Shown: in pieces, positions 1 to 64,000 of the stretch
Numbering within the stretch: position 1 is the first letter of the stretch
Layout of the letters: every line of letters begins with the position of its first letter
Origin: Halococcus saccharolyticus DSM 5350
GTDB taxonomy: Archaea; Halobacteriota; Halobacteria; Halobacteriales; Halococcaceae
Direction: 5' to 3'
Length of the DNA stretch: 64,000 nucleotides
NCBI RefSeq assembly: GCF_000336915.1
Contig: NZ_AOMD01000020.1
Span: 1 to 64,000, forward strand
Program-made: the position numbers and the translations under genes
The notes under the pieces: model-generated
What the model was told of the DNA's origin: nothing
What the model saw: the letters and a program-made list of their open reading frames with translations, nothing else
Database searches by the model: none

Positions 1-20
1 GAGATGTGTATAAGAGACAG
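1..20 (+). other. Illumina Nextera transposon-end adapter (artefact)
   Basis: Bases 2-20 are identical to the 19-base Tn5 mosaic end used in Nextera libraries (AGATGTGTATAAGAGACAG). The G before it fits the read-2 adapter better than read 1. This is sequencing adapter left at a contig end, and genomic sequence begins at about base 21. Confidence 0.96.
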
Positions 21-254
21 GGCACGTACACGGCTCGCCTCGGTGATCTCGAGTCCCGGATGGACGTTCTCGGAATGGACCGTGCGGCGTTCGTCGATCT
101 CGTTCAGTCGGATATGCCGCCACGACCGAGCAACTACGAGGCAATCGTCGCGACCAACCTCGGTGAACGTGAGCCGAGCGACGAGGAGGCGTTCGGGCTC
201 GAACTGGGTCCGAACAACTGTGCGGCGAGCCAGGACGCGCTGACGAGCGACTGA
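21..254 (+). CDS. MBL-fold hydrolase, persulfide dioxygenase (ETHE1)-like, C-terminal fragment
   Basis: Only the last 77 residues are present; the 5' part is cut off by the contig end and adapter. The segment MPPRPSNYEAIVATNLG resembles the C-terminal helix region of ETHE1-like persulfide dioxygenases and related metallo-beta-lactamase sulfur enzymes, which have a similar MPP-x-P-x-NY segment. The metal-binding core is outside the window. The stop codon is 3 bases before the first YeeE/YedE gene, so it probably forms a sulfur-handling operon with the two transporter halves. Family membership is inferred from the tail alone. Confidence 0.65.
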   Translation, partial: GTYTARLGDLESRMDVLGMDRAAFVDLVQSDMPPRPSNYEAIVATNLGEREPSDEEAFGLELGPNNCAASQDALTSD

Positions 255-257
255 TCG

Positions 258-770
258 ATGCTCGGACAGTTCGACGCTCTGACGATCATCGGGCAGGCGT
301 CGTTCACGGGGCTGTTCCCGCGTGGAATCAGCCAGTACGCCATCGGCGGCGTACTCATCGGGCTCGGGGTTTCGATCATCTACCTCGGGACGGCGATCAC
401 GCCGGGCGCGAGCACGTTCTTCGAGTCGACGCTGTCGTACGTCTCGGAGATCCCCCGATTCAACCGGGCGAAATATCTCGCCACGCGCGACTGGCGACTC
501 GTCTTCACGCTGAGCATGGTCGCCGGCGCGGCCGTCTACGCCCTCCTCCTCGGACAGGGTGGCTGGACGACCGACGTCCGGCCGTGGCGACTGCTCGGTG
601 GTGGCGTCCTCGTCGGTATCGGGACACGGATCGGGAAGGGCTGTACCTCCGGCCACGGGATCCACGGGCTGGCGTCGCTGTCACGGACCTCGTTCGCAAA
701 CGTCGCGACGTTCATGGCAGTCGCGATCGGGACCGCGCTCTCGATGCAGGCGCTCGGAGTGACGCCATGA
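258..770 (+). CDS. YeeE/YedE family sulfur transporter, first half
   Basis: A 170-residue membrane protein with several hydrophobic segments and the motif GKGCTSGHG at residues 127-135. The cysteine in this motif is characteristic of the YeeE/YedE family, whose characterised bacterial members take up thiosulfate by passing it along conserved cysteines. Full-length family members are about 330-350 residues, so this is one half of a split transporter; the next gene supplies the other. It starts 3 bases after the MBL gene and overlaps the next gene by 4 bases (ATGA). The sulfur species carried is not shown. Confidence 0.85.
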   Translation: MLGQFDALTIIGQASFTGLFPRGISQYAIGGVLIGLGVSIIYLGTAITPGASTFFESTLSYVSEIPRFNRAKYLATRDWRLVFTLSMVAGAAVYALLLGQGGWTTDVRPWRLLGGGVLVGIGTRIGKGCTSGHGIHGLASLSRTSFANVATFMAVAIGTALSMQALGVTP

Positions 771-1234
771 GCGCGAGCGATGCCCGAAACCCGCTGTTCG
801 TGCCGCTGATCGCCGTTGGCGGATCGCTGTTCGGGTTCGGCCTCGCCTACAGCGGAATGGCGAGACCCGAGGTCGTCCTCGATTTCCTCCAGTTGCAGGA
901 CCTCGGCCTCCTCTTCGTGATGGGCGGGGCGGCAGCCGTCACTGGAACCGTCATCACGCTTGCGACGCGCCACCTCGACCATGCACCGCTCACCGGCGAT
1001 CGCTACGGCAAACGCGAGCGATCCTTCGATCGCAGCGTGCTCCTCGGTGGAGCGGTCTTCGGCGTCGGCTGGGGGATTTCGGGCCTCTGTCCGGGCTCGG
1101 CGTACGCCAGCCTCGGCATCGGGAACTACCCGATCCTACTCGGGATTGCCGGGATGTTCCTCGGTGCGTACGCTCAGGGCTACTGGCGCGCGTATCGACA
1201 GGAAACCGATAGAACGGCCACACCGAGCGACTGA
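767..1234 (+). CDS. YeeE/YedE family sulfur transporter, second half (DUF6691-like)
   Basis: A 155-residue membrane protein starting at the ATG that overlaps the previous stop. It carries GISGLCPGSAY around residue 108, the second conserved cysteine motif of YeeE/YedE transporters. Together with the preceding gene it should reconstitute the pore. Translational coupling through the 4-base overlap suggests 1:1 production. The operon (persulfide dioxygenase-like enzyme plus split transporter) points to import or export of thiosulfate or another sulfane-sulfur compound. Confidence 0.85.
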   Translation: MSASDARNPLFVPLIAVGGSLFGFGLAYSGMARPEVVLDFLQLQDLGLLFVMGGAAAVTGTVITLATRHLDHAPLTGDRYGKRERSFDRSVLLGGAVFGVGWGISGLCPGSAYASLGIGNYPILLGIAGMFLGAYAQGYWRAYRQETDRTATPSD

Positions 1235-1324
1235 GCGCACCCGATTCGACTCCCAGATGATGCGAAACACCGAACACGAGCACGATACCGACCGTGAACA
1301 GCTATCGTGGATAGAGGGGGACTC

Positions 1325-2035
1325 GTGAGCGACGACACACCCTTCGACCCGACCGGTGAGGCCGAGCGCCACATCGGTCGCGGGATGTTCGAGGAAGGGA
1401 TGGGGCCCGGCTCGTCGATGGCTCACCTCTATCGCGGTGAGGTCCACCGGATGAAGTTCTGGCGCGAGCGCTTGGACCGCACGACCAACTGGGCCATCAC
1501 GATCATGGCAGCGATCCTGACGTGGGCGTTCACGGGCAACAATCCTCACTATATCGTGTTGATCGGACTGGCGATGCTCACGGTCTTCCTGGTGATCGAG
1601 GCCCGTCGATACCGTGGCTACGATCTCTGGCGGTCACGCGTCCGACTGATGCAGGAGAACGTCTTCGCGAACGCGCTCGATGCCTCCAAGGACGTCAGCG
1701 ACCCCTACTGGCGACGCGAGCTGAGCGAGGACTACCGCCAGCCGAAGATCAAAATCAGCTTCGAGGAGGCGCTTGCCCACCGCCTGCGTCGGGTGTATCT
1801 TCCACTCATGACTGTCCTGCTCGCCGCGTGGGTAGTCCGGATCACCGCGTTCATTCAGGTGACTGAGTGGCCCACGAGTGCCGCGATTGGTGCTATCCCT
1901 GGAATCGTCATGTCCGCTGTTGTCGTCGCGTTCTTTGCCGTGGCGACGGTGATCGCCTGCCGCCCACGCACGTGGAAGGCGAACGGCGAACTCCGCATCA
2001 CGGATGTCGACGTCTGGGGCGACGCCGATCAGTGA
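1325..2035 (+). CDS. DUF2270 family membrane protein
   Basis: A protein of about 236 residues with a soluble N-terminal part, two adjacent hydrophobic segments in the middle (about residues 55-95) and two more near the C-terminus. It resembles the haloarchaeal and bacterial DUF2270 family, which has no known function. I chose the GTG at 1325 because a purine-rich GAGGGGG (1314-1320) lies just before it; an in-frame GTG at 1307 is the alternative. It follows the YeeE/YedE pair by 90 bases on the same strand, but nothing ties it to sulfur metabolism. Confidence 0.75.
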   Translation: MSDDTPFDPTGEAERHIGRGMFEEGMGPGSSMAHLYRGEVHRMKFWRERLDRTTNWAITIMAAILTWAFTGNNPHYIVLIGLAMLTVFLVIEARRYRGYDLWRSRVRLMQENVFANALDASKDVSDPYWRRELSEDYRQPKIKISFEEALAHRLRRVYLPLMTVLLAAWVVRITAFIQVTEWPTSAAIGAIPGIVMSAVVVAFFAVATVIACRPRTWKANGELRITDVDVWGDADQ

Positions 2036-2073
2036 ACCAGTTCCTCGCCGACGCGGTTCGTTCGTGGTAGCCG

Positions 2074-2098
2074 TGTGCAGTCGTGCGGAGCATGCACA
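2074..2098. promoter_or_regulatory. Inverted repeat TGTGCA-N13-TGCACA, candidate operator
   Basis: A 6-base inverted repeat with a 13-base spacer ends 37 bases before the winged-helix regulator start at 2136. Its position would suit autoregulation by that protein. The arms are short and chance is possible. Confidence 0.35.
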
Positions 2099-2135
2099 AC
2101 GTCTTTGTTCGCGCCAGCCCTACGGAGCGTAACCA

Positions 2136-2540
2136 ATGCCTGACTCGATGGCGGAGTACCTCCGTGCGGACATGGACTGTGAGGGGCTCCTCGAATGTTT
2201 CCACGGTCTGACTGATCTCGACCGCGACTGCTTCACGGTCGTCGTCGATCACGACGACGCCCTGACCGTCGACGAGATCGCCGAGGAAGTCGACCGGGAA
2301 CGCTCGACGGTGTATCGCTCGCTCCAGCGACTGCTCCAGGCGGGGTTCGTCCAGAAGGAGCAGGTCAACTACGAACAGGGCGGCTACTACCACGTCTTCC
2401 GGCCGACCGATCCCGACGTCGTCGCCGACGAGATGCAACGCATGTTGAACGACTGGTACGCGAAGATGGGGCAGCTCATCGGGGAGTTCCGGACGAAGTA
2501 CGAGCCGTCCGATCAGCCCACGGCGGCCGTCGAGGGGTGA
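2136..2540 (+). CDS. Winged-helix transcriptional regulator (TrmB/MarR-like)
   Basis: A 134-residue DNA-binding protein. Residues 35-75 form a winged helix-turn-helix: LTVDEIAEEV, then a recognition helix with STVYRSLQRLLQAGFV. This matches haloarchaeal TrmB-type single-domain regulators. Three cysteines near the N-terminus (in DCEGLLECFHG and RDCF) could sense redox or reactive sulfur, in keeping with the sulfur genes upstream; that is inference. The C-terminal part (VVADEMQRMLNDWYAKMG) looks like a dimerisation helix. A short inverted repeat lies just upstream. ATG at 2148 is an alternative start. Confidence 0.8.
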   Translation: MPDSMAEYLRADMDCEGLLECFHGLTDLDRDCFTVVVDHDDALTVDEIAEEVDRERSTVYRSLQRLLQAGFVQKEQVNYEQGGYYHVFRPTDPDVVADEMQRMLNDWYAKMGQLIGEFRTKYEPSDQPTAAVEG

Positions 2541-2551
2541 ATCGATCGGTT

Positions 2552-2571
2552 CGTGTCCGGTGACGGACACG
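2552..2571 (+). terminator. Perfect 8-bp hairpin after the regulator gene
   Basis: CGTGTCCG, a 4-base loop GTGA, then CGGACACG form a perfect stem 11 bases after the stop codon of the regulator. There is no following T-run, and archaeal terminators are usually T-rich rather than hairpin-based, so a terminator role is uncertain. It could also be a regulatory site for the gene at 2711. Confidence 0.3.
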
Positions 2572-2710
2572 GACACTCCGTTGAAAATCGACTGCCGAAC
2601 GGCTATCGGGTTCGTTCCGAAGAGTGGTCGTGACGTTCCAGATGCACACGCGACGTTCCGGGCGCACCCGGTACCTGCGGACTTTTATCACCTGCCACCC
2701 AACGCCGGCC

Positions 2711-3433
2711 ATGCGCGTTGGCCTGGTTTCGGTCGGCGACGAACTCCTCGCGGGCGACACCGTGAACACCAACGCCGCGTGGCTCGGCAATCGACTCACA
2801 GAGCGCGGCGCGACCGTCGAGCGGTGCGTCGTGGTGCCCGATCGGATCGAGACGATCGCCGAAGTCATCTCGGAACTCCACGACCGCTACGACGCGGTGC
2901 TCGTCACGGGTGGGCTCGGGCCGACCCACGACGACCTGACGATGGATGCCGTCGCGCGGGCGTTCGATCGCGAGCTCGAGGAGAGCGACGAGGCGATCGA
3001 GTGGCTCGCCGAACACGGCGGCTACGAACGAGCGGACCTCGCCGCGGGCACCGCCGACCTGCCCACGGGCGCACGAGTGCTCCACAACGAGGCCGGGGTC
3101 GCGCCGGGCTGTGTGGTCGAGTCGGTGTACGTCTTTCCAGGGGTGCCCGCAGAGATGCACGCGATGTTCGAGACAGTCGCGGAGGAGTTCACTGGCACGA
3201 TTGCACACGTCGAGTGGATCCGCGCTGCCGAGCCCGAAAGCGCGCTGCTCGATCGGATCGCAGCGGTCCGCGAGCGCTTCGACGTCACGGTCGGGAGCTA
3301 TCCCGGCGAACACGTCCGGCTCAAGGTCCAGAGCGTCGACCCCGAAGAGGCGACGACGGCGGCCGCGTGGCTCCGCGACCGTGTCGATGTGGTGGAGTCG
3401 GCCGACGAACCGAGCGAATCCGGCCCAAACTAA
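2711..3433 (+). CDS. CinA-like molybdopterin-binding-fold protein
   Basis: A 240-residue protein of the MoaB/Mog-CinA family. VGDELLAGDTVNTN at residues 8-21, GGLGPTHDD at 67-75 and the FPGVPAEM segment are signature positions of the N-terminal COG1058 domain of CinA. Bacterial CinA adds a C-terminal NMN deamidase domain, which is missing here, as is common in archaea. Proposed roles in the family include ADP-ribose or nucleotide pyrophosphate hydrolysis; real molybdopterin binding is not established. A TTTTATC element about 30 bases upstream supports a leaderless start at this ATG. Confidence 0.88.
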   Translation: MRVGLVSVGDELLAGDTVNTNAAWLGNRLTERGATVERCVVVPDRIETIAEVISELHDRYDAVLVTGGLGPTHDDLTMDAVARAFDRELEESDEAIEWLAEHGGYERADLAAGTADLPTGARVLHNEAGVAPGCVVESVYVFPGVPAEMHAMFETVAEEFTGTIAHVEWIRAAEPESALLDRIAAVRERFDVTVGSYPGEHVRLKVQSVDPEEATTAAAWLRDRVDVVESADEPSESGPN

Positions 3434-3442
3434 CCGCCGGGC

Positions 3443-3568
3443 TCAGCGATAGAGATACGCCCACCAGACCGCGACGATGGCGATTCCCGCAATCGTGACC
3501 GCGTAGCCGGCCCCGTTGATGACACCCGTCTGCACACCTTCCTGAAGGAGGACGCCGATCTCGTTCAT
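3443..3568 (-). CDS. 41-residue single-span membrane protein
   Basis: A short gene encoding 41 residues: a polar start (MNEIGVLLQEGVQ) followed by one hydrophobic segment (about residues 20-37, AVTIAGIAIVAVWWAYLY). An ATTTAAG element at 3591-3597, read as CTTAAAT on this strand, lies 22 bases before the ATG, the right distance for a leaderless haloarchaeal promoter. It is convergent with the CinA-like gene and divergent from the NAD-kinase-like gene. Function unknown; the promoter and clean membrane segment make it a likely real gene. Confidence 0.62.
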   Translation of the reverse strand: MNEIGVLLQEGVQTGVINGAGYAVTIAGIAIVAVWWAYLYR

Positions 3569-3678
3569 GTCGGACGCTTGCGCGCCCGGGATTTAAGCGT
3601 TCCATCCGAGCCGGCGTTTCCGGAGCCCATCGCCGTTCGAGCCGGACCGTTTTTCTCGCCGCCGGCGGTAGCGGGGGT

Positions 3679-4839
3679 ATGCGACGGGTCGGCTTCGTGG
3701 TGAACCCCATCGCCGGGATGGGTGGTCGCGTCGGGCTGAAGGGAACCGACGGCAAGGTCGAGGAGGCGCGGGAACGCGGTGCGGAGCCGCGTGCACCCGG
3801 TCGGGCCCGCGACGCGCTCGAATCACTCGCGACTCACGCTGCGGACACGGACGAGACGATCGAACTCCTCGTTGCCGGCGGCGAGATGGGTGCGTCGATC
3901 GCCCGCGACGTCGATTTCGAGTCCGAAGTCGTGACCGACCCTCCCGGAGAGACGAGCGCTGCCGACACCCGCGAGGCTGTCCGACAGTTCGTCGAGCGCG
4001 TTCCGCTGGCGGCGGAACGGAACAGTCGAGCGGCGGAGCCGCGAGACGAGGGGGTCGACCTCGTCCTGTTCGTCGGCGGCGACGGTACCGCGGTCGATGT
4101 CGCCGAGACGCTCGAAGAGTACGACAGCGAAATTCCGATTCTCGGGGTGCCGGCCGGCGTCAAGATTTATTCATCCGTGTTCGCAGTCTCGCCACGCGCG
4201 GCGGGGCGGATCGCGGCGACGTTCGACGACACCGAATCCCGCGAAGTGAACGACATTGACGAGGACGCCTACCGCGAGGGCGAGGTCCACACCGAACTCC
4301 GGGCGCTCGCCAGAGTGCCGGTCGCCGAGGAGGTACAGTCGAGCAAACAGCTCGGCGGCGGCACCGTCGCAACGCTCGCGGCGGGGGTCGCGAGCGAAGT
4401 CGAGCCCGGCACCACGTACGTGCTCGGGCCTGGCAGTACTGTGGGGGCGATCGAGCGCGAACTCGGGTTCGAGGGAACGCCGCTCGGCGTCGATGTCTGG
4501 CGTGCGGCCCCCGATCCCGAAGACGGCGAGTGGCCGACTGGCGAGGTGCTCGCCCGCGACGCGAGCGCCGACGAGATCCTCGACGTACTCGGCGATCGCG
4601 TAGTCGTAGTCGTCTCGCCGATCGGTGGCCAGGGGTTCGTCTTCGGCCGGGGCAACCAGCAGCTCTCGCCCGCCGTGCTCCGACAGTCAGAAATCGAGAT
4701 CGTCGCCTCGCGCCGCAAGCTCGACGACATCGGCGTGTTACGGGTCGACACCGGGGATACGGAGCTCGACGACGAACTCCGGGGATGGCGGAAAGTCAGG
4801 ATCGGACGAGTCGAGCGGCGGTTGATGAAGGTCGTTTAG
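3679..4839 (+). CDS. ATP-NAD kinase family protein
   Basis: A 386-residue protein of the NAD kinase/AcoX-like family. The diacylglycerol-kinase/NAD-kinase signature GGDGT is at residues 133-137, preceded by a hydrophobic strand (VDLVLFV). The N-terminal VGFVVNPIAGMGG is the conserved first strand and glycine loop, and GVPAGVKIYSSVFA follows. This group is longer than classical NAD kinases and its substrate is unproven. Two alanine/arginine/glutamate-rich stretches (about residues 28-44 and 111-124) are encoded by palindromic GC-rich DNA and look like in-frame insertions. It stands alone, divergent from the 41-residue membrane protein gene. Confidence 0.85.
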   Translation: MRRVGFVVNPIAGMGGRVGLKGTDGKVEEARERGAEPRAPGRARDALESLATHAADTDETIELLVAGGEMGASIARDVDFESEVVTDPPGETSAADTREAVRQFVERVPLAAERNSRAAEPRDEGVDLVLFVGGDGTAVDVAETLEEYDSEIPILGVPAGVKIYSSVFAVSPRAAGRIAATFDDTESREVNDIDEDAYREGEVHTELRALARVPVAEEVQSSKQLGGGTVATLAAGVASEVEPGTTYVLGPGSTVGAIERELGFEGTPLGVDVWRAAPDPEDGEWPTGEVLARDASADEILDVLGDRVVVVVSPIGGQGFVFGRGNQQLSPAVLRQSEIEIVASRRKLDDIGVLRVDTGDTELDDELRGWRKVRIGRVERRLMKVV

Positions 4840-4925
4840 CGCTCAGCCAAGGAACTAGTAGGTTGCTCTCCTCGTTTAGTGGCATAGGGAGAAGATTAAG
4901 GTGTGTGGGCGCGTCGACTCCCGAC

Positions 4926-5960
4926 ATGGTTGAGACGCGGAAAGTCCAGCGGTTGGGCCCCTCGACGCTGGCGATGACGCTACCGGCCGAGTGGGCGTCG
5001 GCACACGACGTGGAGAAGGGCGACGAGGTGTCGCTTCGGACGAGCGGCAAGGGGACGCTGACGGTGCTGTCGGAGTCGGCTCAGACCGAGGAATCGAAGG
5101 CGACGATTCACGCCGAGAACCTCGACGCGGCTGCGGTCGAGCGCGCGATCGTCGCCCAGTACGTCCTCGGTCGGCGGGTGATCCACGTCGAAATCGCGGA
5201 GGGGACCCTCGACTCCGAACACATCAACGCGGTCTACAACGCCGAAACCCAGCTGATGGGACTCGGCGTGATCGAGGAAACGCCCGAGCGTATCGCGATC
5301 CGGTGTTCTGTCGACCCCGAAGACTTCACGCTCGACAACCTGCTCGAACGGCTCGAATCCACGGGCTCGACGATGCGCGAGGAGGCGGTGAAGGCGCTTG
5401 CGCTCGGCAACCCCGACTTCGCCCAGCGCGCCCTGAATCGTGAGCGGCAGGCCAACAAGATCTTCGTCCTCCTCCTCCGGCTGATCTTCACTGCCTATCA
5501 GAACCCCAACCTCGCACGCGCCGTGGGGCTCGACGACGGCTTTCCCCTAGTTGGGTATCGCGCCATCGCGAAGAACCTCGAACTCACTGCGGACAACGCC
5601 GAGGACATCGCCGACATCGCGATGGAAACGCCGGGCCACACCCTCGATGTCGATGACGCGACGATGCGCCGCATTCGTGAGTTCACCGACCAGGTCGACG
5701 AGATCTCCGCGCTCGCGGTCCAGGCGGCCGTCGAACGCGATTTCGAGCGCACGATCGAGGTCCGGCGGCTGTTCGCCGAGATCAACGACCGCGAGAGCGA
5801 GATCTTGGACGACCTCCCCGAGATGAACAACGAGAGCCTGCTGCGGGTGCGCGAGGTACTCGTCAGCCTCGCCAAGACGGCTGAGTACGCCGTCCGGAAC
5901 GCCGAGATCGCGACGAACCTCGCGCTCAACGAAGAGTCCGAACACACCACGATCCTGTAG
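4926..5960 (+). CDS. AbrB-PhoU fusion, phosphate-uptake-type regulator
   Basis: A 344-residue protein with an N-terminal SpoVT/AbrB-type DNA-binding domain (residues 1-45, with RKVQRLGPSTLAMTLPAEWA) followed by two helical PhoU-like repeats (about 110-200 and 215-330). The PhoU part includes conserved helix segments such as MREEAVKALA and RNAEIATNLALNEESEHT. Haloarchaea use such fusions to control phosphate transport genes. The pstSCAB operon in this window ends near 30.8 kb and lacks its own phoU, so this protein could be its regulator; that link is inferred. No operon partner is adjacent. Confidence 0.87.
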   Translation: MVETRKVQRLGPSTLAMTLPAEWASAHDVEKGDEVSLRTSGKGTLTVLSESAQTEESKATIHAENLDAAAVERAIVAQYVLGRRVIHVEIAEGTLDSEHINAVYNAETQLMGLGVIEETPERIAIRCSVDPEDFTLDNLLERLESTGSTMREEAVKALALGNPDFAQRALNRERQANKIFVLLLRLIFTAYQNPNLARAVGLDDGFPLVGYRAIAKNLELTADNAEDIADIAMETPGHTLDVDDATMRRIREFTDQVDEISALAVQAAVERDFERTIEVRRLFAEINDRESEILDDLPEMNNESLLRVREVLVSLAKTAEYAVRNAEIATNLALNEESEHTTIL

Positions 5961-6006
5961 CAACGGGGTTCGGTCGCACGCACAGTTCAGAACTCCAGCG
6001 TGATCC

Positions 6007-6765
6007 TCACCGACTCGATGTCGTCGTTTCTGCCGACACTTGCCGGGCGTCGACGATCCGTCCTCCGGGCGTCTCGACGAGCACCGTGTCGCTGGCGTCG
6101 TTGATGACGGGATAGAAGAAGCCCGCGTAGCGCTCGGAACCGGCGTTATTGCCCCGTCCAGTGTGGAGGGTCACTGTTTCACCACCGTCGAGAACGAGGC
6201 GTGAGAACGTGTGCTGCTGGCCGTCGTCGAAGTCTACCACGTACCCATCGAGATCGAGCGATTGGTTGCCGGCGTTGCGGAGCACGACCGTCTCGTTCTC
6301 GGCGTTGAGGCGTGCGATGGTCGGCTGTGCTGACTGCGGTGTCGGCGATCGCGAGACTGTCGTCGATAGCGAGGCTGAGGCGGTCGACGTGGCCGTCGTG
6401 GATGGTGTCGGAGTCGCCGTCGGCGGGCGTTCCGGCGTCGGTGTGGGTGTCGGCGTCGGCGTTGCTGTTGCAGTCGGTGTCGCGGTTGTAGTCGGCGTTG
6501 CTGTCGTAGTTGCGGTTGCTGTCGCCGTCGTGGTCGGAGTGGGTGTCGTCGTGGTGGTTCGCGTCGGCGTTGCGGCCGTCGTGGCCGACGCGGTTGCGGT
6601 CGCTTCGGTCGACTGCGGTGTGTCGGTAGCGGTTGCGCTGATGGGGGCCGTCGCCTCCGTCGTCGTGGTTGGTGTCGCCTTGTCGACGGGTGCGGCCAAC
6701 TGCGAACAGCCCGCGAACACCGCACAGATCGCGAGGGCCACGACGATCGCGGACCGCCGTTGCAT
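6007..6765 (-). CDS. Thr/Pro-rich lipoprotein with lamin-tail-like domain
   Basis: A 252-residue secreted lipoprotein. The signal peptide (residues 1-19) ends in a lipobox, VFAGC, with Cys20 as the likely lipidated residue. Residues about 25-150 are an extreme threonine/proline/alanine linker (repeated TPTPT, TATAT), probably surface-exposed and O-glycosylated. Residues about 155-245 resemble the lamin-tail domain of exported haloarchaeal proteins (NETVVLRNAGNQSLDLDGY, then FSRLVLDGGETVTLHTG). I start at the ATG at 6765 because it gives a clean signal peptide; a TTG lies 9 codons upstream. The repetitive linker may vary in length between strains. Confidence 0.8.
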   Translation of the reverse strand: MQRRSAIVVALAICAVFAGCSQLAAPVDKATPTTTTEATAPISATATDTPQSTEATATASATTAATPTRTTTTTPTPTTTATATATTTATPTTTATPTATATPTPTPTPTPERPPTATPTPSTTATSTASASLSTTVSRSPTPQSAQPTIARLNAENETVVLRNAGNQSLDLDGYVVDFDDGQQHTFSRLVLDGGETVTLHTGRGNNAGSERYAGFFYPVINDASDTVLVETPGGRIVDARQVSAETTTSSR

Positions 6766-6855
6766 AGCTACGTCTCGTAACTGAGGACACAATTACCTTG
6801 CTAGTACCGGACACCGAAGCGAAGTCACTTCCCAGGGGACGGCCGCTCCGGTCGA

Positions 6856-7791
6856 TCAGCCGTCGGCGAGCACGTCGGTCTCGATCTGGGTAGTGTACCC
6901 GAGTTCGTCCAGCGGGATTCGGATCGTCTCGCCGTTGGGGAGTTCGACCACGGCAGTGAAATCGATCTGGAGCTCGGTACGCTGCTCTCGTTCGATATGT
7001 GACACCCACCACTCGTCGAGGTTGCTGTTGTCGATCGTCACGTCCCCTCGGATCGTCTCTTGGCCGTCAGGGGGGACGGTGTACCCACGAGCAGTCGTAC
7101 CGTTGCCGACGGTCACGTCGTTCATCGTGAATTCGTAGTCGATCCGACTGATCGCGTACGGGATCGACGTCGGGTTCGAGACGACCATCTCGGTGGACAA
7201 CGGCGTCGTCTCAGTGGTTACCTCGCCCCACGTTGCGCTCGTCCGATTGACGACTAGCACCGGATCGTCGACGAGCGGGAGGTCCGCGTTCACCGGCCGC
7301 GATTCGCTCGAATTGAACGTGTCCGTGATGTCCGTTTCGACGGTTTCGGTCTCGCTGACGCTGGCCGTACGGCCGAGTAGCGACGAGCGCACGCGCGCAG
7401 TTGCGACGACCTGTGACCGTTCGCCGTTCGCGACGTGACTCGCCCACCACGCGGGAATCTGCTGGTTGTCGATGGCGGTCGTGAGACCGATCGTCGTGTT
7501 GCCGTCGCTCAGCTCGAACCCGTTTTTCTTCCCGGCCCCCATTTCGATGTCGTTCATCGTGATGGTGTGGCCGACCGTGGCGTTGCTGAGGCGGACGCCG
7601 ACCGGGTTCGGATTGGCGACGACGACGTCGGTATCGACGACCGTCGTACTCGCGTTCACCCCGGAGAACCGGCTCTCGGAGTCGACGATCGACGGTCGAT
7701 CGATCACGCCGAACACCACCGCCCCACCGACGATCAGTCCGAGAACGACGACGGCGATCACGAGCGTTCGAAACAGGCCACGGAGGCTCAT
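6856..7791 (-). CDS. LEA type 2 (WHy-domain) membrane-anchored protein
   Basis: A 311-residue protein with one N-terminal transmembrane segment (about residues 8-30) and two tandem LEA14/WHy-like domains (about 40-160 and 170-305). Each has the pattern of hydrophobic strands with VVVANPNPVGVRLSN or MVVSNPTSIPYAIS, then WWVSHI or WWASHV. These domains occur in plant desiccation proteins and are common in haloarchaea, where the role is unknown; the anchored form would lie outside the membrane. A TTTAAT element about 20 bases before the ATG (CATTAAATGG at 7811-7820) fits a leaderless promoter. Confidence 0.82.
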   Translation of the reverse strand: MSLRGLFRTLVIAVVVLGLIVGGAVVFGVIDRPSIVDSESRFSGVNASTTVVDTDVVVANPNPVGVRLSNATVGHTITMNDIEMGAGKKNGFELSDGNTTIGLTTAIDNQQIPAWWASHVANGERSQVVATARVRSSLLGRTASVSETETVETDITDTFNSSESRPVNADLPLVDDPVLVVNRTSATWGEVTTETTPLSTEMVVSNPTSIPYAISRIDYEFTMNDVTVGNGTTARGYTVPPDGQETIRGDVTIDNSNLDEWWVSHIEREQRTELQIDFTAVVELPNGETIRIPLDELGYTTQIETDVLADG

Positions 7792-7862
7792 CCGAGTAGC
7801 GATCGCCTCATTAAATGGAATCGGGTCGGCGGCGGCATAACCCTCGCGACATGGAACGATAC

Positions 7863-7957
7863 TGTCGGAAAGACGTCTTCACCCCGTTGCAGACGAACGA
7901 ATCACGGGACAGCGATCGAGCGTTCACGGACGAGCCCGCGGTTAGTTCTTTCCGACA
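7863..7957. repeat. 11-bp inverted repeat enclosing 73 bases
   Basis: TGTCGGAAAGA at 7863-7873 and its exact reverse complement TCTTTCCGACA at 7947-7957 enclose a 73-base stretch with no reading frame. The right arm touches the TATA-like element of the gene at 7988. It may be a pair of regulator sites or the ends of a very small mobile remnant. Confidence 0.4.
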
Positions 7958-7987
7958 ATATAAGTCCCCACCGCCGATAGCGATGGC

Positions 7988-8179
7988 ATGGCTACCGAAA
8001 CCGTCGGAAGCGACCGTGGCGTGGGATTTGCGGTGTTGTTCGGGCTGCTCGGACTCGCTGGTGCGCTCGTAGCGTTTGCTGCCGCGCTCGCACACAGTCA
8101 GGTCGTCGCCGCGTGGGGCTTTGCGGCTGCGGTGCTCGCCGGTGCGATCCTGGTGGTTGGGATTCATCTCACCGGGTGA
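7988..8179 (+). CDS. Small two-span membrane protein (DUF7525-like)
   Basis: A 63-residue protein with two hydrophobic segments (about 12-34 and 39-60) and short polar ends, resembling small haloarchaeal membrane proteins of unknown function. A strong TATA-like element (CAATATAAG, about 7956-7964) lies about 24 bases before the ATG, so the transcript is probably leaderless. Another ATG 5 bases upstream (7983) is out of frame. The upstream inverted-repeat arm ends at the TATA element, which could make this gene regulated. Confidence 0.72.
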   Translation: MATETVGSDRGVGFAVLFGLLGLAGALVAFAAALAHSQVVAAWGFAAAVLAGAILVVGIHLTG

Positions 8180-8248
8180 GGACGACGGGGACAGGACCGG
8201 CTCGATTCGCCACAAAGGGTTAAGGACGTCACGGCCGTAGTATATGCA

Positions 8249-8473
8249 ATGAGCGATTTCACCGAGGAAGACCGCCGTATTCTCGCGTACCTCCACGACA
8301 GCGTCGCTCGTGGCGAGCGGTACTTCCGATCGAAAAACATCGCCGAGCAGCTCGGTCTGAGTTCGAAGCAGGTCGGCGTTCGCCTTCCGCGGCTGGCCGA
8401 GCGCACCGACGACATCGAGATCGAGAAGTGGGGTCGCGCCAAGTCGACGACGTGGCGTGTTTCGCCGGGCTGA
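8249..8473 (+). CDS. Small winged-helix protein (DUF7123-like)
   Basis: A 74-residue protein that is almost entirely one winged helix-turn-helix: RILAYLHDSVARG, then FRSKNIAEQLGLSSKQVGVRLPRLAE, then a wing around IEKWGRAKSTTWRV. It resembles conserved small haloarchaeal DNA-binding proteins. A TTAAGG element 26 bases before the ATG suggests a leaderless transcript. With no ligand domain, it is probably a chromatin-associated or general regulator; its targets are unknown. Confidence 0.78.
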   Translation: MSDFTEEDRRILAYLHDSVARGERYFRSKNIAEQLGLSSKQVGVRLPRLAERTDDIEIEKWGRAKSTTWRVSPG

Positions 8474-8567
8474 CTGTTCGGATTCGTCGACCGATCGCCA
8501 GCCGATCGATCGCGGCCGTGCTTTCTCGGGTCGGCGGACTTTTACCCGACCGAGCCGTTCATCGGAT

Positions 8568-8999
8568 ATGACTGTCCGGGTCGAACGTACTTTCGAACTC
8601 GAAGCTTCGCCCGAGCGCGTCTGGGAGTTCATCGCCGACCCGGCGAAGCGCGCGCGCCCGATCAGCGTCGTCGAATCGTTCGACGTCCACGACGATACCC
8701 ACGCGACGTGGCACATCTCGCTCCCGATCCCGTTCGTCAGCCAGACGATCGCGGTCGAGACCGAGGACACCGTTCGCGAACCCCCCGAGCACGTCGAGTT
8801 CGTGGGCCGCTCGCGCGTGATGCGCGTCGTCGGTGAGCACGATCTCGAACCGCTCGACGGCGGCGGCACGCGACTCAGGAATCGTTTTACCGTCGAGGGG
8901 AAAGTACCGGGCGTCGAGCGCTTCTTCAAGCGCAACCTCGATGGCGAGCTCGACAACCTCGAAACGGCGATCCGGAACGAGGCCGAACTCGAAGCCTGA
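8568..8999 (+). CDS. SRPBCC (START-like) family protein, CoxG-type
   Basis: A 143-residue protein with the SRPBCC fold pattern: N-terminal strand VRVERTFELEASPERVWEF, central strands, and a long C-terminal helix (FFKRNLDGELDNLETAIRNE). The family binds lipids or other hydrophobic ligands. A TTTTAC element 29 bases upstream supports this start. The stop overlaps the next start by one base (TGATG), so it is translationally coupled to the nitrilase gene, but the family gives no clue to a shared substrate. Confidence 0.82.
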   Translation: MTVRVERTFELEASPERVWEFIADPAKRARPISVVESFDVHDDTHATWHISLPIPFVSQTIAVETEDTVREPPEHVEFVGRSRVMRVVGEHDLEPLDGGGTRLRNRFTVEGKVPGVERFFKRNLDGELDNLETAIRNEAELEA

Positions 9000-9808
9000 T
9001 GGAACTCGCGCTCGCCCAGCTCCGAATCGAGGCCGGCGACGTTACGGGCAACACGGAGCGAGCGCTGGCCGCGATCGAGGACGCGGCCGCGGCGGGTGCG
9101 GACCTCGTCTGTCTCCCCGAGATCTTCACCATCGGATACTTCGCGTTCGACGAGTACGAGCAGTGTGCAGAATCGCTCGCCGGGCCGACGCTCACCACGA
9201 TCGCCAACGCCGCGAGCGAGCACGACGTGGCTGTGCTTGCAGGGAGCATCGTCGAAGACCTCGCCGAGAGTTCTGACGACGGGATCACGACGCCTGCCGA
9301 AAGCGGTCTCGCGAACGCCTCAGTTCTGGTCGATCGATCGGGCGAGCGTCAGGCGATCTACCGGAAACACCACCTGTTCGGGTACGAGTCGGCCGAGGCA
9401 GACCTGCTCGTGCCTGGCGAGTCGCTTGGGGTGGCCGAGATCGGTGGATTCACCGTCGGGATGACGACGTGTTACGACCTCCGCTTCCCCGAACTCTACC
9501 GCGATCTCGCCGGGGCGGGCGCGACCCTGGTTCTAATCCCGAGCGCGTGGCCGTACCCCAGAGTCGAGCACTGGCAGCTTCTCCCGCGAGCGCGGGCGAT
9601 CGAGAATCAGATATTCGTGGGGACCTGCAACGGCTCCGGCGTCTTTGGCGATACGGCGCTTTGCGGACGTTCGTCGGTGTACGATCCGTGGGGCGACGTG
9701 CTGGCCGAGACCGACGACGCGCCAGCCATCGTCACCGCCGACATCGACTCCGACCGAGTCGAGACGGTCCGCGAGGAGTTCCCGGCGTGGCGCGATCGAC
9801 GGCGATAG
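8999..9808 (+). CDS. Nitrilase-superfamily carbon-nitrogen hydrolase
   Basis: A 269-residue amidohydrolase of the nitrilase superfamily. The catalytic triad is visible: Glu41 in CLPEIF, Lys123 in YRKHHLFGY and Cys158 in MTTCYDLRFPELYR. The CYDLRFPELYR motif is typical of omega-amidase/Nit2-like and related aliphatic amidases. Length matches the family (260-280 residues). It probably hydrolyses an amide to a carboxylate and ammonia in the cytoplasm. Omega-amidase acting on alpha-ketoglutaramate is the best-known candidate, but the substrate is not proven. Coupled to the SRPBCC gene upstream. Confidence 0.88.
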   Translation: MELALAQLRIEAGDVTGNTERALAAIEDAAAAGADLVCLPEIFTIGYFAFDEYEQCAESLAGPTLTTIANAASEHDVAVLAGSIVEDLAESSDDGITTPAESGLANASVLVDRSGERQAIYRKHHLFGYESAEADLLVPGESLGVAEIGGFTVGMTTCYDLRFPELYRDLAGAGATLVLIPSAWPYPRVEHWQLLPRARAIENQIFVGTCNGSGVFGDTALCGRSSVYDPWGDVLAETDDAPAIVTADIDSDRVETVREEFPAWRDRRR

Positions 9809-10119
9809 GCGGGAAACGAGAGGTTTATGCGGCGCACGCACCTTCCTCTAAGTGCCGGTACGTGACGCTTTTCTCGTCGCAGCCGGCAACAACGCGCCCG
9901 CCACCACCGCACCCCCCCACCCCGTTTCGTTCGATCGTCTCACCGTCTGTAAGCACTGGCGACACCGTTTTGTCGGTGTGCCTGGCGCTCTTGAACCTGC
10001 AGAGGGCGACGGCGTTTACTGTTTGACAGCCCGTCCGACGTTGTAGACGACGACGGTCAACGAACTATCGTGGCCGGTGCTTTTATCCACCTCAGTCTGG
10101 ATGGACAATTCGGTACCAC
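9809..10119. other. Intergenic region with no convincing gene
   Basis: A 311-base gap between the nitrilase and the sodium symporter. It holds a TTTATG element near 9823 and a better TTTTATCC element near 10081-10088, which probably serves the symporter gene. A 64-residue frame beginning with GTG at 9852 exists but has no recognisable domain. No RNA gene was recognised. Confidence 0.5.
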
Positions 10120-11577
10120 ATGGCAAGCGAGAACGAAGCGAGGACGGCCCGCGAAGAGTGGGGGACTCGGTTCGGATTCCTGATGGCGATGCTCGGGGGG
10201 ATGGTGGGGTCAGGCAACATCTGGCGAATGCCGTACACGACCGGTCAGAACGGCGGTGGGGCATTTCTCCTGGCCTATATCATCCTTCTCTTCGTGATCG
10301 CAATACCGGGACTGATGGCCGAGACAGCGCTTGGCTCGTACACCAAACAGGGCGTCATCGGAGCGTTCAAGAAAACGTACGGACGCGGCTGGTCGGAAGG
10401 GTTCGGCCTCGTCGTCGTCGTTGTCACGATTGCTCTCACCTCGTACTATCTTCCTGTCGTTGGACAGGTCCTCTACTACGTGGCACATTCGTTCCTGCTC
10501 ACGTTCTCCCAGCCCGGTTTCGAGTCCGTGGCCTTCTGGAACGAGTTCACTGCCTCACCGTTGCTCACGATCGGCACCCATACGATCGCGACCGTACTGG
10601 TGGGCGGTGTCCTCCTCTTCGGGATCAAGCGTGGGATCGAACGCGTCGTGAAGTGGATGATCCCGCTGTTGGTCGTGACGCTGATCGTGGTCGCCGTACG
10701 TGGGCTGACGCTGCCGGGAGCGACTGCCGGACTCGCCTTCGCGCTCACCCCGGATTGGAACTATCTCGTTCGCGGCCAGACGTGGATCGCTGCACTCGGG
10801 CAGGCGCTGTTCTCGACCGGGCTGGGGTGGGGGATCGCGCTCACCTTCGGGAGCTACCTCCGCCAGAACGACGACATCCCGCTAGGTGCGGGGATATTCA
10901 CTGCGATCGGCAACACCAGCATCGGGCTCCTGTCGATTTTCGCTGTATTCCCTGTGGTCTTTGCGTTCGGGCTCGAGCCTACCGCCGGTGCCGAACTGAC
11001 GTTCGTCTCGCTGGTCAGCGTGTTCCCCCAGATGGCTGGCGGCCCGATTTGGGCGATCGTCTTTTTCGTCGGCTTTTTCTTCGCTGCTCTGTCGACGGGC
11101 ATCGTCATCACCGAGATCGGCGTGTCGACGATCATCGAGGAAACACGGCTGGATCGGTCCCAGACTGTTCTCGTCGTCTGCACGGTCGTCTGGCTGCTCG
11201 GGATTCCGAGCGCCTACTCCCCAGCGTTTCTCGGTACGATGGACTTCATGTTCGGGAACTGGGGGCTGCCGCTGGCAACGCTGCTCATTATCGGCACGGT
11301 CGGATGGAAGATCGGCCCCGAACGGCTCCGCGTTATCGAACTCAATCGCAACGCGGACGTCTACATCGGTTCGTGGTGGAACCCAGTAATCAAGTACGTC
11401 ATCCCGCTTGTGATGGTGTTCATCATGGTCTACTACCTCCTGACGAACATTGCGGGTTCGACGATGCAGACGGTGGGTGGGGTCGTCCTCATGACGGTCC
11501 TGCTTGTTGGGGCAGTGCTCGTCATGCGCGTGGTGCGACAGCGGGAGACCACCAACGTGGCCTCCGGAGGTGACTGA
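10120..11577 (+). CDS. Sodium-dependent transporter, neurotransmitter:sodium symporter (SNF) family
   Basis: A 485-residue membrane protein with about 11-12 hydrophobic segments. The first segment carries GSGNIWRMPY (about residues 28-37), close to the family's GLGNIWRFPY motif in the unwound helix that binds sodium and substrate. Bacterial and archaeal members import amino acids using the sodium gradient, which suits a halophile. The next gene, one base after the stop, encodes a small one-span protein that often accompanies these transporters. Substrate not assignable. TTTTATCC about 32 bases upstream is the likely TATA element. Confidence 0.92.
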   Translation: MASENEARTAREEWGTRFGFLMAMLGGMVGSGNIWRMPYTTGQNGGGAFLLAYIILLFVIAIPGLMAETALGSYTKQGVIGAFKKTYGRGWSEGFGLVVVVVTIALTSYYLPVVGQVLYYVAHSFLLTFSQPGFESVAFWNEFTASPLLTIGTHTIATVLVGGVLLFGIKRGIERVVKWMIPLLVVTLIVVAVRGLTLPGATAGLAFALTPDWNYLVRGQTWIAALGQALFSTGLGWGIALTFGSYLRQNDDIPLGAGIFTAIGNTSIGLLSIFAVFPVVFAFGLEPTAGAELTFVSLVSVFPQMAGGPIWAIVFFVGFFFAALSTGIVITEIGVSTIIEETRLDRSQTVLVVCTVVWLLGIPSAYSPAFLGTMDFMFGNWGLPLATLLIIGTVGWKIGPERLRVIELNRNADVYIGSWWNPVIKYVIPLVMVFIMVYYLLTNIAGSTMQTVGGVVLMTVLLVGAVLVMRVVRQRETTNVASGGD

Positions 11578-11578
11578 A

Positions 11579-11908
11579 ATGGCGCTCAGTACGGCCGCTT
11601 GGGTCGTCATGATCGGTTCGATCGTGGTCCTGTGGGTACCGGCCGTGTGGGCGTTGGTCCGCACGCTTCGGGACGAGGGTCGGAAACTCGAACTACTCAC
11701 CGAACAGGGAAAGATCGATACCTACTCGCCGCAAGCGCTCGGGGAGCTCCGTGAGTGGATCGAGGCTCACCCTGACGACGCGTACGAGCCCGAGGCTCGT
11801 CGACGGTACAACGAGTGCGTCGAGACACTCCACGATATCGAGGAGCCGTTCTACGAGTGGTCGAACGCAGCTGTTGAGGATCTCCAAAAGCTCGATCGGT
11901 CAGAGTAG
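11579..11908 (+). CDS. Small membrane protein paired with the SNF transporter
   Basis: A 109-residue protein with one N-terminal transmembrane segment (about residues 8-30) and an acidic cytoplasmic helical part. It begins one base after the transporter stop, and such small one-span proteins commonly sit beside haloarchaeal SNF symporters, suggesting an accessory subunit like the short partner peptides of some bacterial family members. That role is inferred from position. No other domain recognised. Confidence 0.7.
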   Translation: MALSTAAWVVMIGSIVVLWVPAVWALVRTLRDEGRKLELLTEQGKIDTYSPQALGELREWIEAHPDDAYEPEARRRYNECVETLHDIEEPFYEWSNAAVEDLQKLDRSE

Positions 11909-11969
11909 GTGATGTCAGTGGACTCCGTCTCTCTCCGCCGCGAAACGAGTGTTTTCGCCGATCCGCCGC

Positions 11970-13502
11970 TCAGTCCTCGTCGGTCGTGATATCGGCGGAG
12001 AGGCCCTGGGCCATCTGGATGCCCTCCGAATTGTTGAGCGTCCAGGCGGTGCGCTCGGTGACGGCCTCGATGACCTCGCGGGCGCTGGGGTAGCCGTTGC
12101 CCGACTTCTTCACGCCGCCGAACGGGAGGTGGACTTCCGCGCCGATGCAGGGGAGATTGCCATAGGCGAGCCCGATTTCGGCGTTGTCGCGGAAGTAGTT
12201 GATCTCGCGGTAGTCCTCGGAGATGATCGCACCCGCGAGCCCGTACTCCGTGTCGTTGTGGAGTTCGACGGCGTCCTCGATGTCCCCGGAGTACTTCAGG
12301 AGAGCGACGTGCGGGCCGAAGACCTCCTCGTGGGTCACACGGAGGTCGTCCTCGGGATCGGCCTCGTAGACGAACGGTCCGATCCAGTTGCCGTCCTCGT
12401 GGCCGTCGGGAATCTCATCGTCGTCGAGATCGGCCCTGTCGACGAGCACGTTCACGTCCTCATCACGCGCGAGGTCGTTGTAACCCGTGACTTTCTCCTC
12501 GTGATCGGGCTCGATCAGCGGCCCCATGAAGGTGTCTTCCTCCAGGGGGTCGCCGACCGCAACGTCCTCGGCGACGTCGACGAAGCGCTCCTTGAACTCG
12601 TCGTAGCGGTCCTCGTGGACGAGGAGTCGCTCCGAGGAGACACACCGCTGGCCGGTGGTCTTGAAGCTCGACATGACGGCCGAGTGCACGGCGGTGTCCA
12701 TGTCGGCCTCGCTGCTGACGATAATCCCGTTCTTGCCGCCCATCTCACACGCCGCGAGCTTGCCAGGCTGGCCGCCGACCTCGCCGGCGATCTCCTGGCC
12801 GACCTCGGCCGAGCCGGTGAACAGGACGGTGTCGGTGCGGTCGTCGTCGACGATGGCCTCACCGGCGTCACCGTAGCCCTGGACCATGTTGAACACGCCG
12901 TCCGGAATGCCGGCGTCCTCGAACATCTCGGCGATGACCTGCCCACACCACGGGGTCTGTTCGGCGGGCTTCCAGACGACGGTGTTGCCCTCGACCAGCG
13001 TGACCGCCATGTGCCAGAACGGGATCGCGACCGGGAAGTTCCACGGCGAGATACAGCCTACCACGCCTCGGGGTTTCCGTCGCATGTACGCGTCCTTGCC
13101 GGGGATTTCGGAGGGAACGACGTCGCCGTGAGGGTGGCGGGCGTTGCCGGCAGCCCACTCGACCATGTGCCACGCCTCGGTCACGTCGGCTTTCCCCTCC
13201 GAGATCTCCTTGCCGCACTCCTTCGTGACGACCTCACCCAGCTCCTCGTGGCGATCCCGGAGTTCGTGGTAGATGTCCCAGAGGTACTCCGCGCGGTCGA
13301 TGTACGATAGCGCGCTCCACTCCTCGAAGGCCTCGTCGGCGGCGGCGAGCGCGCGGTCGACGTCGACGTCAGTCCCGCGGTGGAACTCGCCGAGCGTCTC
13401 GCCCGTCGCCGGGTTGGTGCTCTCGAACGTCTCCGTCCCCTCTCCATCGGTCCATTCGCCGTCGACGTAATGTTTCGACGGCTCGCTGAGTTGCTGGCTC
13501 AT
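11970..13502 (-). CDS. NAD(P)-dependent aldehyde dehydrogenase
   Basis: A 510-residue aldehyde dehydrogenase. Glu253 in ACEMGGKN is the general base and Cys287 in TTGQRCVSS the nucleophile; the cofactor loop FTGSAEVG is at 229-236 and PWNFP at 153-157. Length is typical. The EMGGKNG variant and GQRCVSS loop resemble aldehyde dehydrogenases of the semialdehyde/ALDH7-like groups more than acetaldehyde dehydrogenases, but the substrate is uncertain. The ATG at 13502 is chosen; a TTTTTGTA element about 30 bases upstream fits a leaderless transcript. A second aldehyde dehydrogenase lies next upstream on the same strand. Confidence 0.92.
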   Translation of the reverse strand: MSQQLSEPSKHYVDGEWTDGEGTETFESTNPATGETLGEFHRGTDVDVDRALAAADEAFEEWSALSYIDRAEYLWDIYHELRDRHEELGEVVTKECGKEISEGKADVTEAWHMVEWAAGNARHPHGDVVPSEIPGKDAYMRRKPRGVVGCISPWNFPVAIPFWHMAVTLVEGNTVVWKPAEQTPWCGQVIAEMFEDAGIPDGVFNMVQGYGDAGEAIVDDDRTDTVLFTGSAEVGQEIAGEVGGQPGKLAACEMGGKNGIIVSSEADMDTAVHSAVMSSFKTTGQRCVSSERLLVHEDRYDEFKERFVDVAEDVAVGDPLEEDTFMGPLIEPDHEEKVTGYNDLARDEDVNVLVDRADLDDDEIPDGHEDGNWIGPFVYEADPEDDLRVTHEEVFGPHVALLKYSGDIEDAVELHNDTEYGLAGAIISEDYREINYFRDNAEIGLAYGNLPCIGAEVHLPFGGVKKSGNGYPSAREVIEAVTERTAWTLNNSEGIQMAQGLSADITTDED

Positions 13503-13586
13503 GCTCTGGGCAAGAATTGCGCGGGCCGGGTACAAAAACGTCGCGCTGTTCACACCGGAACCGGCGGGTGGCGGTGATCTACTGCC

Positions 13587-15158
13587 TCACCGGCGGCCGG
13601 GAATCCGCTTCATCGCGCGCAGCGCGGCCGTCATCCCCTTGGTGTACAGCCACTCGGGGACGCCGGGCGGCGCGGCGAGCGGGGCCACGCGCTGTTCGGC
13701 TACCGTCTGAGGCTCGGTGTACTTCAGGATGCCCTCGCGGCCGTGTCGCCGGCCGAGCCCCGACTCCTTCATCCCGCCCATCGGCGCGTCGATCGATCCC
13801 CACGCTGCGACGTACGCCTCGTTGATGTTGACCGTGCCACACTCGATCCGCTCGGCGACGGCGTGGCCGCGTTCGCTGTCCTCCGTCCAGACGCTCGCAT
13901 TCAGCCCCCGATCGGAGTCGTTCGCCCGCTCGATCGCCTCTTTCGTACTCTCGAACTCGTAGAGTGACACCACCGGGCCGAAGGTTTCCTCGTCGGCCAC
14001 CGTCATGTCGGGCGTCACGTCGGCGAGCACCGTCGGCTCGTAGAAGTACGGTCCGACGTCCGGCCGGGCCTCGCCGCCGGTGAGCACGGTCGCGCCCTTC
14101 TCGCGCGTGTCCGCGACGTGAGATTTCACCTTCTCCAGCTGGTCGGCCGACGCCAGCGATCCGACGTCGGGTTCGTAATCGAGACTCGTGCCGAGATCGA
14201 GATCCTCGACGGCCGCGACGAACCGTCGCTCGAACTCGTCGCGGACGCCCGATTGCACGTAGAACCGTTCGAGCGAGATGCAGAGCTGTCCGGCGTTGGT
14301 GAACGATCCGCGGATCGCGCCCTCGACAGTTCTCCCGAGGTCGGCGTCGTCGAACACCAGGAGGGGGTTCTTCCCGCCGAGCTCCATCGAGCACTTCGTG
14401 AGGTTCGCGCCGGCCTGCTCGGCGACGGTCTTGCCCGTCTCGGTGCTGCCGGTGAACATCAGGAAATCCGATCTCTCGATGAGCGGCGGGCCGATCGTGG
14501 AGCCGTACCCGGTGATCACTTGGAGTACGTCCTCTGGCAGGCCGGCCTCACGAAGGAGCGAGACCGCGAGCAGCGCGGTGAAGGGTGTCTCCTCGGCCGG
14601 TTTCAGGACGACCGAGTTTCCCGCGAGCAGCGCGGGGATCGCGTCCGAGACCGCGAGCGTCAGGGGGTAGTTCCACGGCGCGATGATCCCGACGACGCCG
14701 ACGGGATGGTGGTGCTCGACGGTCTTCGTTAGCAGCGGCAGCGCGCCCGTCCGCCGGCGGGAGGCGAGGTGATCCTCGCCGTGGTAGGCGTAGTACCGGC
14801 TCGTGATGGCGACATCGAGGAGCTCCTCGTAGGCCGCCCGCCGGCTCTTGCCGCTCTCGCGCTGGACGAGGTCGAGCAGTTCGTCCTGACGGTCGAGCAC
14901 GAGGTCGTGATACTGCTTCACCACTGCTGCACGCTCCTCAAACGAGCGGGCAGCCCACGATCCCTGGGCATCGGCGGCGCGCTCGGTCACCTCGATCACG
15001 TCGGACTCGGTGTGGGCCGGGACCGAGCCGAGCGTCTCGCCGGTGTAGGGCGCTTCGACGGTGATCGCCTCACGTTCGGTCGTGTCGCTCGCCAGGCCTT
15101 CGAGCAGTTCGTCGAACTCGCCCGATCCCGTCGGCTGCGTTCGGATCGATTCGGTCAT
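13587..15158 (-). CDS. Aldehyde dehydrogenase, succinic-semialdehyde-dehydrogenase-like
   Basis: A 523-residue aldehyde dehydrogenase with Glu259 in MELGGKNP, Cys293 in NAGQLCIS, FTGSTETG at 235-242 and APWNYPL at 160-166. GQLCIS and the overall form resemble bacterial succinate-semialdehyde dehydrogenases of the GabD2 type; that is a family-level guess. The ATG at 15158 is preferred over the in-frame GTG at 15164. A GCTATACC element about 25 bases upstream suggests its own promoter. It sits beside another aldehyde dehydrogenase, a kinase and a GMC oxidoreductase, suggesting an alcohol or aldehyde oxidation region. Confidence 0.9.
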   Translation of the reverse strand: MTESIRTQPTGSGEFDELLEGLASDTTEREAITVEAPYTGETLGSVPAHTESDVIEVTERAADAQGSWAARSFEERAAVVKQYHDLVLDRQDELLDLVQRESGKSRRAAYEELLDVAITSRYYAYHGEDHLASRRRTGALPLLTKTVEHHHPVGVVGIIAPWNYPLTLAVSDAIPALLAGNSVVLKPAEETPFTALLAVSLLREAGLPEDVLQVITGYGSTIGPPLIERSDFLMFTGSTETGKTVAEQAGANLTKCSMELGGKNPLLVFDDADLGRTVEGAIRGSFTNAGQLCISLERFYVQSGVRDEFERRFVAAVEDLDLGTSLDYEPDVGSLASADQLEKVKSHVADTREKGATVLTGGEARPDVGPYFYEPTVLADVTPDMTVADEETFGPVVSLYEFESTKEAIERANDSDRGLNASVWTEDSERGHAVAERIECGTVNINEAYVAAWGSIDAPMGGMKESGLGRRHGREGILKYTEPQTVAEQRVAPLAAPPGVPEWLYTKGMTAALRAMKRIPGRR

Positions 15159-15216
15159 ATCCACCGAACGGGTGCGAACGGGGTATAGCTATCGCCGACC
15201 GGCGACGACGAGCCGG

Positions 15217-16014
15217 CTACGTCGCGCGTTTCTCGATCTCGCCGCGGAGCAACGCGGCGTCGAAGTCGTGATCCGGCCGCATGTTGATGAAGTCGACGAA
15301 CTCGCGGGCGGCGAGGAGGTCGTCGACGCCGTAGTGTTTGGTGGCGGCATCGACCGCTGCGCGCGCTCCCACCAAGGGTTCGAGCGCCGCGAGCCCACAG
15401 GCGAGATCGTACGACCGAACGTCGGCAGCGGCGTCCTCCCGGACGCTCGTCGCGTCGATGACGTACAGTTCGCCGTCGGCGACGAGGACGTTCTCCGCTC
15501 GGAGGTCGCCGTGGCCGAGTTCCGCTGCGTGCATCCGCGCGAGCACACCGAAGACCTCCGGCGCGAGCGCGCGGGCCTCGTCGGCTGGGAGCACGTCGAG
15601 CGTACGGAACGCAGGGAGGTACTCAAACACGAGCACGCCGAACTCCTCGTGAGCGAACGCTTCGAGGGGTTCGGGCGCGTTGACGCCGATCTCGCGCAGT
15701 CGACGGGTCGCGTCGCGCTCGTGTTCGGCCATCTCGACCGGGTCCGCGAAGCGCTCGAAGAACCCTTCAGTACCGCTCGAAAACGCTCCCAAATTCCGGC
15801 CCGTGGTGAGCAGCCCGTGGACGAGCGCGTTCTGTGGCGTGATGACCTTCACGAACCACCGCTCGTTCAGCACGCAGGGCGTCGAGAGCCAGTTGTCCGC
15901 GTCGAGGCGCTCGATCCGCTCGACCGACGTGTCGTAGCGCGCCGCGACCGCTTCGCAGACGGCTTCGAGTCGCTCGGGATCGACCTCGCCCCGGATGAAT
16001 CGACGGAACGCCAC
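15217..16014 (-). CDS. RIO/Bud32-like protein kinase
   Basis: A 265-residue atypical kinase. HGDLRAEN at residues 168-175 is the catalytic loop (Asp170, Asn175), Lys56 in WFVKVI is the likely ATP-binding lysine, and IDATS at 186-190 replaces the usual DFG with an Asp-Ala-Thr. This pattern matches RIO-type and lipopolysaccharide-kinase-like archaeal kinases. It starts with GTG. Haloarchaeal genomes carry several such kinases with unknown targets, and neighbours do not reveal a substrate. Downstream ends close to the second aldehyde dehydrogenase start. Confidence 0.82.
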   Translation of the reverse strand: MAFRRFIRGEVDPERLEAVCEAVAARYDTSVERIERLDADNWLSTPCVLNERWFVKVITPQNALVHGLLTTGRNLGAFSSGTEGFFERFADPVEMAEHERDATRRLREIGVNAPEPLEAFAHEEFGVLVFEYLPAFRTLDVLPADEARALAPEVFGVLARMHAAELGHGDLRAENVLVADGELYVIDATSVREDAAADVRSYDLACGLAALEPLVGARAAVDAATKHYGVDDLLAAREFVDFINMRPDHDFDAALLRGEIEKRAT

Positions 16015-16156
16015 GCTTCCGTTAGGAGTGCCTCCGCCTTTTCACTTCGGGGCTGGCGACGGCCGGGCAGTCGTGCCGTTCGATCGCTCGTCGGCGAGCC
16101 CCGCAGCCCACCGCAACCCCGCCGCCCGTTCGATACAGTCCGTCGCCATCGACGGT

Positions 16157-17746
16157 TCATCTCCCTGCCACAATGAGATCGGCGGCCCGTTCGGCGATGG
16201 CGATCGTCGGCGCGTTGGTGTTGCCGCCGGTAATCGTCGGCATGATCGAGGCGTCGACGACCCGGAGGCCGTCGAGGCCGCGGACCCGCAGGCGGTCGTC
16301 AACGACGGCCATCGGATCGTCACCCATCCGGCAGGTGCCGACCGGGTGGTAGACGGTCTCCGAGGTCTCGCGGATGTGCGCTGCGAGCTCCTCGTCGGTA
16401 CGGGCGTCCTCGCCTGGCCAGACCTCGCGTCCCCGATGCTTTTCGAAGGCGTCGGCGCGGGCGATCTCGCGTGCCCGCCTGAGACCCTCGACGAGCGTTT
16501 CCATATCCGCCGGCTCGGTGAGGTATCGGGGATCGATGGCGGGCGCGTCGAACGGGTCCGCGGAGTCGAGAGTGATCCGCCCGCGGCTCTCCGGCCGGAG
16601 CTGTGTCGCAGCGATCGAGAATCCTCTACCTTTCTCGGGGTTGTCGAACCCGTGGCGCATGAAGTACGCTGGCCCGAAGTGATACTGGAGGTCAGGTGCC
16701 GGCTCGTCCGGGCTCGTCCGGACGAACCCGCCGGCCTCGGCGACGTTCGACGTCAGGGGGCCGCGCTTGAGCAGGGCGTACTTCGGGAGGTGGCGGAGCT
16801 TGGCGGCGTCGTCGATCGTGTCCGCGTCCGTCGCCTCGTAGGTCGCGGTCGCGAAGAGGTGATCCTGGAGATTGTGCCCGACGCCAGGCAGGTCGTGGTG
16901 CACCGCGATGTCGTGCTCGCGGAGGTGGTCGGACTCGCCGACACCCGAGAGCATGAGCAGCTGGGGCGAGTTGACTGCCCCCGCCGAAAGCACGATCTCA
17001 TCGTGAGAATCGGCCCGAACCCGATCGCCGTCGATCTCGTACTCGACGCCGGTCGCGCGGTCGCCGTCGAACGCGATCCGTGTGACCTGCGCGCCGGTTC
17101 GCGCCGTCAGGTTGTGGCGGTCGAGCACCGGCTTCAGGTAGCCGTCGGCGGCGCTGTGGCGTTCGCCGTCCTTCTGGGTGAGGTGATAGCGCCCGACGCC
17201 CTCCTGCTGTTCGCCGTTGAAGTCGTCGTTCCGGGCGTGGCCGACCTCGACTGCGGCGTCCACGAAGGTGTCCGAGAGCGATCGGGGCGAGCGAGGAGTG
17301 GTGACGTTCAGCGGACCGCCCTGGCCGTGGTACGTCGCGTCGCCTGGCTCGAAGTGTTCGCTGCGCTCGAAGTAAGGAAGCATCTCGTCGTAGCTCCAGC
17401 CGTTGTTGCCCAGCGACGCCCAGTGGTCGTAGTCCGTCCGGTGACCCCGGATGTAGATCATCGCGTTGATCGAACTCGACCCGCCGAGGGTCTTCCCCCG
17501 TGGCCAGTAGAGTTCGCGGCCGTTCATCGCGGTCTGAGGCTCGGTGTGGTACTCCCAGTCGACCGAGCTCTTAAACAGTTCGGGAAAGGCGGCCGGGATA
17601 TCGATCTCGCGTTGCTCGTTCGGCTCGCCGGCTTCGAGCAACAGTACCGACGTGTCTGCATCCGCGCTGAGGCGGTTTGCGAGCACGCAGCCCGCCGACC
17701 CCGCGCCGACGACGATGTAGTCGTAAGTGGCGGTTTTGGGTGCCAT
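16157..17746 (-). CDS. GMC family oxidoreductase (choline-dehydrogenase-like)
   Basis: A 529-residue FAD enzyme. The N-terminal Rossmann motif GAGSAGCVLANRL spans about 13-25, followed by ETPLLE-type strand LLLEAGEPNE, the GMC signature GKTLGGSSSINAM and the second signature GAVNSPQLLMLSG. The C-terminal HPVGTCRMG region holds the active-site histidine, and a second conserved residue pair appears in GGNTNAPT. Similarity is to bacterial choline/alcohol dehydrogenases. It has no export signal, so it acts in the cytoplasm. With two aldehyde dehydrogenases downstream on the same strand it could start an alcohol-to-acid pathway. Confidence 0.9.
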   Translation of the reverse strand: MAPKTATYDYIVVGAGSAGCVLANRLSADADTSVLLLEAGEPNEQREIDIPAAFPELFKSSVDWEYHTEPQTAMNGRELYWPRGKTLGGSSSINAMIYIRGHRTDYDHWASLGNNGWSYDEMLPYFERSEHFEPGDATYHGQGGPLNVTTPRSPRSLSDTFVDAAVEVGHARNDDFNGEQQEGVGRYHLTQKDGERHSAADGYLKPVLDRHNLTARTGAQVTRIAFDGDRATGVEYEIDGDRVRADSHDEIVLSAGAVNSPQLLMLSGVGESDHLREHDIAVHHDLPGVGHNLQDHLFATATYEATDADTIDDAAKLRHLPKYALLKRGPLTSNVAEAGGFVRTSPDEPAPDLQYHFGPAYFMRHGFDNPEKGRGFSIAATQLRPESRGRITLDSADPFDAPAIDPRYLTEPADMETLVEGLRRAREIARADAFEKHRGREVWPGEDARTDEELAAHIRETSETVYHPVGTCRMGDDPMAVVDDRLRVRGLDGLRVVDASIMPTITGGNTNAPTIAIAERAADLIVAGR

Positions 17747-18082
17747 CGTCAGCGGAACTCCGAGTCTCCGTCCATGGTTCCGATAACCGACGAGGTGGCG
17801 TCCTCCGACCGTGGGTTGGTCACCGACTCGGCCCGCTGCTCGTCGAATACTCGACCGAACACGTGAGACCGTCCTTCGGAACGATGGTCAATGATGACGA
17901 ACAGCATACCGATCGCTCGTCGGCCGCGAGCATCAACATTGGGGTGGAGGCGGCCACAGCACGAACGGAGACCGACGAAGCCGCACCGCCACCGCCGACC
18001 GGTTCGCGCTCCCCCGTCGCCATCGCCCCGGGCTCGCAATCGTTGCCGGGAGTTTTTATCCTCGTGCCGCCGTAGGAGGCGC
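17747..18082. other. Divergent intergenic region, no gene recognised
   Basis: A 336-base gap between the divergent GMC oxidoreductase and acyl-CoA dehydrogenase. A TTTTTATCC element at about 18052-18060 and the Shine-Dalgarno-like TAGGAGG just before 18083 serve the dehydrogenase. A 63-residue frame from ATG 17884 (starting MVNDDEQHTDRSS) has no recognisable domain and may be chance. Confidence 0.5.
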
Positions 18083-19222
18083 ATGGATTTCGAGGTGCCC
18101 GACGAACACCGGATGATGCGCGATACGGTGCGGGAGTTCTGCGAGGACGAGATCGCCCCGATCGCCCAGGAGATCGAGGACGAGCACCGCTACCCCGCCG
18201 AGATCTTCGACCAGCTCGGCACGCTCGACGTGATGGGCGTCCCGATTAGCGAGGAATACGGCGGACTCGGCGGTGATCAGCTGATGTACGCCCTAGTCTG
18301 TGAGGAACTCGGCCGCGTCTCGGGATCGATCGGGCTCTCCTACGCCGCCCACGTCTCGCTCGCCTCGAAACCGCTCGAACTGTTCGGCACCCACGAGCAG
18401 AAGGAGCGCTGGCTCCGCCCGCTCGCCGAGGGTGAACACATCGGCGGGTGGGCGCTGACCGAACCCAGCAGTGGCAGCGACGCGAGCGACATGGACACCC
18501 GCGCGGTGAAAGACGGTGACGAGTACGTTCTCAACGGGACCAAACAGTTCATCACGAACGCCTCGGAGGCCGGTTCCGTTCTCGTGAAGGCCGTCACCGA
18601 CCCCGAGGCAGGCTACGACGGCATCTCCACCTTCATCGTCGACCCCGCGGACGACGGCTTCGAGGTCACCACGATCTGGGACAAGATGGGGCTCAACGCC
18701 TCGCCGACCTGCGAGATCCAACTCGACGACGTCCGCCTCCCCGAGGACCGACTGCTCGGCAACGAGGGCGACGGCTGGGATCAGACCAAGAAAACCCTCG
18801 ACGGCGGGCGGATCTCGATCGCCGCCCTCTCCGTGGGGCTCGGTCAGGGGGCCTACGAGGCCGCCAAATCCTACGCCACCGAGCGCGAGCAGTTCGGCCA
18901 GCCCATTTCTGAGTTCGACGCGGTTCGGAACAAGATCGTGGCGATGGATCGGAAGATCGAGCGCGCGCGCCTCCTGACTCACAAGGCCGCAACGAAATAC
19001 GACGCCGGACAGGACGTCAACCGCGAGAGCGCGCTGGCAAAACTCGACGCGAGCGAGGCCGCCCGCGAGATCGCCGAGGACGCAGTCCAGGTGCTCGGCG
19101 GGTACGGCTATACTACCGACTTCGCACCACAGCGGTTCTACCGCGACGCCAAACTGATGGAGATCGGCGAGGGTACCAGCGAGATCCAACACCTCGTCAT
19201 CGGTCGCGAACTCGGGTTGTAG
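18083..19222 (+). CDS. Acyl-CoA dehydrogenase
   Basis: A 379-residue flavoenzyme of the short/medium-chain acyl-CoA dehydrogenase family. ALTEPSSGSDASD near residue 130 matches the first signature, and the C-terminal signature includes QVLGGYGYTTDF and GEGTSEIQHLVIGREL, with Glu363 at the catalytic base position of medium-chain enzymes. It oxidises acyl-CoA to 2-enoyl-CoA and passes electrons to electron-transfer flavoprotein. A TAGGAGG ribosome-binding site and a TTTTTATCC element support the start. No other beta-oxidation gene is adjacent; an acyl-CoA synthetase is at 57 kb. Confidence 0.94.
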   Translation: MDFEVPDEHRMMRDTVREFCEDEIAPIAQEIEDEHRYPAEIFDQLGTLDVMGVPISEEYGGLGGDQLMYALVCEELGRVSGSIGLSYAAHVSLASKPLELFGTHEQKERWLRPLAEGEHIGGWALTEPSSGSDASDMDTRAVKDGDEYVLNGTKQFITNASEAGSVLVKAVTDPEAGYDGISTFIVDPADDGFEVTTIWDKMGLNASPTCEIQLDDVRLPEDRLLGNEGDGWDQTKKTLDGGRISIAALSVGLGQGAYEAAKSYATEREQFGQPISEFDAVRNKIVAMDRKIERARLLTHKAATKYDAGQDVNRESALAKLDASEAAREIAEDAVQVLGGYGYTTDFAPQRFYRDAKLMEIGEGTSEIQHLVIGRELGL

Positions 19223-19225
19223 CGG

Positions 19226-21193
19226 TCAGTCGCTGTCTCCATCGCTGGCGAGCGACCGGGCGATCGCGGCGGCCGCGACGCTGCCGACCGCACCCAGCGC
19301 TGCGACCGCGCCGAATCCTGGCCCACGAGCGTCGCTCGCGGCGTCGCTCCCGTTTTCCGCTCCCGAACCGTTCGTCGCCGTTCCGTTCTCCGTCCCCGCT
19401 GATTCCGCTGCGGACGTGTCTCCCGCTGCCGATCCCGTCGCGGGCGTCTCCGGAACCAGTTTCTGTACCCGTCCAGTCGTGGTCGAAGGATCGACGCCCA
19501 GCACGTCGGTCGTGAGCGCGTACAGTTCACCCGTTGTGTCCTGGCCGATTCCGAGGAGGTAGGCGTCGAGCGAGCCATCGGGGCCGCCGGCGATTCGGAG
19601 TTCTTCGAGCGACCACTGCCCGTCCTCGGCGGGCGGCGTCGCGGCGAACAGCGATCCGCGGGGCTCGCCGTTCTGGCTGTAGTCCCCAAAGACGTACGCC
19701 CCATCGAGGTCCGGGATCGTGTCGGTGTCGTAGACGTGGCCACCGATGACCGCGAGCCCCACGCTGTTGCCCTCGTAGACGTGGGGGTACTCCACGATCG
19801 GATCGACGAGCGGTTCGCCGCCGCGGACGTCGGGCGGAGTTCGCTCGGGACACGCCGTTGGCGGGTCCGTGGGACTGCCGGTGCTGTAACAGTGACTCCC
19901 CTCCCGGACGTTCCAGCCGTAGTTGTTCCCTTTCTCGACGATGTTCACTTCCTCGTAGTTGCTCGCGCCGACGTCGGCGACGAACAGTGTTCCACTACTG
20001 AAGCTTACTCGCCACGGGTTCCGGAACCCCCACGCGTAGTGCTCGTCCAGTCCGTCCCGCCCGACGAGGGGGTTGTCGTCGGGGATGCCATAGGGTTTGG
20101 CTCCGCTCCGATCGTCGACGTCGATTCTGAGGATCGACCCGAGCAGGTTGTCGGTCACGTTCTGGCCGTTGCCGCCGTTGTTCACGTACCAGTCCTCGGC
20201 GTGGCCGGCTTCGAGTTTGCTGCCGCCGCCGTCGCCCATTCCCATGTAGCAATACCCGTCGGGACCGAACGCGACCGAGCCGGCGTTGTGGGTGTAGTGC
20301 GGCGAGGGGATGTCGAGGAGCACCCGTTCGGAGCCGGGACGGCCTCGACGACCCTCCTCACCCGCCGTGAACTCCGAGAGCCGTTCGATGTGGGTGTAGC
20401 CATCGGGAGTTTTCGGTTTGGGTGGCGCGCTGTATCGGACGTAGTAGCGCCGGTTCGACTCGAAATCGGGATGGAAGGCGAGTCCGAGCAGCCCACGCTC
20501 CTCGATCGAGTCGGTCCGCGCGGAGGAGAAGTCGATGAGTCGCTCGGTGATGTCGAGGAACGGTTCGTCGGCGAGCCCGTCGGAGCCGTGGACGTAGATC
20601 GTCCCCACCTGGTCGACCACGAACCGTCGGTCGCGGTCGTCGGGAGCGACTTCGAACCCGAGCGGTGCGCTCAGGGGCCCGTCGGCGACCGTCTCGGTTC
20701 GCACGGTCGGCCCCCACGGCATGAAGCGATCGCTTCCGTCCGTGTCGTCGCCGCTGCCGTCACCCTCGGCTGCTGTTTCCTCGCCCGCGATCCGGATGTC
20801 GCCGCGCATCGAGCCCGGATGGGCCTCGCAGACGTACTCCGCCATCGCCTCGGTGGCGACGAAGTCGAACGTCTGGGTCGCGCCGCGCTCGGTCACGAAC
20901 GAGGTGCGCTCGATCGTTCCGCCGTCGGCGTCGAGCAGCGCGACGTTGTGGGGCGTGCCGTCGACGTTCTCCCACACGATCCGGTAGACTCGGCCCGGTT
21001 CGAGAGCGAGTGTGGGGTTCGTCTCGCCGCGGATCGACGCCGGGTCGCGCCCCCGCCAGCCAGGAATCTCGCCGTCGAGGCGGATCGTTCCCGCTGCTTG
21101 AGAGGACTGTGCACCGACGCGTCCGCCCACGCCGGCGAGACCGAGCGCGGCGACTCCGGTGAGGAACCTACGGCGGGACGTATTCGGGACCAC
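19226..21193 (-). CDS. Tat-exported cupredoxin-fused sugar dehydrogenase with PGF-CTERM tail
   Basis: A 655-residue surface protein. A Tat signal (SRRRFLTG, residues 6-13) is followed by a plastocyanin-like domain (about 35-137) with all four type-1 copper ligands visible: His82, Cys122, His125, Met129. Residues about 150-570 resemble the PQQ-dependent glucose/sorbosone dehydrogenase beta-propeller family (GLLGLAFHPDF, YAWGFRNPWR). The C-terminus after an Asn/Ser-rich linker has GPGFGAVAALGAVG plus a hydrophobic stretch, a PGF-CTERM archaeosortase signal. The fused copper domain could take electrons from the propeller directly. Start is GTG. No PQQ synthesis genes lie nearby. Confidence 0.86.
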   Translation of the reverse strand: MVPNTSRRRFLTGVAALGLAGVGGRVGAQSSQAAGTIRLDGEIPGWRGRDPASIRGETNPTLALEPGRVYRIVWENVDGTPHNVALLDADGGTIERTSFVTERGATQTFDFVATEAMAEYVCEAHPGSMRGDIRIAGEETAAEGDGSGDDTDGSDRFMPWGPTVRTETVADGPLSAPLGFEVAPDDRDRRFVVDQVGTIYVHGSDGLADEPFLDITERLIDFSSARTDSIEERGLLGLAFHPDFESNRRYYVRYSAPPKPKTPDGYTHIERLSEFTAGEEGRRGRPGSERVLLDIPSPHYTHNAGSVAFGPDGYCYMGMGDGGGSKLEAGHAEDWYVNNGGNGQNVTDNLLGSILRIDVDDRSGAKPYGIPDDNPLVGRDGLDEHYAWGFRNPWRVSFSSGTLFVADVGASNYEEVNIVEKGNNYGWNVREGSHCYSTGSPTDPPTACPERTPPDVRGGEPLVDPIVEYPHVYEGNSVGLAVIGGHVYDTDTIPDLDGAYVFGDYSQNGEPRGSLFAATPPAEDGQWSLEELRIAGGPDGSLDAYLLGIGQDTTGELYALTTDVLGVDPSTTTGRVQKLVPETPATGSAAGDTSAAESAGTENGTATNGSGAENGSDAASDARGPGFGAVAALGAVGSVAAAAIARSLASDGDSD

Positions 21194-21268
21194 TACCGAA
21201 CTAGTATCTCCCCTAGGATTTGGCTTTTACGCGCAAACGACATGTGGCCGATACTCTCGAATGTAACG

Positions 21269-21288
21269 TCGACGTGTCGACACGTCGA
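21269..21288. promoter_or_regulatory. 20-bp perfect palindrome
   Basis: TCGACGTGTCGACACGTCGA reads the same on both strands. It sits in the 164-base gap between the divergent sugar dehydrogenase and moaA, about 70 bases before the moaA start. Its length and perfect symmetry make it a strong candidate regulator-binding site. Confidence 0.6.
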
Positions 21289-21300
21289 TCTCGGGTCGGT

Positions 21301-21318
21301 CGTGCCAACTGTGGCACG
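21301..21318. promoter_or_regulatory. 7-bp inverted repeat CGTGCCA-N4-TGGCACG
   Basis: A perfect inverted repeat with a 4-base spacer, 12 bases after the 20-base palindrome and just upstream of the moaA TATA-like element (CTTAACC, about 21329-21335). It may be a second operator for the same or another regulator. Confidence 0.5.
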
Positions 21319-21357
21319 TTCGCACAGGCTTAACCGTTTGCGACGAATAAGACAACC

Positions 21358-22419
21358 ATGCTCGTCGACGGATTCGGTCGGGAGGTTTCGGGGGTGCGTG
21401 TCTCCCTAACTGATCGCTGTAATTTCGACTGTGTCTACTGCCACAACGAAGGGCTCGGCGACACGCGCGGCCCGATGGAGCCCGCCGAGAACGAGATGGG
21501 TACCGAAGACGTCGTTCGGTTCCTCGAAGTCGCAAGCGAATTCGACGTCGAGAAGGTCAAGTTCACCGGCGGCGAGCCGATGCTCCGCGACGATCTGGAG
21601 GAGATCGTCCGCCGGACGCCCGACGATATGGAGACCTCGCTGACGACCAACGGGACCTTCCTACCGGGTCGCGCGGAGGGGCTGCGGGAAGCGGGCCTCG
21701 ATCGCGTGAACGTCTCTCAGGACGCTATCGACAGGGAAGCATTCGCCGAGATCACCGAGTCCGGTGCGTACGAGCGCGTCCTGGAGGGCGTCGAGGCGGC
21801 ACTCGATGTCGGGCTCGACCCCGTGAAGCTCAACATGGTGGTGTTCGAGGGCACAGTAGAATTCATCCCGGAGATGGTGGAGCACGTCGCGGCGAACTCC
21901 GGGCTCCAGCTCCAGCTCATCGAGTACATGCCCGAGATCGCGGGCCACCCCGAGTGGGCGATCGATATCGAACGAGTCCACGACTGGCTCGCGGAGCGTG
22001 CCGATCGGATCGAACACCGCGAGATGCACGATCGGCGGCGCTACTGGGTGAACGGTGGTGACGTGAGTAGCGAGGAGCTCCGCTCCTCGGACCGTTCGAG
22101 CGGGCGAAGCCCGCGAGAAGACGAAGCGAGCGGAGCCTCGTCGGACTCGTCCGACGGTGGGATGGTGGAGATCGTCGATCCCGTCGGCAACGAAACCTTC
22201 TGTGCGAACTGCCACCGGGTGCGAGTCACTCACGAAGGGTATCTCAAGGGCTGTCTCAACCGGAACGACGACCTCCGGTCGATGGGCGAGATGACCAGGG
22301 ACGAGATCCGCGACGCGTTCCGCGAGGTCGTCCACAACCGGGTGCCGTACTACGGCGAGTACATGATCCGAGACGGTGACGGCGGGTGGGAGGTCAACGA
22401 CGAGTACGTCGGCGCGTAG
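21358..22419 (+). CDS. moaA: GTP 3',8-cyclase MoaA (molybdenum cofactor biosynthesis)
   Basis: A 353-residue radical-SAM enzyme that starts molybdopterin synthesis by rearranging GTP. Cys21, Cys25 and Cys28 in [15 protein letters not shown] bind the SAM cluster; Cys282, Cys285 and Cys299 in the FCANCHRVR and GYLKGC segment bind the second cluster. KFTGGEP is the SAM-binding GGE motif. Residues 235-268 are a Ser/Glu/Asp-rich insertion encoded by three consecutive DNA hairpins, between the otherwise conserved RRRYWVNGG and [10 protein letters not shown] segments. CTTAACC lies about 25 bases upstream. With mobA and the formate dehydrogenase genes it makes a molybdenum island. Confidence 0.94.
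22071..22155 (+). repeat. Triple-hairpin palindromic element inside moaA
   Basis: Three perfect hairpins follow each other: CGAGGAGC-tcc-GCTCCTCG (22071-22089), GCGGGC-gaa-GCCCGC (22100-22114) and GTCGGA-ctcg-TCCGAC (22140-22155). They encode a Ser/Arg/Glu/Asp-rich stretch that MoaA does not need, so the element appears to have been inserted without breaking the frame. The first hairpin is a GC-rich type seen scattered in haloarchaeal genomes; I could not check for other copies. Confidence 0.65.
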
Positions 22420-22477
22420 CGGCGATCGTTGACGGAAGTGATTCTTGTGACTGTCGCGATCGAGCGGTAGCGACGTG

Positions 22478-23107
22478 TTATTCGGCCTGGTCGGCGAATC
22501 GATCGGTGAGCGCCGCGATCTCCGCGCGCGTGTTGACGTTCGTGAGCGTCGCCGTGTCGGCGTGTTCGCGCAGTTCTTGCTCCTCGATCACGACGCGATC
22601 GAGATCGGCCACCGCCGCAGTGACTCGGCGTTCGTCCCGCGAGAGCGCCGCCGCACAGGCATCGGCCGTCGCATCGACGCGATAGACTGCCTGCAGCGGC
22701 TGGAGGCGGCCGTCGGATCGGGGAATCGCCGCATCGTGGCCGGCGGCCCGATCGAACAGATGCGAGACGAATCTCGGATCGACGAGCGGCATGTCGGCAG
22801 CGACGACGGCCGCATACTCGATCGCGGGCTGTTCGGCTCGGACGAAATCGAGCCCGGTTCGGATGCCGGCTGCTGGGCCGCGATCGGGATCGGTGTCGGT
22901 GGTGTATCGTGCGTCCAACCCCGCGAGCGCCGTCGCGATGGCGTCCATCTGGTCGGTCCGGCAGTTGACGACGAGTGTATCGACGACACCTGCGAGACGG
23001 TCGGCGACCCGGCGGATCATCGGGACGTCCGCGAGGTCGGCGGTGACCTTGTCCCGATCGCCGAACCGCATCGAGCGTCCGCCTGCGACGATGACGACAG
23101 CACGCAT
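22478..23107 (-). CDS. mobA: Molybdenum cofactor guanylyltransferase
   Basis: A 209-residue nucleotidyltransferase. The N-terminal VVIVAGGRSMRFGDRDK (about residues 4-20) is the MobA/IspD GTP-binding signature, followed by DMPLVDP about residue 98, the metal-binding aspartate region. It attaches GMP to molybdopterin, the form used by formate dehydrogenases of the DMSO reductase family, such as the two nearby. Bacterial MobA is about 190 residues. I start at the ATG at 23107 because the signature begins there; longer in-frame starts add unrelated residues. Convergent with moaA and divergent from the DUF1931 gene. Confidence 0.87.
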   Translation of the reverse strand: MRAVVIVAGGRSMRFGDRDKVTADLADVPMIRRVADRLAGVVDTLVVNCRTDQMDAIATALAGLDARYTTDTDPDRGPAAGIRTGLDFVRAEQPAIEYAAVVAADMPLVDPRFVSHLFDRAAGHDAAIPRSDGRLQPLQAVYRVDATADACAAALSRDERRVTAAVADLDRVVIEEQELREHADTATLTNVNTRAEIAALTDRFADQAE

Positions 23108-23203
23108 CGGTGACCGTTCGTCGTGGGCACGCATCAACGTGTCCCGCAACGTCGTACAGCCGACCGACCGAAGTCGTTCTACTTCCACTCCGCTTCGATA
23201 GGA

Positions 23204-23209
23204 TATAAG
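23204..23209 (+). promoter_or_regulatory. TATA box of the DUF1931 gene
   Basis: TATAAG in the context GGATATAAGT lies 26 bases before the ATG at 23236, the expected spacing for a leaderless haloarchaeal transcript. Confidence 0.6.
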
Positions 23210-23235
23210 TACGAATCGCGACGAGTAGAGCACGT

Positions 23236-23403
23236 ATGGCGGACTTCATCGTGAAATCGGCAGTCAAGGACCGACTCGACGACCAGAACGTTGCGGCCGA
23301 CTTCTACGACGCCCTCGACGAGGACGTCGCGGAGCTTCTCGACGACGCTGCCCGACGCGCCGCGGACAACGATCGAAAGACCGTCCAGACGCGCGACCTG
23401 TAA
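23236..23403 (+). CDS. DUF1931 histone-like protein
   Basis: A 55-residue protein matching the haloarchaeal DUF1931 family: a short N-terminal helix (MADFIVKSAVKDRL), a long central helix (VAADFYDALDEDVAELLDDA) and KTVQTRDL at the end, which is the histone-fold-like C-terminal pattern. It is shorter than classical archaeal histones (65-70 residues) and probably binds DNA as a dimer. The TATAAG box upstream makes it leaderless. It is divergent from mobA and upstream of the formate-dehydrogenase-like genes, but has its own spacing, so it is unlikely to be part of that operon. Confidence 0.85.
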   Translation: MADFIVKSAVKDRLDDQNVAADFYDALDEDVAELLDDAARRAADNDRKTVQTRDL

Positions 23404-23559
23404 CTGCGCGAGGCGACGATCGCTGGTTTTGGTCGGCGTGAGGGCTGCCATCGAGAATGACTGCGGAGTGATCCACTCGAACGGCGAGCCCGGTGGTCGT
23501 ACCGGCCCGCGATGTGGGGGAGCGCCACACACAAATACTCCCGTCGATTGTGTTCGGTG

Positions 23560-25134
23560 ATGGCAACGCCCAAGGGTGCGATCGGCAACGGACCAGTCGT
23601 TCGTGTTGCGATCGGTGGCGATCACGACGCCGGCCCCGAACTCCTCCGTGCGGCCCGTGATGCGACCGAGGACGTTCGCGTCGTCGCGGTCGGGCCGACC
23701 GGTGCTGACTCGCTCGCGCCGCTCGTTCTCGCGACGCAAAACGGTACAACGGCGTTCGTTCCACAGTGTACCGTCGCGAACGTCACGACGATCGTCGAAA
23801 CCCTCGAGAACGGATCGCTGCCCGACACGGCGGCGACCGTCGAGCACGATCCGGGGGCGACGAGCATGCCGACACCGCCGGCAGCGATCGACACGACGGC
23901 GGTGCTCGGCGTGGGATCGCGCCGTGTGCTCGGGGGCTGTGGCTGGCGAGCCCCCGCAAGCGTCGCGGACTACCGCGTCTCGCGCGACGACGAACTCCTC
24001 GCCGAGCGTGCGATCGACGATCCCGACGCGGTTCACGAGCGGGTCGCGGACGCCGCGCTCCGTGGCCGCGGTCGAGGCGACGGCAGCACCGACGCACCGA
24101 TATCGGGGGTGTGGACGACCGCGACCGAGACCGACGGCAAGCCAGTCGTGGTCGTGAACGCGAACGAGGCCGACGATCACGCGCGCGCCGATCGACTCTT
24201 GCTCGAAAGCGCGCCGCTCGCGGTGCTCGATGCGGCGCTCGCGACGGCCCACGCCGTCGACGCGACCGACGTGCTCGTCTACACCAACGACGCCGAGGCA
24301 CTCGCGAGGGAGCGGGCACAGGAGGCGGCGGACGCGCTCGCCGCCGACCGCGATCCCGACATTCCGATTCAGGTCGTCGCCGGGCCGGATGCATACACTG
24401 CGGGCGAGATGACGATGGCGCTCGAAGCCATGGAGGGCAACGACCGGCTCGAAGCCAGACGCCGGCCGCCCGGTCCCGATCAGTACGGGCTGTACGGCCG
24501 ACCGACGGTGATCCACACCCCGCGGACGTTCGCCCAGGTCGGGCAGGCGCTCGCCGATAACGATCTCGGCGGCGTCCCCGGTGATCCGGGCACCCGACTG
24601 TTCACCGTGGCCGGCGACGTCGACGCACCCGCGACGATCGAACTGCCAACCGACGCGACGCTCGCCGATGTTCGCGGTGCGGTCGCGCTCGACGGCGGGC
24701 TGAAGACCGCGTGTGTCGGCGGCCGATTCGGCGGACTGACCCGCGATCTCGACGTCCCGGCGAGCGCTGCCGGGCTTCGGGGTGCGCGCCTCGGGACGAA
24801 CGGTGTCATCGAGCTGTTCGACGAGTCAACCTGCACGGTGGCGCTCGCCGGCCAGCGAGCGAAACTCGCGCGCGAGGAGAACTGTGGCCGATGTGTGCCC
24901 TGTCGCGAGGGGTCGAAACAGCTCGTCGAACTCCTGCGCGACGTGTACGACGGCGAGTATCAGGACGGGATGCTCCGCGAGCTCGCCCGCACCATGCGCG
25001 AGACCAGCACCTGCGAGTTCGGCCAGGAAGCGTCGAGACCGGTGACGACTGCGATGGAGTCCTTCGAGCCCGAGTTCCGCGCCCACGCCGACGGGCGCTG
25101 TCCCAGCGGTTCCTGCGATCACGTTTCATCATGA
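23560..25134 (+). CDS. Divergent NuoF/HoxF-like subunit (FdhB-type) of a formate-dehydrogenase-like complex
   Basis: A 524-residue protein with the NuoF/HoxF order: thioredoxin-like domain (about 13-90), FMN/NADH region (about 150-320), SLBB domain (345-430) and the 4Fe-4S helical domain with Cys442, Cys445, Cys448, Cys485 (NCGRCVPCREG and TCEFG). The thioredoxin-like part has no cysteine at the usual 2Fe-2S positions: GGDHDAG and VGPTGAD replace them. In the FMN loop the GRGGAGF pattern is reduced to LRGRGRGDG. NANEAD and AGEMTMAL keep some of the FMN/glutamate positions. NAD use is therefore doubtful. Overlaps the next gene by 4 bases. Confidence 0.8.
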   Translation: MATPKGAIGNGPVVRVAIGGDHDAGPELLRAARDATEDVRVVAVGPTGADSLAPLVLATQNGTTAFVPQCTVANVTTIVETLENGSLPDTAATVEHDPGATSMPTPPAAIDTTAVLGVGSRRVLGGCGWRAPASVADYRVSRDDELLAERAIDDPDAVHERVADAALRGRGRGDGSTDAPISGVWTTATETDGKPVVVVNANEADDHARADRLLLESAPLAVLDAALATAHAVDATDVLVYTNDAEALARERAQEAADALAADRDPDIPIQVVAGPDAYTAGEMTMALEAMEGNDRLEARRRPPGPDQYGLYGRPTVIHTPRTFAQVGQALADNDLGGVPGDPGTRLFTVAGDVDAPATIELPTDATLADVRGAVALDGGLKTACVGGRFGGLTRDLDVPASAAGLRGARLGTNGVIELFDESTCTVALAGQRAKLAREENCGRCVPCREGSKQLVELLRDVYDGEYQDGMLRELARTMRETSTCEFGQEASRPVTTAMESFEPEFRAHADGRCPSGSCDHVSS

Positions 25135-26090
25135 GCACTGACCAATCTTCCACCCCACGCGTCCCGGACGTCGAGAACCCACAGCCGACAATGCCGCTGA
25201 CCGAGGACATCAGACCGGGGACGGCGAACGATCCACCGGTCGAGACCGTCGAACCCGATCGAACCGCGACGCTCACCGTCGACGGCGAGTCGGTCACAGT
25301 GTCGGCCGAGTCGACCCTGCTCGACGCCACCGAGGAGACCGACACCGACGACTACGTGCCCGCGCTGTGTTCGTACGACGAGCATGACGAGATCGGCCCA
25401 CGAAGCGAGTGTCGGACGTGTATGGTCGAAACCGAAGAACACGGCGTCGTGCCGTCGTGTAGCTTCCCCGCTCAGGACGGGATGACCGTCCGCACCGACA
25501 CGACGGAGGCGAGCGAGGCCCGTGACGTCAACCTCGATCTGCTCCTCTCGAATCACAACCTCCGGTGTACGACCTGCGGAAAGAACGGCCGGTGTGAACT
25601 CCAGGACGTCTCGATCGAGAACGACGTGGTCGAACCCCGGTATGGGGTGTTCGACGACCGCGACGCCTACGAACCGCTCGACGATTCGTCACCCTTCATC
25701 CAGATCGACCGCAACAAGTGTATTCTCTGTAATCGGTGCGTCGAGGCGTGCAACGACGTCCAGGTCGAGGGCGTGCTTCGGATCGAGGGATCGGGCGAGG
25801 ACACCCGGATCGGGTTCCAGAACGATGCGGAGACGATGATGGACTCGACGTGTGTCTCGTGTGGCCACTGCGCGACAGTGTGTCCGACGGGCGCGCTCGT
25901 CGAGCAGGGGCTTACCGACGCGGCGACCATCCCGCTGCCCGGGTTCACCCAGGAGAACTCGATCGGCAAGACCGTCGAGGCCGAGAACGACCGGTTCCAG
26001 CCCGGCCCCGCAACGCCGATGAAAGGCGATCAGAAAAGCGAGTCAGCCGCCGAACCGACCGCCGAATCGCCACCAACGGAGGACGACTGA
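25131..26090 (+). CDS. Iron-sulfur subunit (NuoG/FdhA N-terminal type)
   Basis: A 319-residue ferredoxin-type protein holding four clusters in order: a 2Fe-2S site (Cys80, Cys94, Cys97, Cys110), a His142-Cys146-Cys149-Cys155 4Fe-4S site, and two classical 4Fe-4S sites (Cys197/200/203/207 and Cys241/244/247/251). In FdsA and other formate dehydrogenases this is the N-terminal third of the catalytic subunit; here it is a separate gene. It should wire the molybdenum site to the NuoF-like subunit. Starts inside the previous stop (ATGA) and ends 2 bases before the catalytic gene. Confidence 0.9.
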   Translation: MSTDQSSTPRVPDVENPQPTMPLTEDIRPGTANDPPVETVEPDRTATLTVDGESVTVSAESTLLDATEETDTDDYVPALCSYDEHDEIGPRSECRTCMVETEEHGVVPSCSFPAQDGMTVRTDTTEASEARDVNLDLLLSNHNLRCTTCGKNGRCELQDVSIENDVVEPRYGVFDDRDAYEPLDDSSPFIQIDRNKCILCNRCVEACNDVQVEGVLRIEGSGEDTRIGFQNDAETMMDSTCVSCGHCATVCPTGALVEQGLTDAATIPLPGFTQENSIGKTVEAENDRFQPGPATPMKGDQKSESAAEPTAESPPTEDD

Positions 26091-26092
26091 TC

Positions 26093-28471
26093 ATGTCCGG
26101 CAAACCCACCAGTGGGTCCGATACGAGTGACAGCTCCGATACCGAAAAAGAGGGCGTTGCGGGCTTCATGTCCCGTGCGCGCGAGCAGGCTCAGCAGGGG
26201 ATGGCGAGCGCAACCGAGAGCGACGCGTTCGCGTCGGTCGAACACGCCGTCGAGGGCGTCGCCGCGAACACGATGTCGGAGGGGCGGCTGTTCGACGTTG
26301 CGGACGCGCTCAGCGACTACCGACTCAACGAGGTCGACGTCACCGACACCACCTGCGGCTACTGTGCGGTCGGCTGTCGGTTCGACGTCTACTCGAAGGA
26401 CGGTGAGGTCCTCGGAACGCGGCCGAACCCGGAGAAAGCCCCGATCAACGGTATCTCGACCTGTGTGAAGGGGAAGTTCAGCTACGGGTTCGCAAACAGC
26501 GACGACCGACTGACCCAGCCGCTCGTAAAGGACGAGGGAGAGTTCCGCGAGGCGTCGTGGGACGAGGCGCTCTCACGAGTGAAGGAGGGGCTCGAAGGGA
26601 TTCAGGAGGAGTACGGCCCGGACGCGCTCGGTCTGGTGGCGTCCTCGAAGGCGACCAACGAGGACAACTACGTGATGCAGCGGTTCGCCCGCGAGGTGCT
26701 CGGGACCAACAACATCGACAACTGCAACCGGCTGTGTCACGCCGCGACCGTCGAAGGGCTCTCGGACACGCTCGGCTTTGGGGCTGCCTCGACCGGTCTC
26801 GCCGCGCTCGAAGACACCGACTGCTACGTGCTCGTCGGCTCGAACACCACCGAGGCCCACCCGGTGTTCGGGACACGGATCAAACAGAACGTCCGGGACG
26901 GCGCGGACCTGCTCGTCTTCGATCCCCGAAAAACGCAGATTGCGGAGTACGCCGACCAGTTCACCAGGATCGAACCCGGCTACGACACGACGTGGATCAA
27001 CGGGATGATCCGGTACATCCTCGCGGAGGACCTCCACGACGAGGCGTTCATCGAGGAGCGCGTCGACGGGTTGGAGAAGATCAGGGAGAGCGTCCAGCAG
27101 TTCACGCCCGAGTTCGTCGAGGAGAAAGCGGGCGTCCCGCCCGAGGAGCTGAAGAGTGCGGCAGAGACGATCGCTACCGCCGACTCGTGCATGTTCGGCT
27201 GGACGCTCGGGCTGGTCGAGCACTCCCACGGAACCGACAACATCTACGCGATCGCGAACCTCGCGCTGATCACGGGCCACGTCGGCCACCCGAAGGGCGG
27301 ACTCAGTCCGTTCCGCGGTCAGAACAACGTCCAGGGTGGCGGCGGCGACATGGGGCCGCTCCCCAACAACTTCCCGGGCTACCAGCCGGTGACCGACGAG
27401 GAGAACCGCGAGAAGTTCGCCGATCGGTGGCAGATGGATCTCGACCAGATGCCCGCCGAGGAGGGCTACCGCCTGACAGAGATGTTCCTCGCCGCCGACC
27501 AGGGCGATCTCAGAGGGATGTTCATTCAGGGAGAGAACCCTCAGATCTCGGAACCGAACATCGGCCACGCGACGGAAGTCCTCGAAGAGCTGGAGTTCCT
27601 CGCGGTTCAGGACATCTTCCTCACCGAGACCGCCGAATACGCCGACGTGGTGCTCCCGGCGACCTCGACCGTCGAGTCAAACGGGACGTACACGAGCTCG
27701 TCCCGCCACGTTCAGCTCGTCAAGCGCGCCATCGAGCCGAACGGCGAGGCGAAAGAAGACTGGGAGATCACGCAGGCGCTCGCGAAACGCTTCGGCTACG
27801 ACTGGGGGTTCGACTCGCCGTCGGATATCATGGACGAGATCGCGGACCTGACACCGATCTACGGTGGGATCAGTCACGAACGCCTCGAAGAGGAAGGTGG
27901 ACTCCAGTGGCCGTGTCGGAGCGAGGACGACCACGGCACACCCTATCTCTACGCCGACGAGTTCCGGGCGGTCGAGGGGAGCGAGAAGGCACAGATGCAC
28001 GTCGCCGACGCGATCGAACCCGGGGAGACGCCCGACGAGGAGTTCCCGCTGGTGATGACCTCTGGACGAGTCCTCTACCAGTACCACACCGGCACGATGA
28101 CGCTCCGAGAGGAGGGGCTCGATGCGTACTCCGCCGAGAGTTTCGTCGAGATCAATCCCGAGACCGCGGCGGAGTACGGCGTCGCCGACGGCGAGACCGT
28201 CACGCTGACCTCGCGTCACGGAACGACCGAGATGCGCGCCGACATCACCGATCGCCCGAGTCCGGGCGAGGTGTTCGTCCCGATGCACTACCTCGAAGGT
28301 GGGGCGAACAACCTGACCAAGGAGGAACCGCTCGACGGACCGAGTCGCGCGCCCGAGTTCAAGGTCACCGATGTCGAGGTGACGCTGGAGAATGAACCGA
28401 CGGACGACGAGCGATCACCCACCGAAACTGACTCCGGAAGCGACGAACGACCGGCAGCGTCGGACGACTGA
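26093..28471 (+). CDS. fdhA: Molybdopterin oxidoreductase, formate dehydrogenase alpha-like
   Basis: A 792-residue DMSO-reductase-family enzyme. One 4Fe-4S site is Cys88, Cys91, Cys95, Cys124 with the conserved Lys in CVKGK. RLCHAATVEGL holds Cys215, the molybdenum-ligating position (selenocysteine in E. coli FdhF), followed by the conserved His. LSPFRGQNNVQG with GGGDMGPLPNNFPGY is the formate-dehydrogenase signature around the active-site arginine. The C-terminal third binds the second pterin. It probably oxidises formate to CO2 in the cytoplasm, having no export signal. The N-terminal Fe-S domain of longer family members is encoded by the preceding gene. Confidence 0.88.
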   Translation: MSGKPTSGSDTSDSSDTEKEGVAGFMSRAREQAQQGMASATESDAFASVEHAVEGVAANTMSEGRLFDVADALSDYRLNEVDVTDTTCGYCAVGCRFDVYSKDGEVLGTRPNPEKAPINGISTCVKGKFSYGFANSDDRLTQPLVKDEGEFREASWDEALSRVKEGLEGIQEEYGPDALGLVASSKATNEDNYVMQRFAREVLGTNNIDNCNRLCHAATVEGLSDTLGFGAASTGLAALEDTDCYVLVGSNTTEAHPVFGTRIKQNVRDGADLLVFDPRKTQIAEYADQFTRIEPGYDTTWINGMIRYILAEDLHDEAFIEERVDGLEKIRESVQQFTPEFVEEKAGVPPEELKSAAETIATADSCMFGWTLGLVEHSHGTDNIYAIANLALITGHVGHPKGGLSPFRGQNNVQGGGGDMGPLPNNFPGYQPVTDEENREKFADRWQMDLDQMPAEEGYRLTEMFLAADQGDLRGMFIQGENPQISEPNIGHATEVLEELEFLAVQDIFLTETAEYADVVLPATSTVESNGTYTSSSRHVQLVKRAIEPNGEAKEDWEITQALAKRFGYDWGFDSPSDIMDEIADLTPIYGGISHERLEEEGGLQWPCRSEDDHGTPYLYADEFRAVEGSEKAQMHVADAIEPGETPDEEFPLVMTSGRVLYQYHTGTMTLREEGLDAYSAESFVEINPETAAEYGVADGETVTLTSRHGTTEMRADITDRPSPGEVFVPMHYLEGGANNLTKEEPLDGPSRAPEFKVTDVEVTLENEPTDDERSPTETDSGSDERPAASDD

Positions 28472-28476
28472 CATCC

Positions 28477-28746
28477 ATGAGTCTCACACACCGACTCAAG
28501 CGGCTGGCGGGGATCGCAAGCGACGAAACCGGCGTCGAAAGCTCGCGCGAGCGAACGCTTCGGGAGTGTACCGTTTGTGGTGAGCGGTTCGACAGCGAGG
28601 CGACCACCTGCCCGGACTGTGGGAGCCGGATCAGCCGGACGAAGACGGTCGTGCCGCACGCACTCTTCAATCTGGTCGTGGTGCTCGCCGTGACCGGCCT
28701 CCACGTCGTTCGGAACGTTCTCGCGGGCGACATCCCGAAGGAGTGA
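28477..28746 (+). CDS. Zinc-ribbon membrane protein between two molybdoenzymes
   Basis: An 89-residue protein with a zinc-ribbon-like knuckle pair (CTVCGERFDSEATTCPDCG, about residues 32-50) and one transmembrane segment near the C-terminus (HALFNLVVVLAVTGLHVV). It starts 5 bases after the formate dehydrogenase stop, so it is part of that operon. It could anchor the complex to the membrane or take part in its assembly; no known family was recognised. It looks specific to this locus and deserves a search. Confidence 0.78.
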   Translation: MSLTHRLKRLAGIASDETGVESSRERTLRECTVCGERFDSEATTCPDCGSRISRTKTVVPHALFNLVVVLAVTGLHVVRNVLAGDIPKE

Positions 28747-28791
28747 CCGTGCACCGAACGCGATCCGATCGGTGATGCCGGTCGTCCATCC

Positions 28792-30780
28792 ATGAGCGAG
28801 GAGCGCATCGACGAACGGACCGAAACCACCTGTCCGCGGTGTGCGGTCGGGTGCAGCCTGCGGTACGACGAGGGGACCGGCCGCGCGACCGGGATCGAGG
28901 GCGCACGCGTCAATCGTGAGGGGCGGCTCTGCCCGAAGGGAATCGCGGCGTTCGAGGATCTCGACGAAGATCGACTGACCGCCCCGCTGGTGCGCCGCGA
29001 CGGTAATCTCGAACCCGTTTCGTGGGAAGAAGCGCTCGATTGTGTCACAAATGGGATCGAGCGGGTCCGCGAACGTTACGGGCCGGACGCAATCGCCTTC
29101 CTCGGCGCGCCGCGGTGTACCAACGAGGAGAACTACCTCCTTCAGAAAATCGCGCGCTCGCTCGGCACCAACAACGTCGACAACCGCGCGCGGAGCTGTC
29201 ACGACGCGACCGCAGAGGCGATGGAAACACGACTCGGCTCGGGCGGGACCACCAACAGCCTCGACGATCTCGCCGAGGCGGACGCCTTCCTCGTCGTGGG
29301 CGCGAACCCGGCCGAGCGCCAACCGATCGCGTTCGATCGGTGTGTCCGCCCGGCGGTCAACGATGGCGCAGCTCTGCTCCACCTCGATCCGCGGGCGAAC
29401 CGGACGACACGACTCGCGACCCAGCACCTCGCACCACATCCGGGACGCGACGCGCTCACCGTGGCGCTGCTCGCCCGTGCGATTCTCGATATGGGGCTCG
29501 AAGACCGGACATTCATCGCGGAGCGCACGACGGGGTTCGACCAGTTTGTTCGGTCGATGGATCGTTTCGATCTCGCGGCGGACGCCGAGCGAGCCGGTCT
29601 CGACCCCGCGGCGGTGCGCGAGGCGGCCGAGACGTTCGGCGAGGCCGAGCGCGCCGCCGTCGTCACCGGAACGGGGATCGAGGCCGACGAGGGCGCGACC
29701 CCGAACGCGCTGCTCGACCTCCTCCTCGTCACCGGGAACCTCGGCAAGCGCGGCACCGGGATGAACCCCTTCCGGGGACTCGTCAACGAGCAGGGAGCGA
29801 GCGACATGGGTGCGCGACCGGACTGCCTGCCGGGCGAAGCGTCCGTCTCCGATGTCGACGCCCGCGCGCGCGTCGCCGCCGAATGGGGCGTCGAGCCGCC
29901 CGCCGAGCCCGGCGAAGCCGAACCCGATCTCGTCAGAGAGTTCGGATCGGGGGTTCGAGGCGCGTTCGTGCTCGGGGAGAACCCCGCGGTGAACCGACTC
30001 GACGACGCAACCTCGGAGCAGCTGTTCGCCGCTCTCGATTTCCTCGCAGTCCAGGATGTCGCGCCGAACGAAACCACCGCGTTCGCCGACGTGGTGCTCC
30101 CGGCGAGTGCGTGGGCCGAAAAGGAAGGCACCGTGACCAACCTCGATCGGCAAGTCCAGGCGCTACGACCCGCTGCATCGCCGCCAGGACGGGCGCGACG
30201 CGACCTCGACGTTCTCGCCGATCTCGGCGCTCGGCTGACAGACGCCGACTTCAGCTACGACGGTCCGGCAGGGGTGTTCGACGAGATGACACGGATGAAC
30301 CTACTCTACGCAGGGATGGAGTACGAGGAAGTCCTCGATGGCGGCGAACGGTGGCCGCTCCCCGAGGGCGAGAACGAGGGCCAGGACGTCCTCCACCGCG
30401 AGCGGTTCCGGACCGGCCGTCAGCGCGCACCGCTCGAACCGATCGAAGCGGTGGCGAGCGGGGCGGACGCGGACGATCGCGGGCCGGATTTCGAGGAGGG
30501 GCTCGTACTGCTGACCGAAAGTCGCGTCGATGAGGACGCCGGTAGTCCGGCTGCTCGTCGGGAAGAGGCCACGGTGCAGATCAACCCCGTCGATGCCGTC
30601 GCGCGCGACATCGAGGACGGCGCTCAGGTCGCCGTCGAGAGTAGTCGTGGAGTGGTCGAACTCCGCGCTCGTCGCACCGACGCCGTCCGCGAGGGAACCG
30701 TGTTCGCCCATGCAAGCGTCGCGGACCCGCTCGTCGGCAGCGGTCGAACCCAGGTCCGGATCACGGAACTCAGCGAGTAA
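28792..30780 (+). CDS. Second, shorter molybdopterin oxidoreductase
   Basis: A 662-residue DMSO-reductase-family protein resembling the first catalytic subunit. It has a 4Fe-4S site (Cys14, Cys17, Cys21, Cys47; CPRCAVGC and LCPKG), Cys136 in RARSCHDAT at the molybdenum-ligand position, and MNPFRGLVNEQGASDMG, the formate-dehydrogenase-type arginine region. Compared with the 792-residue protein it lacks a long C-terminal acidic tail and several loops. No second Fe-S subunit follows, so it may share the upstream subunits or replace the other catalytic chain. It starts 45 bases after the zinc-ribbon gene. Confidence 0.85.
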   Translation: MSEERIDERTETTCPRCAVGCSLRYDEGTGRATGIEGARVNREGRLCPKGIAAFEDLDEDRLTAPLVRRDGNLEPVSWEEALDCVTNGIERVRERYGPDAIAFLGAPRCTNEENYLLQKIARSLGTNNVDNRARSCHDATAEAMETRLGSGGTTNSLDDLAEADAFLVVGANPAERQPIAFDRCVRPAVNDGAALLHLDPRANRTTRLATQHLAPHPGRDALTVALLARAILDMGLEDRTFIAERTTGFDQFVRSMDRFDLAADAERAGLDPAAVREAAETFGEAERAAVVTGTGIEADEGATPNALLDLLLVTGNLGKRGTGMNPFRGLVNEQGASDMGARPDCLPGEASVSDVDARARVAAEWGVEPPAEPGEAEPDLVREFGSGVRGAFVLGENPAVNRLDDATSEQLFAALDFLAVQDVAPNETTAFADVVLPASAWAEKEGTVTNLDRQVQALRPAASPPGRARRDLDVLADLGARLTDADFSYDGPAGVFDEMTRMNLLYAGMEYEEVLDGGERWPLPEGENEGQDVLHRERFRTGRQRAPLEPIEAVASGADADDRGPDFEEGLVLLTESRVDEDAGSPAARREEATVQINPVDAVARDIEDGAQVAVESSRGVVELRARRTDAVREGTVFAHASVADPLVGSGRTQVRITELSE

Positions 30781-30799
30781 CGTCGAAGAAGGGTGTCGC

Positions 30800-31693
30800 T
30801 CAGCCGAACTTGCCGGTGATGTAGTCCTCGACGCGCTGGCTCTCGGGGTTCTCGAAGATCTGATCGGTGTCGCCGTACTCGACGAGTTCACCGCCGGTGA
30901 GGAATACGGCGGTCTGGTCGGAGATGCGGGCGGCCTGCTGCATGTTGTGGGTGACGACGACCACCGTATAGTCCTCGGCGAGGTCCTCGATGAGGTCCTC
31001 GATCTTCGAAGTGGCGATGGGGTCGAGCGCGCTCGCGGGTTCGTCCATCAGGATGACGTCGGGGCCGACCGCGAGACAGCGGGCGATGCAGAGGCGCTGC
31101 TGCTGGCCACCGGAGAGCCCGAGTGCGTTGTCGTCGAGCCGGTCTTTCACCTCGTCCCAGATCGCCGCCTGCCGGAGCGACCGTTCGACGAGCTCGTCTT
31201 CGTTCGTTCCGTCACCGCGGCCGAACAGCCGAGAAAGCATCCCCGTCTCGACCTCGCCGTGTTTCCGGGGACCGTAGGCGACGTTGTCCCGAATCGACTT
31301 CGGGAACGGGTTCGGCTGCTGGAACACCATTCCGACGCGCTTTCGCAGTTCGACGAGATCGGTACTGTCGCCGTAGATCTCCTTGCCGTCGAGCGTGACC
31401 GAGCCGTCGACTCTTGCACTGTCGATCCGATCGTTCATCCGGTTGAGACACCGGAGGAACGTCGACTTCCCACAGCCCGAGGGCCCGATCAGCGCGGTGA
31501 CGCTCTCCTCGGGGATCTCGAGGCTGACGTCGTCGATCGCGCGCTCGTCGCCGTAGTGGACGTCGAGGCTGTCGACGGCGAGTTTCGTCCGGCCGTCGAA
31601 CCCGTACTCGGTCCACGCGGGATCGATGGGTTCGTCGGTTTCGGCGGCGGTGCGTTCGGGTCGTTCCTCTGGTTCGGTTTGTGTCGTACTCAT
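30800..31693 (-). CDS. pstB: Phosphate ABC transporter ATP-binding protein
   Basis: A 297-residue ATPase with Walker [10 protein letters not shown] (70-78), the signature [14 protein letters not shown], Walker B VILMDEP and the switch histidine in [15 protein letters not shown]. This is a close match to PstB, including [10 protein letters not shown] after Walker A. The N-terminal 30 residues are a charged acidic extension. The start overlaps the pstA stop by 4 bases (ATGA). Last gene of pstSCAB, convergent with the second molybdoenzyme; no phoU follows. Confidence 0.96.
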
Positions 31694-33324
31694 GCGTCGA
31701 GTTTCCTCCGGAAGTAGATTCGCGAGGCGATACCGACGGCGTAGAAGCTCATCACCACCAACAGGAGGACGAGCGCTGTCCCCCATCTGAAGCCCTCGGA
31801 GACGTCACCGACACCCGCAGTGATGGTGGCGAACAGCTGGTAGGGCAGCGCGGTCGCGGACTGGAGCAGTGCGTCCGGGTTGATCGCGCTGACCTCAACG
31901 AACGGGAACGACGAGGTGAACCCGGCCGAGAAATCGAGGAGATCGGGGCCCTCGGCGGGGAACGGCTCGCCGGTGAGCACCAGCAAAATGGGTGCCGTCT
32001 CGCCCGCGATCCGGCCGACGCCGAGGATCGTGCCGGTGATGACGCCCGGCATCGCGGCCGGCAGCACGATGGTCTTGATCGTCTCCCACCGACTGACCCC
32101 GAGCGCGGCGCTCGCGTCGCGGTACTCGTCGGGGACGTTGAGCAGCGCCTCCCGGCTCGTGATGACCACGAGCGGCAGTAACATGAACCCGAGCACGATC
32201 ATTCCCGACAGCAGCGTGCTCTGGTTGCCGATCCGTGGGACGAGAAACGCGAGCCCGAACAGGCCGTAGACAACGCTCGGCGTGCTCCAGAGGCCGTTGG
32301 TCGCGATCTCGACCAGCGCGGTGATACGACCCTGCTCGGCGTACTCGGTCAGGAATACTGCTGTACCGACACCGAGCGGCACCGCGAACGTCACCGCACC
32401 GACCACGAGCCAGACCGTGCCGACGATGGCGGGGGCGACCCCGTTCACTGGGTTGGAGATCGCGACGCCCTCCATCGCGAACGGCCAGTAAAACCAGATC
32501 GTCGGCGCGTTGACGATGACCCACTGCTCCCAGATCGGGACCTGAAACCACGTGAGCGGCTCCCAGAACAGTCCGTATCGAACGCCCTCGGTCATCGGCC
32601 CCCATCCGCGGACGGCGATGAACGAAACCAGCACCACGAGCAGCGCGATCATCCCTGCCGCGTTCGCGCTCACGAGCAGCGACGCACCGCGCGCTCTGCC
32701 CTGCGTGCCGAACCCGGCGATCGCCTGCGACCCGACCCACGCGAGCAACAGGCCGGCGACACTGAACAGCAGCGGCACGGTCGTACCGGCGCTGAAGACG
32801 ACCGACAGCCCGTTCGGCTGCCACGACCACCCCGAATCGATGACGCCGGTGAGGACGACGAGGCTCGCGACCAGCGCGAACCCGCCGCCGGTCGCGGCGA
32901 GTGCCACGTCCTCACGCGGGACGAGCGCGAGCCCGACGCCGAGTGCCGCGCCAGCGACTCCGCCGAGCGGCCAGAGCGTCGCCAGGCCGAGCGTCTGTGC
33001 GGCCACGAGGCAGCCGGCCACGAAGCCGACGATTCCGAACACCGCCGCGAGCGACGTGCCGGCGGTGTGATCCGGCGTCGTGTCGAGCAGCCCCACCGAC
33101 GAGGCGGCCCCGACACCGATCATGGCGAGCGCCCCTGCTCCGAGGACGACCGCGAGCAGATCGAGCAGCTGGACGCCCGCGACGACGCCGGTCGGAAGAA
33201 CGCCCGCGAACGTGAGCAGGCTCGCGAGCAGGACACCGATGCCGAGGCCGGTGACCGCGCCAGCGGCGTACCGCAGCGAGCCGGACGTGCCGCGAGTGAG
33301 GGCCGACGTGCTCGTTTCGGCCAT
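31690..33324 (-). CDS. pstA: Phosphate ABC transporter permease PstA, with N-terminal extension
   Basis: A 544-residue membrane protein. The C-terminal 300 residues hold the permease domain with the EAA-like loop [20 protein letters not shown] and the typical PstA segments LPYQLFATI near the end. The N-terminal 240 residues add about seven extra hydrophobic segments not found in bacterial PstA (about 280-300 residues), a form seen in haloarchaeal homologues. The ATG at 33324 overlaps the pstC stop by one base; GTG at 33327 is the alternative. Translational coupling is likely. Confidence 0.93.
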
Positions 33325-34379
33325 CACTCACTCCCCCCGAGCTTCCGTTGCATCCGGCGCTCGATGTACTGCGAGCCGAGGCTGAGACCGAGCACCGTCA
33401 CGAAGAGGACGACGCCGGCGGCGAACAGCGCGCTCATCTGGAGCCCGCTGGCGATGCCGTACTGGCTGGCGATCAGGCTCGTAAGCGTGATCGTGTTGCC
33501 GAACACGTCGTACAGCGGGTCGGGCAGCTCGGTGACGTTCGCGAGGATCACCGTCGCAGCCATCGTCTCGCCGACCGCACGGCCGACGCCGAGCAGGACG
33601 GCGGCGGAGATGCCCGAGAACGCCGCGGGCACCGTGACGTCGGTCGTGGTCTGCCAGCCGGTCGCGCCGAGCGCGAGCGAACCGTCCTTCATCGGGCCGG
33701 GAACGCTCGTGATCGCGTCCTCGGCCACGGAGACCACGGTGGGCAGCGCCATCGCGCCGATGACACCGCCCACGACGAACAGGCTGCCGAAGTCCGGCAG
33801 CGCGAACTCGTCCATCATGAACTGATTGAGGACGGTGAAGCCGATGAAGCCATAGACGATCGAGGGAATCCCTGCGAGCGCCTCCACGGCGGGTTTGAGC
33901 ACGTTCCGTGCCCAACCGGGAGCCATCTCGCTGATGAACACCGCACCCGCGACGCCGAGCGGGGCCGCGACCGCGGCCGCGATGAGCGTCGTGACCAGCG
34001 TCCCCCACATCATCGGGACGAGCGAGTAGACCGCCTCGCTCGGAGCCCATAGCGCGCCGTCGGTCTTCGTCAAAATGCCGAGACCCATCGTCCGAAACGC
34101 CGGGAGCGACCGCACGACGAGATAGATCATGATCAGCCCGAGAACGAGTACCGTCACGACCGTCGCCGCGAGTGCGAGCGTGCGGGCGGTCGTCGCCTCG
34201 TCGGCGAGCCAGCCGTAGGCCACGCTCACGACGACCGCCGCGAGCGGATACACGACGAATCCCGGAGCGAGGAAGAACGTGACTGCGGTGGCGAGCAGCG
34301 TCACGAGGACGAGCCCGCCGACGTGGCCCGCGTCGGTGACCCCTCCCATCCGTCCCGAAAGTCCGGTCTCGGTGCTCAT
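33324..34379 (-). CDS. pstC: Phosphate ABC transporter permease PstC
   Basis: A 351-residue permease with seven to eight hydrophobic segments. Conserved parts include GTLVTTLIAAAVAAPLGV, AGIPSIVYGFIG and the loop DGSLALGATGWQTTTDVTV before ISAAVLLGVGRAVGETMA. This is the PstC family. It overlaps pstS by 4 bases and pstA by 1-4 bases, so the whole set is one operon read from 35.5 kb leftward. Confidence 0.95.
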   Translation of the reverse strand: MSTETGLSGRMGGVTDAGHVGGLVLVTLLATAVTFFLAPGFVVYPLAAVVVSVAYGWLADEATTARTLALAATVVTVLVLGLIMIYLVVRSLPAFRTMGLGILTKTDGALWAPSEAVYSLVPMMWGTLVTTLIAAAVAAPLGVAGAVFISEMAPGWARNVLKPAVEALAGIPSIVYGFIGFTVLNQFMMDEFALPDFGSLFVVGGVIGAMALPTVVSVAEDAITSVPGPMKDGSLALGATGWQTTTDVTVPAAFSGISAAVLLGVGRAVGETMAATVILANVTELPDPLYDVFGNTITLTSLIASQYGIASGLQMSALFAAGVVLFVTVLGLSLGSQYIERRMQRKLGGSE

Positions 34380-35470
34380 TGCTGCGGAGCTGGAAGCTTG
34401 TCGCGCTGGCGTTGCTGTCGTTCGTCGGTCAGCGTCGCGTAGCCCGCCCCTTCCACGAAGTTCGCCTGGCCGTACTCACTGAGAATCATGCGAACGAACG
34501 CGGCTTCCTTCTTCGAGGTGCCGTCCCACGTGTAACAGTGGAGATCGCGCGCGAGCGGGTAACCCCCCTCCGCGAGGTTCTCGCCGGGCACGTACTCGGT
34601 TCCGTCGAACGTCAGCGTGATCGTGGATACGGAATCATCGACGAACGCGAGCGCCATGTACGCGATTGCGTTGTCGGAGTTCGCGACGATCTGTCTGACC
34701 TGCTGGTTTTGCCCTTTCCGGCTGTCGACGCCGGGGATCGGGGCGTTCGAATCGCCGAAGAGGTTGTTCCGGAATGCGGTGTCGGTGCCCGATCCCTCGG
34801 CGCGTCCGACCGCCTGGATCTCCGTTTTCGGCCCCTCGTAGCCCGGAACGTCCCGCCAGTCGGTGATGTCGCCGGCGTAGATCCCCTTCAGGGTCTCTGC
34901 CGAAATCTTCTCGACGCCGGCTTCGGCGATCGCCCCGCTCACGACGATCGGCTGGGCGTCGACGCCAACGACGTGATCCGTGTACTTCGAGAGCTCGGCT
35001 TGCTCCAACTCGGGGAACTCCGCTTTCACGGGTGCGCTCGAGTTCCCGACATCGAGCCGTCCCTTCCGGAGGTTTTCGAGCCCCGTTCCCGAGTGACTGA
35101 GCTCCACCGACACCGCAATCGGGGGTGTCTCGCCTTCGGTCGCGTCGAAGCCGTACTGCCCCGCCCAGTAATCCGCGAGGCGTTCGTCCGTACTGATCCC
35201 GTACTCGCCGGGCGTCCAGTACTCTTCGTCGGGTGGAGCAGCGTTCGTCCCCCAGAACGACGCCGCCCTGTCGACGATCGGGAACACCGTCGAGGAGCCG
35301 CCCAGACGGAGCGTCGGGACGTTCTCGTTGCCACCGCCGCCGCCCGAACCGTTCCCACCTGCCTGGCTCGGCGGCGTCGCACTCGTACTGATACAACCGG
35401 CGAGTCCCGCACAGAGGCCGGCTCCACCGGCCAGCACTGCGCGCCGACTCACAGGGCTCTCCTGCATCAT
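34376..35470 (-). CDS. pstS: Phosphate-binding lipoprotein PstS
   Basis: A 364-residue substrate-binding protein. The signal is Tat-type (Arg9-Arg10 in VSRRAVLAGG) with a lipobox ending at Cys26 (AGLAGC), so it is exported folded and lipid-anchored. The Gly/Asn-rich linker (about 40-50) precedes the binding domain, which has the phosphate-loop segments RLGGSSTVFPI and SGTDTAFRNNLFG. First gene of pstSCAB. A perfect CTATATAG element lies 43 bases upstream. Either of two adjacent ATGs could be used. Confidence 0.94.
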   Translation of the reverse strand: MMQESPVSRRAVLAGGAGLCAGLAGCISTSATPPSQAGGNGSGGGGGNENVPTLRLGGSSTVFPIVDRAASFWGTNAAPPDEEYWTPGEYGISTDERLADYWAGQYGFDATEGETPPIAVSVELSHSGTGLENLRKGRLDVGNSSAPVKAEFPELEQAELSKYTDHVVGVDAQPIVVSGAIAEAGVEKISAETLKGIYAGDITDWRDVPGYEGPKTEIQAVGRAEGSGTDTAFRNNLFGDSNAPIPGVDSRKGQNQQVRQIVANSDNAIAYMALAFVDDSVSTITLTFDGTEYVPGENLAEGGYPLARDLHCYTWDGTSKKEAAFVRMILSEYGQANFVEGAGYATLTDERQQRQRDKLPAPQQ

Positions 35471-35512
35471 CGCTACGTAGCAATAGGGATCGTAAGTACC
35501 CTTCTATGAACT

Positions 35513-35520
35513 CTATATAG
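35513..35520 (-). promoter_or_regulatory. TATA box of the pst operon
   Basis: CTATATAG lies 43 bases upstream of the pstS start codon, giving a short leader of about 18 bases. The surrounding sequence is AT-rich compared with its neighbours. No clear repeat for a phosphate regulator was found next to it. Confidence 0.55.
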
Positions 35521-35612
35521 CCATACTTTCTCAGGCCGAGTGCGATGTTGAGAACTGTTGTCTTGGTGTGCGATGACGGCGATGACGCACTCCGTGTCGG
35601 TTCGATAGTGCC

Positions 35613-35987
35613 CTATCCGCGGTCTTCGACGAGTTCGACGACGTAGCCGTCCGGCCCCTCGATGAACGATACCTTCGTGTCGGCAGCCTCCACCCTCATC
35701 GGCCCCTCGAGGACTTCGCAGTCGGTGGCCGCGACCACCCGCTCCGTCTCGGCCGTGACGTCGTCGACCGAGACCGCGACGTGATCCAGTGCGTCGCGGT
35801 CCGGTGTCGGGTCGCCTCGCTCCGGATCGTACCGGAGCTGAATCTCCCCGTGCTCCCCGCCGACGTAGACGTTCTCGACGCCGTCCATCGTGAACGACCA
35901 GTGTTCGTCGAGACCGAGCGCATCGACGAAAAACGTCCGGGCTGCCTCGAGGTCGGATACCCATATTGCGGTATGGATGACATCCAT
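35613..35987 (-). CDS. VOC (glyoxalase/bleomycin-resistance) family protein
   Basis: A 124-residue single-domain VOC protein. The N-terminal strand VIHTAIWVSDLEAARTFF and the C-terminal FIEGPDGYVVELVED are typical; His5, Glu66-region and the final Glu in YVVELVE are the likely metal ligands. Single VOC modules of this length include lactoylglutathione lyase-like and other vicinal-oxygen-chelate enzymes, so the reaction cannot be assigned. A GAGGAGGT ribosome-binding site sits directly before the ATG. It stands alone between pstS and msrB. Confidence 0.8.
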   Translation of the reverse strand: MDVIHTAIWVSDLEAARTFFVDALGLDEHWSFTMDGVENVYVGGEHGEIQLRYDPERGDPTPDRDALDHVAVSVDDVTAETERVVAATDCEVLEGPMRVEAADTKVSFIEGPDGYVVELVEDRG

Positions 35988-36141
35988 ACCTCCTCGTGTA
36001 TCGAACCTGCATAAACCTCCATCGGTCACCGCATTTCTTCCTGCTTCAGCGGATAGTGCGCAGTACAGCGGCGCTCTGTGTGGTGTGATATGTTCACTAA
36101 GACGAAATAAGACGCAGTGCCAGAGAACGGCCGCGAACCGG

Positions 36142-36561
36142 TTACGCTTCGTCCTCGTCGAAGCCGAGTGCCGCGGAGTTGATGCAGTAGCGCTTGCCGG
36201 TCGGTTCCGGACCGTCGTCGAAGACGTGGCCGAGGTGGCCGCCACACTCGGCGCACACCACTTCCGTCCGGTCCATTCCGTGGCTGGTGTCCCGGCGGAG
36301 TTCGATGTGCTCGTCGACCGCGTCGGAGAAACTCGGCCAGCCGGTCTCGGAGTCGAACTTGGTATCCGAACTGAACAGTTCGGTTCCACAGCCCGCACAG
36401 AGATAGGTGCCGTCCTCGCTCTCGTCGAGGAGGTCGCCGCTGAACTTGGGCTCGGTGCCCTGCTCGCGCAGGATCTCGTACTCCTCGTCGGTCAGCACTT
36501 CGCGCCACTCCTCGTCGGTTTCTGGGATCTCGTCCGCCGTAGTCGCTGGTTCGTTCGACAT
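36142..36561 (-). CDS. msrB: Peptide-methionine (R)-S-oxide reductase
   Basis: A 139-residue MsrB. Zinc ligands Cys55, Cys58, Cys103, Cys106 and catalytic Cys126 in RYCINSAAL are all present, with TGWPSF and GHVFDDGP as family motifs. It repairs methionine-R-sulfoxide in oxidised proteins, in the cytoplasm, using thioredoxin-type reductants. Length is typical. It lies alone, with 154 bases to the VOC gene downstream. Confidence 0.96.
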   Translation of the reverse strand: MSNEPATTADEIPETDEEWREVLTDEEYEILREQGTEPKFSGDLLDESEDGTYLCAGCGTELFSSDTKFDSETGWPSFSDAVDEHIELRRDTSHGMDRTEVVCAECGGHLGHVFDDGPEPTGKRYCINSAALGFDEDEA

Positions 36562-36760
36562 GTTCTAAGGAAGGAGTGCAACGCTTTTGTAGGTTGTGTC
36601 ACGCCGTGCCGGCGACCATCCGCGACCGCCGATCCCCGTCACTTCCCATACCGCCGGGACTCGCTTCGTCGGGATGAACGACTGTCGTGGTGTACACCTG
36701 AAATCAGACAGTTGAGTCTCTCATGCCCGACGAAAATCGAGATCTACACTGATGGCCTAA

Positions 36761-36782
36761 TGTTCACAGAGAGCTGTGAACA
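36761..36782. repeat. Perfect 9-bp hairpin TGTTCACAG-AGAG-CTGTGAACA
   Basis: A perfect inverted repeat with 4-base loop lies 31 bases beyond the stop of the SDR gene (minus strand) and about 200 bases upstream of msrB. It may be a transcript end structure for the SDR gene or a regulator site for msrB. Confidence 0.5.
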
Positions 36783-36813
36783 TCGAATCTAGTTAGCCGA
36801 CAGCAGAGACGAC

Positions 36814-37605
36814 TCAGACCTGTGCCATCCCACCGTCGACGTCGATCTTCGCGCCGGTGACATAGGAGGCGTCTTCGCTGGCGAGGAACACCGCTGCCGC
36901 CGCAACCTCCTCTGGCCGGCCGAATCGGTCGAGTGGTTGCTGCTCAGTGATCTTTCCCAGTTCCTCGGTGGCCTGCTCGGTCGGGATACCCATTCGTTCC
37001 ACGAGCGATGTCTCGACCGGACCAGGACTAATAGCGTTCACGCGGACTTCTCGTGGCGCGAGCTCGGCCGCTAACGTGCGCGTTAGCGAGCGCAGCGCCG
37101 CTTTCGCAGCTGCGTAGACCGACATACCCGGGAGACCTTTTTCGGTCGCGCCCGTGGTAGTGAACATCACTGAGCCGCCGTCGCTCAGTAGCGGGAGGGC
37201 CTTCTGGACCGTGAAGAACGCACCCTTGAAATCGATGTCCGTGACCGTGTCGAAAAAGTCCTCGTCGACCTCGTCGAACGGACGGATCTTGCCGACCCCG
37301 GCGTTCGCCACGAGGACGTCAACGCGACCGAAACGCTCCTCGACGGCCGCATAGAGTTTGTCGAGATCCTCGGGGTTGGTGACGTCACCTCGGACGGCGA
37401 GCGACTCGTCTTCGCCGCCGAGCGCGTCGAGGGTCTCGTTGAGCGTTTCCTGATTCCGGCCGAAGATCGCGACCGACGCGCCTTGCGCGTGAAACCTCTC
37501 GGCGATCGCGCGGCCGATACCGCTGTTGCCGCCAGTGACGACCGCGACCTTGTTCTCCAGTTTCCGCTCGTTGTACTCCGCTGCTTCCGTGTTGGTTGCT
37601 GCCAT
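36814..37605 (-). CDS. Short-chain dehydrogenase/reductase (SDR), classical type
   Basis: A 263-residue NAD(P)-dependent oxidoreductase. TGGNSGIG at 24-31 binds the cofactor, NAGVG follows at 101-105, and Tyr164 and Lys168 in YAAAK are the catalytic pair. The usual catalytic serine position is Thr in MFTTTGA, as in some SDR subgroups. The substrate is unknown. A GGGAGA ribosome-binding site precedes the ATG. Upstream are a 23-residue frame and a double operator next to the divergent Rrf2 gene, so it is probably under Rrf2 control in response to oxidants or metals. Confidence 0.9.
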   Translation of the reverse strand: MAATNTEAAEYNERKLENKVAVVTGGNSGIGRAIAERFHAQGASVAIFGRNQETLNETLDALGGEDESLAVRGDVTNPEDLDKLYAAVEERFGRVDVLVANAGVGKIRPFDEVDEDFFDTVTDIDFKGAFFTVQKALPLLSDGGSVMFTTTGATEKGLPGMSVYAAAKAALRSLTRTLAAELAPREVRVNAISPGPVETSLVERMGIPTEQATEELGKITEQQPLDRFGRPEEVAAAAVFLASEDASYVTGAKIDVDGGMAQV

Positions 37606-37634
37606 GGTTATTTCTCCCGTGTCGTTCGGTTGAT

Positions 37635-37706
37635 TCAGGCCGCGACGACCTGATAGTAGGTTTCGTCGAGCAAGTGCTCCATGAGGGAGCTGAACTGGCT
37701 ATGCAT
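37635..37706 (-). CDS. Possible 23-residue leader peptide
   Basis: A short frame of 23 residues (MHSQFSSLMEHLLDETYYQV plus three residues), ending 29 bases before the SDR start. It lies just after the predicted transcription start. It could be a translated leader that influences SDR expression. No homologue was recognised and codon evidence is too short to judge; low confidence. Confidence 0.3.
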   Translation of the reverse strand: MHSQFSSLMEHLLDETYYQVVAA

Positions 37707-37718
37707 GGTGATTTGCCC

Positions 37719-37751
37719 GTTACGTTTTATCGTAACATCTCTAGTTACGAT
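37719..37751. promoter_or_regulatory. Rrf2-type operator: ATCGTAAC-N7-GTTACGAT plus extra half-site
   Basis: ATCGTAAC (37729-37736) and GTTACGAT (37744-37751) form a perfect 8-base inverted repeat; a third GTTACG half-site is at 37719-37724. The repeat overlaps the predicted start of the leftward SDR transcript. The divergent Rrf2 family gene is 108 bases away and is the natural candidate to bind here. Confidence 0.7.
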
Positions 37752-37760
37752 TTGGGTAGC

Positions 37761-37767
37761 ATATAAA
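37761..37767. promoter_or_regulatory. TATA element, readable in both directions
   Basis: ATATAAA on the plus strand reads TTTATAT on the minus strand. Leftward it is correctly spaced (about 25 bases) from the operator for the SDR transcript. Rightward it could serve the Rrf2 gene, though TTTAGCC about 24 bases before 37859 is a nearer candidate. Confidence 0.5.
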
Positions 37768-37858
37768 CGCACCGCATCCTGACTGCTTCGACGGACAACC
37801 GGTACAGTACCGAGAGAGCGACGACGGAGATTTAGCCACGCGGTACTGACACGGATCT

Positions 37859-38341
37859 ATGAACAACACCCGGTTTCAAGCCGGTGTACACACGCTTGTC
37901 GTGCTGGCTGTGTGGGACAGGCCGACTACCTCCGAAACGATTTCGTACAGCGTCGACACGAATCCCGTGGTCGTTCGCCGGCTGTTGGGGGATTTTCAGG
38001 AGGCTGGTGTCGTCCGGTCCCAACGTGGCCGCAGCGGCGGGTTCGAACTCGCACGCTCTCCGGAGGAGATCACCCTGCTCGACGTCTATCGCACGGTCGA
38101 TACCGGCCCGTTGTTCCAGTCCTACGACGACTATCCGAACGAGGAGTGTCCGGTCGGTTGTCGGATGCCCGAGGTGCTCAACGATATGCTCGCGTCCGCG
38201 GAGCGAGCCTTCGAGGAACGTCTCGCCGACGTGACGATTGCCTCGCTCACCGAGGGAATTGTCGCTGATGCCGAAGCCGAACACGGACGTCCTATCATCG
38301 AAGTGGCGACTGAATTTCGGGCACAACAGCAACAGACATAA
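37859..38341 (+). CDS. Rrf2 family transcriptional regulator
   Basis: A 160-residue Rrf2-type winged-helix protein. The HTH spans about 22-66 (TTSETISYSVDTNPVVVRRLL then VVRSQRGRSGGFELAR), with the family's wing motif GGFxLAR. Cys97 and Cys101 in NEECPVGCRM occupy the region where Rrf2 proteins bind iron-sulfur clusters or sense thiol stress; only two cysteines are present, so a thiol switch (YwnA/HypR-like) is more likely than a cluster. It is divergent from the SDR gene and the shared region carries a clear palindromic operator. Confidence 0.88.
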   Translation: MNNTRFQAGVHTLVVLAVWDRPTTSETISYSVDTNPVVVRRLLGDFQEAGVVRSQRGRSGGFELARSPEEITLLDVYRTVDTGPLFQSYDDYPNEECPVGCRMPEVLNDMLASAERAFEERLADVTIASLTEGIVADAEAEHGRPIIEVATEFRAQQQQT

Positions 38342-38512
38342 GCACCAACCCGGAACCTGAACATCTGTCACATCCTGCCTGAAGTCTGCATCCGGCTGCT
38401 TCCGTTTTCGACGATCCTCGTGTTTCACGCCCTCGCCATCGAGTGATGATGACTGGTGACTCTCCTTCTCATCGATCGCAACAGCGCGGTACGGACGAAC
38501 ACAGCCGCCGGC

Positions 38513-39712
38513 TCAGAACGTCGTGATCTCGCCGTCGACGGCCCGACGGGTCACGTCACTGAGGTCGGCGAGTTCACGGTCGACGATCCGCCCGACTTCG
38601 CTCTCGACGTCGCCGACCGCGACGCCGGATTCGGTGCTGACGTGGACGTCGGCGACGTGGGGTTGATCGACCGGCTGGCCGATCCGACTCACGAGTCGGA
38701 CCCGGAGATCGCGGATGCCGTCGACCTCGCCCACGACGCTTTCGGCGATTTCGGTCGAGAGCAGGTTGTAAAGCTTCCCGATGTGGTTCACGGGGTTCTT
38801 CCCCGAGGTCGCCTCCATCGACATCGATCGGTTCGGAGTGATGAGACCGTTCGCGCGGTTGCCCCGTCCCACCGAGCCGTCGTCGCCCTGTTCAGCCGAG
38901 GTCCCGGTCGTCGTGAGGTAGATCGAACCCTCGTCGTAGTCGTCGGCGGTGTTGACTCTGACTTCGACCTCGCGATCGGTGTACTCGCGGGCGAGGTCGG
39001 TGACGTACTCGCGTACGCCGTCGACCGCATCGGTGTACGCGTCGAGACTCTCGATGTGGGCGTCGATCATCGCCGCCGCCACGGTGACGTCGATCCGGTC
39101 GCCCTCGCGTTTGCCCATCACCTTGATGTCCGCACCGAGTTCGGGATTGTCGGCTGCGTACTCGCCGTTGAGACGGCGCTCGGTATTGAGGACGATCTCC
39201 TCGGTTTCGGAAAGCGGCGCGTGGCCCACCCCGAAGCTCGTGTCGTTCGCCATTGGGACGCTGCCGTCGTCGAACACGTCTTGGAGGTCGCCGCTGCCCT
39301 CGCCGAGCTTCGCGTCGAGGATCACGTCGGTGCCGACATCGAGATGCGGAACGTGGGCGTCGAGATACTGACGGGCTGCCCGGAGGGCGATCGGCTCGGT
39401 TGGGATCTTCGTTCCCTGATACTCGCTGGTCGCGCGGCCGACGATCAGGATGTAGATCGGTTCGATCATCTCGCCGCCGCCGAAAGCGGGCGCGGCGTTG
39501 CCCGCCACTAATTGGGTTTCGTCGGTGTTGTAGTGGAGGATCGTCCCGACACGGTCGAGATACGCGGCCGCGAGCGCACGTGAGACGCTCTCGGCGATCC
39601 CGTCGCAGAGCGAGTCGGGATGGCCGATACCCTTTCGCTCGACGATTTCCACGGTTTGGTCGTCGACTGCAGGGCGGTCGAGCGCCTCGACCCGGATGTT
39701 CCGTTCGGTCAT
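38513..39712 (-). CDS. mat: S-adenosylmethionine synthetase, archaeal type
   Basis: A 399-residue archaeal methionine adenosyltransferase. It begins [20 protein letters not shown], continues with [21 protein letters not shown] (the substrate- and metal-binding segment, about 20-40) and has [18 protein letters not shown] late, all typical of the archaeal family, which is unrelated in sequence to bacterial MetK. It makes S-adenosylmethionine from methionine and ATP in the cytoplasm. Length matches (about 400 residues). Single gene with its own promoter region to the right. Confidence 0.96.
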
Positions 39713-39770
39713 GATCGGGGTTCGCGGCCGGCCGGTCTATAACTTACGGAAACTTTTGCGCGCAGGAGGA

Positions 39771-40367
39771 TTATTGTCGGTTATTGCCACCGTCACGCTC
39801 GTTCTGCTCGTCCGCCGTCTCGCGCGCATCGAGCAGAAGGGCGAGATACGACGTTCGGAGCTGGTCGTCGGGATCGAGACCGAGGTCGGCGAGGAGTTCG
39901 CGTGCGCCGTCGCGCGCGCGGTCGATCTCGGTCTCCGTCTCGACCGTTCGCTCGACTTCGACGAACTGTCCCACGTCCGTGACGCTATCGAGGGCGATCG
40001 TGTACTCCCCGAGAGCGAAGCGTTCTCGGCGTTTCCGTACGCTCGCGGCGGGCGAAAATCCGAGGGCCTCGACGATCGTCTCGGCCGCCTCGGGATCGTC
40101 GACGGCGGTTTCGGCTTCCTCGCGGGTCTTCGACGTGGTGTCGACCAGCGGTCCCTTGTAGGTGAGGTGGGTCGTGCTCTCCGCGTTCTCCTCCTGCGTC
40201 TCGTGGCGGAGTCTGAGCGCCTCGTCGGTTTCGACGAACGATCGGTGGGGAGCGTCGTAGTAGGTGTCGTCCTGCGCGACGGTGCCGAGGCGCGTGGCTT
40301 CGCGGGCTACGAGCGCGTCCCGGACCGGTTCGTGGGCGGCGCGGACCTTGAGTTCGACTTCGTACAT
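39771..40367 (-). CDS. CYTH domain protein (class IV adenylate cyclase-like)
   Basis: A 198-residue protein with the CYTH signature EVELK at residues 3-7, then acidic and basic strands of the triphosphate tunnel (RLRHE, THLTYKGP, KRRERFALGEYTIALDSV). The family includes CyaB adenylate cyclases and triphosphatases that handle inorganic polyphosphate or thiamine triphosphate; archaeal members are mostly unassigned. I start at the ATG before YEVELK. It lies 54 bases downstream of an amphi-Trp gene on the same strand. Confidence 0.87.
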   Translation of the reverse strand: MYEVELKVRAAHEPVRDALVAREATRLGTVAQDDTYYDAPHRSFVETDEALRLRHETQEENAESTTHLTYKGPLVDTTSKTREEAETAVDDPEAAETIVEALGFSPAASVRKRRERFALGEYTIALDSVTDVGQFVEVERTVETETEIDRARDGARELLADLGLDPDDQLRTSYLALLLDARETADEQNERDGGNNRQ

Positions 40368-40421
40368 TCGGTAGCCTCTGGCGGGTGTCACTCGACTCTA
40401 CTACATGAGCGCCGCGATGGA

Positions 40422-40667
40422 CTACTCGTCTGCTTTCCAGCTCACCTCGATGCTGATCGATTCGCGTTTGTCGCCGATCATCGGCTCCCGTTCGCTCACT
40501 TCGATGTCGTAGTCGACCGTTTCGTCCGGGCTGAGCGTCACCGACTTGTTGCCGACGGCGACGTCGACCTCGCTTTCGGTGTTCCGTAGCTCGTTCGCGA
40601 GCGATTCCAACTCTGCCGCGATGTCCTCTCGTGAGAGTGTCTGGCTCGCGCTGGTAGTGTCTGCCAT
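40422..40667 (-). CDS. amphi-Trp domain protein
   Basis: An 81-residue protein with the amphi-Trp pattern: a helix (LSREDIAAELESLANELRN), strands around DVAVGNKSVTLSP and a C-terminal SISIEVSWKADE with the conserved tryptophan. The family is common in haloarchaea and of unknown function. A TTATCC element about 25 bases upstream makes it leaderless. Adjacent to the CYTH gene, probably co-transcribed. Confidence 0.82.
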   Translation of the reverse strand: MADTTSASQTLSREDIAAELESLANELRNTESEVDVAVGNKSVTLSPDETVDYDIEVSEREPMIGDKRESISIEVSWKADE

Positions 40668-40795
40668 ACCATAGTGGACTCGCCTGAGTAGGATAAGGTC
40701 TCCGCCGCTCGTCGCCGGAGCGTTTCGGTTCGCCTGCTCGAAGCTCCCGGACACGAAACGTTGTTCTTAAACGTCGAACGGGTGTGAGTGCGCAC

Positions 40796-41788
40796 ATGAC
40801 CGACGATCAGCCCGAGGGAGCCGAACCGAACGACGAGCCCAGCGATGCTGACACCGATGAAACCGAAGCCAGCGGCATCCAAGAGGGCGACTTCGTTCGT
40901 CTCGCGTACACCGCCCGCTCGGTCGAGAACGACCAGCTCGTCGACACCACCGATCAGGACGTCGCCGAGGAAGAGGGCGTCGACGACCAGCAGCAGACCT
41001 TCGAGCCGCGCGTGATCGCGGTCGGCGCAGGGCACCTCTTCGACGCCGTCGAGCAGGACTTCATCGGTGGCGAGGCCGGCGACTCCGGATCCGTGACCGT
41101 GCCCGCGGCCGAGGCGTTCGGTGAGTACGACGAGGAGGAAGTCCGAACGATCAGCGCGGAGAAGATCCCCGAGGACGATCGGTATCCCGGCGGCCACGTC
41201 GACATCGAGGGTGAACACGGCCACGTCAACACCATCATCGGCGGCCGCGCACGCGTCGACTTCAACCATCCGCTCGCGGGCGAGGACGTCGAGTACGACT
41301 ACGAGGTGCTCGACACCGTCGACGACCGGATCGAGCGCGCCGAGGGGATGCTCGGGATGTACTTCGACGCCGACCTCGACATGCGGATCGAGGTCGACGA
41401 GGTCGAGGAAGAGCAGATGGTCGAACCCGACGAAGACGAAGGCGACGAGGACGAGGAGGCCGAACCCGAGTTCGAGACCGAAGTCGTCGAGAAGGAGACG
41501 CTCTACATCGAGCAGTCGCCCCAGCTCCAGTTCGACCAGCAGTGGATGATGGGCAAACAGCAGATCCTCGGCGACCTCATCGATCGGCTCGATCTCGACC
41601 GCGTGATCGTCGAGGAGGTCATCGACGGCACCGGTGGGATGATGGGCGGCATGGGTGGCATGATGGGCGGTATGGGCGGCGGTGGCGAGGAGGCCGACCT
41701 CGAAGCCATCGAAGAAGAGCTCGAAGACGCCGACATCGACGCCGACGAGATCACCGAGGAACTCGACGACGTCGAATCCGACGAATAG
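40796..41788 (+). CDS. FKBP-type peptidyl-prolyl isomerase (SlyD-like)
   Basis: A 330-residue protein with an FKBP domain (about 25-170) interrupted by a SlyD-type insert-in-flap region, giving prolyl isomerase and chaperone activity. Conserved FKBP segments include FVRLAYTARSVEN, AVEQDFIGGEAGD and the Asp/Phe pocket. The C-terminal part adds an acidic linker (EDEGDEDEEAEPEFE), a second domain and a Gly/Met-rich stretch (GGMMGGMGGMMGGMGGGG), which may bind metal. It helps protein folding in the cytoplasm. A TTCTTAAACG element about 28 bases upstream gives a leaderless start. Divergent from the amphi-Trp gene. Confidence 0.9.
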   Translation: MTDDQPEGAEPNDEPSDADTDETEASGIQEGDFVRLAYTARSVENDQLVDTTDQDVAEEEGVDDQQQTFEPRVIAVGAGHLFDAVEQDFIGGEAGDSGSVTVPAAEAFGEYDEEEVRTISAEKIPEDDRYPGGHVDIEGEHGHVNTIIGGRARVDFNHPLAGEDVEYDYEVLDTVDDRIERAEGMLGMYFDADLDMRIEVDEVEEEQMVEPDEDEGDEDEEAEPEFETEVVEKETLYIEQSPQLQFDQQWMMGKQQILGDLIDRLDLDRVIVEEVIDGTGGMMGGMGGMMGGMGGGGEEADLEAIEEELEDADIDADEITEELDDVESDE

Positions 41789-41865
41789 TCGTCCAACGGC
41801 GGTACTTCTTCGACGACGGCGCTTTTCCGACAGCTCCGCCCCAGCCAGAGACTGTCGGCTTCCGC

Positions 41866-42240
41866 TCAGTCCGACGCCGACTCATCCAGAACGTGCTGCA
41901 CGCAGTCGACGACCTCGTTCATCCGGAACGGCTTCTCGATGTGGTCCGTCACCTCGATCGAGTCGTCGATCTCCGCACGGGACTCCGCCGCGGTCAACAA
42001 CACCACCGGTAGGGTGACGTCGACCTCGTCGCGGATCCGGTCGAGGACTTCGTTCCCGTCCATGTACGGCATCATGATGTCGAGCAGGACGAGATCCGGC
42101 AACGGTTCGGTATCGAGATACTCGAGACACTCGCGCCCGTTCGAACTCGTCGCGACCTCGAAGTCGTGTTTCCCGAGCTTGAACCGGAGTAGCTCACGGA
42201 TTCCCGCGTCATCGTCAACGATCAGGACTGTTCGCGTCAT
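41866..42240 (-). CDS. Single-domain response regulator (CheY-like)
   Basis: A 124-residue receiver domain. The acidic pocket is Asp10-Asp11 region (VDDDAG), Asp54 in LLDIMMP is the phosphate acceptor, Thr83 and Lys103 (EKPF) complete the site. No output domain. Partner kinases are not in the window. Downstream of the degenerate RecA-like gene by 140 bases on the same strand. Confidence 0.93.
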   Translation of the reverse strand: MTRTVLIVDDDAGIRELLRFKLGKHDFEVATSSNGRECLEYLDTEPLPDLVLLDIMMPYMDGNEVLDRIRDEVDVTLPVVLLTAAESRAEIDDSIEVTDHIEKPFRMNEVVDCVQHVLDESASD

Positions 42241-42380
42241 CGGTCTTCGCCGTTCGTTGCAGATGTCGACGCATTGGCTATTAAACGCATCGGTGAACCG
42301 ACCGACGGCCGCCGGGTCGTGCTGCGATCATCCTCCGTCGATCGACCGTTCGACGACCGGCTGGCGATAAACCCGATGGT

Positions 42381-43007
42381 TCAGGCGATGTCGCGGCTGG
42401 TGTCGATCTCGACTCTGTCGGTGAGTCTGAGCTTGAGCGTCTCGGTGAGTGCGCGCCCGCCGCGGAACTTGGGAACGGCGAGTCTGGTTTCGACCGCCGT
42501 GCCGGCGGTGGTGGCCGTCAGTCGGAGGATCACGTCGGCCATGTGGGCTGTCGTATCTCGTAGTGCCGGCACGCTCCGGCCGTCGAGGCAGTGGAGCACG
42601 GCGATGCTCTCGGTGTCGATGACGTGGAGGTGGAGCTGGGTCATGAACTCCCGAAAGCGCGAGCGTTCCTTGCGTTCGAGCACGGTGTGGGGATCGACGA
42701 TCAGCGTCGAGCGCTCGGGAAGGTCGTGGAACAGTTCGATGGCGTGATCGACCCGGGAGTCCTCGGCGACGTACTGGATCGTCGGATCGCCGGTGTCGAT
42801 CGCCGTCCGCCGCAGTGCGTCGGCCACGGCGAGTTCGGTCCGGTCGAGCGTGAGATACATCGTCTCGCGCGGTGCCATGAACTCGTAGAGCAAGAGCTCG
42901 GCCTGGCTCGCCGGCGGCGCGGTCAGCGCGACGATGCTTCCCGGCGGGATGCCGCCGCCGAGGCGCTGGTCGAGGAGGTCGATCCCGGTGGGAAGACGCG
43001 ACGACAT
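42381..43007 (-). CDS. RecA/KaiC-superfamily protein with degenerate Walker A (HTR-like)
   Basis: A 208-residue protein of the RadA/KaiC type. It keeps LPTGIDLLDQRLGGGIPPGSIVALT and a Walker-B-like STLIVDPHTV, but the ATP loop normally GXXXXGKT is APPASQAE without lysine. It therefore probably cannot bind ATP in the normal way. Haloarchaea have many such proteins next to response regulators or histidine kinases ('HTR-like'), and here a receiver protein follows downstream, so a role in sensing or scaffolding is plausible. Confidence 0.78.
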   Translation of the reverse strand: MSSRLPTGIDLLDQRLGGGIPPGSIVALTAPPASQAELLLYEFMAPRETMYLTLDRTELAVADALRRTAIDTGDPTIQYVAEDSRVDHAIELFHDLPERSTLIVDPHTVLERKERSRFREFMTQLHLHVIDTESIAVLHCLDGRSVPALRDTTAHMADVILRLTATTAGTAVETRLAVPKFRGGRALTETLKLRLTDRVEIDTSRDIA

Positions 43008-43170
43008 TATTCGCTTCTACAGGCGGTGCTGGATAAACCTTGGTCACCACCGGAATCGCGTTCGGGGTTGTCGATTCCAGCTGCCATCCGGAGCTCCGTT
43101 GACAGCGTGCCGGGTGACGGCGGTTCCACAAACGGAAACGGCTATCCGTCGGCCCGTTCGAGAGGGCGCT

Positions 43171-44127
43171 ATGCGGGTCTCGGTCGTCCTCTGTACGTAC
43201 GATCCGGCGCAGTTCGATGTCTTCAGCGAGGCCGCCGACACCGTCCTCGACCAGACCCATTCACCTGTGGAACTCGTGATCGTGGTCGACGGGCGACCGG
43301 ACCTTGCCGACCGAGTACGGGACGCGTACGGCGACCGCGAGAACGTCGTGATTCACTGCAACGACGAGAACCGGGGACTGCTCGAAAGCCGGAACACGGG
43401 CGCTGAACTCGCCTCGGGCGAAGTCGTCGCGTTCGTCGACGACGACGTTCGGGCCGATCCCGAGTGGATCGAGCGTCTCGTCGGGGCCTACGAGCGCACC
43501 GACGCCCGTGCTGTCGGTGGACGGATCGTTCCCGACTGGATCGCCGGTCGCCCCGATCTCCTCCCCGCGGAGTTCTTCTGGCTCGTCGGCGTCACCCACC
43601 GTGGGTTCGGTCCCGACGGCGACGAAACCGCGGCGGGCGAAGTCCGGAACACGTTCGGCTCGAACATCTCGTTCGACAGGGAGGTGTTCCTCGAACTCGG
43701 CGGGTTCGATCCAGCCATCGGTGGTCGGAAGGGCGACGGGAACCTCCAGGGCGGTGAAACCGAGCTCTGCGCCCGCCTCGGACGCGAATACGGTCACGGC
43801 GTCTACTACGTCCCCGACGCACGGGTAGCGCACAAGGTGTTCGAATACCGCACTCAGCCGGGGTGGCTCGCCGACCGCGCGTTCTGGCAGGGCTACTCGA
43901 AGCGAGCAATGGAAACCTTCGTCGCTGACTCGACCAACGAGGAAAGCGCGTTTCTCGGCCGGCTTCTCGTCGAGTTCTTCCCCGGTCGGCTCTGGGCTTT
44001 CCTCCGTAAGCCGTCGCGCGAGCGCGCAGCCAGGCTCGTTGGACTAATCGCGTTCACGGCGCTGGTTGGGATCGGCTACTGCTACGGCCTCGTCCAGTAT
44101 CCCGGCGATCTCGGGTCGACGGAATGA
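43171..44127 (+). CDS. Family 2 glycosyltransferase, S-layer glycan type
   Basis: A 318-residue GT2 enzyme. VSVVLCTYDPAQF is the nucleotide-binding strand, VDDDVRADPEW carries the DxD-like metal site, and ETELCARLGREYG matches the acceptor-side conserved E-D/E region. A C-terminal hydrophobic segment (about 290-312) could anchor it to the membrane. It begins the glycan cluster and overlaps the next glycosyltransferase by 4 bases. Similar enzymes add sugars to dolichol-linked glycans in haloarchaeal N-glycosylation (AglE/G types); the exact step is unknown. Confidence 0.88.
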   Translation: MRVSVVLCTYDPAQFDVFSEAADTVLDQTHSPVELVIVVDGRPDLADRVRDAYGDRENVVIHCNDENRGLLESRNTGAELASGEVVAFVDDDVRADPEWIERLVGAYERTDARAVGGRIVPDWIAGRPDLLPAEFFWLVGVTHRGFGPDGDETAAGEVRNTFGSNISFDREVFLELGGFDPAIGGRKGDGNLQGGETELCARLGREYGHGVYYVPDARVAHKVFEYRTQPGWLADRAFWQGYSKRAMETFVADSTNEESAFLGRLLVEFFPGRLWAFLRKPSRERAARLVGLIAFTALVGIGYCYGLVQYPGDLGSTE

Positions 44128-45197
44128 CGGCCCTCGCCGGTGGACGGGATGGCAGTGCTGCGCTACGAGTGCTCTGGCTCACGCCCGACAAGCCGGCGGA
44201 CATCAGCGTCGGGCGGCGGCGGATCGCCGAGCACCTCCGCAAGGACGGAATCGACGTGACGCTCCGCGGCACCACGCCACGGACGGTCCTCGCCTCGCTC
44301 CGCGAGCGCGACCGCTACGATGTCGTCGTGGGGACGACACGCTCTGGCGCGATGGCTGGCACCGTCCTGAAACTCCTCGGAACGCCGTTCGTGGTCGATC
44401 ACGTCGATCCGATCCGTCAGTTCGCCGATACCCACTCGTCGGAACTCGCGCTCGCGGTCCGGGTCGCCGAGAACGTCGCCTTCACGCTCGCCGATCACAC
44501 CCTCTACGTCTACGACGAGGAACGAGATCGCGTTCGGCGGTACGCCCGGGCCGCGACCGCAACCGACCTCGGGGTGGCGTACGACAGGTTCGCCGATCCC
44601 GACCCGGAGAGCGTCGAACGGGCGCGCGATCGCCTTGCCGCCGCGGGAATCGACGCCAGCGACCGAGTGGCGATCTACGTCGGCGGTCTCGAACCGATCT
44701 ATCACATCGAGGCGTTGCTCGCGGCGATGGAACACCTCGACGACTGGACGCTGGTCGTGCTCGGCGCGGGATCGCTGGCGGAGCACGTCGAGCGCGCTGC
44801 CCGCGATCATGAGAACGTCGTCTTTCCCGGAACGGTCGATCACGACGCGGTGCCAGGCTACCTCCACGCTGGGGATGTCGGCGTCTCGCTGGTCGATGAT
44901 CCACATACGCTGAAAGTGCTCGAATACGCTGCGGCGGGATTGGGCGTCGTGCAGGCTCGCGGACTGGCCGAGGAGCGCTTCGGCGAGCACGTCACGTTCT
45001 GTGAACCGACACCGATGGCCATCGCCCGTGCCGTGCGGCGAGCGGACGATGGTGAAGCCGACGACGAGGACGAAGCCGGCGACGGGAGCGCAGCCACCGA
45101 GGCGTTCCAGGCGTTCGTTCGCGAGTTCGATTACGAGCGGGTGGCGGCGACGTACGGGAAGGTACTCAAAGGCGTGGCGAGGAGTGGGGAGCGATAA
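44124..45197 (+). CDS. GT4-like glycosyltransferase
   Basis: A 357-residue family-4-like glycosyltransferase with two Rossmann-like halves. The C-terminal half (RVAIYVGGLEPIYHIEALL, LVVLGAGSL, FPGTVDHDAVPGYL, then VLEYAAAGLGVV) is the nucleotide-sugar-binding domain of GT-B enzymes. It lacks transmembrane segments. It overlaps the previous gene by 4 bases and the sulfatase gene follows after 3 bases, so all are one operon. The sugar is unknown. Confidence 0.86.
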   Translation: MTALAGGRDGSAALRVLWLTPDKPADISVGRRRIAEHLRKDGIDVTLRGTTPRTVLASLRERDRYDVVVGTTRSGAMAGTVLKLLGTPFVVDHVDPIRQFADTHSSELALAVRVAENVAFTLADHTLYVYDEERDRVRRYARAATATDLGVAYDRFADPDPESVERARDRLAAAGIDASDRVAIYVGGLEPIYHIEALLAAMEHLDDWTLVVLGAGSLAEHVERAARDHENVVFPGTVDHDAVPGYLHAGDVGVSLVDDPHTLKVLEYAAAGLGVVQARGLAEERFGEHVTFCEPTPMAIARAVRRADDGEADDEDEAGDGSAATEAFQAFVREFDYERVAATYGKVLKGVARSGER

Positions 45198-45200
45198 GCG

Positions 45201-46589
45201 ATGCAGGACGTCCTGTTCGTCACGGTGGATTCGCTCCGGGCCGATCACGTCGGTCGGTACGGCTACGACCGCGACACGACGCCGGTCGTCGACGGGCTCG
45301 CGGCGAACGGCCACCGCTTCGCGAACGCCTTCGCTCACGCGTGTGCGACTCGGGCCTCGTTTCCGTCGATCTTGACCTCCACGACCGCGATGATGTACGG
45401 CGGCTACGAGCGAGTTTCGGACCAGCAGACGCTGGTCACGGAGGCGTTGCCGGATAGCTATCATACCGCAGGGTTCCACTCCAACCTCTATCTTGCGGCG
45501 GAGTTCGGTTACAGCTGCGGGTTCGACACGTTCTTCGACTCGAAGACTGACCCCTCGGGGCTGGCCCGACTGAAACAGATCGTGAAGGAACGTCTCGACG
45601 AGGACGGACGGCTCTACGAACTCCTCGCGGGTGCGGTCGACACCGCCGAGAAGGAAGCCGGGATCAACGTCGGGTCGGCGTACGTCCGGGCCGACGAGAT
45701 CACCGACAAGGCCATCGAGTGGGCCGACCGCCAGCACGACGGGCTGCGATTCTGCTGGACGCACTACATGGACGTCCACCATCCTTACCTACCCCCAGAA
45801 CGCCACCAGCGCGCGCTCGGCCTCGACCCCGTGTCCGAACGCGAGGCCGTCAGGCTCCGCCGGACGATGATCGAGGAGCCGGAGAACCTGACTGACGACG
45901 AGCGCGAGACCCTGATCGATCTCTACGACGCCGAAATCCGCTTCACCGACAGCGAGATCGGGCGACTGATCGAGCGCGTCCGCACCACCTGGGGCGAGGA
46001 CACGATCGTGATCGTGACTGCCGACCACGGCGAGGCGTTCGGCGAGCACGGCGACTTCGGCCACAGTCAAACCTTCCACGACGAGATGACCCACGTCCCG
46101 CTCGTCATCGATCTCGGGAAAACCGACGATACGCAGACGCAGGCCCCCGAAGGTGGGGCTGTTCACGACGAGATCGTCGGATTGGCCGACGTCACCCCCA
46201 CGATCGTCGATTACGCTGGCGGCGACCAGGCCGAATCGTTCACCGGCCACAGCCTCCGGCCCCTACTGGAAGGCGACAAGTGGCCCCGCGAGCACGTCGT
46301 CGGCGACTGGAGCGAGGACAATCGGGGCGGCGGCGAGCGGCGGTACGCCTATCGCGACCGCCGGTGGAAGTATATCGAGATCGACGGATCGGGCGCGCTG
46401 TACGACCTCGACGCCGACCCGAGCGAGACGACCGACGTCGCAACCGAACATCCCGACGAGTGCGATCGGATTCGTGGGGTTCTGGACGACCACCGCCGCA
46501 CGATCGAGGCGACCGCTGACGATCTCGACACCGTGGCAATGGACGAGGCCACGAAACAGCGCCTCCGGGACCTCGGGTACGCGGAGTGA
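45201..46589 (+). CDS. Sulfatase-family hydrolase, Ser-type
   Basis: A 462-residue alkaline-phosphatase-superfamily enzyme. The metal-binding Asp10 in VTVDSLRADHVGRYG, TADHGEAFGEHGDFGH around residue 275, and Ser53 in ASFPS, which stands where sulfatases have the Cys/Ser that is converted to formylglycine (C/S-X-P-S). It lacks the next Arg of the CXPSR motif. It may desulfate or act on a phospho-ester of the glycan; haloarchaeal S-layer glycans can carry sulfated sugars. It has no signal peptide. Part of the glycan operon. Confidence 0.83.
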   Translation: MQDVLFVTVDSLRADHVGRYGYDRDTTPVVDGLAANGHRFANAFAHACATRASFPSILTSTTAMMYGGYERVSDQQTLVTEALPDSYHTAGFHSNLYLAAEFGYSCGFDTFFDSKTDPSGLARLKQIVKERLDEDGRLYELLAGAVDTAEKEAGINVGSAYVRADEITDKAIEWADRQHDGLRFCWTHYMDVHHPYLPPERHQRALGLDPVSEREAVRLRRTMIEEPENLTDDERETLIDLYDAEIRFTDSEIGRLIERVRTTWGEDTIVIVTADHGEAFGEHGDFGHSQTFHDEMTHVPLVIDLGKTDDTQTQAPEGGAVHDEIVGLADVTPTIVDYAGGDQAESFTGHSLRPLLEGDKWPREHVVGDWSEDNRGGGERRYAYRDRRWKYIEIDGSGALYDLDADPSETTDVATEHPDECDRIRGVLDDHRRTIEATADDLDTVAMDEATKQRLRDLGYAE

Positions 46590-46637
46590 ACCGATGAGTC
46601 GTCCGCTCGCCAGCCAGCTCCCGTCGGACGATCGCCG

Positions 46638-48059
46638 ATGCGCATAGGCCAGACCTCCCTCGTCCACTTCGGTTCCCAGATCGCCACCTCGATCTTCGGG
46701 TTCGTGGTGACGGTGTATCTCGCGCGGGAACTCGGCGATGCGGTGCTCGGCAACTACTTCCTCGTCGTTGCAGTACTCGTCTGGCTGAAGGTACTCGGTG
46801 GTCAGGGCATCCAGATGGCGGTCCGCAAGCGCATCAGCGAGGGCGCGGACGAGGACGAATATCTCGGTGCGGGGCTCGGCCTTCAACTGCTCACGTTCGG
46901 GCTGCTCGCCGCTGGCGTCCTGATCTTTCGAGAGCAAGTCAACGACTACGTCCGGACGGAGGCGGCGCTGCCGCTGGTCGCGCTGCTGTTTACCGGACTC
47001 TTGCTTTGGCAGGTCCGTGCGGCGCTCGAAGGCCGTCACCGAGTTGGTCTGTCCTCGCTGCTCGCGCCGCTCGATCGAACCCTTCGAGGAATTCTCCAGG
47101 TCGGTGTCGTCGCTGTGGGCCTCGGCACGGTGTGGTGGCTGCTGTCGGGCTATGCGGTCGCGGAGTTCGTGACGGCGGCGGTCGGCCTCGCGCTCCTCGG
47201 TCTCCGGCCCCGACTTCCGACCCGCGAGCAGGTCGCGAGCATGGTCGACTACGCGAAGTACTCGTGGTTCTCGGGGATCGAGTCCCGGACGTTCGCCTCG
47301 ATGGACACCCTCGTACTGGGTGTGTCGGCCTTTGCGATCTCCTCGGGACAGATCGGGACCTACGAGATCGCGTGGAACCTCGCCTCGATCCTCGCGGTGT
47401 TCGGGGCCTCGATCAGCACGACGCTGTTCCCGGCGATCAGCGAGCTGTCGAACGCCGACGACTTCGACGCGATCGACGGACTGATCGACGACGCGATCGC
47501 GTACTCCGGACTGTTCGTCGTCCCCGGCCTGGTGGGCTGTCTCGTCGTCGGCGAGCGCGTGCTGGCGATCTACGGCCCCGAGTTCACGAAGGGGTATACA
47601 ATCCTCGTCGTGCTGGTGGTCGCTCGACTGCTGTACGTCTACCAGTCACAGTTCACGAACGTGCTGTCGGCGATCGATCGACCCGAGATCACGTTTCGCG
47701 TCAACGTCGCGTTCGTCGCGACCAATCTCGGTCTCAACTTCGCGCTCGTCTACACTGTCGGCTGGCTCGGCGCGGCCGTCGCCACCGCGACCTCCGCCGC
47801 CGTCGGCCTCGTGCTCTCCGTCGGCTACCTCCGCCGGTACGTCACGATCCCGGTCCCAACGGACGAACTCGTGAGTCAAGCCGTCGCTGCCGTTGTGATG
47901 GGTGGCGTGGTGTACGCCGCACGCGGGTACGCCGGGGTGGGGATCGCGTGGACGTTCGGTCTCGTCGCCCTCGGCGGTTGCGTCTACTTCGCCATGCTTA
48001 CCGGTCTCTCGCGGCGATTTCGCGCGACGATCGGGCGGAACCTGCCGGCGATCCGATAG
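46638..48059 (+). CDS. Oligosaccharide flippase (polysaccharide biosynthesis membrane protein)
   Basis: A 473-residue membrane protein with about 12-14 hydrophobic segments, of the Wzx/MATE-like flippase family; the N-terminal SLVHFGSQIATSIFGFVVTVYLARELG is the characteristic opening. It probably flips a lipid-linked glycan across the membrane, like AglR in haloarchaeal N-glycosylation. Located between two sulfatase genes and followed by another; it is 48 bases from the previous gene. Confidence 0.9.
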   Translation: MRIGQTSLVHFGSQIATSIFGFVVTVYLARELGDAVLGNYFLVVAVLVWLKVLGGQGIQMAVRKRISEGADEDEYLGAGLGLQLLTFGLLAAGVLIFREQVNDYVRTEAALPLVALLFTGLLLWQVRAALEGRHRVGLSSLLAPLDRTLRGILQVGVVAVGLGTVWWLLSGYAVAEFVTAAVGLALLGLRPRLPTREQVASMVDYAKYSWFSGIESRTFASMDTLVLGVSAFAISSGQIGTYEIAWNLASILAVFGASISTTLFPAISELSNADDFDAIDGLIDDAIAYSGLFVVPGLVGCLVVGERVLAIYGPEFTKGYTILVVLVVARLLYVYQSQFTNVLSAIDRPEITFRVNVAFVATNLGLNFALVYTVGWLGAAVATATSAAVGLVLSVGYLRRYVTIPVPTDELVSQAVAAVVMGGVVYAARGYAGVGIAWTFGLVALGGCVYFAMLTGLSRRFRATIGRNLPAIR

Positions 48060-48118
48060 CCCGTCCACATCGGTTCGTTCAAGCCGCCGTGGTCGCAACC
48101 GCCACGAAACTCTCCGCC

Positions 48119-49414
48119 ATGACCGACACCACCGACGCAACCTCCACCAGTACCACCGACAGCGGCGGTTCGGCCGACCGTCCGCCGAACCTGCTGTTCG
48201 TCTGTGTCGACTGTCTCCGCGGTGACGCGATCGACACCGGATGGGGCAAAACCCCGTTCATCGACTCGCTGGTGGCGGATGGTCGCTCGTACGCGAACCT
48301 CCATGCCTCGGCGACTACCACGACGCCCTGCGTTGCGAGCCTGATGACCGGCCAGTACGGCGAACACAACGGCGTGCGCTCGCTCCGCGAGGCCCGCCTC
48401 TCGCCGGACGTGACGACGCTCGCCGAACGCCTCCACGACGCCGGCTACGACACCGCCGCGATGGTCACCGGCCCACTGGTCGCCGAGACCGACCTCGATC
48501 GGGGGTTCGACGAGTACCGCTACCGCGAGAACGACGTTTCGGTGTTCGACGACTGGGCGTGGACCGCGGCCGATCGGCTCACATCGCTCGACGCACCCTT
48601 CTTCTGCTATCTCCACCTCTGGGAGCTCCACGAGCCGATCTCGGTGCCGGAGCGCTACGACGACCCGGAGTTCGGCCGGTGGCCGTACGAACGCGCGCTG
48701 TCGGCACTCGACGCACAGCTCGAACGCCTGGTCGATCGGGTACCCGACGATACGATAATCGCACTCCACGGCGACCACGGCGAGAGCATCACGTGGCGCG
48801 GTCATCCGTTCCATGCGCTCGCCAAACGCGTCCGCGACAAGGTACGCTACGAGTTCGGGGTCGACACCCGATCCGCCGAACGCGCGCTCGACAAGCTCGC
48901 CGAAACCGTCTCGCCGGTTACGATCGCCGATCGCTTCATCGAGGACGGCCACGGCGAGACGGTCTTCGATTTCACCGCGAACGTGCCGCTCGTGCTTTCG
49001 GGGCCAGATATCGAGGCCGGCCGCGAGACCACCGTTTGCCGTCAGGTCGATGTGTTTCCGACGCTACTCGACGTGCTCGGGATCGAGGCGGAAACGACCG
49101 ACATCGACGGGGAGTCACTGGCCGATCCTGACCTCGTGGACCGTGACGCGTACGTTCGGGCCTGTGGTGCGGCGCTCCGGGGCCACGAAAACTGGGTCCG
49201 TGCCCTCCGGACCGCGGACGCGAAGTACGTCGAATACCCCGACCGTGACTGGGAGCCGGAACTGTACGACCTCGCGGACGATCCCGCCGAGCGGTCGCCG
49301 ATCGACGATCCCGAACGGGCGCGATCACTCGCCAAACGATTCCCGACGTTCGACGCGGTCGACGGCGAACGCCTCGACATCGACGAGCGGCTCCACGCCC
49401 TCGGCTACCGATGA
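48119..49414 (+). CDS. Sulfatase-family hydrolase, Cys-type
   Basis: A 431-residue alkaline-phosphatase-superfamily enzyme: Asp31 in FVCVDCLRGDAI, Cys71 in TTPCVASLMTGQYGEHNG at the formylglycine position (C-V-A-S rather than C-X-P-S-R), and HGDHGES around residue 220. The N-terminal 20 residues are Thr/Ser/Asp-rich and no signal peptide is seen. It probably acts on cytoplasmic glycan precursors or intermediates. Its last 10 bases overlap the convergent glycosyltransferase gene. Confidence 0.83.
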   Translation: MTDTTDATSTSTTDSGGSADRPPNLLFVCVDCLRGDAIDTGWGKTPFIDSLVADGRSYANLHASATTTTPCVASLMTGQYGEHNGVRSLREARLSPDVTTLAERLHDAGYDTAAMVTGPLVAETDLDRGFDEYRYRENDVSVFDDWAWTAADRLTSLDAPFFCYLHLWELHEPISVPERYDDPEFGRWPYERALSALDAQLERLVDRVPDDTIIALHGDHGESITWRGHPFHALAKRVRDKVRYEFGVDTRSAERALDKLAETVSPVTIADRFIEDGHGETVFDFTANVPLVLSGPDIEAGRETTVCRQVDVFPTLLDVLGIEAETTDIDGESLADPDLVDRDAYVRACGAALRGHENWVRALRTADAKYVEYPDRDWEPELYDLADDPAERSPIDDPERARSLAKRFPTFDAVDGERLDIDERLHALGYR

Positions 49415-50349
49415 CGGCGTTCCTGGAGCCGTTCGAGTAGTTCGAGCAGTCGCGCGTGGCCAGCCGGCGCGTACGCGAGTGCGAGGAGCGCGAGCGCCCG
49501 TGGGTCACGCTCGCCGGCCGCGACTGCCGATCGGAGCGGAGCCCGTGCCGCGCGGCCGTCGCCCGCACGGAGCAGTCGTTTGCCGTACTTGTACTGTGCT
49601 TTGCGTTCGAGCGCCGTGCGGTGCGGTCCGAGGTCGGGCAATCGATCACAGAGGTCGTCGATCACGCTCAGCTCCGCCTCGTACATGGTTTCGGCGTCCG
49701 AACTCATCGACTCCTCTCGACGGGTGTAGTACGCGAGCGGCTCGGCCACGCGGGCGGGCGTGTAGCGCGCGAACAGCCGCGCCCAGAGGTGGCGGTCCTC
49801 GACCGCTGGGAGGTCTTCGTCGAAGCGCTCGTCGTCGAAACACGCTGCACGCGCGAGTACCGTCGGCATCGGCACCCCACCCTCGTGGAGAAAATCGACG
49901 TGGTGGGTCGACGGATTGCGGACCGGGAGCGCGGACTGGCGGCGTGTCCGATCGCCCTCGACGAGATAGACGTCCGAATACACCACGTCCGCACCGTCGT
50001 CGAGCGCCGCGAACTGTCGCTCGAGCTTTTCGGGCACCCAGCGATCGTCGGCGTCGACAAAGCCGATCACCTCGCCAGTAGCGACATCGAGGCCGCGGTT
50101 GCGCGCCGCCCCGAGTCCCCGTGGTTCTTGGAAGACGTATTCGAGCCCCTCGATCTCGGCGGCGAGTTCGTGGAGCCACTCCACCCCCGAGCTGTCGACG
50201 ACGACGATCTCGACGTTGTCGTGGGTCTGCGCTCCGATCGACTCCAGCGCACTGCCGACGTACTCGCTGTCGTCGTAGGTCGGGACGATCACCGACACCA
50301 GCGGCCCGTCCCCACGGAGCGAGTCGGGCAACGAAACGTCACGCGACAC
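49405..50349 (-). CDS. Family 2 glycosyltransferase with helical C-terminal part
   Basis: A 314-residue GT2 enzyme. SVIVPTYDDSEYVGSALESI opens the GT-A fold, FVDADDRWVPEKL holds the metal site (DADD), and EDRHLWARLFARY is the acceptor-side ED motif. The last 80 residues form TPR-like helices (ALLALAYAPAGHARLLELLERL). I chose the GTG at 50349 as start because the Rossmann strand begins soon after; a TTG lies 8 codons upstream. It is convergent with the sulfatase gene (10-base overlap) and divergent from the third phosphatase-superfamily gene. Same glycan locus. Confidence 0.87.
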   Translation of the reverse strand: MSRDVSLPDSLRGDGPLVSVIVPTYDDSEYVGSALESIGAQTHDNVEIVVVDSSGVEWLHELAAEIEGLEYVFQEPRGLGAARNRGLDVATGEVIGFVDADDRWVPEKLERQFAALDDGADVVYSDVYLVEGDRTRRQSALPVRNPSTHHVDFLHEGGVPMPTVLARAACFDDERFDEDLPAVEDRHLWARLFARYTPARVAEPLAYYTRREESMSSDAETMYEAELSVIDDLCDRLPDLGPHRTALERKAQYKYGKRLLRAGDGRAARAPLRSAVAAGERDPRALALLALAYAPAGHARLLELLERLQERRHR

Positions 50350-50443
50350 GACGGGACCTCGCGGGCCGCCCAAATCAACCTTCGTTTCGCGGTTCGGTCG
50401 GGAGCCCGAAGGGATTTAGCGCCGCGGCGCGCCCTTCGAGGCA

Positions 50444-51409
50444 ATGACGCTCGCCGACTGGCTCGACGAGACGCGCGCCCGCGTCGCCGCCGACGGGATC
50501 GACGGCGTCCGTACGAGCGCCTACGAACTTTGGATCGGCGCGCTCCGGCGGACCGATCGGTTCGTCGATCCCGGTGTGAATGTCTACGACCGCGACTGGG
50601 ACGCGCTCGTGATCCTCGACGGCTGCCGGGCGGACGTGCTTCGTGGCGTCGCACCGAGCTACGATTTCCTCGACAACCCCGGCACCCATCGATCGCCGGG
50701 ATCGACTTCCTACGAGTGGATGGAGCGTACGTTCTCCGAGGAATACAGGGACGAAATGGCGCGAACGATCCACGTGAGCGCGAACCCGTTCACCCACCAG
50801 TACCTCGAGGCCGACCGGTTCGCGCTGCTCGACGAGGTCTGGCGAGACGGCTGGGACGAACAAGCCGGCATCGTGCCGGCCCGGCCCGTGACCGATCGGG
50901 CGATCTACGCCGGCCGCGAGCACGTCGGGCCCGACGATCGACTCCTCATCCACTACATGCAGCCCCATTTCCCGAGCGTGCCGCGCCCGCTCGGCGGTAC
51001 CGCGACCCTCGACGAGTGGCGCGACGGCCGCGAGATGGCGTGGCAGGGGCTCCGCCGTGGTGAGTTCACCGAGCGCGAGGTCTGGCGCGCGTACACGGCG
51101 AACCTCCGGTACGTGCTCGACGAGGTCGCGATCCTGCTGGAAAACCTCGACGCCGAGCGGGTCGCGATCACTGCGGATCACGGCAACGCCAAGGGGGAGT
51201 TCGGGATCTACGGCCATCCGAACATCCCGCTCGACGTACTCCGGGAAGTCCCTTGGTTCACGACGCGTGCGACCGATCGCGGGACTCACGAGCCCGCCCC
51301 GGAATCGCTGGCCACCGGCGAGGACGCTGCCGATTCCGAGGCGGCCACGTCGTCGGTCACCGAGCGACTCGAAGCACTCGGCTACGCCGAGGGCGACGCG
51401 TCGGGATAG
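50444..51409 (+). CDS. Alkaline-phosphatase-superfamily hydrolase of the glycan locus
   Basis: A 321-residue protein, shorter than sulfatases. LVILDGCRADVLRGVAPSY (about 49-67) carries the first metal-binding Asp, and ITADHGNAKGEFGIYGHPNIPLDVL (about 240) the second metal site with His. The middle (HYMQPHFPSVPRPLGG) matches haloarchaeal sulfatase-like proteins of glycan clusters. No obvious formylglycine Cys/Ser motif was found, so the nucleophile may be the Cys/Asp region near residue 53. Function unknown. Convergent with the TrmB-family gene. Confidence 0.76.
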   Translation: MTLADWLDETRARVAADGIDGVRTSAYELWIGALRRTDRFVDPGVNVYDRDWDALVILDGCRADVLRGVAPSYDFLDNPGTHRSPGSTSYEWMERTFSEEYRDEMARTIHVSANPFTHQYLEADRFALLDEVWRDGWDEQAGIVPARPVTDRAIYAGREHVGPDDRLLIHYMQPHFPSVPRPLGGTATLDEWRDGREMAWQGLRRGEFTEREVWRAYTANLRYVLDEVAILLENLDAERVAITADHGNAKGEFGIYGHPNIPLDVLREVPWFTTRATDRGTHEPAPESLATGEDAADSEAATSSVTERLEALGYAEGDASG

Positions 51410-51437
51410 TCGCGGCCGTTCCGCTGCGCAACTCGAA

Positions 51438-52298
51438 CTACGGCTCGGTCCCCGGATACGCCGCTTCGCTCTCGTACTCCCAGATCAACTCGAAGTAGCG
51501 TTGGAGCCCTGCGACGAACGATCCGTTTTCGGTGATCGCGGCCTGACGTAGGTGGTTCGGGACTTCGTCCTCCTGAACGAGCAAGATTGCGGTGCCGGTT
51601 TCGTAGTCCCTGCTCGGATCGGCGAGCGTGCCTCGCCACGGGAGCTGCTCGGTGCTGAAGCGAAGCCCAACGTCGGGAAATTCGTCCTGCAACCGCTCGA
51701 CGATGTCGGCCTGAGTCGTGGCGTTCGAGTCAGAAAGGTTGTCGGGGTGGAGCATGAGTACGTCGACATCGATCCCGCGTTCGAGTGCGTCAGCGAGCGC
51801 TGGCGCGACGGTGTCGAGATACTCGAAACTCTTCGAGATGACCCGGAGCTCGCGCACTGCCTCGTGGTAGAGGCGTCGGGTTTCGGACTCGCTCGGCTCG
51901 CCGACGTCGACCACTGAGAACAGCTCCTCGGCGGGCGTGACGTCCTCGCTCGATCGCTCGTACCGGGGTTCGAACTCTGCGAGGAACGCCTCACGGCGGT
52001 CGTCGAGGTCGGTGCGAAACCCTTCGTAGTCCTGGCGACGGTTCTCGACCGCGCGATCGAGGATCGCCTCGGGCGAACGGGGCTGGTACCGTTTCGGGCG
52101 CTCGGGAATTACTTTCACGAATCCACGGTCAGCGAGCGCGTCGAGCACGCCATAGATCCGCGCCTTCGGGATGCCAGTGGCCTCGGCGAGCGTCGGCGCG
52201 GTCGTCCGTCCGAGGGTGAGAAGTTCGGTGAGCGCAGCCTCCTCGTACTCGGTGAGGCCCACCCGATCGAGCGTTCCAGTGGGATCGGTGTCGGTCAT
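51438..52298 (-). CDS. TrmB family transcriptional regulator
   Basis: A 286-residue TrmB-type regulator: an N-terminal winged helix (LTEYEEAALTELLTLGRTTAPTLAEATGIPKARIYGVLDALADRGFVKV, about 13-62) with the TrmB signature IPKARIYGVLDAL, a coiled linker, and a C-terminal PLD-like effector domain (about 110-280). TrmB proteins sense sugars and control metabolism. It is divergent from the small-protein/NUDIX operon, whose promoter carries a TACT-N8-GAGTA site. It is the natural candidate to bind it. Confidence 0.88.
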   Translation of the reverse strand: MTDTDPTGTLDRVGLTEYEEAALTELLTLGRTTAPTLAEATGIPKARIYGVLDALADRGFVKVIPERPKRYQPRSPEAILDRAVENRRQDYEGFRTDLDDRREAFLAEFEPRYERSSEDVTPAEELFSVVDVGEPSESETRRLYHEAVRELRVISKSFEYLDTVAPALADALERGIDVDVLMLHPDNLSDSNATTQADIVERLQDEFPDVGLRFSTEQLPWRGTLADPSRDYETGTAILLVQEDEVPNHLRQAAITENGSFVAGLQRYFELIWEYESEAAYPGTEP

Positions 52299-52445
52299 GA
52301 CGCCGGTTCGCCGGTCGGGATTGTAACATTGCCGGAGGCGCAGTGAAACGGCTATGAACTGATCACACGACTACCACCGAGCGTCCACGACAGCTTTCGG
52401 AGCGACGTTCTGCTGAGACAACGGATGGTTCGTGTTGGGGAAAGA

Positions 52446-52452
52446 TATATAT
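52446..52452 (+). promoter_or_regulatory. TATA box of the small-protein/NUDIX operon
   Basis: TATATAT in AAAGATATATATGACC is the best TATA-like sequence in the window. It gives a start near 52475, inside the inverted repeat that follows. Confidence 0.6.
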
Positions 52453-52461
52453 GACCGGGTA

Positions 52462-52489
52462 GTTACTGGTTACTCGAAAGCTGAGTAAC
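52462..52489 (+). promoter_or_regulatory. TrmB-type operator: GTTACTC-N7-GAGTAAC with upstream half-site
   Basis: GTTACTC (52469-52475) and GAGTAAC (52483-52489) are a perfect inverted repeat with a 7-base spacer, and GTTACT occurs again at 52462-52467. The core reads TACT-N8-GAGTA, which matches the TACT(N7-8)GAGTA motif I recall for Halobacterium TrmB. It overlaps the predicted transcription start and ends one base before the ATG at 52491, as expected for a repressor site. Confidence 0.75.
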
Positions 52490-52490
52490 C

Positions 52491-52628
52491 ATGAGATCGA
52501 AGACACCCACCGAGGACGATGCGTCGGAAGAAACGTCCGACGACCGACATCTCGACGGCGTCGCGGACGGCTGCGGGTGTACCGAGATCTGGGAGCATCT
52601 GAGCGAGCAGCGGGCGGCCGACGACTGA
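52491..52628 (+). CDS. 45-residue protein with CGC-TEIWEHLSE motif
   Basis: A 45-residue acidic protein ending DGCGCTEIWEHLSEQRAADD. Small haloarchaeal proteins with a GCTEIWEHLSE-like motif are known to me only as conserved and uncharacterised. Two cysteines separated by a glycine may bind a metal or form a thiol switch. It is the first gene of an operon with the NUDIX gene (18-base gap), and its ATG sits directly behind a TrmB-type operator. Probably real despite its size. Confidence 0.68.
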   Translation: MRSKTPTEDDASEETSDDRHLDGVADGCGCTEIWEHLSEQRAADD

Positions 52629-52646
52629 GACGCTTCTCACGACCGT

Positions 52647-53267
52647 ATGACCGAACGTGACGGAGAGGCGACAAACGTCCTTCCACTGCTCGATGAACTC
52701 CGGATCATCGCGCGGAACGGGTTGACCTACGACGGCGACCCGCACGATTCCTACGACAAAGAGCGCTACGAGCGGATACTCCACCTCGTGAGCGAGTGGT
52801 ACGGCAAGACGCTGAAGCTGCCGCCTGACGACGTCCGTGAACGGCTTACTGTCGAGGAGTTCGGGGCTATCACGCCGAAAATCGGAGCCACGGCCGCCGT
52901 TTTCGACGACGATAGTCGAATCCTGCTGATCGAACGGGCAGACAACGGTAAGTGGGCAGTCCCCGGTGGACACGCGATGTCCGGTGAACCGCCGACGGAG
53001 ACGGCGGTCCGCGAGCTACGTGAGGAGACGGGTTTCGACGCCCGGATCGCCGAACTAGTCGACGCCTATTGGATCGACGCACCCGACGCCTACGGTCCAC
53101 ATGGCGCTGTCACGCTCCTCTATCGGTGTGAGATCACCGGGGGAGAACGACGAACATCACGGGAAAGCGACACCGTCAGCTATCGCGATATCGAGAACGT
53201 CTCAGTCTGGCACGGCAAGGCTCGTCGGTACGCGCTTGACGCACGCGAAACGTGGCTCGATAGCTGA
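52647..53267 (+). CDS. NUDIX hydrolase with N-terminal helical domain
   Basis: A 206-residue NUDIX protein. The NUDIX box spans about 108-130: Gly108, Glu114, then RELREETGF, matching GX5EX7REUXEEXGU. Residues 1-60 (LPLLDELRIIARNGLTY then YERILHLVSEWYG) form the helical N-terminal domain seen in ADP-ribose pyrophosphatase-like and NUDIX_N_2 proteins. It probably hydrolyses a nucleotide-sugar or ADP-ribose-type substrate. Second gene of the operon with the 45-residue protein under the TrmB-type site. Confidence 0.88.
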   Translation: MTERDGEATNVLPLLDELRIIARNGLTYDGDPHDSYDKERYERILHLVSEWYGKTLKLPPDDVRERLTVEEFGAITPKIGATAAVFDDDSRILLIERADNGKWAVPGGHAMSGEPPTETAVRELREETGFDARIAELVDAYWIDAPDAYGPHGAVTLLYRCEITGGERRTSRESDTVSYRDIENVSVWHGKARRYALDARETWLDS

Positions 53268-53329
53268 AGCGACCATCGATCGGGAGCGGTAACAAAGGTT
53301 TTTGCGCGCGCGCCGCCGAACCCCGGAAA

Positions 53330-54472
53330 ATGGTCGATCGCGGCGAGGTCTGTGTGTTGCTCCCGACATACGACGAAGCCGCGACCATCGGCGACGTCAT
53401 CGCGGCGTTCAGTGATCGCGGCTTTTCGAACGTGCTCGTCGTCGACGGCCACTCGACCGACGGGACGCGGGAGATCGCTCGCGAGCACGGCGCGCGCGTC
53501 CTCACCCAGTCCGGCCACGGCCGCGGCGCTGGCAAAGGTCAGGCGGTTCGAGAGGGTGTCGCCCGCGCGGACGCGCCGTACGTCCTCTTGCTCGACGGCG
53601 ACGGCACCTACCGACCGGAGGACGCCGACGCGCTGCTCGAGCCCCTGCTGAGCGGCGAGGCCGAACACGTCATCGGCGATCGATACGCCGATATGGCCGA
53701 CGGCGCGATGACTCGGCTCAACGGCGTCGGCAATCGGCTGATCAACCGCGCGTTCCAGTACATTCACGGCCGCGATCTCGGTGACATCCTGAGCGGCTAT
53801 CGCGCGTTCACGACCGCCTCCTTCGAGCGATGTAACCCTTCGTCGGAGGGGTTCGGAATCGAGACCGAGCTCGCCGTCGAGTGTGTCAAGCGCGGGATCC
53901 CGACGACGGTGGTCCCGATCCGGTATCGGGCGCGTCCCGACGGCTCGGAGACCAATCTCAGACCCGTCCGCGACGGCGGGAAGATCCTCCTGACGCTCTA
54001 CCGGCTCGCGAAGACCAACAACCCGCTCTTCTACTTCGGTAGTGCGGGTGGTCTCGCGGGGCTCGTGGGGGCCGTCGTGGCTGCGTACGTCGCCATCGAG
54101 TGGATCACGCTTGGGATCTCCCACGAGGTGCTCGCGGTCGCGTCGGCTTTTGCGATCATCGTCGGCGTCCAACTAGTGATGTTCGGCGTGCTCTCGGACA
54201 TGATCCTCGCGATCAACCGCGAGCAGACCCGGCGATTCGAAGAGCTCGTCGGTCGCCGTCGCGCCGACCGTCCGCCGTCGTCAGCACCGCGCACGCAGTC
54301 GAGATCCGGTGATTACACCGATCCCGACACCGAGTCGAGTGCCGACCGGCCCCTGGTCTCCGAGCGTGGCGAACCGCGAGACGACCGTCGGCGGAGTCGC
54401 CACGCACGAAACGACGGCGGCGAGAGCGAGGCCGTCGAGCCGGAAACGGACGGCGAACGGCCGAGCGGCTAA
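53330..54472 (+). CDS. aglJ: AglJ-type dolichol-phosphate hexosyltransferase
   Basis: A 380-residue enzyme that starts haloarchaeal N-glycan assembly by adding the first sugar to dolichol phosphate. The GT2 core runs about residues 6-220, with VCVLLPTYDEAATI, LLLDGDGTYRPEDAD (metal site), and ILSGYRAFTTASFE, the AglJ/dolichyl-phosphate-glycosyltransferase signature. Two transmembrane segments (about 232-256 and 262-290) follow, and the last 70 residues are a polar tail. It lies about 2 kb beyond the phosphatase-superfamily gene and probably belongs to the same glycan pathway; aglB is not in the window. Confidence 0.9.
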   Translation: MVDRGEVCVLLPTYDEAATIGDVIAAFSDRGFSNVLVVDGHSTDGTREIAREHGARVLTQSGHGRGAGKGQAVREGVARADAPYVLLLDGDGTYRPEDADALLEPLLSGEAEHVIGDRYADMADGAMTRLNGVGNRLINRAFQYIHGRDLGDILSGYRAFTTASFERCNPSSEGFGIETELAVECVKRGIPTTVVPIRYRARPDGSETNLRPVRDGGKILLTLYRLAKTNNPLFYFGSAGGLAGLVGAVVAAYVAIEWITLGISHEVLAVASAFAIIVGVQLVMFGVLSDMILAINREQTRRFEELVGRRRADRPPSSAPRTQSRSGDYTDPDTESSADRPLVSERGEPRDDRRRSRHARNDGGESEAVEPETDGERPSG

Positions 54473-54789
54473 AACAGCGATCGGAGCCGATCGAGGAGTC
54501 CTGTGGGTCCGGACTGACGCCGTTCCTCGAAAACGGGATGAAGCGCGTCGAGCAGCGCGCCCTCCGAGTCGAAGCGGTCCCGCTCGACCTGCTCGAGTGC
54601 CGTAGAAAGCGCCATCGAGCGGCCGGATGGATCGTACGGCACGTCGGGATCGCCGAGCGTCCGGACGATCTCGTCGTTTTCGGCGGGGAAGACGAGATCG
54701 GCACGGTCGAGACGGTCGTCGAGCGCGGCGATCCCGAACGCGAGGGTGTCGGGTTCCTCGGCGTCGTCCTGTGGGGGTCGTGCGGCCAT
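54469..54789 (-). CDS. Conserved haloarchaeal protein, function unknown
   Basis: A 106-residue acidic protein (MAARPPQDDAEEPDTLAFGI, then LGDPDVPYDPSGRSMALSTA and a C-terminal helix). No known domain was recognised. Its end overlaps the aglJ stop by 4 bases on the opposite strand. The regular haloarchaeal codon use and clear start support a real gene. Confidence 0.55.
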   Translation of the reverse strand: MAARPPQDDAEEPDTLAFGIAALDDRLDRADLVFPAENDEIVRTLGDPDVPYDPSGRSMALSTALEQVERDRFDSEGALLDALHPVFEERRQSGPTGLLDRLRSLF

Positions 54790-54868
54790 ACCCGGCCATA
54801 CCGGTCGAGCGATGAAAGTCCTGTGTCCCAACCCAACGACTATCCGCCAGCCCCCGCTTTCTCGAACG

Positions 54869-55078
54869 ATGACCGACTACACCACCGTCTCGATCCCGAA
54901 GGACCTCGCCGATCGGGTCGAGGAGACCATCGAGGGGACGAGTTTCCAGTCGACCAGCGACCTCGTGCGATTCCTGCTCCGGAGCATTGTGATCCAACAC
55001 CAACAACAGGGCGAACTCACCGAGGCCCAGTTCGACGAGATCGCCGAACAGCTCCAGGACCTCGGCTACCTCCAGTAG
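54869..55078 (+). CDS. Ribbon-helix-helix protein (CopG-like)
   Basis: A 69-residue DNA-binding protein. TTVSIPKDLADRVEETIEGTSFQSTSDLVRFLLRSIV is the ribbon-helix-helix fold (strand, helix A, helix B). The C-terminal part is an acidic helical tail. Such proteins form dimers and regulate nearby genes. It starts opposite and 79 bases from the hypothetical gene, and its stop is directly adjacent to the convergent gene at 55079. Partner or targets not shown. Confidence 0.83.
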   Translation: MTDYTTVSIPKDLADRVEETIEGTSFQSTSDLVRFLLRSIVIQHQQQGELTEAQFDEIAEQLQDLGYLQ

Positions 55079-55537
55079 TCACTCCGGGAACTCCGCCGGC
55101 GGCGCACCGGCGAGACGTTCGAGCGGCTTTCGAGTGCCGTCGCGCGAAAACACCGCAAGCGAATCGGTCTCCCACGGTGGCACCGCGACGAACACCACTC
55201 CGTGGAGGTCGTCGGTGCGGGTGAGTTCGAGGCCTCCTTGGGGGTGCGAGACGAACCGTCCCTGGGTCTGGCCCGCGGGTGTGCCGAGATCCATCCCGAA
55301 CACCGCCGATACCGACCCACCTGCTTCCGGAAAGTAGAAATGTGTGAACACGGGCGTCTCGGGCGGGAGATCCGGTTCGGTCGTGGATCGACCCTCGACT
55401 TCGAGGTCGCCCGCCGGCGTGACCGCGAGCCCGATCGTTACCGACTCCGGCTCGGCCTCGCGAGCGAACTCCAGCAGTGCCTCGACGAGGCCGTGAGTCG
55501 CGTACACCACGTCGTCGGGCCGATCGGCGTGCGACAT
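55079..55537 (-). CDS. Possible JAMM/MPN-like domain protein
   Basis: A 152-residue protein of unknown function. The segment GRFVSHPQGGLELTRTDDL resembles the JAMM metal motif of Rpn11/Mov34-type deubiquitinase-like proteases (His-Pro, then S/T-x-x-D), and DLHGVVFVAVPPW follows as the next strand. The His-x-His pattern is incomplete, so activity is doubtful. Haloarchaea have a SAMP-based ubiquitin-like system in which JAMM proteins remove modifiers, but nothing here shows a link. The assignment is tentative. Confidence 0.5.
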   Translation of the reverse strand: MSHADRPDDVVYATHGLVEALLEFAREAEPESVTIGLAVTPAGDLEVEGRSTTEPDLPPETPVFTHFYFPEAGGSVSAVFGMDLGTPAGQTQGRFVSHPQGGLELTRTDDLHGVVFVAVPPWETDSLAVFSRDGTRKPLERLAGAPPAEFPE

Positions 55538-55549
55538 AATCCAGCTACC

Positions 55550-56227
55550 TCACCCCGAGAGGAACAGCCGCGCGGTCTTGGCGTACAGCGACGGCGCACG
55601 CCGGCGCGAGCCGTCGAGTGCCGTGGACAGCGCCCGGCTTGCGTCCTCGTGGACGCCAGCACCGTGACCGACGAGGACACGATCGGGCGTGAATCCCCGG
55701 AACGACCGGCGTGGTGGGAGCAAGCGCAGCGCCGGATGGACGCCGAGTCGCTCGGTGCCGGTCCGGAAGAACTCCGCAGTGCCGAGCGCTTCCGCGACCA
55801 CGAGCGTCCCCTCGTCGGCGTGATACAGCGCCGCCTCCTGCCACAGCGGCGTTGCGATCTTCCGGAGCCGGTAGCCCGTCTCGCCGAGTTCGCTCGAAAA
55901 CCGTTCGACGGGTGCATCGAGCTCCGACGCGACGCCGGTCATCCACGACGGGACGTGAACCGACACGTCGTGTCGGCGCGCGATCTCCGCCGCATCGCGC
56001 TTGTGCCGGGGGAGCAAGAGCACGACGCCAGCGACCGTTCCGAACTCTTCGAGGAGGTCGTCGAGGTCCGCTGCATCCACCGGATCGACGAGCCAGACAC
56101 CATCGTCGGTCGCGAGGGCGTGGCTCGCGCGCTGCATCCGCTCGTCGGGGTAGGCGATCCAGCCGACGCCGCCGTCGAAGCGATCGATTTCGTCATACGC
56201 GGCCCGGCCGGAGCCTTTCATCGACAT
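55550..56227 (-). CDS. Degenerate metallo-beta-lactamase-fold protein
   Basis: A 225-residue protein with the strand order of the MBL fold: WLVDPVDAADLDDLL, then VVLLLPRHKRDAAEIARRHDV where a real enzyme has HxHxDH, then VLVGHGAGVHEDAS. The metal ligands have been replaced (RHKRDA), so zinc-dependent hydrolysis is unlikely. It may bind a ligand instead. Directly upstream (on the minus strand) of the JAMM-like gene with a 12-base gap, probably one operon. Confidence 0.68.
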   Translation of the reverse strand: MSMKGSGRAAYDEIDRFDGGVGWIAYPDERMQRASHALATDDGVWLVDPVDAADLDDLLEEFGTVAGVVLLLPRHKRDAAEIARRHDVSVHVPSWMTGVASELDAPVERFSSELGETGYRLRKIATPLWQEAALYHADEGTLVVAEALGTAEFFRTGTERLGVHPALRLLPPRRSFRGFTPDRVLVGHGAGVHEDASRALSTALDGSRRRAPSLYAKTARLFLSG

Positions 56228-56303
56228 GGATCCGCTTGGGACCGGCGGCGCATGAGCGCGTCGGTGGGTGTGACTTTATACGCACCCGCACCGTTCGCCC
56301 CGC

Positions 56304-56984
56304 ATGATCACGACGATCGAGTGGCTCGCCCTCGAAGTCAAATATCTCGACCGCGCGAGCGCGTTCTATCGTGATCATCTCGATCTCGATACCGTCACGA
56401 AGCGCGAGAACGAGATCGCACTCGCCGTCGGCGACACCGACCTCGTGCTCCGTCGGCCCACGGCCCTGCCGCGCGGCGGCCTCCACACCCACTACGCGCT
56501 CTCGATCCCTGCCGCCGAGTACGACGCGTGGTACGACCGGCTCGCCGAACCCTTCGAGCTCGACGAGCACACCTTCGGCAGCGCGCGCTCGCTCTACTTC
56601 TACGACACAGAGGGCAACTGCGTCGAACTCGGCGAGTCAGAGGCGTCGGGGACGGGAGTGCTCGGCGTGTTCGAGGTCGTCCTCGAAGTTGAGGACCTCG
56701 ACCGCGCCGAGGTGTTCTACACGGCACTCGGGATGGACGTGATGGATCGCGGGAGCGAGCGACGGCGGGTTCGGCTCGACGCCGGCCCGTTCGCTCTCGA
56801 ACTCTGGGAGCCCCAGTTGGGCATCGCCGACGCACGCGGCGGCGTCCACGTCGACTTGGGGCTCGGCGTCGGCCACCCCGAGACGGCGCTCGAACGGGTC
56901 GAGGATCGGGTGTCAGCCGTGGAGCCCACCGACGAGGGGATTCGGGTGCGCGACCCTGATGGTCACTTCCTGACGTTCGTCTGA
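56304..56984 (+). CDS. Two-domain VOC family protein (catechol-dioxygenase-like)
   Basis: A 226-residue protein with two VOC modules: the first about 1-110 (LALEVKYLDRASAFYRDHL then LYFYDTEGNCVELGES) and the second about 117-226 (FEVVLEVEDLDRAEVFYTAL then VRDPDGHFLTF). This matches catechol-2,3-dioxygenase-like two-module VOC proteins of haloarchaea. Metal ligands are not all obvious, so enzymatic activity is uncertain. The gene stands alone; the upstream gene is divergent. Confidence 0.84.
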   Translation: MITTIEWLALEVKYLDRASAFYRDHLDLDTVTKRENEIALAVGDTDLVLRRPTALPRGGLHTHYALSIPAAEYDAWYDRLAEPFELDEHTFGSARSLYFYDTEGNCVELGESEASGTGVLGVFEVVLEVEDLDRAEVFYTALGMDVMDRGSERRRVRLDAGPFALELWEPQLGIADARGGVHVDLGLGVGHPETALERVEDRVSAVEPTDEGIRVRDPDGHFLTFV

Positions 56985-57005
56985 ACCGGCGGTCGCTCGG
57001 ACGAG

Positions 57006-58481
57006 CTACCCGAATCGGTCCCGGAGATTCTCTCTATCGATCTTTCCGGTCGCGGTGAGTGGAAATTCGTCGACGAACTCCACCCGATCGGGAACCTCGT
57101 GGCTTTCCAGCTCCGCCTCGCAGGCGCGCTTGATCTCGGCTGCCGACACCGATCCCTCGCTGCGACGCTTGATGACCGTCGTCACCGACGCTCCACGGAC
57201 GTCGTCCACCGTATCGATGATCGCGACCTTCTGGACGGGGTCGATCTCGTAGATCACTTCCTCGATCTCGCGCGGCGAAACGTCCCCACATCCCGTCGTG
57301 AACATGTCCTCGATCCGATCGACGACGAACAGAAACCCGTCCTCGTCCATCCACCCGATGTCGCCGGATGCGAGCCACCGCTCCCCGTCGCGTTCGACGA
57401 AGTTGTTCTCGGTGATTTGGCGCTTGTTGTACCGCGGCGTGACCGTGTCGCCGCGCCAGAGCAACTCCCCACGTGCGCCGCGCTCGACCGCATCGCCGGT
57501 TCGGGGATCCTCGATACGGAGGGCGACCGCCTCGGTTGCCGGCCGGCCGACACTGCCTGGCTTGTGCCCCTCCGGTCCGGGGTGATTGAACGCCGACAGC
57601 GGCGTCGTCTCGGTCATGCCGTACCCCTCGAGCAGCGTACAGCCCAGTACTCGTTCGACCTCGTCGATGCGCTCTTTCGGCATCGGCGACCCACCGACGC
57701 CGAGCGCCTGCAGACTGGAGACATCGTACTCGTCGAGGCCTTCGTGATCGAGGAGTTCGACGACCATCGTCGGGATCAGGAAGGCGTATGTGACGCCGTG
57801 GCGTTCGATCGCGGTCAGTGCGGCCTCGATGTCCCACGTTTCGAGCAGGTGATTTTCGGCCTCCAGAGCGATGAACGGCGTCGTGGTGACGTTGAGTCCA
57901 GTGACGTGAAAACAGGGACACACCGTCAACGCCACGTCCTCACGGCTCCACTCGTTGTAGTTGATGAAGCCGTTGGCGTTCGCGTCGAGGTTGCCGTGGG
58001 TGTGATAGACGCCCTTCGGTGCGCCGGTCGTCCCGCTCGTGTACAGCAACTCGGCGAACTCCTCGGATCGCCGGGGCGTCACGTCGTACTCCGACGCACC
58101 TCTGTCGAGGAGATCGGCGTAAGCGTGGGTCGTCGGTTCGCCTCCGTGATCCGCGTTCCGACGATCGGCGGTGACGACGCCGACCGCGCCGCTGTCGGAC
58201 AGTACGTACCGAGTCTGTTGGTCGGTGAATCGTGTGTTGACCGGTACCGGGACGGCCCCGCATTTCATCGTGCCGAGATAGGCACAGACGAACGCCACGC
58301 CGTTCGGCATATCGACCGCCACTCGGTCGTCGGTTTCGACGCCGCGCCGCTCCAGCGCATCGGCGACACGATCCGATCGCTCGGAGAGCTCCCGAAACGT
58401 GAGCGATCGGGTCCGGTCGCCGACCGCCAACGCCTCCGGCGCGTTCCGCGCCGCGGCGTCGGCGTAGTTGGCGAAGTTCAC
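57006..58481 (-). CDS. AMP-dependent acyl-CoA synthetase
   Basis: A 491-residue ligase of the acyl-CoA synthetase family. LYTSGTTGAPKG (about 146-157) is the AMP-binding loop; YGMTETTPLS, the GDIGWMDEDGF hinge segment and the C-terminal TATGKIDRENL with the catalytic lysine follow. It activates a carboxylic acid to acyl-CoA via acyl-AMP in the cytoplasm. I start at the GTG at 58481 because AGGAGG lies directly before it. A TATA element (AATATAG, minus strand, 58557-58551) and the IclR-type palindrome upstream indicate regulation by the neighbouring IclR protein. Confidence 0.9.
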   Translation of the reverse strand: MNFANYADAAARNAPEALAVGDRTRSLTFRELSERSDRVADALERRGVETDDRVAVDMPNGVAFVCAYLGTMKCGAVPVPVNTRFTDQQTRYVLSDSGAVGVVTADRRNADHGGEPTTHAYADLLDRGASEYDVTPRRSEEFAELLYTSGTTGAPKGVYHTHGNLDANANGFINYNEWSREDVALTVCPCFHVTGLNVTTTPFIALEAENHLLETWDIEAALTAIERHGVTYAFLIPTMVVELLDHEGLDEYDVSSLQALGVGGSPMPKERIDEVERVLGCTLLEGYGMTETTPLSAFNHPGPEGHKPGSVGRPATEAVALRIEDPRTGDAVERGARGELLWRGDTVTPRYNKRQITENNFVERDGERWLASGDIGWMDEDGFLFVVDRIEDMFTTGCGDVSPREIEEVIYEIDPVQKVAIIDTVDDVRGASVTTVIKRRSEGSVSAAEIKRACEAELESHEVPDRVEFVDEFPLTATGKIDRENLRDRFG

Positions 58482-58599
58482 GTTCCTCCTGTTTGGTACG
58501 TGTTGGCAAATGTTTTTCGCGCCTTCGTTGATACGTAACACAACCCACAACTATATTCCGTGTCAGCAAGACAGAACGGTGCTACCGATCGCCGATTTT

Positions 58600-58618
58600 T
58601 GTCCGGCAATACCGGACA
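58600..58618. promoter_or_regulatory. IclR-type palindrome copy 1: TGTCCGG-N5-CCGGACA
   Basis: TGTCCGGCAATACCGGACA is a perfect 7-base inverted repeat with 5-base spacer, about 45 bases upstream of the acyl-CoA synthetase TATA element. A 16/19 identical copy lies at the promoter of the IclR gene. Its position upstream of the TATA box suits an activator. Confidence 0.75.
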
Positions 58619-58649
58619 GATGAGTCACGAAGACGTTCCGAACCGACCC

Positions 58650-59420
58650 TCACTCCCGTGCGAAGATGAGGTTCGCCCGTATCTCGTCGGCAGACTCTCG
58701 CACTGTATCGACGAGTTCGGAGTTCCGCGGATCGGTCGTGAACTGGTCGGTGGTGCTGTAGACCGCGATGGAACCGTGGACCTCGGTGTCGGTGACGATC
58801 GGTGCGGCGATGCCCGTCATACCCGCGATCAGTTCCCCGTCGTCGACTGCGTAGCCGTCCTCGCGGACCCGCGCCAGCTCGGTAGCGAGATCGGTCTCGT
58901 CGGTGATCGTGGCGGGCGTTCGCGGCGGAAGCCCGTGTTCGGCGAGGACGTGTTTGACTTTCTCCTCGTCGAGATGTGCGAAGATCGCTTTTCCCGGCGC
59001 ATTCGTGTGGAGGTGTGCGTGACGTGGATACGTCGTCGCCTGCTGGGAAAGGGTCTCTCGCTGCCAGCGCGACGCTAGCAACAGCGCACAGCGGCCGTGT
59101 TCTACCGTGACCAGCTGGACGTGGTGTCGCTCGTCGATGGTCTCGAACAAGCCAAGCGTCTCCTCGCGGCCCTGAACGAACAGATCGTGGTGGTTGCGGG
59201 CGATCTCACCCACGTGAAGGAACTGCATGCTCAGTCGGTACGCTCCATCCTCGTTGACCACGTCTCCGACTTGCTCCAACGTCCGGAGATGATCGTGGGC
59301 CGTACTCTTGGGAACGTCCAGCGCCGTGGCGACCTCGGTCACTCCGGCTTTTCCTCGGTCGACGAGTAGCTCGATGACGTCGTGAGAGAGCTTGACCGCT
59401 GCGACGGGATAGGATGTCAT
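58650..59420 (-). CDS. IclR family transcriptional regulator
   Basis: A 256-residue regulator with an N-terminal winged helix (about 14-60; VTEVATALDVPKSTAHDHLRTLEQVGDVV) and a C-terminal IclR effector domain (about 75-250; PGKAIFAHLDEEKVKHVL, ITGAAPI-like IAAPIVTDTEVHGSIAVYS). IclR proteins sense small carboxylic acids or aromatic compounds. It follows the acyl-CoA synthetase gene on the same strand, and copies of one palindrome lie before both genes. ATG at 59420 is chosen as the start of the HTH. Confidence 0.9.
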   Translation of the reverse strand: MTSYPVAAVKLSHDVIELLVDRGKAGVTEVATALDVPKSTAHDHLRTLEQVGDVVNEDGAYRLSMQFLHVGEIARNHHDLFVQGREETLGLFETIDERHHVQLVTVEHGRCALLLASRWQRETLSQQATTYPRHAHLHTNAPGKAIFAHLDEEKVKHVLAEHGLPPRTPATITDETDLATELARVREDGYAVDDGELIAGMTGIAAPIVTDTEVHGSIAVYSTTDQFTTDPRNSELVDTVRESADEIRANLIFARE

Positions 59421-59743
59421 GGAGAATGTCTGGCTCCGTTCCTGCTTAGTTTGTTCGGTAATACCGGATAGATCATGACGTGATGATCGGACAAGTAAAA
59501 GCAAATTACGAATATTTGATATGACTGTATGCTTTTGTTTTGGGCATTTAGCACATCGTATCTCACTATAATTTCCTTCCATATTCTAGTGACTTTTTTC
59601 GGCGAAAACGCACTAAGTAGGCGACTTTTATCGTCTTCAAATCGGTTTGCCTCGGAACCAGAACGAACGTACTAGAATAATCAACAAAAATCTTATCTAT
59701 GGGGCTACCATCACCGGAACTGCAGAAGGAAACACGATCGATA
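59421..59743. other. AT-rich divergent regulatory region
   Basis: A 323-base gap, unusually AT-rich between about 59480 and 59700. It holds the second IclR palindrome, a TTTTACTT element (about 59495-59502) for the leftward IclR transcript, and a CTTTTATCG element (about 59627) for the rightward GMC operon. No gene was recognised. Confidence 0.6.
59452..59470. promoter_or_regulatory. IclR-type palindrome copy 2: TGTTCGGTAATACCGGATA
   Basis: A copy of the IclR-type palindrome with 16 of 19 positions identical to the one at 58600. It lies at the predicted transcription start of the IclR gene, as expected for autorepression. Confidence 0.72.
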
Positions 59744-60895
59744 ATGAACGAAGCAAACGACACAGCAGCTACACGACGTGGGGTGATGAAGGGTATCGGC
59801 GGGCTCGCCGCGCTGTCCATGTCCGGCGCGACGATCGCAGAGGCGGAGGACGTTTTGAACGACTCGGTGCCGAGCGACCCGCACACGCTCGACACGTACC
59901 GCTCCATCGTGGACGCCATCGTGCCCCGCACGCCGCAGCTCGAAAGCGAACTCGGGCCGGAGCACGTTCCCGGCGGCTTGGACGTCGAGTTGGAGAAGTT
60001 CCTCGTCTGGGACTTCAACCACTTCCAGGAGATTCGCGCCGAGATGGTCACCGAGAAGGGGCTGCTCGACGGTCCCTCCGACGCCGAGATGCCACTGGAG
60101 ATGTTCGAATCGGTGCTCGATTTGACCAACCTCGGTGGCCTGCTCGGTCCCGATTCTCCCCTCGATGTCGTGCTGGACCTCGCCGATCTCGACCTCGGCG
60201 ACCTGCTTGACCTGGACGGGGACGCGCTCGAAGAGGCCCTCACGTTCGGGCCGGTCGAGCGCTACGACATCTCCTTTGCCGACGACGTTACCTCCTCGTC
60301 CGGTCCCGCCGAGTTCGAACTCCTCGTCGAGACGGCCAACGAGACGACCCATCAGGTGGTGCAGAACTACCCCTACGCGCCGGCGTTCACGCTCGTTTTC
60401 GACATCGTCGCCGCGGAGTTCATCGCACGCGGGGAGAACGAGGACGCGATCAAGCGCGACCGCAGCAAGTTCCCCGCCGGTGGCACGTTCGTCCAGCTTT
60501 CGCCCGAGGACCGTCTGCGCTGTCTCTGGACAATCGTCGACGGTAGTGCGATAGACCGACTCGACGACCTGCTTTCGCCGCTCGTGCCCGACGTGGGCAT
60601 CCTGAAGTACGTCGTGATGGCTGTGAATGGCCTGCACGGCTTCGGCTACTACACCGAGTGGTCCGGTCTTGGCGAAACCAAGACCAACAACCCGACCGAG
60701 CGATCGCTGTCCACGCCGGCCGGCGAGGTCCAGAGCCGGCAACAGAGTGGCTATCCCGGCCCGGCAGACGGCTACGCCGCGAACTGGCGGCACGCCGTCG
60801 ATGGCGGCTTCGCCGACCCCGACGTGGAGAACCTGAATCTGCCGAGCGACCTGAAGGGTGACGACGTCATCGAGGGCATCGGGGGTGGAACCTGA
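59744..60895 (+). CDS. Tat-exported partner subunit of a GMC oxidoreductase
   Basis: A 383-residue protein with a Tat signal (TRRGVMKG about residues 9-16, then a hydrophobic stretch), like gluconate/fructose dehydrogenase small subunits (gluconate 2-dehydrogenase subunit 3 group). It contains no redox motif; its usual role is to carry the signal-less flavoprotein out of the cell as a folded pair. The GMC gene starts inside its stop codon. Start ATG 59744 gives a normal-length Tat signal; ATG 59699 is an alternative. Confidence 0.78.
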   Translation: MNEANDTAATRRGVMKGIGGLAALSMSGATIAEAEDVLNDSVPSDPHTLDTYRSIVDAIVPRTPQLESELGPEHVPGGLDVELEKFLVWDFNHFQEIRAEMVTEKGLLDGPSDAEMPLEMFESVLDLTNLGGLLGPDSPLDVVLDLADLDLGDLLDLDGDALEEALTFGPVERYDISFADDVTSSSGPAEFELLVETANETTHQVVQNYPYAPAFTLVFDIVAAEFIARGENEDAIKRDRSKFPAGGTFVQLSPEDRLRCLWTIVDGSAIDRLDDLLSPLVPDVGILKYVVMAVNGLHGFGYYTEWSGLGETKTNNPTERSLSTPAGEVQSRQQSGYPGPADGYAANWRHAVDGGFADPDVENLNLPSDLKGDDVIEGIGGGT

Positions 60896-62646
60896 TGAAC
60901 GACCCCGATGTGGTGATCGTCGGTGCGGGTGCGGACGGCCCGGCGACGGCGTGGAAACTCGCTCACGATCACGGCGTGGACGTGCTTCTCCTCGAAGGTG
61001 GCCCGTGGCACGGCAACGAACAGTGGCCCGAGCCGCACGCCGATTCCGGTGGGACAATCAGCACCGACCCCGAAGATCTGGATGGCAAGCTGCTCGACGA
61101 GCAGTTCACCCATCGCGAGGCCGACGCGAACGACCCCACCTACGGCTACCTGCGGGTTGGTCCGGCCGACCACTCGCGGGCACCGTGGTTCCGCAACCTC
61201 CACCAGAACGCCTTCATCTGGCAGGTTGGAGCTGTGGGCGGCACGTCGCTGCACTACTTCTCTAACCATCCGCGCGGGTATCCGACCGCCTTCAACGACC
61301 AGCCCCACTGGCCGTTCGACTACGAGGAGCTCGTTCCGTACTACCAGCTGAACGAGGAGCTGACGAGCACCCAGCAGGCACCGATGACCGCCAAAGAGGA
61401 GGTGTTCATCGAGGGCGCAGATGCCCTCTACCCGCTCATCGAGAGCAAGAACGTCACTGAGACGGGCTGGCGGCCGCAGGCCAATGCCGTCGAGGTCCCC
61501 GGTCGGGAGACCGCGACCGGCGAACCTCTCGACGCCGACTACGAGGGGTCGTTCTCCTACGACGACGGGTTCCGCGGCGATACCCTCGTCGGCGACCACT
61601 TCCAGGGTTCCTCGACACCCGTCGACGCCCCTGTTCGGGACAAAGCTCGAAAATCGAGCAACGTGGGCTACGTGCCGCGCGCTCTCGACACCAACAAAAA
61701 CGACAGTCAGGGCAACGTCGCGCTCCGGCCGAACGCCTACGTGACCGACATCGAGACCAATGAGGGTGCGGGCACGCTCGAAGCCACCGGAGTGACTTTC
61801 CGTGATTCGTGGTCCGGTCAGTCCCAGACTGTCAGTGCCGATACGGTCGTGCTCGCCGGTGGCTGCATCGAGACGCCCCGGCTGTGGCTCAACGCAGGAC
61901 TCCCCGACGACGGCTGGGTCGGCAAGGGTCTCACTACTCATTGGTTCGACTGGGTCGTGGGCGTCTACGACGACGAGACGGTCGCCGACATCAACCCCGA
62001 GGTCGAGCACATGGATCCCTACGTCGGGCAGAACTCGGCAGTGCGCTTCGACAAGCCCGGCGTCGGTGGGATGGAGGACATCGGAATGAGTCCTGGTCTG
62101 GTCTCCTACGCCGATTACCTGTTCAGCCAGGCGGGCTACAGCTTCGACACCGAGGTCGATCCGAGTGAACCGTGGGACACCCGTGGATACGTCGTCGGCG
62201 AGGAACTCAAGCGTCGGATGTCGAACTACAAGCAGACGAAGGCGCTGCTCATCCTCACCGACGACCTCCCGCGCCAGAGTAATGGGGTGTCGCTCGACAA
62301 CACCTTCAGCGACGAGCACGGCCCGGTTCCGAAGGTGAAGTGGGAGCCACACCCCGACGACGACGCGAAGCGCGACGAGCTGTCGAGAATCGCGGCGAAC
62401 ATCCACAAGGAGGCGGGAGCCGACCACGTCCACCGATGTGACTGGCCGCCGCTGCTCCTCCACATGCAGTCGTCGATGCGGATGGGGGAAGTGCTCGACG
62501 AGAATGCCGAGGCGAAAAACGTCAACCGACTGTTCGTCGCCGACCACTCGGCGATGGCCAACGGCGTCGGTGGCCCGAACCCGACCAACAGCGGCCAGGC
62601 GCTCGCGCTACGGACCGCCGACAAGATCGCCGAACTCTACTTCTGA
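60895..62646 (+). CDS. GMC family oxidoreductase, membrane/exported complex type
   Basis: A 583-residue FAD enzyme. VVIVGAGADGPATAWKLA is the FAD-binding Rossmann motif, VLAGGCIETPRLWLN the second GMC motif, and the C-terminal LFVADHSAMANGVGGPNPT holds the active site and flavin end. It has no signal peptide and probably leaves the cell with the Tat-carrying subunit encoded just upstream. In bacteria such enzymes oxidise sugars or alcohols and pass electrons to a cytochrome c subunit; no cytochrome gene is next to it here, so the electron acceptor is unknown. Confidence 0.88.
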   Translation: MNDPDVVIVGAGADGPATAWKLAHDHGVDVLLLEGGPWHGNEQWPEPHADSGGTISTDPEDLDGKLLDEQFTHREADANDPTYGYLRVGPADHSRAPWFRNLHQNAFIWQVGAVGGTSLHYFSNHPRGYPTAFNDQPHWPFDYEELVPYYQLNEELTSTQQAPMTAKEEVFIEGADALYPLIESKNVTETGWRPQANAVEVPGRETATGEPLDADYEGSFSYDDGFRGDTLVGDHFQGSSTPVDAPVRDKARKSSNVGYVPRALDTNKNDSQGNVALRPNAYVTDIETNEGAGTLEATGVTFRDSWSGQSQTVSADTVVLAGGCIETPRLWLNAGLPDDGWVGKGLTTHWFDWVVGVYDDETVADINPEVEHMDPYVGQNSAVRFDKPGVGGMEDIGMSPGLVSYADYLFSQAGYSFDTEVDPSEPWDTRGYVVGEELKRRMSNYKQTKALLILTDDLPRQSNGVSLDNTFSDEHGPVPKVKWEPHPDDDAKRDELSRIAANIHKEAGADHVHRCDWPPLLLHMQSSMRMGEVLDENAEAKNVNRLFVADHSAMANGVGGPNPTNSGQALALRTADKIAELYF

Positions 62647-62699
62647 GTTCGGCTCCGGTCCGGTTTTATCGAACTGAAGAACACCGATCCGTCTCGCTG

Positions 62700-62996
62700 T
62701 CAATCCAATCGATCGGTGTCGATCGTGACGCCGGATGGCGTGACCAGCAGAAAGCGTCGGAAGTGGATGAGCTCGCCGCCCATCTCGCGGATGTCGGGCG
62801 CGAACCCGGCCGCAAGACGCTTCATGTCGCCCTCGACGGCGAGCACGAGCACCGCGCCGTCGTCGACCTCCGCGACCCACTCCTCGTCGGACGTCCGCCC
62901 GTCAAGCACCCCGAGGACCACCCGGCCGGTGTCGTCGGCGTCCTCCACGTCCATCTCGGATTCGATCGTCTGGAGATCCAGATCGAACTCGCTCAT
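62700..62996 (-). CDS. DUF5779-like protein
   Basis: A 98-residue protein conserved in haloarchaea (DUF5779-like): acidic start (MSEFDLDLQTIESEMDVEDA), strands around GRVVLGVLDG and AVLVLAVEGD, and FLLVTPSGVTIDTDRLD at the end. Function unknown. Ends opposite the GMC gene, 53 bases away. Confidence 0.7.
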   Translation of the reverse strand: MSEFDLDLQTIESEMDVEDADDTGRVVLGVLDGRTSDEEWVAEVDDGAVLVLAVEGDMKRLAAGFAPDIREMGGELIHFRRFLLVTPSGVTIDTDRLD

Positions 62997-63031
62997 ACTG
63001 GGTCTCACCGCGGTCGAAGAAAACGCTTCCG

Positions 63032-64000
63032 TCAGTCGTCGGCCGGCTCCGCCCGCGGCGAATCGGGCGTCCGGACGGCCTGCCGGGAGAAGTACGTCGC
63101 CAACGCGGGGCCGGTGACGTTGTGCCAGACGCTGAACAGCGCGGGCGGGAGCGCGGCGAGCGGGCTGAAGTACGCCGTCGCGAGCGCGACCGCGAGCCCG
63201 CTGTTCTGGAGAGCGACCTCGAAAGTACACGCCCGGACCCGTTCGGGGCTCATTCCGCTCGCGCGCCCGACGCCGTAGCCAGCACCCAGGCCGATCGCGT
63301 TGTGGGCGACGACCGCGAGCAACACGACCGCGCCCGCAGTCAGGATGTTCTCGACGTTGAGCCCCACGACCGCCGCGACGATGGCGACGATGGCGGCGAC
63401 GCTGATTGCGGGAAAGATCGAGAGACCCGCCGCCGCGAGCCGCGGCGCGTAGCGGTCGAGGACGATCCGGAGCACGAACCCGGCAATCACGGGGAGCAGG
63501 ACGACCTGAACGATGCTCGTGAACATCTCCGCGAACGTGACCTGGAGCTGTTCGCCGGCCAGCGCGACGACCCACGCCGGCATCACGACCGGCGCGGCGA
63601 TCGTCGTCACGGTCGTGATCGCGACCGAGAGCGCGACGTCGCCCTTCCCGAGATACGTCATCACGTTCGACGCCGTGCCGCCCGGTGCGGCACCCAGCAA
63701 GATTACGCCGATCGCGAGTTCGTGCGGAAGCGAGAGCGCGACCGTGATCGCCCACGCCGCGACCGGCATCACGAGCCACTGGGTGACTGCACCGATCGCG
63801 ACGTCGCGCGGGCGCTCTGCGATCCGCGTGAAGTCTGCAGGCTGGAGCGTCAGCCCCATCCCGAGCATGATGACGCCCAACAACGGCGTGATGTAGGGTT
63901 CGATCCAGGTGAACGTCGCTGGCGAGGCGAGCGCCGCACCCGAGAACAGCACCACCCAGACCACGAAGTACGTGCTCGCGAACTCCCCGATCCGTTCGAG
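63032..64000 (-). CDS. Bile acid:sodium symporter (BASS) family protein, 5' end cut
   Basis: A sodium-dependent transporter of the BASS family, at least 322 residues with about 9-10 hydrophobic segments. LLGAAPGGTASNVMTYLGKGDVALS and MLGMGLTLQPADF are family motifs. The reading frame continues without a stop to the end of the window (reading LERIGEFASTYF before VVWVVLF), so the true start lies beyond base 64000. It imports an organic anion by sodium gradient; the substrate is unknown. Confidence 0.88.
   Translation of the reverse strand, partial: LERIGEFASTYFVVWVVLFSGAALASPATFTWIEPYITPLLGVIMLGMGLTLQPADFTRIAERPRDVAIGAVTQWLVMPVAAWAITVALSLPHELAIGVILLGAAPGGTASNVMTYLGKGDVALSVAITTVTTIAAPVVMPAWVVALAGEQLQVTFAEMFTSIVQVVLLPVIAGFVLRIVLDRYAPRLAAAGLSIFPAISVAAIVAIVAAVVGLNVENILTAGAVVLLAVVAHNAIGLGAGYGVGRASGMSPERVRACTFEVALQNSGLAVALATAYFSPLAALPPALFSVWHNVTGPALATYFSRQAVRTPDSPRAEPADD

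What the first reader, a model, noticed from the sequence alone, without database searches (positions are those of the whole stretch)
23560..25134. NuoF-like subunit that has lost Fe-S cysteines and part of the FMN loop
The thioredoxin-like domain keeps the fold pattern but all 2Fe-2S cysteine positions are replaced, and GRGGAGF is reduced to GRGRGDG. The SLBB and 4Fe-4S parts (Cys442/445/448/485) are intact. The complex may pass electrons to something other than NAD, for example ferredoxin or a quinone.
Basis: partly seen in the sequence, partly recalled or inferred. Interest (0 to 1): 0.68.

Follow-up and report, generated by a model that had tools for sequence, protein, structure and literature searches.

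The report
Haloarchaeal formate dehydrogenase with rebuilt NAD subunit
In a large group of salt-loving archaea, the part of formate dehydrogenase that normally hands electrons to NAD has been rebuilt so that it very probably can no longer do so, which suggests these enzymes feed another electron carrier, most likely ferredoxin.

Summary
23560-25134 (+) encodes a NuoF/HydB-type subunit that opens a formate dehydrogenase (FDH) operon in a haloarchaeon, probably Halococcus. All 2Fe-2S cysteines of its thioredoxin-like domain are gone; this is normal in bacterial FdsB. The flavin/NAD loop GRGGxGFPTGxKW is replaced, with four extra residues, by GRG[RW]GDxxxDxPxxxxW. The Lys required for NAD activity in FdsB, the adenine-stacking Phe, the second Glu of GEET and the NN motif are all lost.

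This is not decay in one genome. The same changes are fixed in 112 haloarchaeal relatives, and the replacement residues are among the most conserved in the protein.

The [4Fe-4S] cysteines, intact here, were lost about six or seven times elsewhere. The adjacent NuoG-N subunit keeps its 16 cluster ligands in every lineage. Every genome with this NuoG-N also has the NuoF-like gene (141 of 141).

Best reading: a cytoplasmic FDH whose diaphorase subunit has lost NAD chemistry but is kept as a structural or docking part. Electrons probably leave through NuoG-N to ferredoxin. Loss of NAD function is strongly supported by inference; the acceptor is untested. A rebuilt pocket holding another cofactor is not excluded.

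The parts
23560..25134 (+). NuoF/HydB-type subunit (524 aa) with remodelled FMN/NAD pocket
23596..23844 (+). thioredoxin-like domain without 2Fe-2S cysteines (residues about 13-95)
   Evidence: AF2 secondary structure; alignment
24064..24114 (+). remodelled glycine-rich loop GRGRGDGSTDAPISGVW (residues 169-185)
24157..24174 (+). NANEAD in place of NADEGD (residues 200-205)
24382..24438 (+). GPDAYTAGEMTMALEAMEG in place of GAGAYxCGEETALxxSxEG (residues 275-293)
24502..24528 (+). PTVIHTPRT in place of PTxxNNVET (residues 315-323)
24832..24834 (+). Cys425, putative Zn ligand (HydB-type)
24883..24903 (+). [4Fe-4S] ligands Cys442/445/448 (fourth ligand Cys485 at 25012-25014)
25084..25116 (+). His509...Cys514...Cys519, rest of the putative Zn site; protein ends soon after (no C-terminal 2[4Fe-4S] domain)
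25137..26090 (+). NuoG-N/HoxU-like Fe-S subunit: [2Fe-2S], His+3Cys cluster, 2x[4Fe-4S]; all 16 ligands present
26090..28471 (+). catalytic molybdopterin subunit FdhA (Cys-His and Arg signatures)
   Evidence: TIGR01591 789 bits over cut-off 666
28477..28746 (+). small zinc-ribbon protein with a hydrophobic C-terminal segment, conserved in the window's own clade
28792..30780 (+). second FdhA-like molybdopterin protein
   Evidence: TIGR01591 488 bits, below cut-off
21358..22419 (+). MoaA (GTP 3',8-cyclase), molybdenum cofactor synthesis
22478..23230 (-). MobA-like molybdenum cofactor guanylyltransferase (below the NCBIfam cut-off)

Best explanation
The gene encodes the diaphorase-type subunit of a cytoplasmic molybdenum formate dehydrogenase specific to haloarchaea. 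It descends from a HydB/NuoF-type NAD subunit, but its NAD site has been rebuilt and very probably neither binds nor reduces NAD. Formate is oxidised at FdhA. Electrons run along the clusters of FdhA and the NuoG-N subunit and leave from that chain to a soluble low-potential carrier, most likely a [2Fe-2S] ferredoxin. The NuoF-like subunit is kept as an assembly or docking part. In the window's own lineage it may still carry one extra [4Fe-4S] relay, which several sister lineages have dispensed with. Shown here: the motif changes, their fixation, the repeated ligand losses, the intact NuoG-N chain and the obligate co-occurrence. Inferred: no NAD activity. Inferred and untested: ferredoxin as acceptor and the docking role.
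For: (a) Phe and Lys of the loop, the second Glu of GEET and both Asn of NNVET are replaced in all or nearly all of 112 haloarchaeal sequences. The new residues (R170, G171, D174, D178, P276, E289, R300, H319, T320, R322, T323) are near-invariant. FdsB K157R and K157S are inactive with FMN still bound (PMC10671435). (b) [4Fe-4S] ligand loss needs about 7 changes on the tree, at least 6 forced by starred branches. NuoG-N keeps all 4+4+4+4 ligands in all 77 CCCC rows, all 11 CCGC rows and at least 27 of 28 SCGC rows. (c) The pair is obligate: 156 genomes have a NuoF-type hit, and all 141 with this NuoG-N are among them. (d) FDH clusters with NuoG-N and FdhA but no adjacent NuoF exist (L212, L213, L214, L216); a NuoF-like gene is elsewhere in each of those genomes. 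(e) The partner is an FDH: TIGR01591 over cut-off, with R[LV]CH and SPFRGQNNVQG conserved. (f) This is the only PF10589 protein in the genome. There is no NuoE: the one PF01257 hit lies in a CbiX-like fusion. There is no FrhB. Complex I lacks EFG. Eleven Fer2 places exist. (g) Precedent: a haloarchaeal cytoplasmic Mo enzyme, Nas, uses [2Fe-2S] ferredoxin (PMC2483277).
Against: No biochemistry. If the pocket were empty, its motif need not be so strictly conserved. E283, the flavin-side Glu of GEET, is kept in all CCCC and CCGC rows and lost only within the SCGC clade, in 15 of 25. That suggests pocket and cluster were once functionally linked, as if a ligand were still there in the window's lineage. 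No ferredoxin gene is consistently beside the operon. No FdhD sulfurtransferase was found in the genome, which is odd for an FDH.
Confidence: 0.52

Rival explanations
1. The rebuilt pocket still holds a cofactor, such as FMN or FAD bound in a new way or another nucleotide. Electrons pass from the subunit's [4Fe-4S] cluster to it and on to a non-NAD two-electron acceptor.
For: The new loop motif is near-invariant in 112 sequences rather than degraded. E283 is kept in every CCCC and CCGC row and lost only where two ligands are gone. The window protein has all four cluster cysteines.
Against: Lineages with the same conserved motif but without cluster ligands have no obvious path to the pocket. 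Most FMN-side positions are changed too (NADE, NNVET). No acceptor-specific subunit is present.
Confidence: 0.25
2. It is still an NAD-reducing FDH with an unusual FMN/NAD site.
For: Overall NuoF/HydB fold and PF01512/PF10589 matches. The first Gly-Arg-Gly, N200, Y279 and E283 are kept.
Against: Loss of the essential Lys and adenine-stacking Phe of FdsB (PMC10671435, PMC7171172), of the second Glu and of NN in all relatives. Repeated loss of the cluster that feeds FMN. No NuoE/FdsG partner.
Confidence: 0.09
3. The FDH is attached to the membrane and delivers electrons to menaquinone, with the small zinc-ribbon/hydrophobic protein at 28477-28746 as anchor.
For: The small gene directly follows FdhA in 9 loci of the window's clade.
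Against: It was not found in the other clades, has no heme or quinone-binding family match, and no cytochrome b-type or Hyb/Fdn-type subunit is in the operon.
Confidence: 0.07
4. The molybdenum enzyme is not a formate dehydrogenase but oxidises another substrate.
For: No FdhD homologue in the genome. FdhA partners in some lineages score low (L107, L109, L121, L125, L134). The second FdhA-like gene is below the TIGR01591 cut-off.
Against: The catalytic subunit exceeds the Fdh-alpha equivalog cut-off (789 vs 666) and scores far lower against nitrate reductase models. Cys-His and Arg signatures are conserved, also in the low-scoring partners.
Confidence: 0.07

Closest known systems
FdsB of NAD-dependent formate dehydrogenase FdsABG (R. 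capsulatus, C. necator)
   Same: N-terminal thioredoxin-like domain without a 2Fe-2S cluster, NuoF core with [4Fe-4S], partner of a NuoG-N/FdhA chain (PMC7171172)
   Different: FdsB keeps GRGGAGF..K, GEE and NN, uses FMN and NAD and pairs with FdsG (NuoE-like). The haloarchaeal form has lost these motifs, has no NuoE partner and carries a HydB-type Zn motif that FdsB-like rows lack
HydB / NfnB / StnB (electron-bifurcating hydrogenases and transhydrogenases)
   Same: Best sequence matches, and a conserved Cys-His-Cys-Cys site of the same kind as the 3-Cys 1-His Zn site of T. maritima HydB (PMC9499530)
   Different: No C-terminal 2x[4Fe-4S] domain, no 2Fe-2S in the N-terminal domain, no canonical FMN/NAD residues; the catalytic partner is FdhA
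NuoF of respiratory complex I
   Same: Complex1_51K and 4Fe-4S domains over Pfam cut-offs
   Different: NuoF equivalog TIGR01959 scores 150 vs cut-off 559; it lies in an FDH operon, not with nuo genes
[quoted passage not shown]
   Same: Cytoplasmic Mo-bisMGD enzyme of haloarchaea exchanging electrons with [2Fe-2S] ferredoxin (PMC2483277): functional analogy only
   Different: Single subunit, reductive direction, no NuoG-N or NuoF parts

Membership tests
NuoF / Complex1_51K superfamily | Match to PF01512 and PF10589 over cut-off | tested here: met
   61.2 and 78.3 bits
NuoF equivalog (complex I) | TIGR01959 over cut-off | tested here: not met
   150 vs 558.65 bits
NAD(H)-active diaphorase subunit (NuoF/FdsB/HydB) | Loop GRGGxGFPTGxKW with Phe and essential Lys | tested here: not met
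   Phe and Lys replaced across 112 sequences; 4-residue insertion
NAD(H)-active diaphorase subunit (NuoF/FdsB/HydB) | NADE, GEET and NNVET motifs | tested here: not met
   NANE, GEMT/GEPT, HTPRT
NAD(H)-active diaphorase subunit (NuoF/FdsB/HydB) | FMN bound; NAD reduced | not testable with these tools
   needs purified enzyme
NuoF / Complex1_51K superfamily | [4Fe-4S] ligands CxxCxxC...C | tested here: met
   Cys442/445/448/485 in the window; lost in 37 of the 124 aligned rows
FdsABG-type NAD-dependent FDH | NuoE/FdsG partner | tested here: not met
   No NuoE in operon; only PF01257 hit in the genome is in a CbiX-like fusion
FdsABG-type NAD-dependent FDH | Thioredoxin-like N-terminal domain without 2Fe-2S | tested here: met
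   PMC7171172
HydB/NfnB type | Zn site of 3 Cys + 1 His | tested here: met
   C425, H509, C514, C519 conserved in all CCCC, CCGC and SCGC rows and aligned with HydB-like rows; metal itself not tested
HydB/NfnB type | C-terminal 2x[4Fe-4S] ferredoxin domain | tested here: not met
   Protein ends 5 residues after Cys519
Formate dehydrogenase alpha (partner) | TIGR01591 over cut-off and Cys-His/Arg signature | tested here: met
   789 vs 666 bits
Formate dehydrogenase system | FdhD/FdsC sulfurtransferase in the genome | tested here: not met
   No PF02634 match; the Haloferax volcanii control does not ring either

The most novel reading that the evidence does not exclude
A widespread haloarchaeal class of formate dehydrogenase in which a former NAD-reducing flavoprotein subunit has become an obligate ferredoxin-docking or assembly subunit. 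The enzyme reduces ferredoxin, which then feeds the haloarchaeal complex I that lacks NuoEFG.
Probability: 0.27. Interest if true: 0.75.

Novelty: new variant of a known kind. Interest (0 to 1): 0.52.

Why it matters
Public annotation calls these proteins 'NADH-ubiquinone oxidoreductase-F iron-sulfur binding region' proteins next to 'formate dehydrogenase', which invites the assumption of an NAD-linked enzyme. The sequence data argue against that in about a third of the haloarchaeal genomes sampled. The electron donor of the haloarchaeal complex I, which lacks NuoEFG, is an open question (PMC3403918, where F420 is the speculation). A formate-to-ferredoxin enzyme would give a directly testable donor route. 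The repeated loss of cluster ligands in a subunit that is never lost is also a clean natural case of a redox subunit turning into a structural one.

Tried and rejected
Only the N-terminal fold was used; Foldseek still ranks Nfn/HydB/FdsB first.

NuoE in the genome: the single PF01257 hit is the [2Fe-2S] tail of a CbiX-like protein.

F420 route: no FrhB/FdhB C-terminal domain in the genome.

Conserved electron carrier beside the operon: none; only DUF1641 in one clade and a zinc-ribbon protein in another.

I first took the canonical haloarchaeal NuoF loci (L186-L190) for [FeFe] hydrogenases. Their partner is a NuoG-like protein with a NuoE-like gene, so that was rejected.

An apparent N-terminal extension of NuoF in L077/L078 is Arg-rich run-on reading frame, not a fused domain.

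Defence system: no PADLOC match.

Chance or assembly error: excluded by 112 relatives.

Literature: nine searches found no description of this subunit. That covers open-licence papers only.

Full report
What is there. The gene at 23560-25134 (+) encodes 524 aa. It is followed after two bases by a NuoG-N/HoxU-like iron-sulfur subunit, then by a catalytic molybdopterin subunit whose start overlaps the previous stop, then by a small zinc-ribbon gene and a second FdhA-like gene. MoaA and a MobA-like gene lie upstream. The catalytic subunit exceeds the cut-off of the formate dehydrogenase alpha model (789 vs 666 bits) and keeps the Cys-His and Arg signatures. The genome is a haloarchaeon. The genus is probably Halococcus: a genome labelled 'same genus' (G252) has the matching NuoF gene on a 112,650-base contig, the length of the Halococcus morrhuae contig found independently; this is an inference.

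Checking the observation. The subunit matches the Nuo51 FMN-binding and NADH_4Fe-4S families over cut-off and aligns over nearly its whole length with HydB and FdsB. The four 2Fe-2S cysteines of the thioredoxin-like domain are gone. Bacterial FdsB also has such a domain without a cluster and still works with NAD (PMC7171172), so this alone is ordinary. The flavin/NAD loop is the unusual part: GRGGxGFPTGxKW is replaced by GRGRGDGSTDAPISGVW, with four extra residues and without the Phe and Lys. NADE has become NANE, GEET has become GEMT, and NNVET has become HTPRT. In R. capsulatus FdsB the Lys is essential for NAD activity although FMN remains bound when it is changed (PMC10671435), the Phe stacks the adenine, and Glu259, which the alignment equates with the second Glu of GEET, binds the ribose (PMC7171172).

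Distribution and conservation. Of 392 genomes of the class, 156 have a match and 141 have the NuoG-N partner. All 141 are among the 156, by comparison of the two lists. Of the other 15, two have only fragments, one has a match cut near a contig end, and the other 12 have weaker hits (about 1e-50 to 1e-56). Six of those 12 were examined and carry the canonical motifs. In an alignment of 112 haloarchaeal sequences the new pocket residues are near-invariant: R170, G171, D174, D178, P276, E289, R300, H319, T320, R322, T323. The tree places 114 haloarchaeal sequences on one side of a long branch (2.39 changes per site, SH-aLRT 100; quick method, and the outgroup rows did not form one group). Ten NuoF hits from other classes of the phylum were inspected, and nearly all keep the canonical motifs. 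So this is a fixed rebuild in one lineage, not decay in one genome.

A natural experiment on electron flow. The four [4Fe-4S] ligands, present in the window, are reduced to SCGC in 25 of the 124 aligned rows, to CCGC in 11 and to CSCC in one, needing about seven changes on the tree. The NuoG-N partner keeps every one of its 16 ligands in all 77 CCCC and all 11 CCGC rows and in at least 27 of 28 SCGC rows. In several genomes additional NuoG-N/FdhA pairs exist with no NuoF-like gene beside them, though one is elsewhere in the genome. The likely exit for electrons is therefore the NuoG-N chain, with the NuoF-like subunit kept for another reason. Against a purely empty relic, E283 on the flavin side is kept in all CCCC and CCGC rows and lost only inside the SCGC clade (15 of 25). 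In the window's own lineage a bound ligand cannot be excluded.

Which acceptor. The genome has no NuoE (the single family hit is part of a CbiX-like protein), no FrhB/FdhB domain and a complex I cluster without E, F and G, as reported for haloarchaea generally (PMC3403918). It has several ferredoxin-like genes. Haloarchaeal assimilatory nitrate reductase, another cytoplasmic molybdenum enzyme, works with [2Fe-2S] ferredoxin (PMC2483277). For another haloarchaeon, reduced ferredoxin from cytoplasmic FdhA has been proposed as donor to complex I (PMC5437934). Ferredoxin is therefore the most likely acceptor, but nothing here tests it. No FdhD sulfurtransferase was found, which is unusual for an FDH and remains unexplained.

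Ancestry. The subunit carries Cys425, His509, Cys514 and Cys519 in all relatives counted, matching the HydB/NfnB type and not FdsB. In T. maritima HydB three Cys and one His bind zinc (PMC9499530); I did not check residue numbers against that structure. The haloarchaeal protein stops just after Cys519, so the C-terminal ferredoxin domain of HydB is missing. It reads as a truncated HydB-type subunit recruited to an FDH.

Verdict. Observation confirmed. Interpretation partly supported: the loss of NAD function is well argued from sequence, the new acceptor is open. Limits: no biochemistry, a weak structure model (mean pLDDT 55), and a literature search confined to open-licence papers.

Noticed in passing
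window genome G000: No FdhD (PF02634) homologue in the whole genome although it has at least one bona fide FDH alpha; the Haloferax volcanii control also lacks it.
   Followed up: partly
window 28792-30780 and similar genes in about 20 loci: A second FdhA-like molybdopterin protein follows the FDH in one set of lineages; it keeps RxCH and LRGLxNEQG but scores below the FDH cut-off. Function unclear.
   Followed up: partly
window 28477-28746: Small zinc-ribbon protein with a hydrophobic C-terminal segment directly after FdhA, conserved in 9 loci of the window's own clade only.
   Followed up: partly
L186-L190 (genomes G144, G088, G068, G002, G049): Some haloarchaea carry a NuoE-, NuoF- and NuoG-like trio with canonical NAD/FMN motifs; in L189 and L190 the NuoF has a C-terminal 2x[4Fe-4S] domain. 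It resembles NfnABC/StnABC-type complexes, although haloarchaea are usually said to lack nuoEFG.
   Followed up: partly
L184, L185 (genomes G031, G127): NuoF-like paralogues with no NuoG-N or FdhA nearby and a further degraded pocket, yet the CxxCxxC motif is kept.
   Followed up: no
L212, L213, L214, L216: NuoG-N/FdhA clusters without an adjacent NuoF-like gene; in G330 the NuoF-like gene stands alone elsewhere (L219).
   Followed up: partly
L159-L180 and similar: DUF1641 gene downstream of FdhA in 14 loci of one clade.
   Followed up: no
G146:C3, G386:C1, G329:C23: NuoF-like reading frames split or interrupted: pseudogenes or sequencing errors.
   Followed up: no
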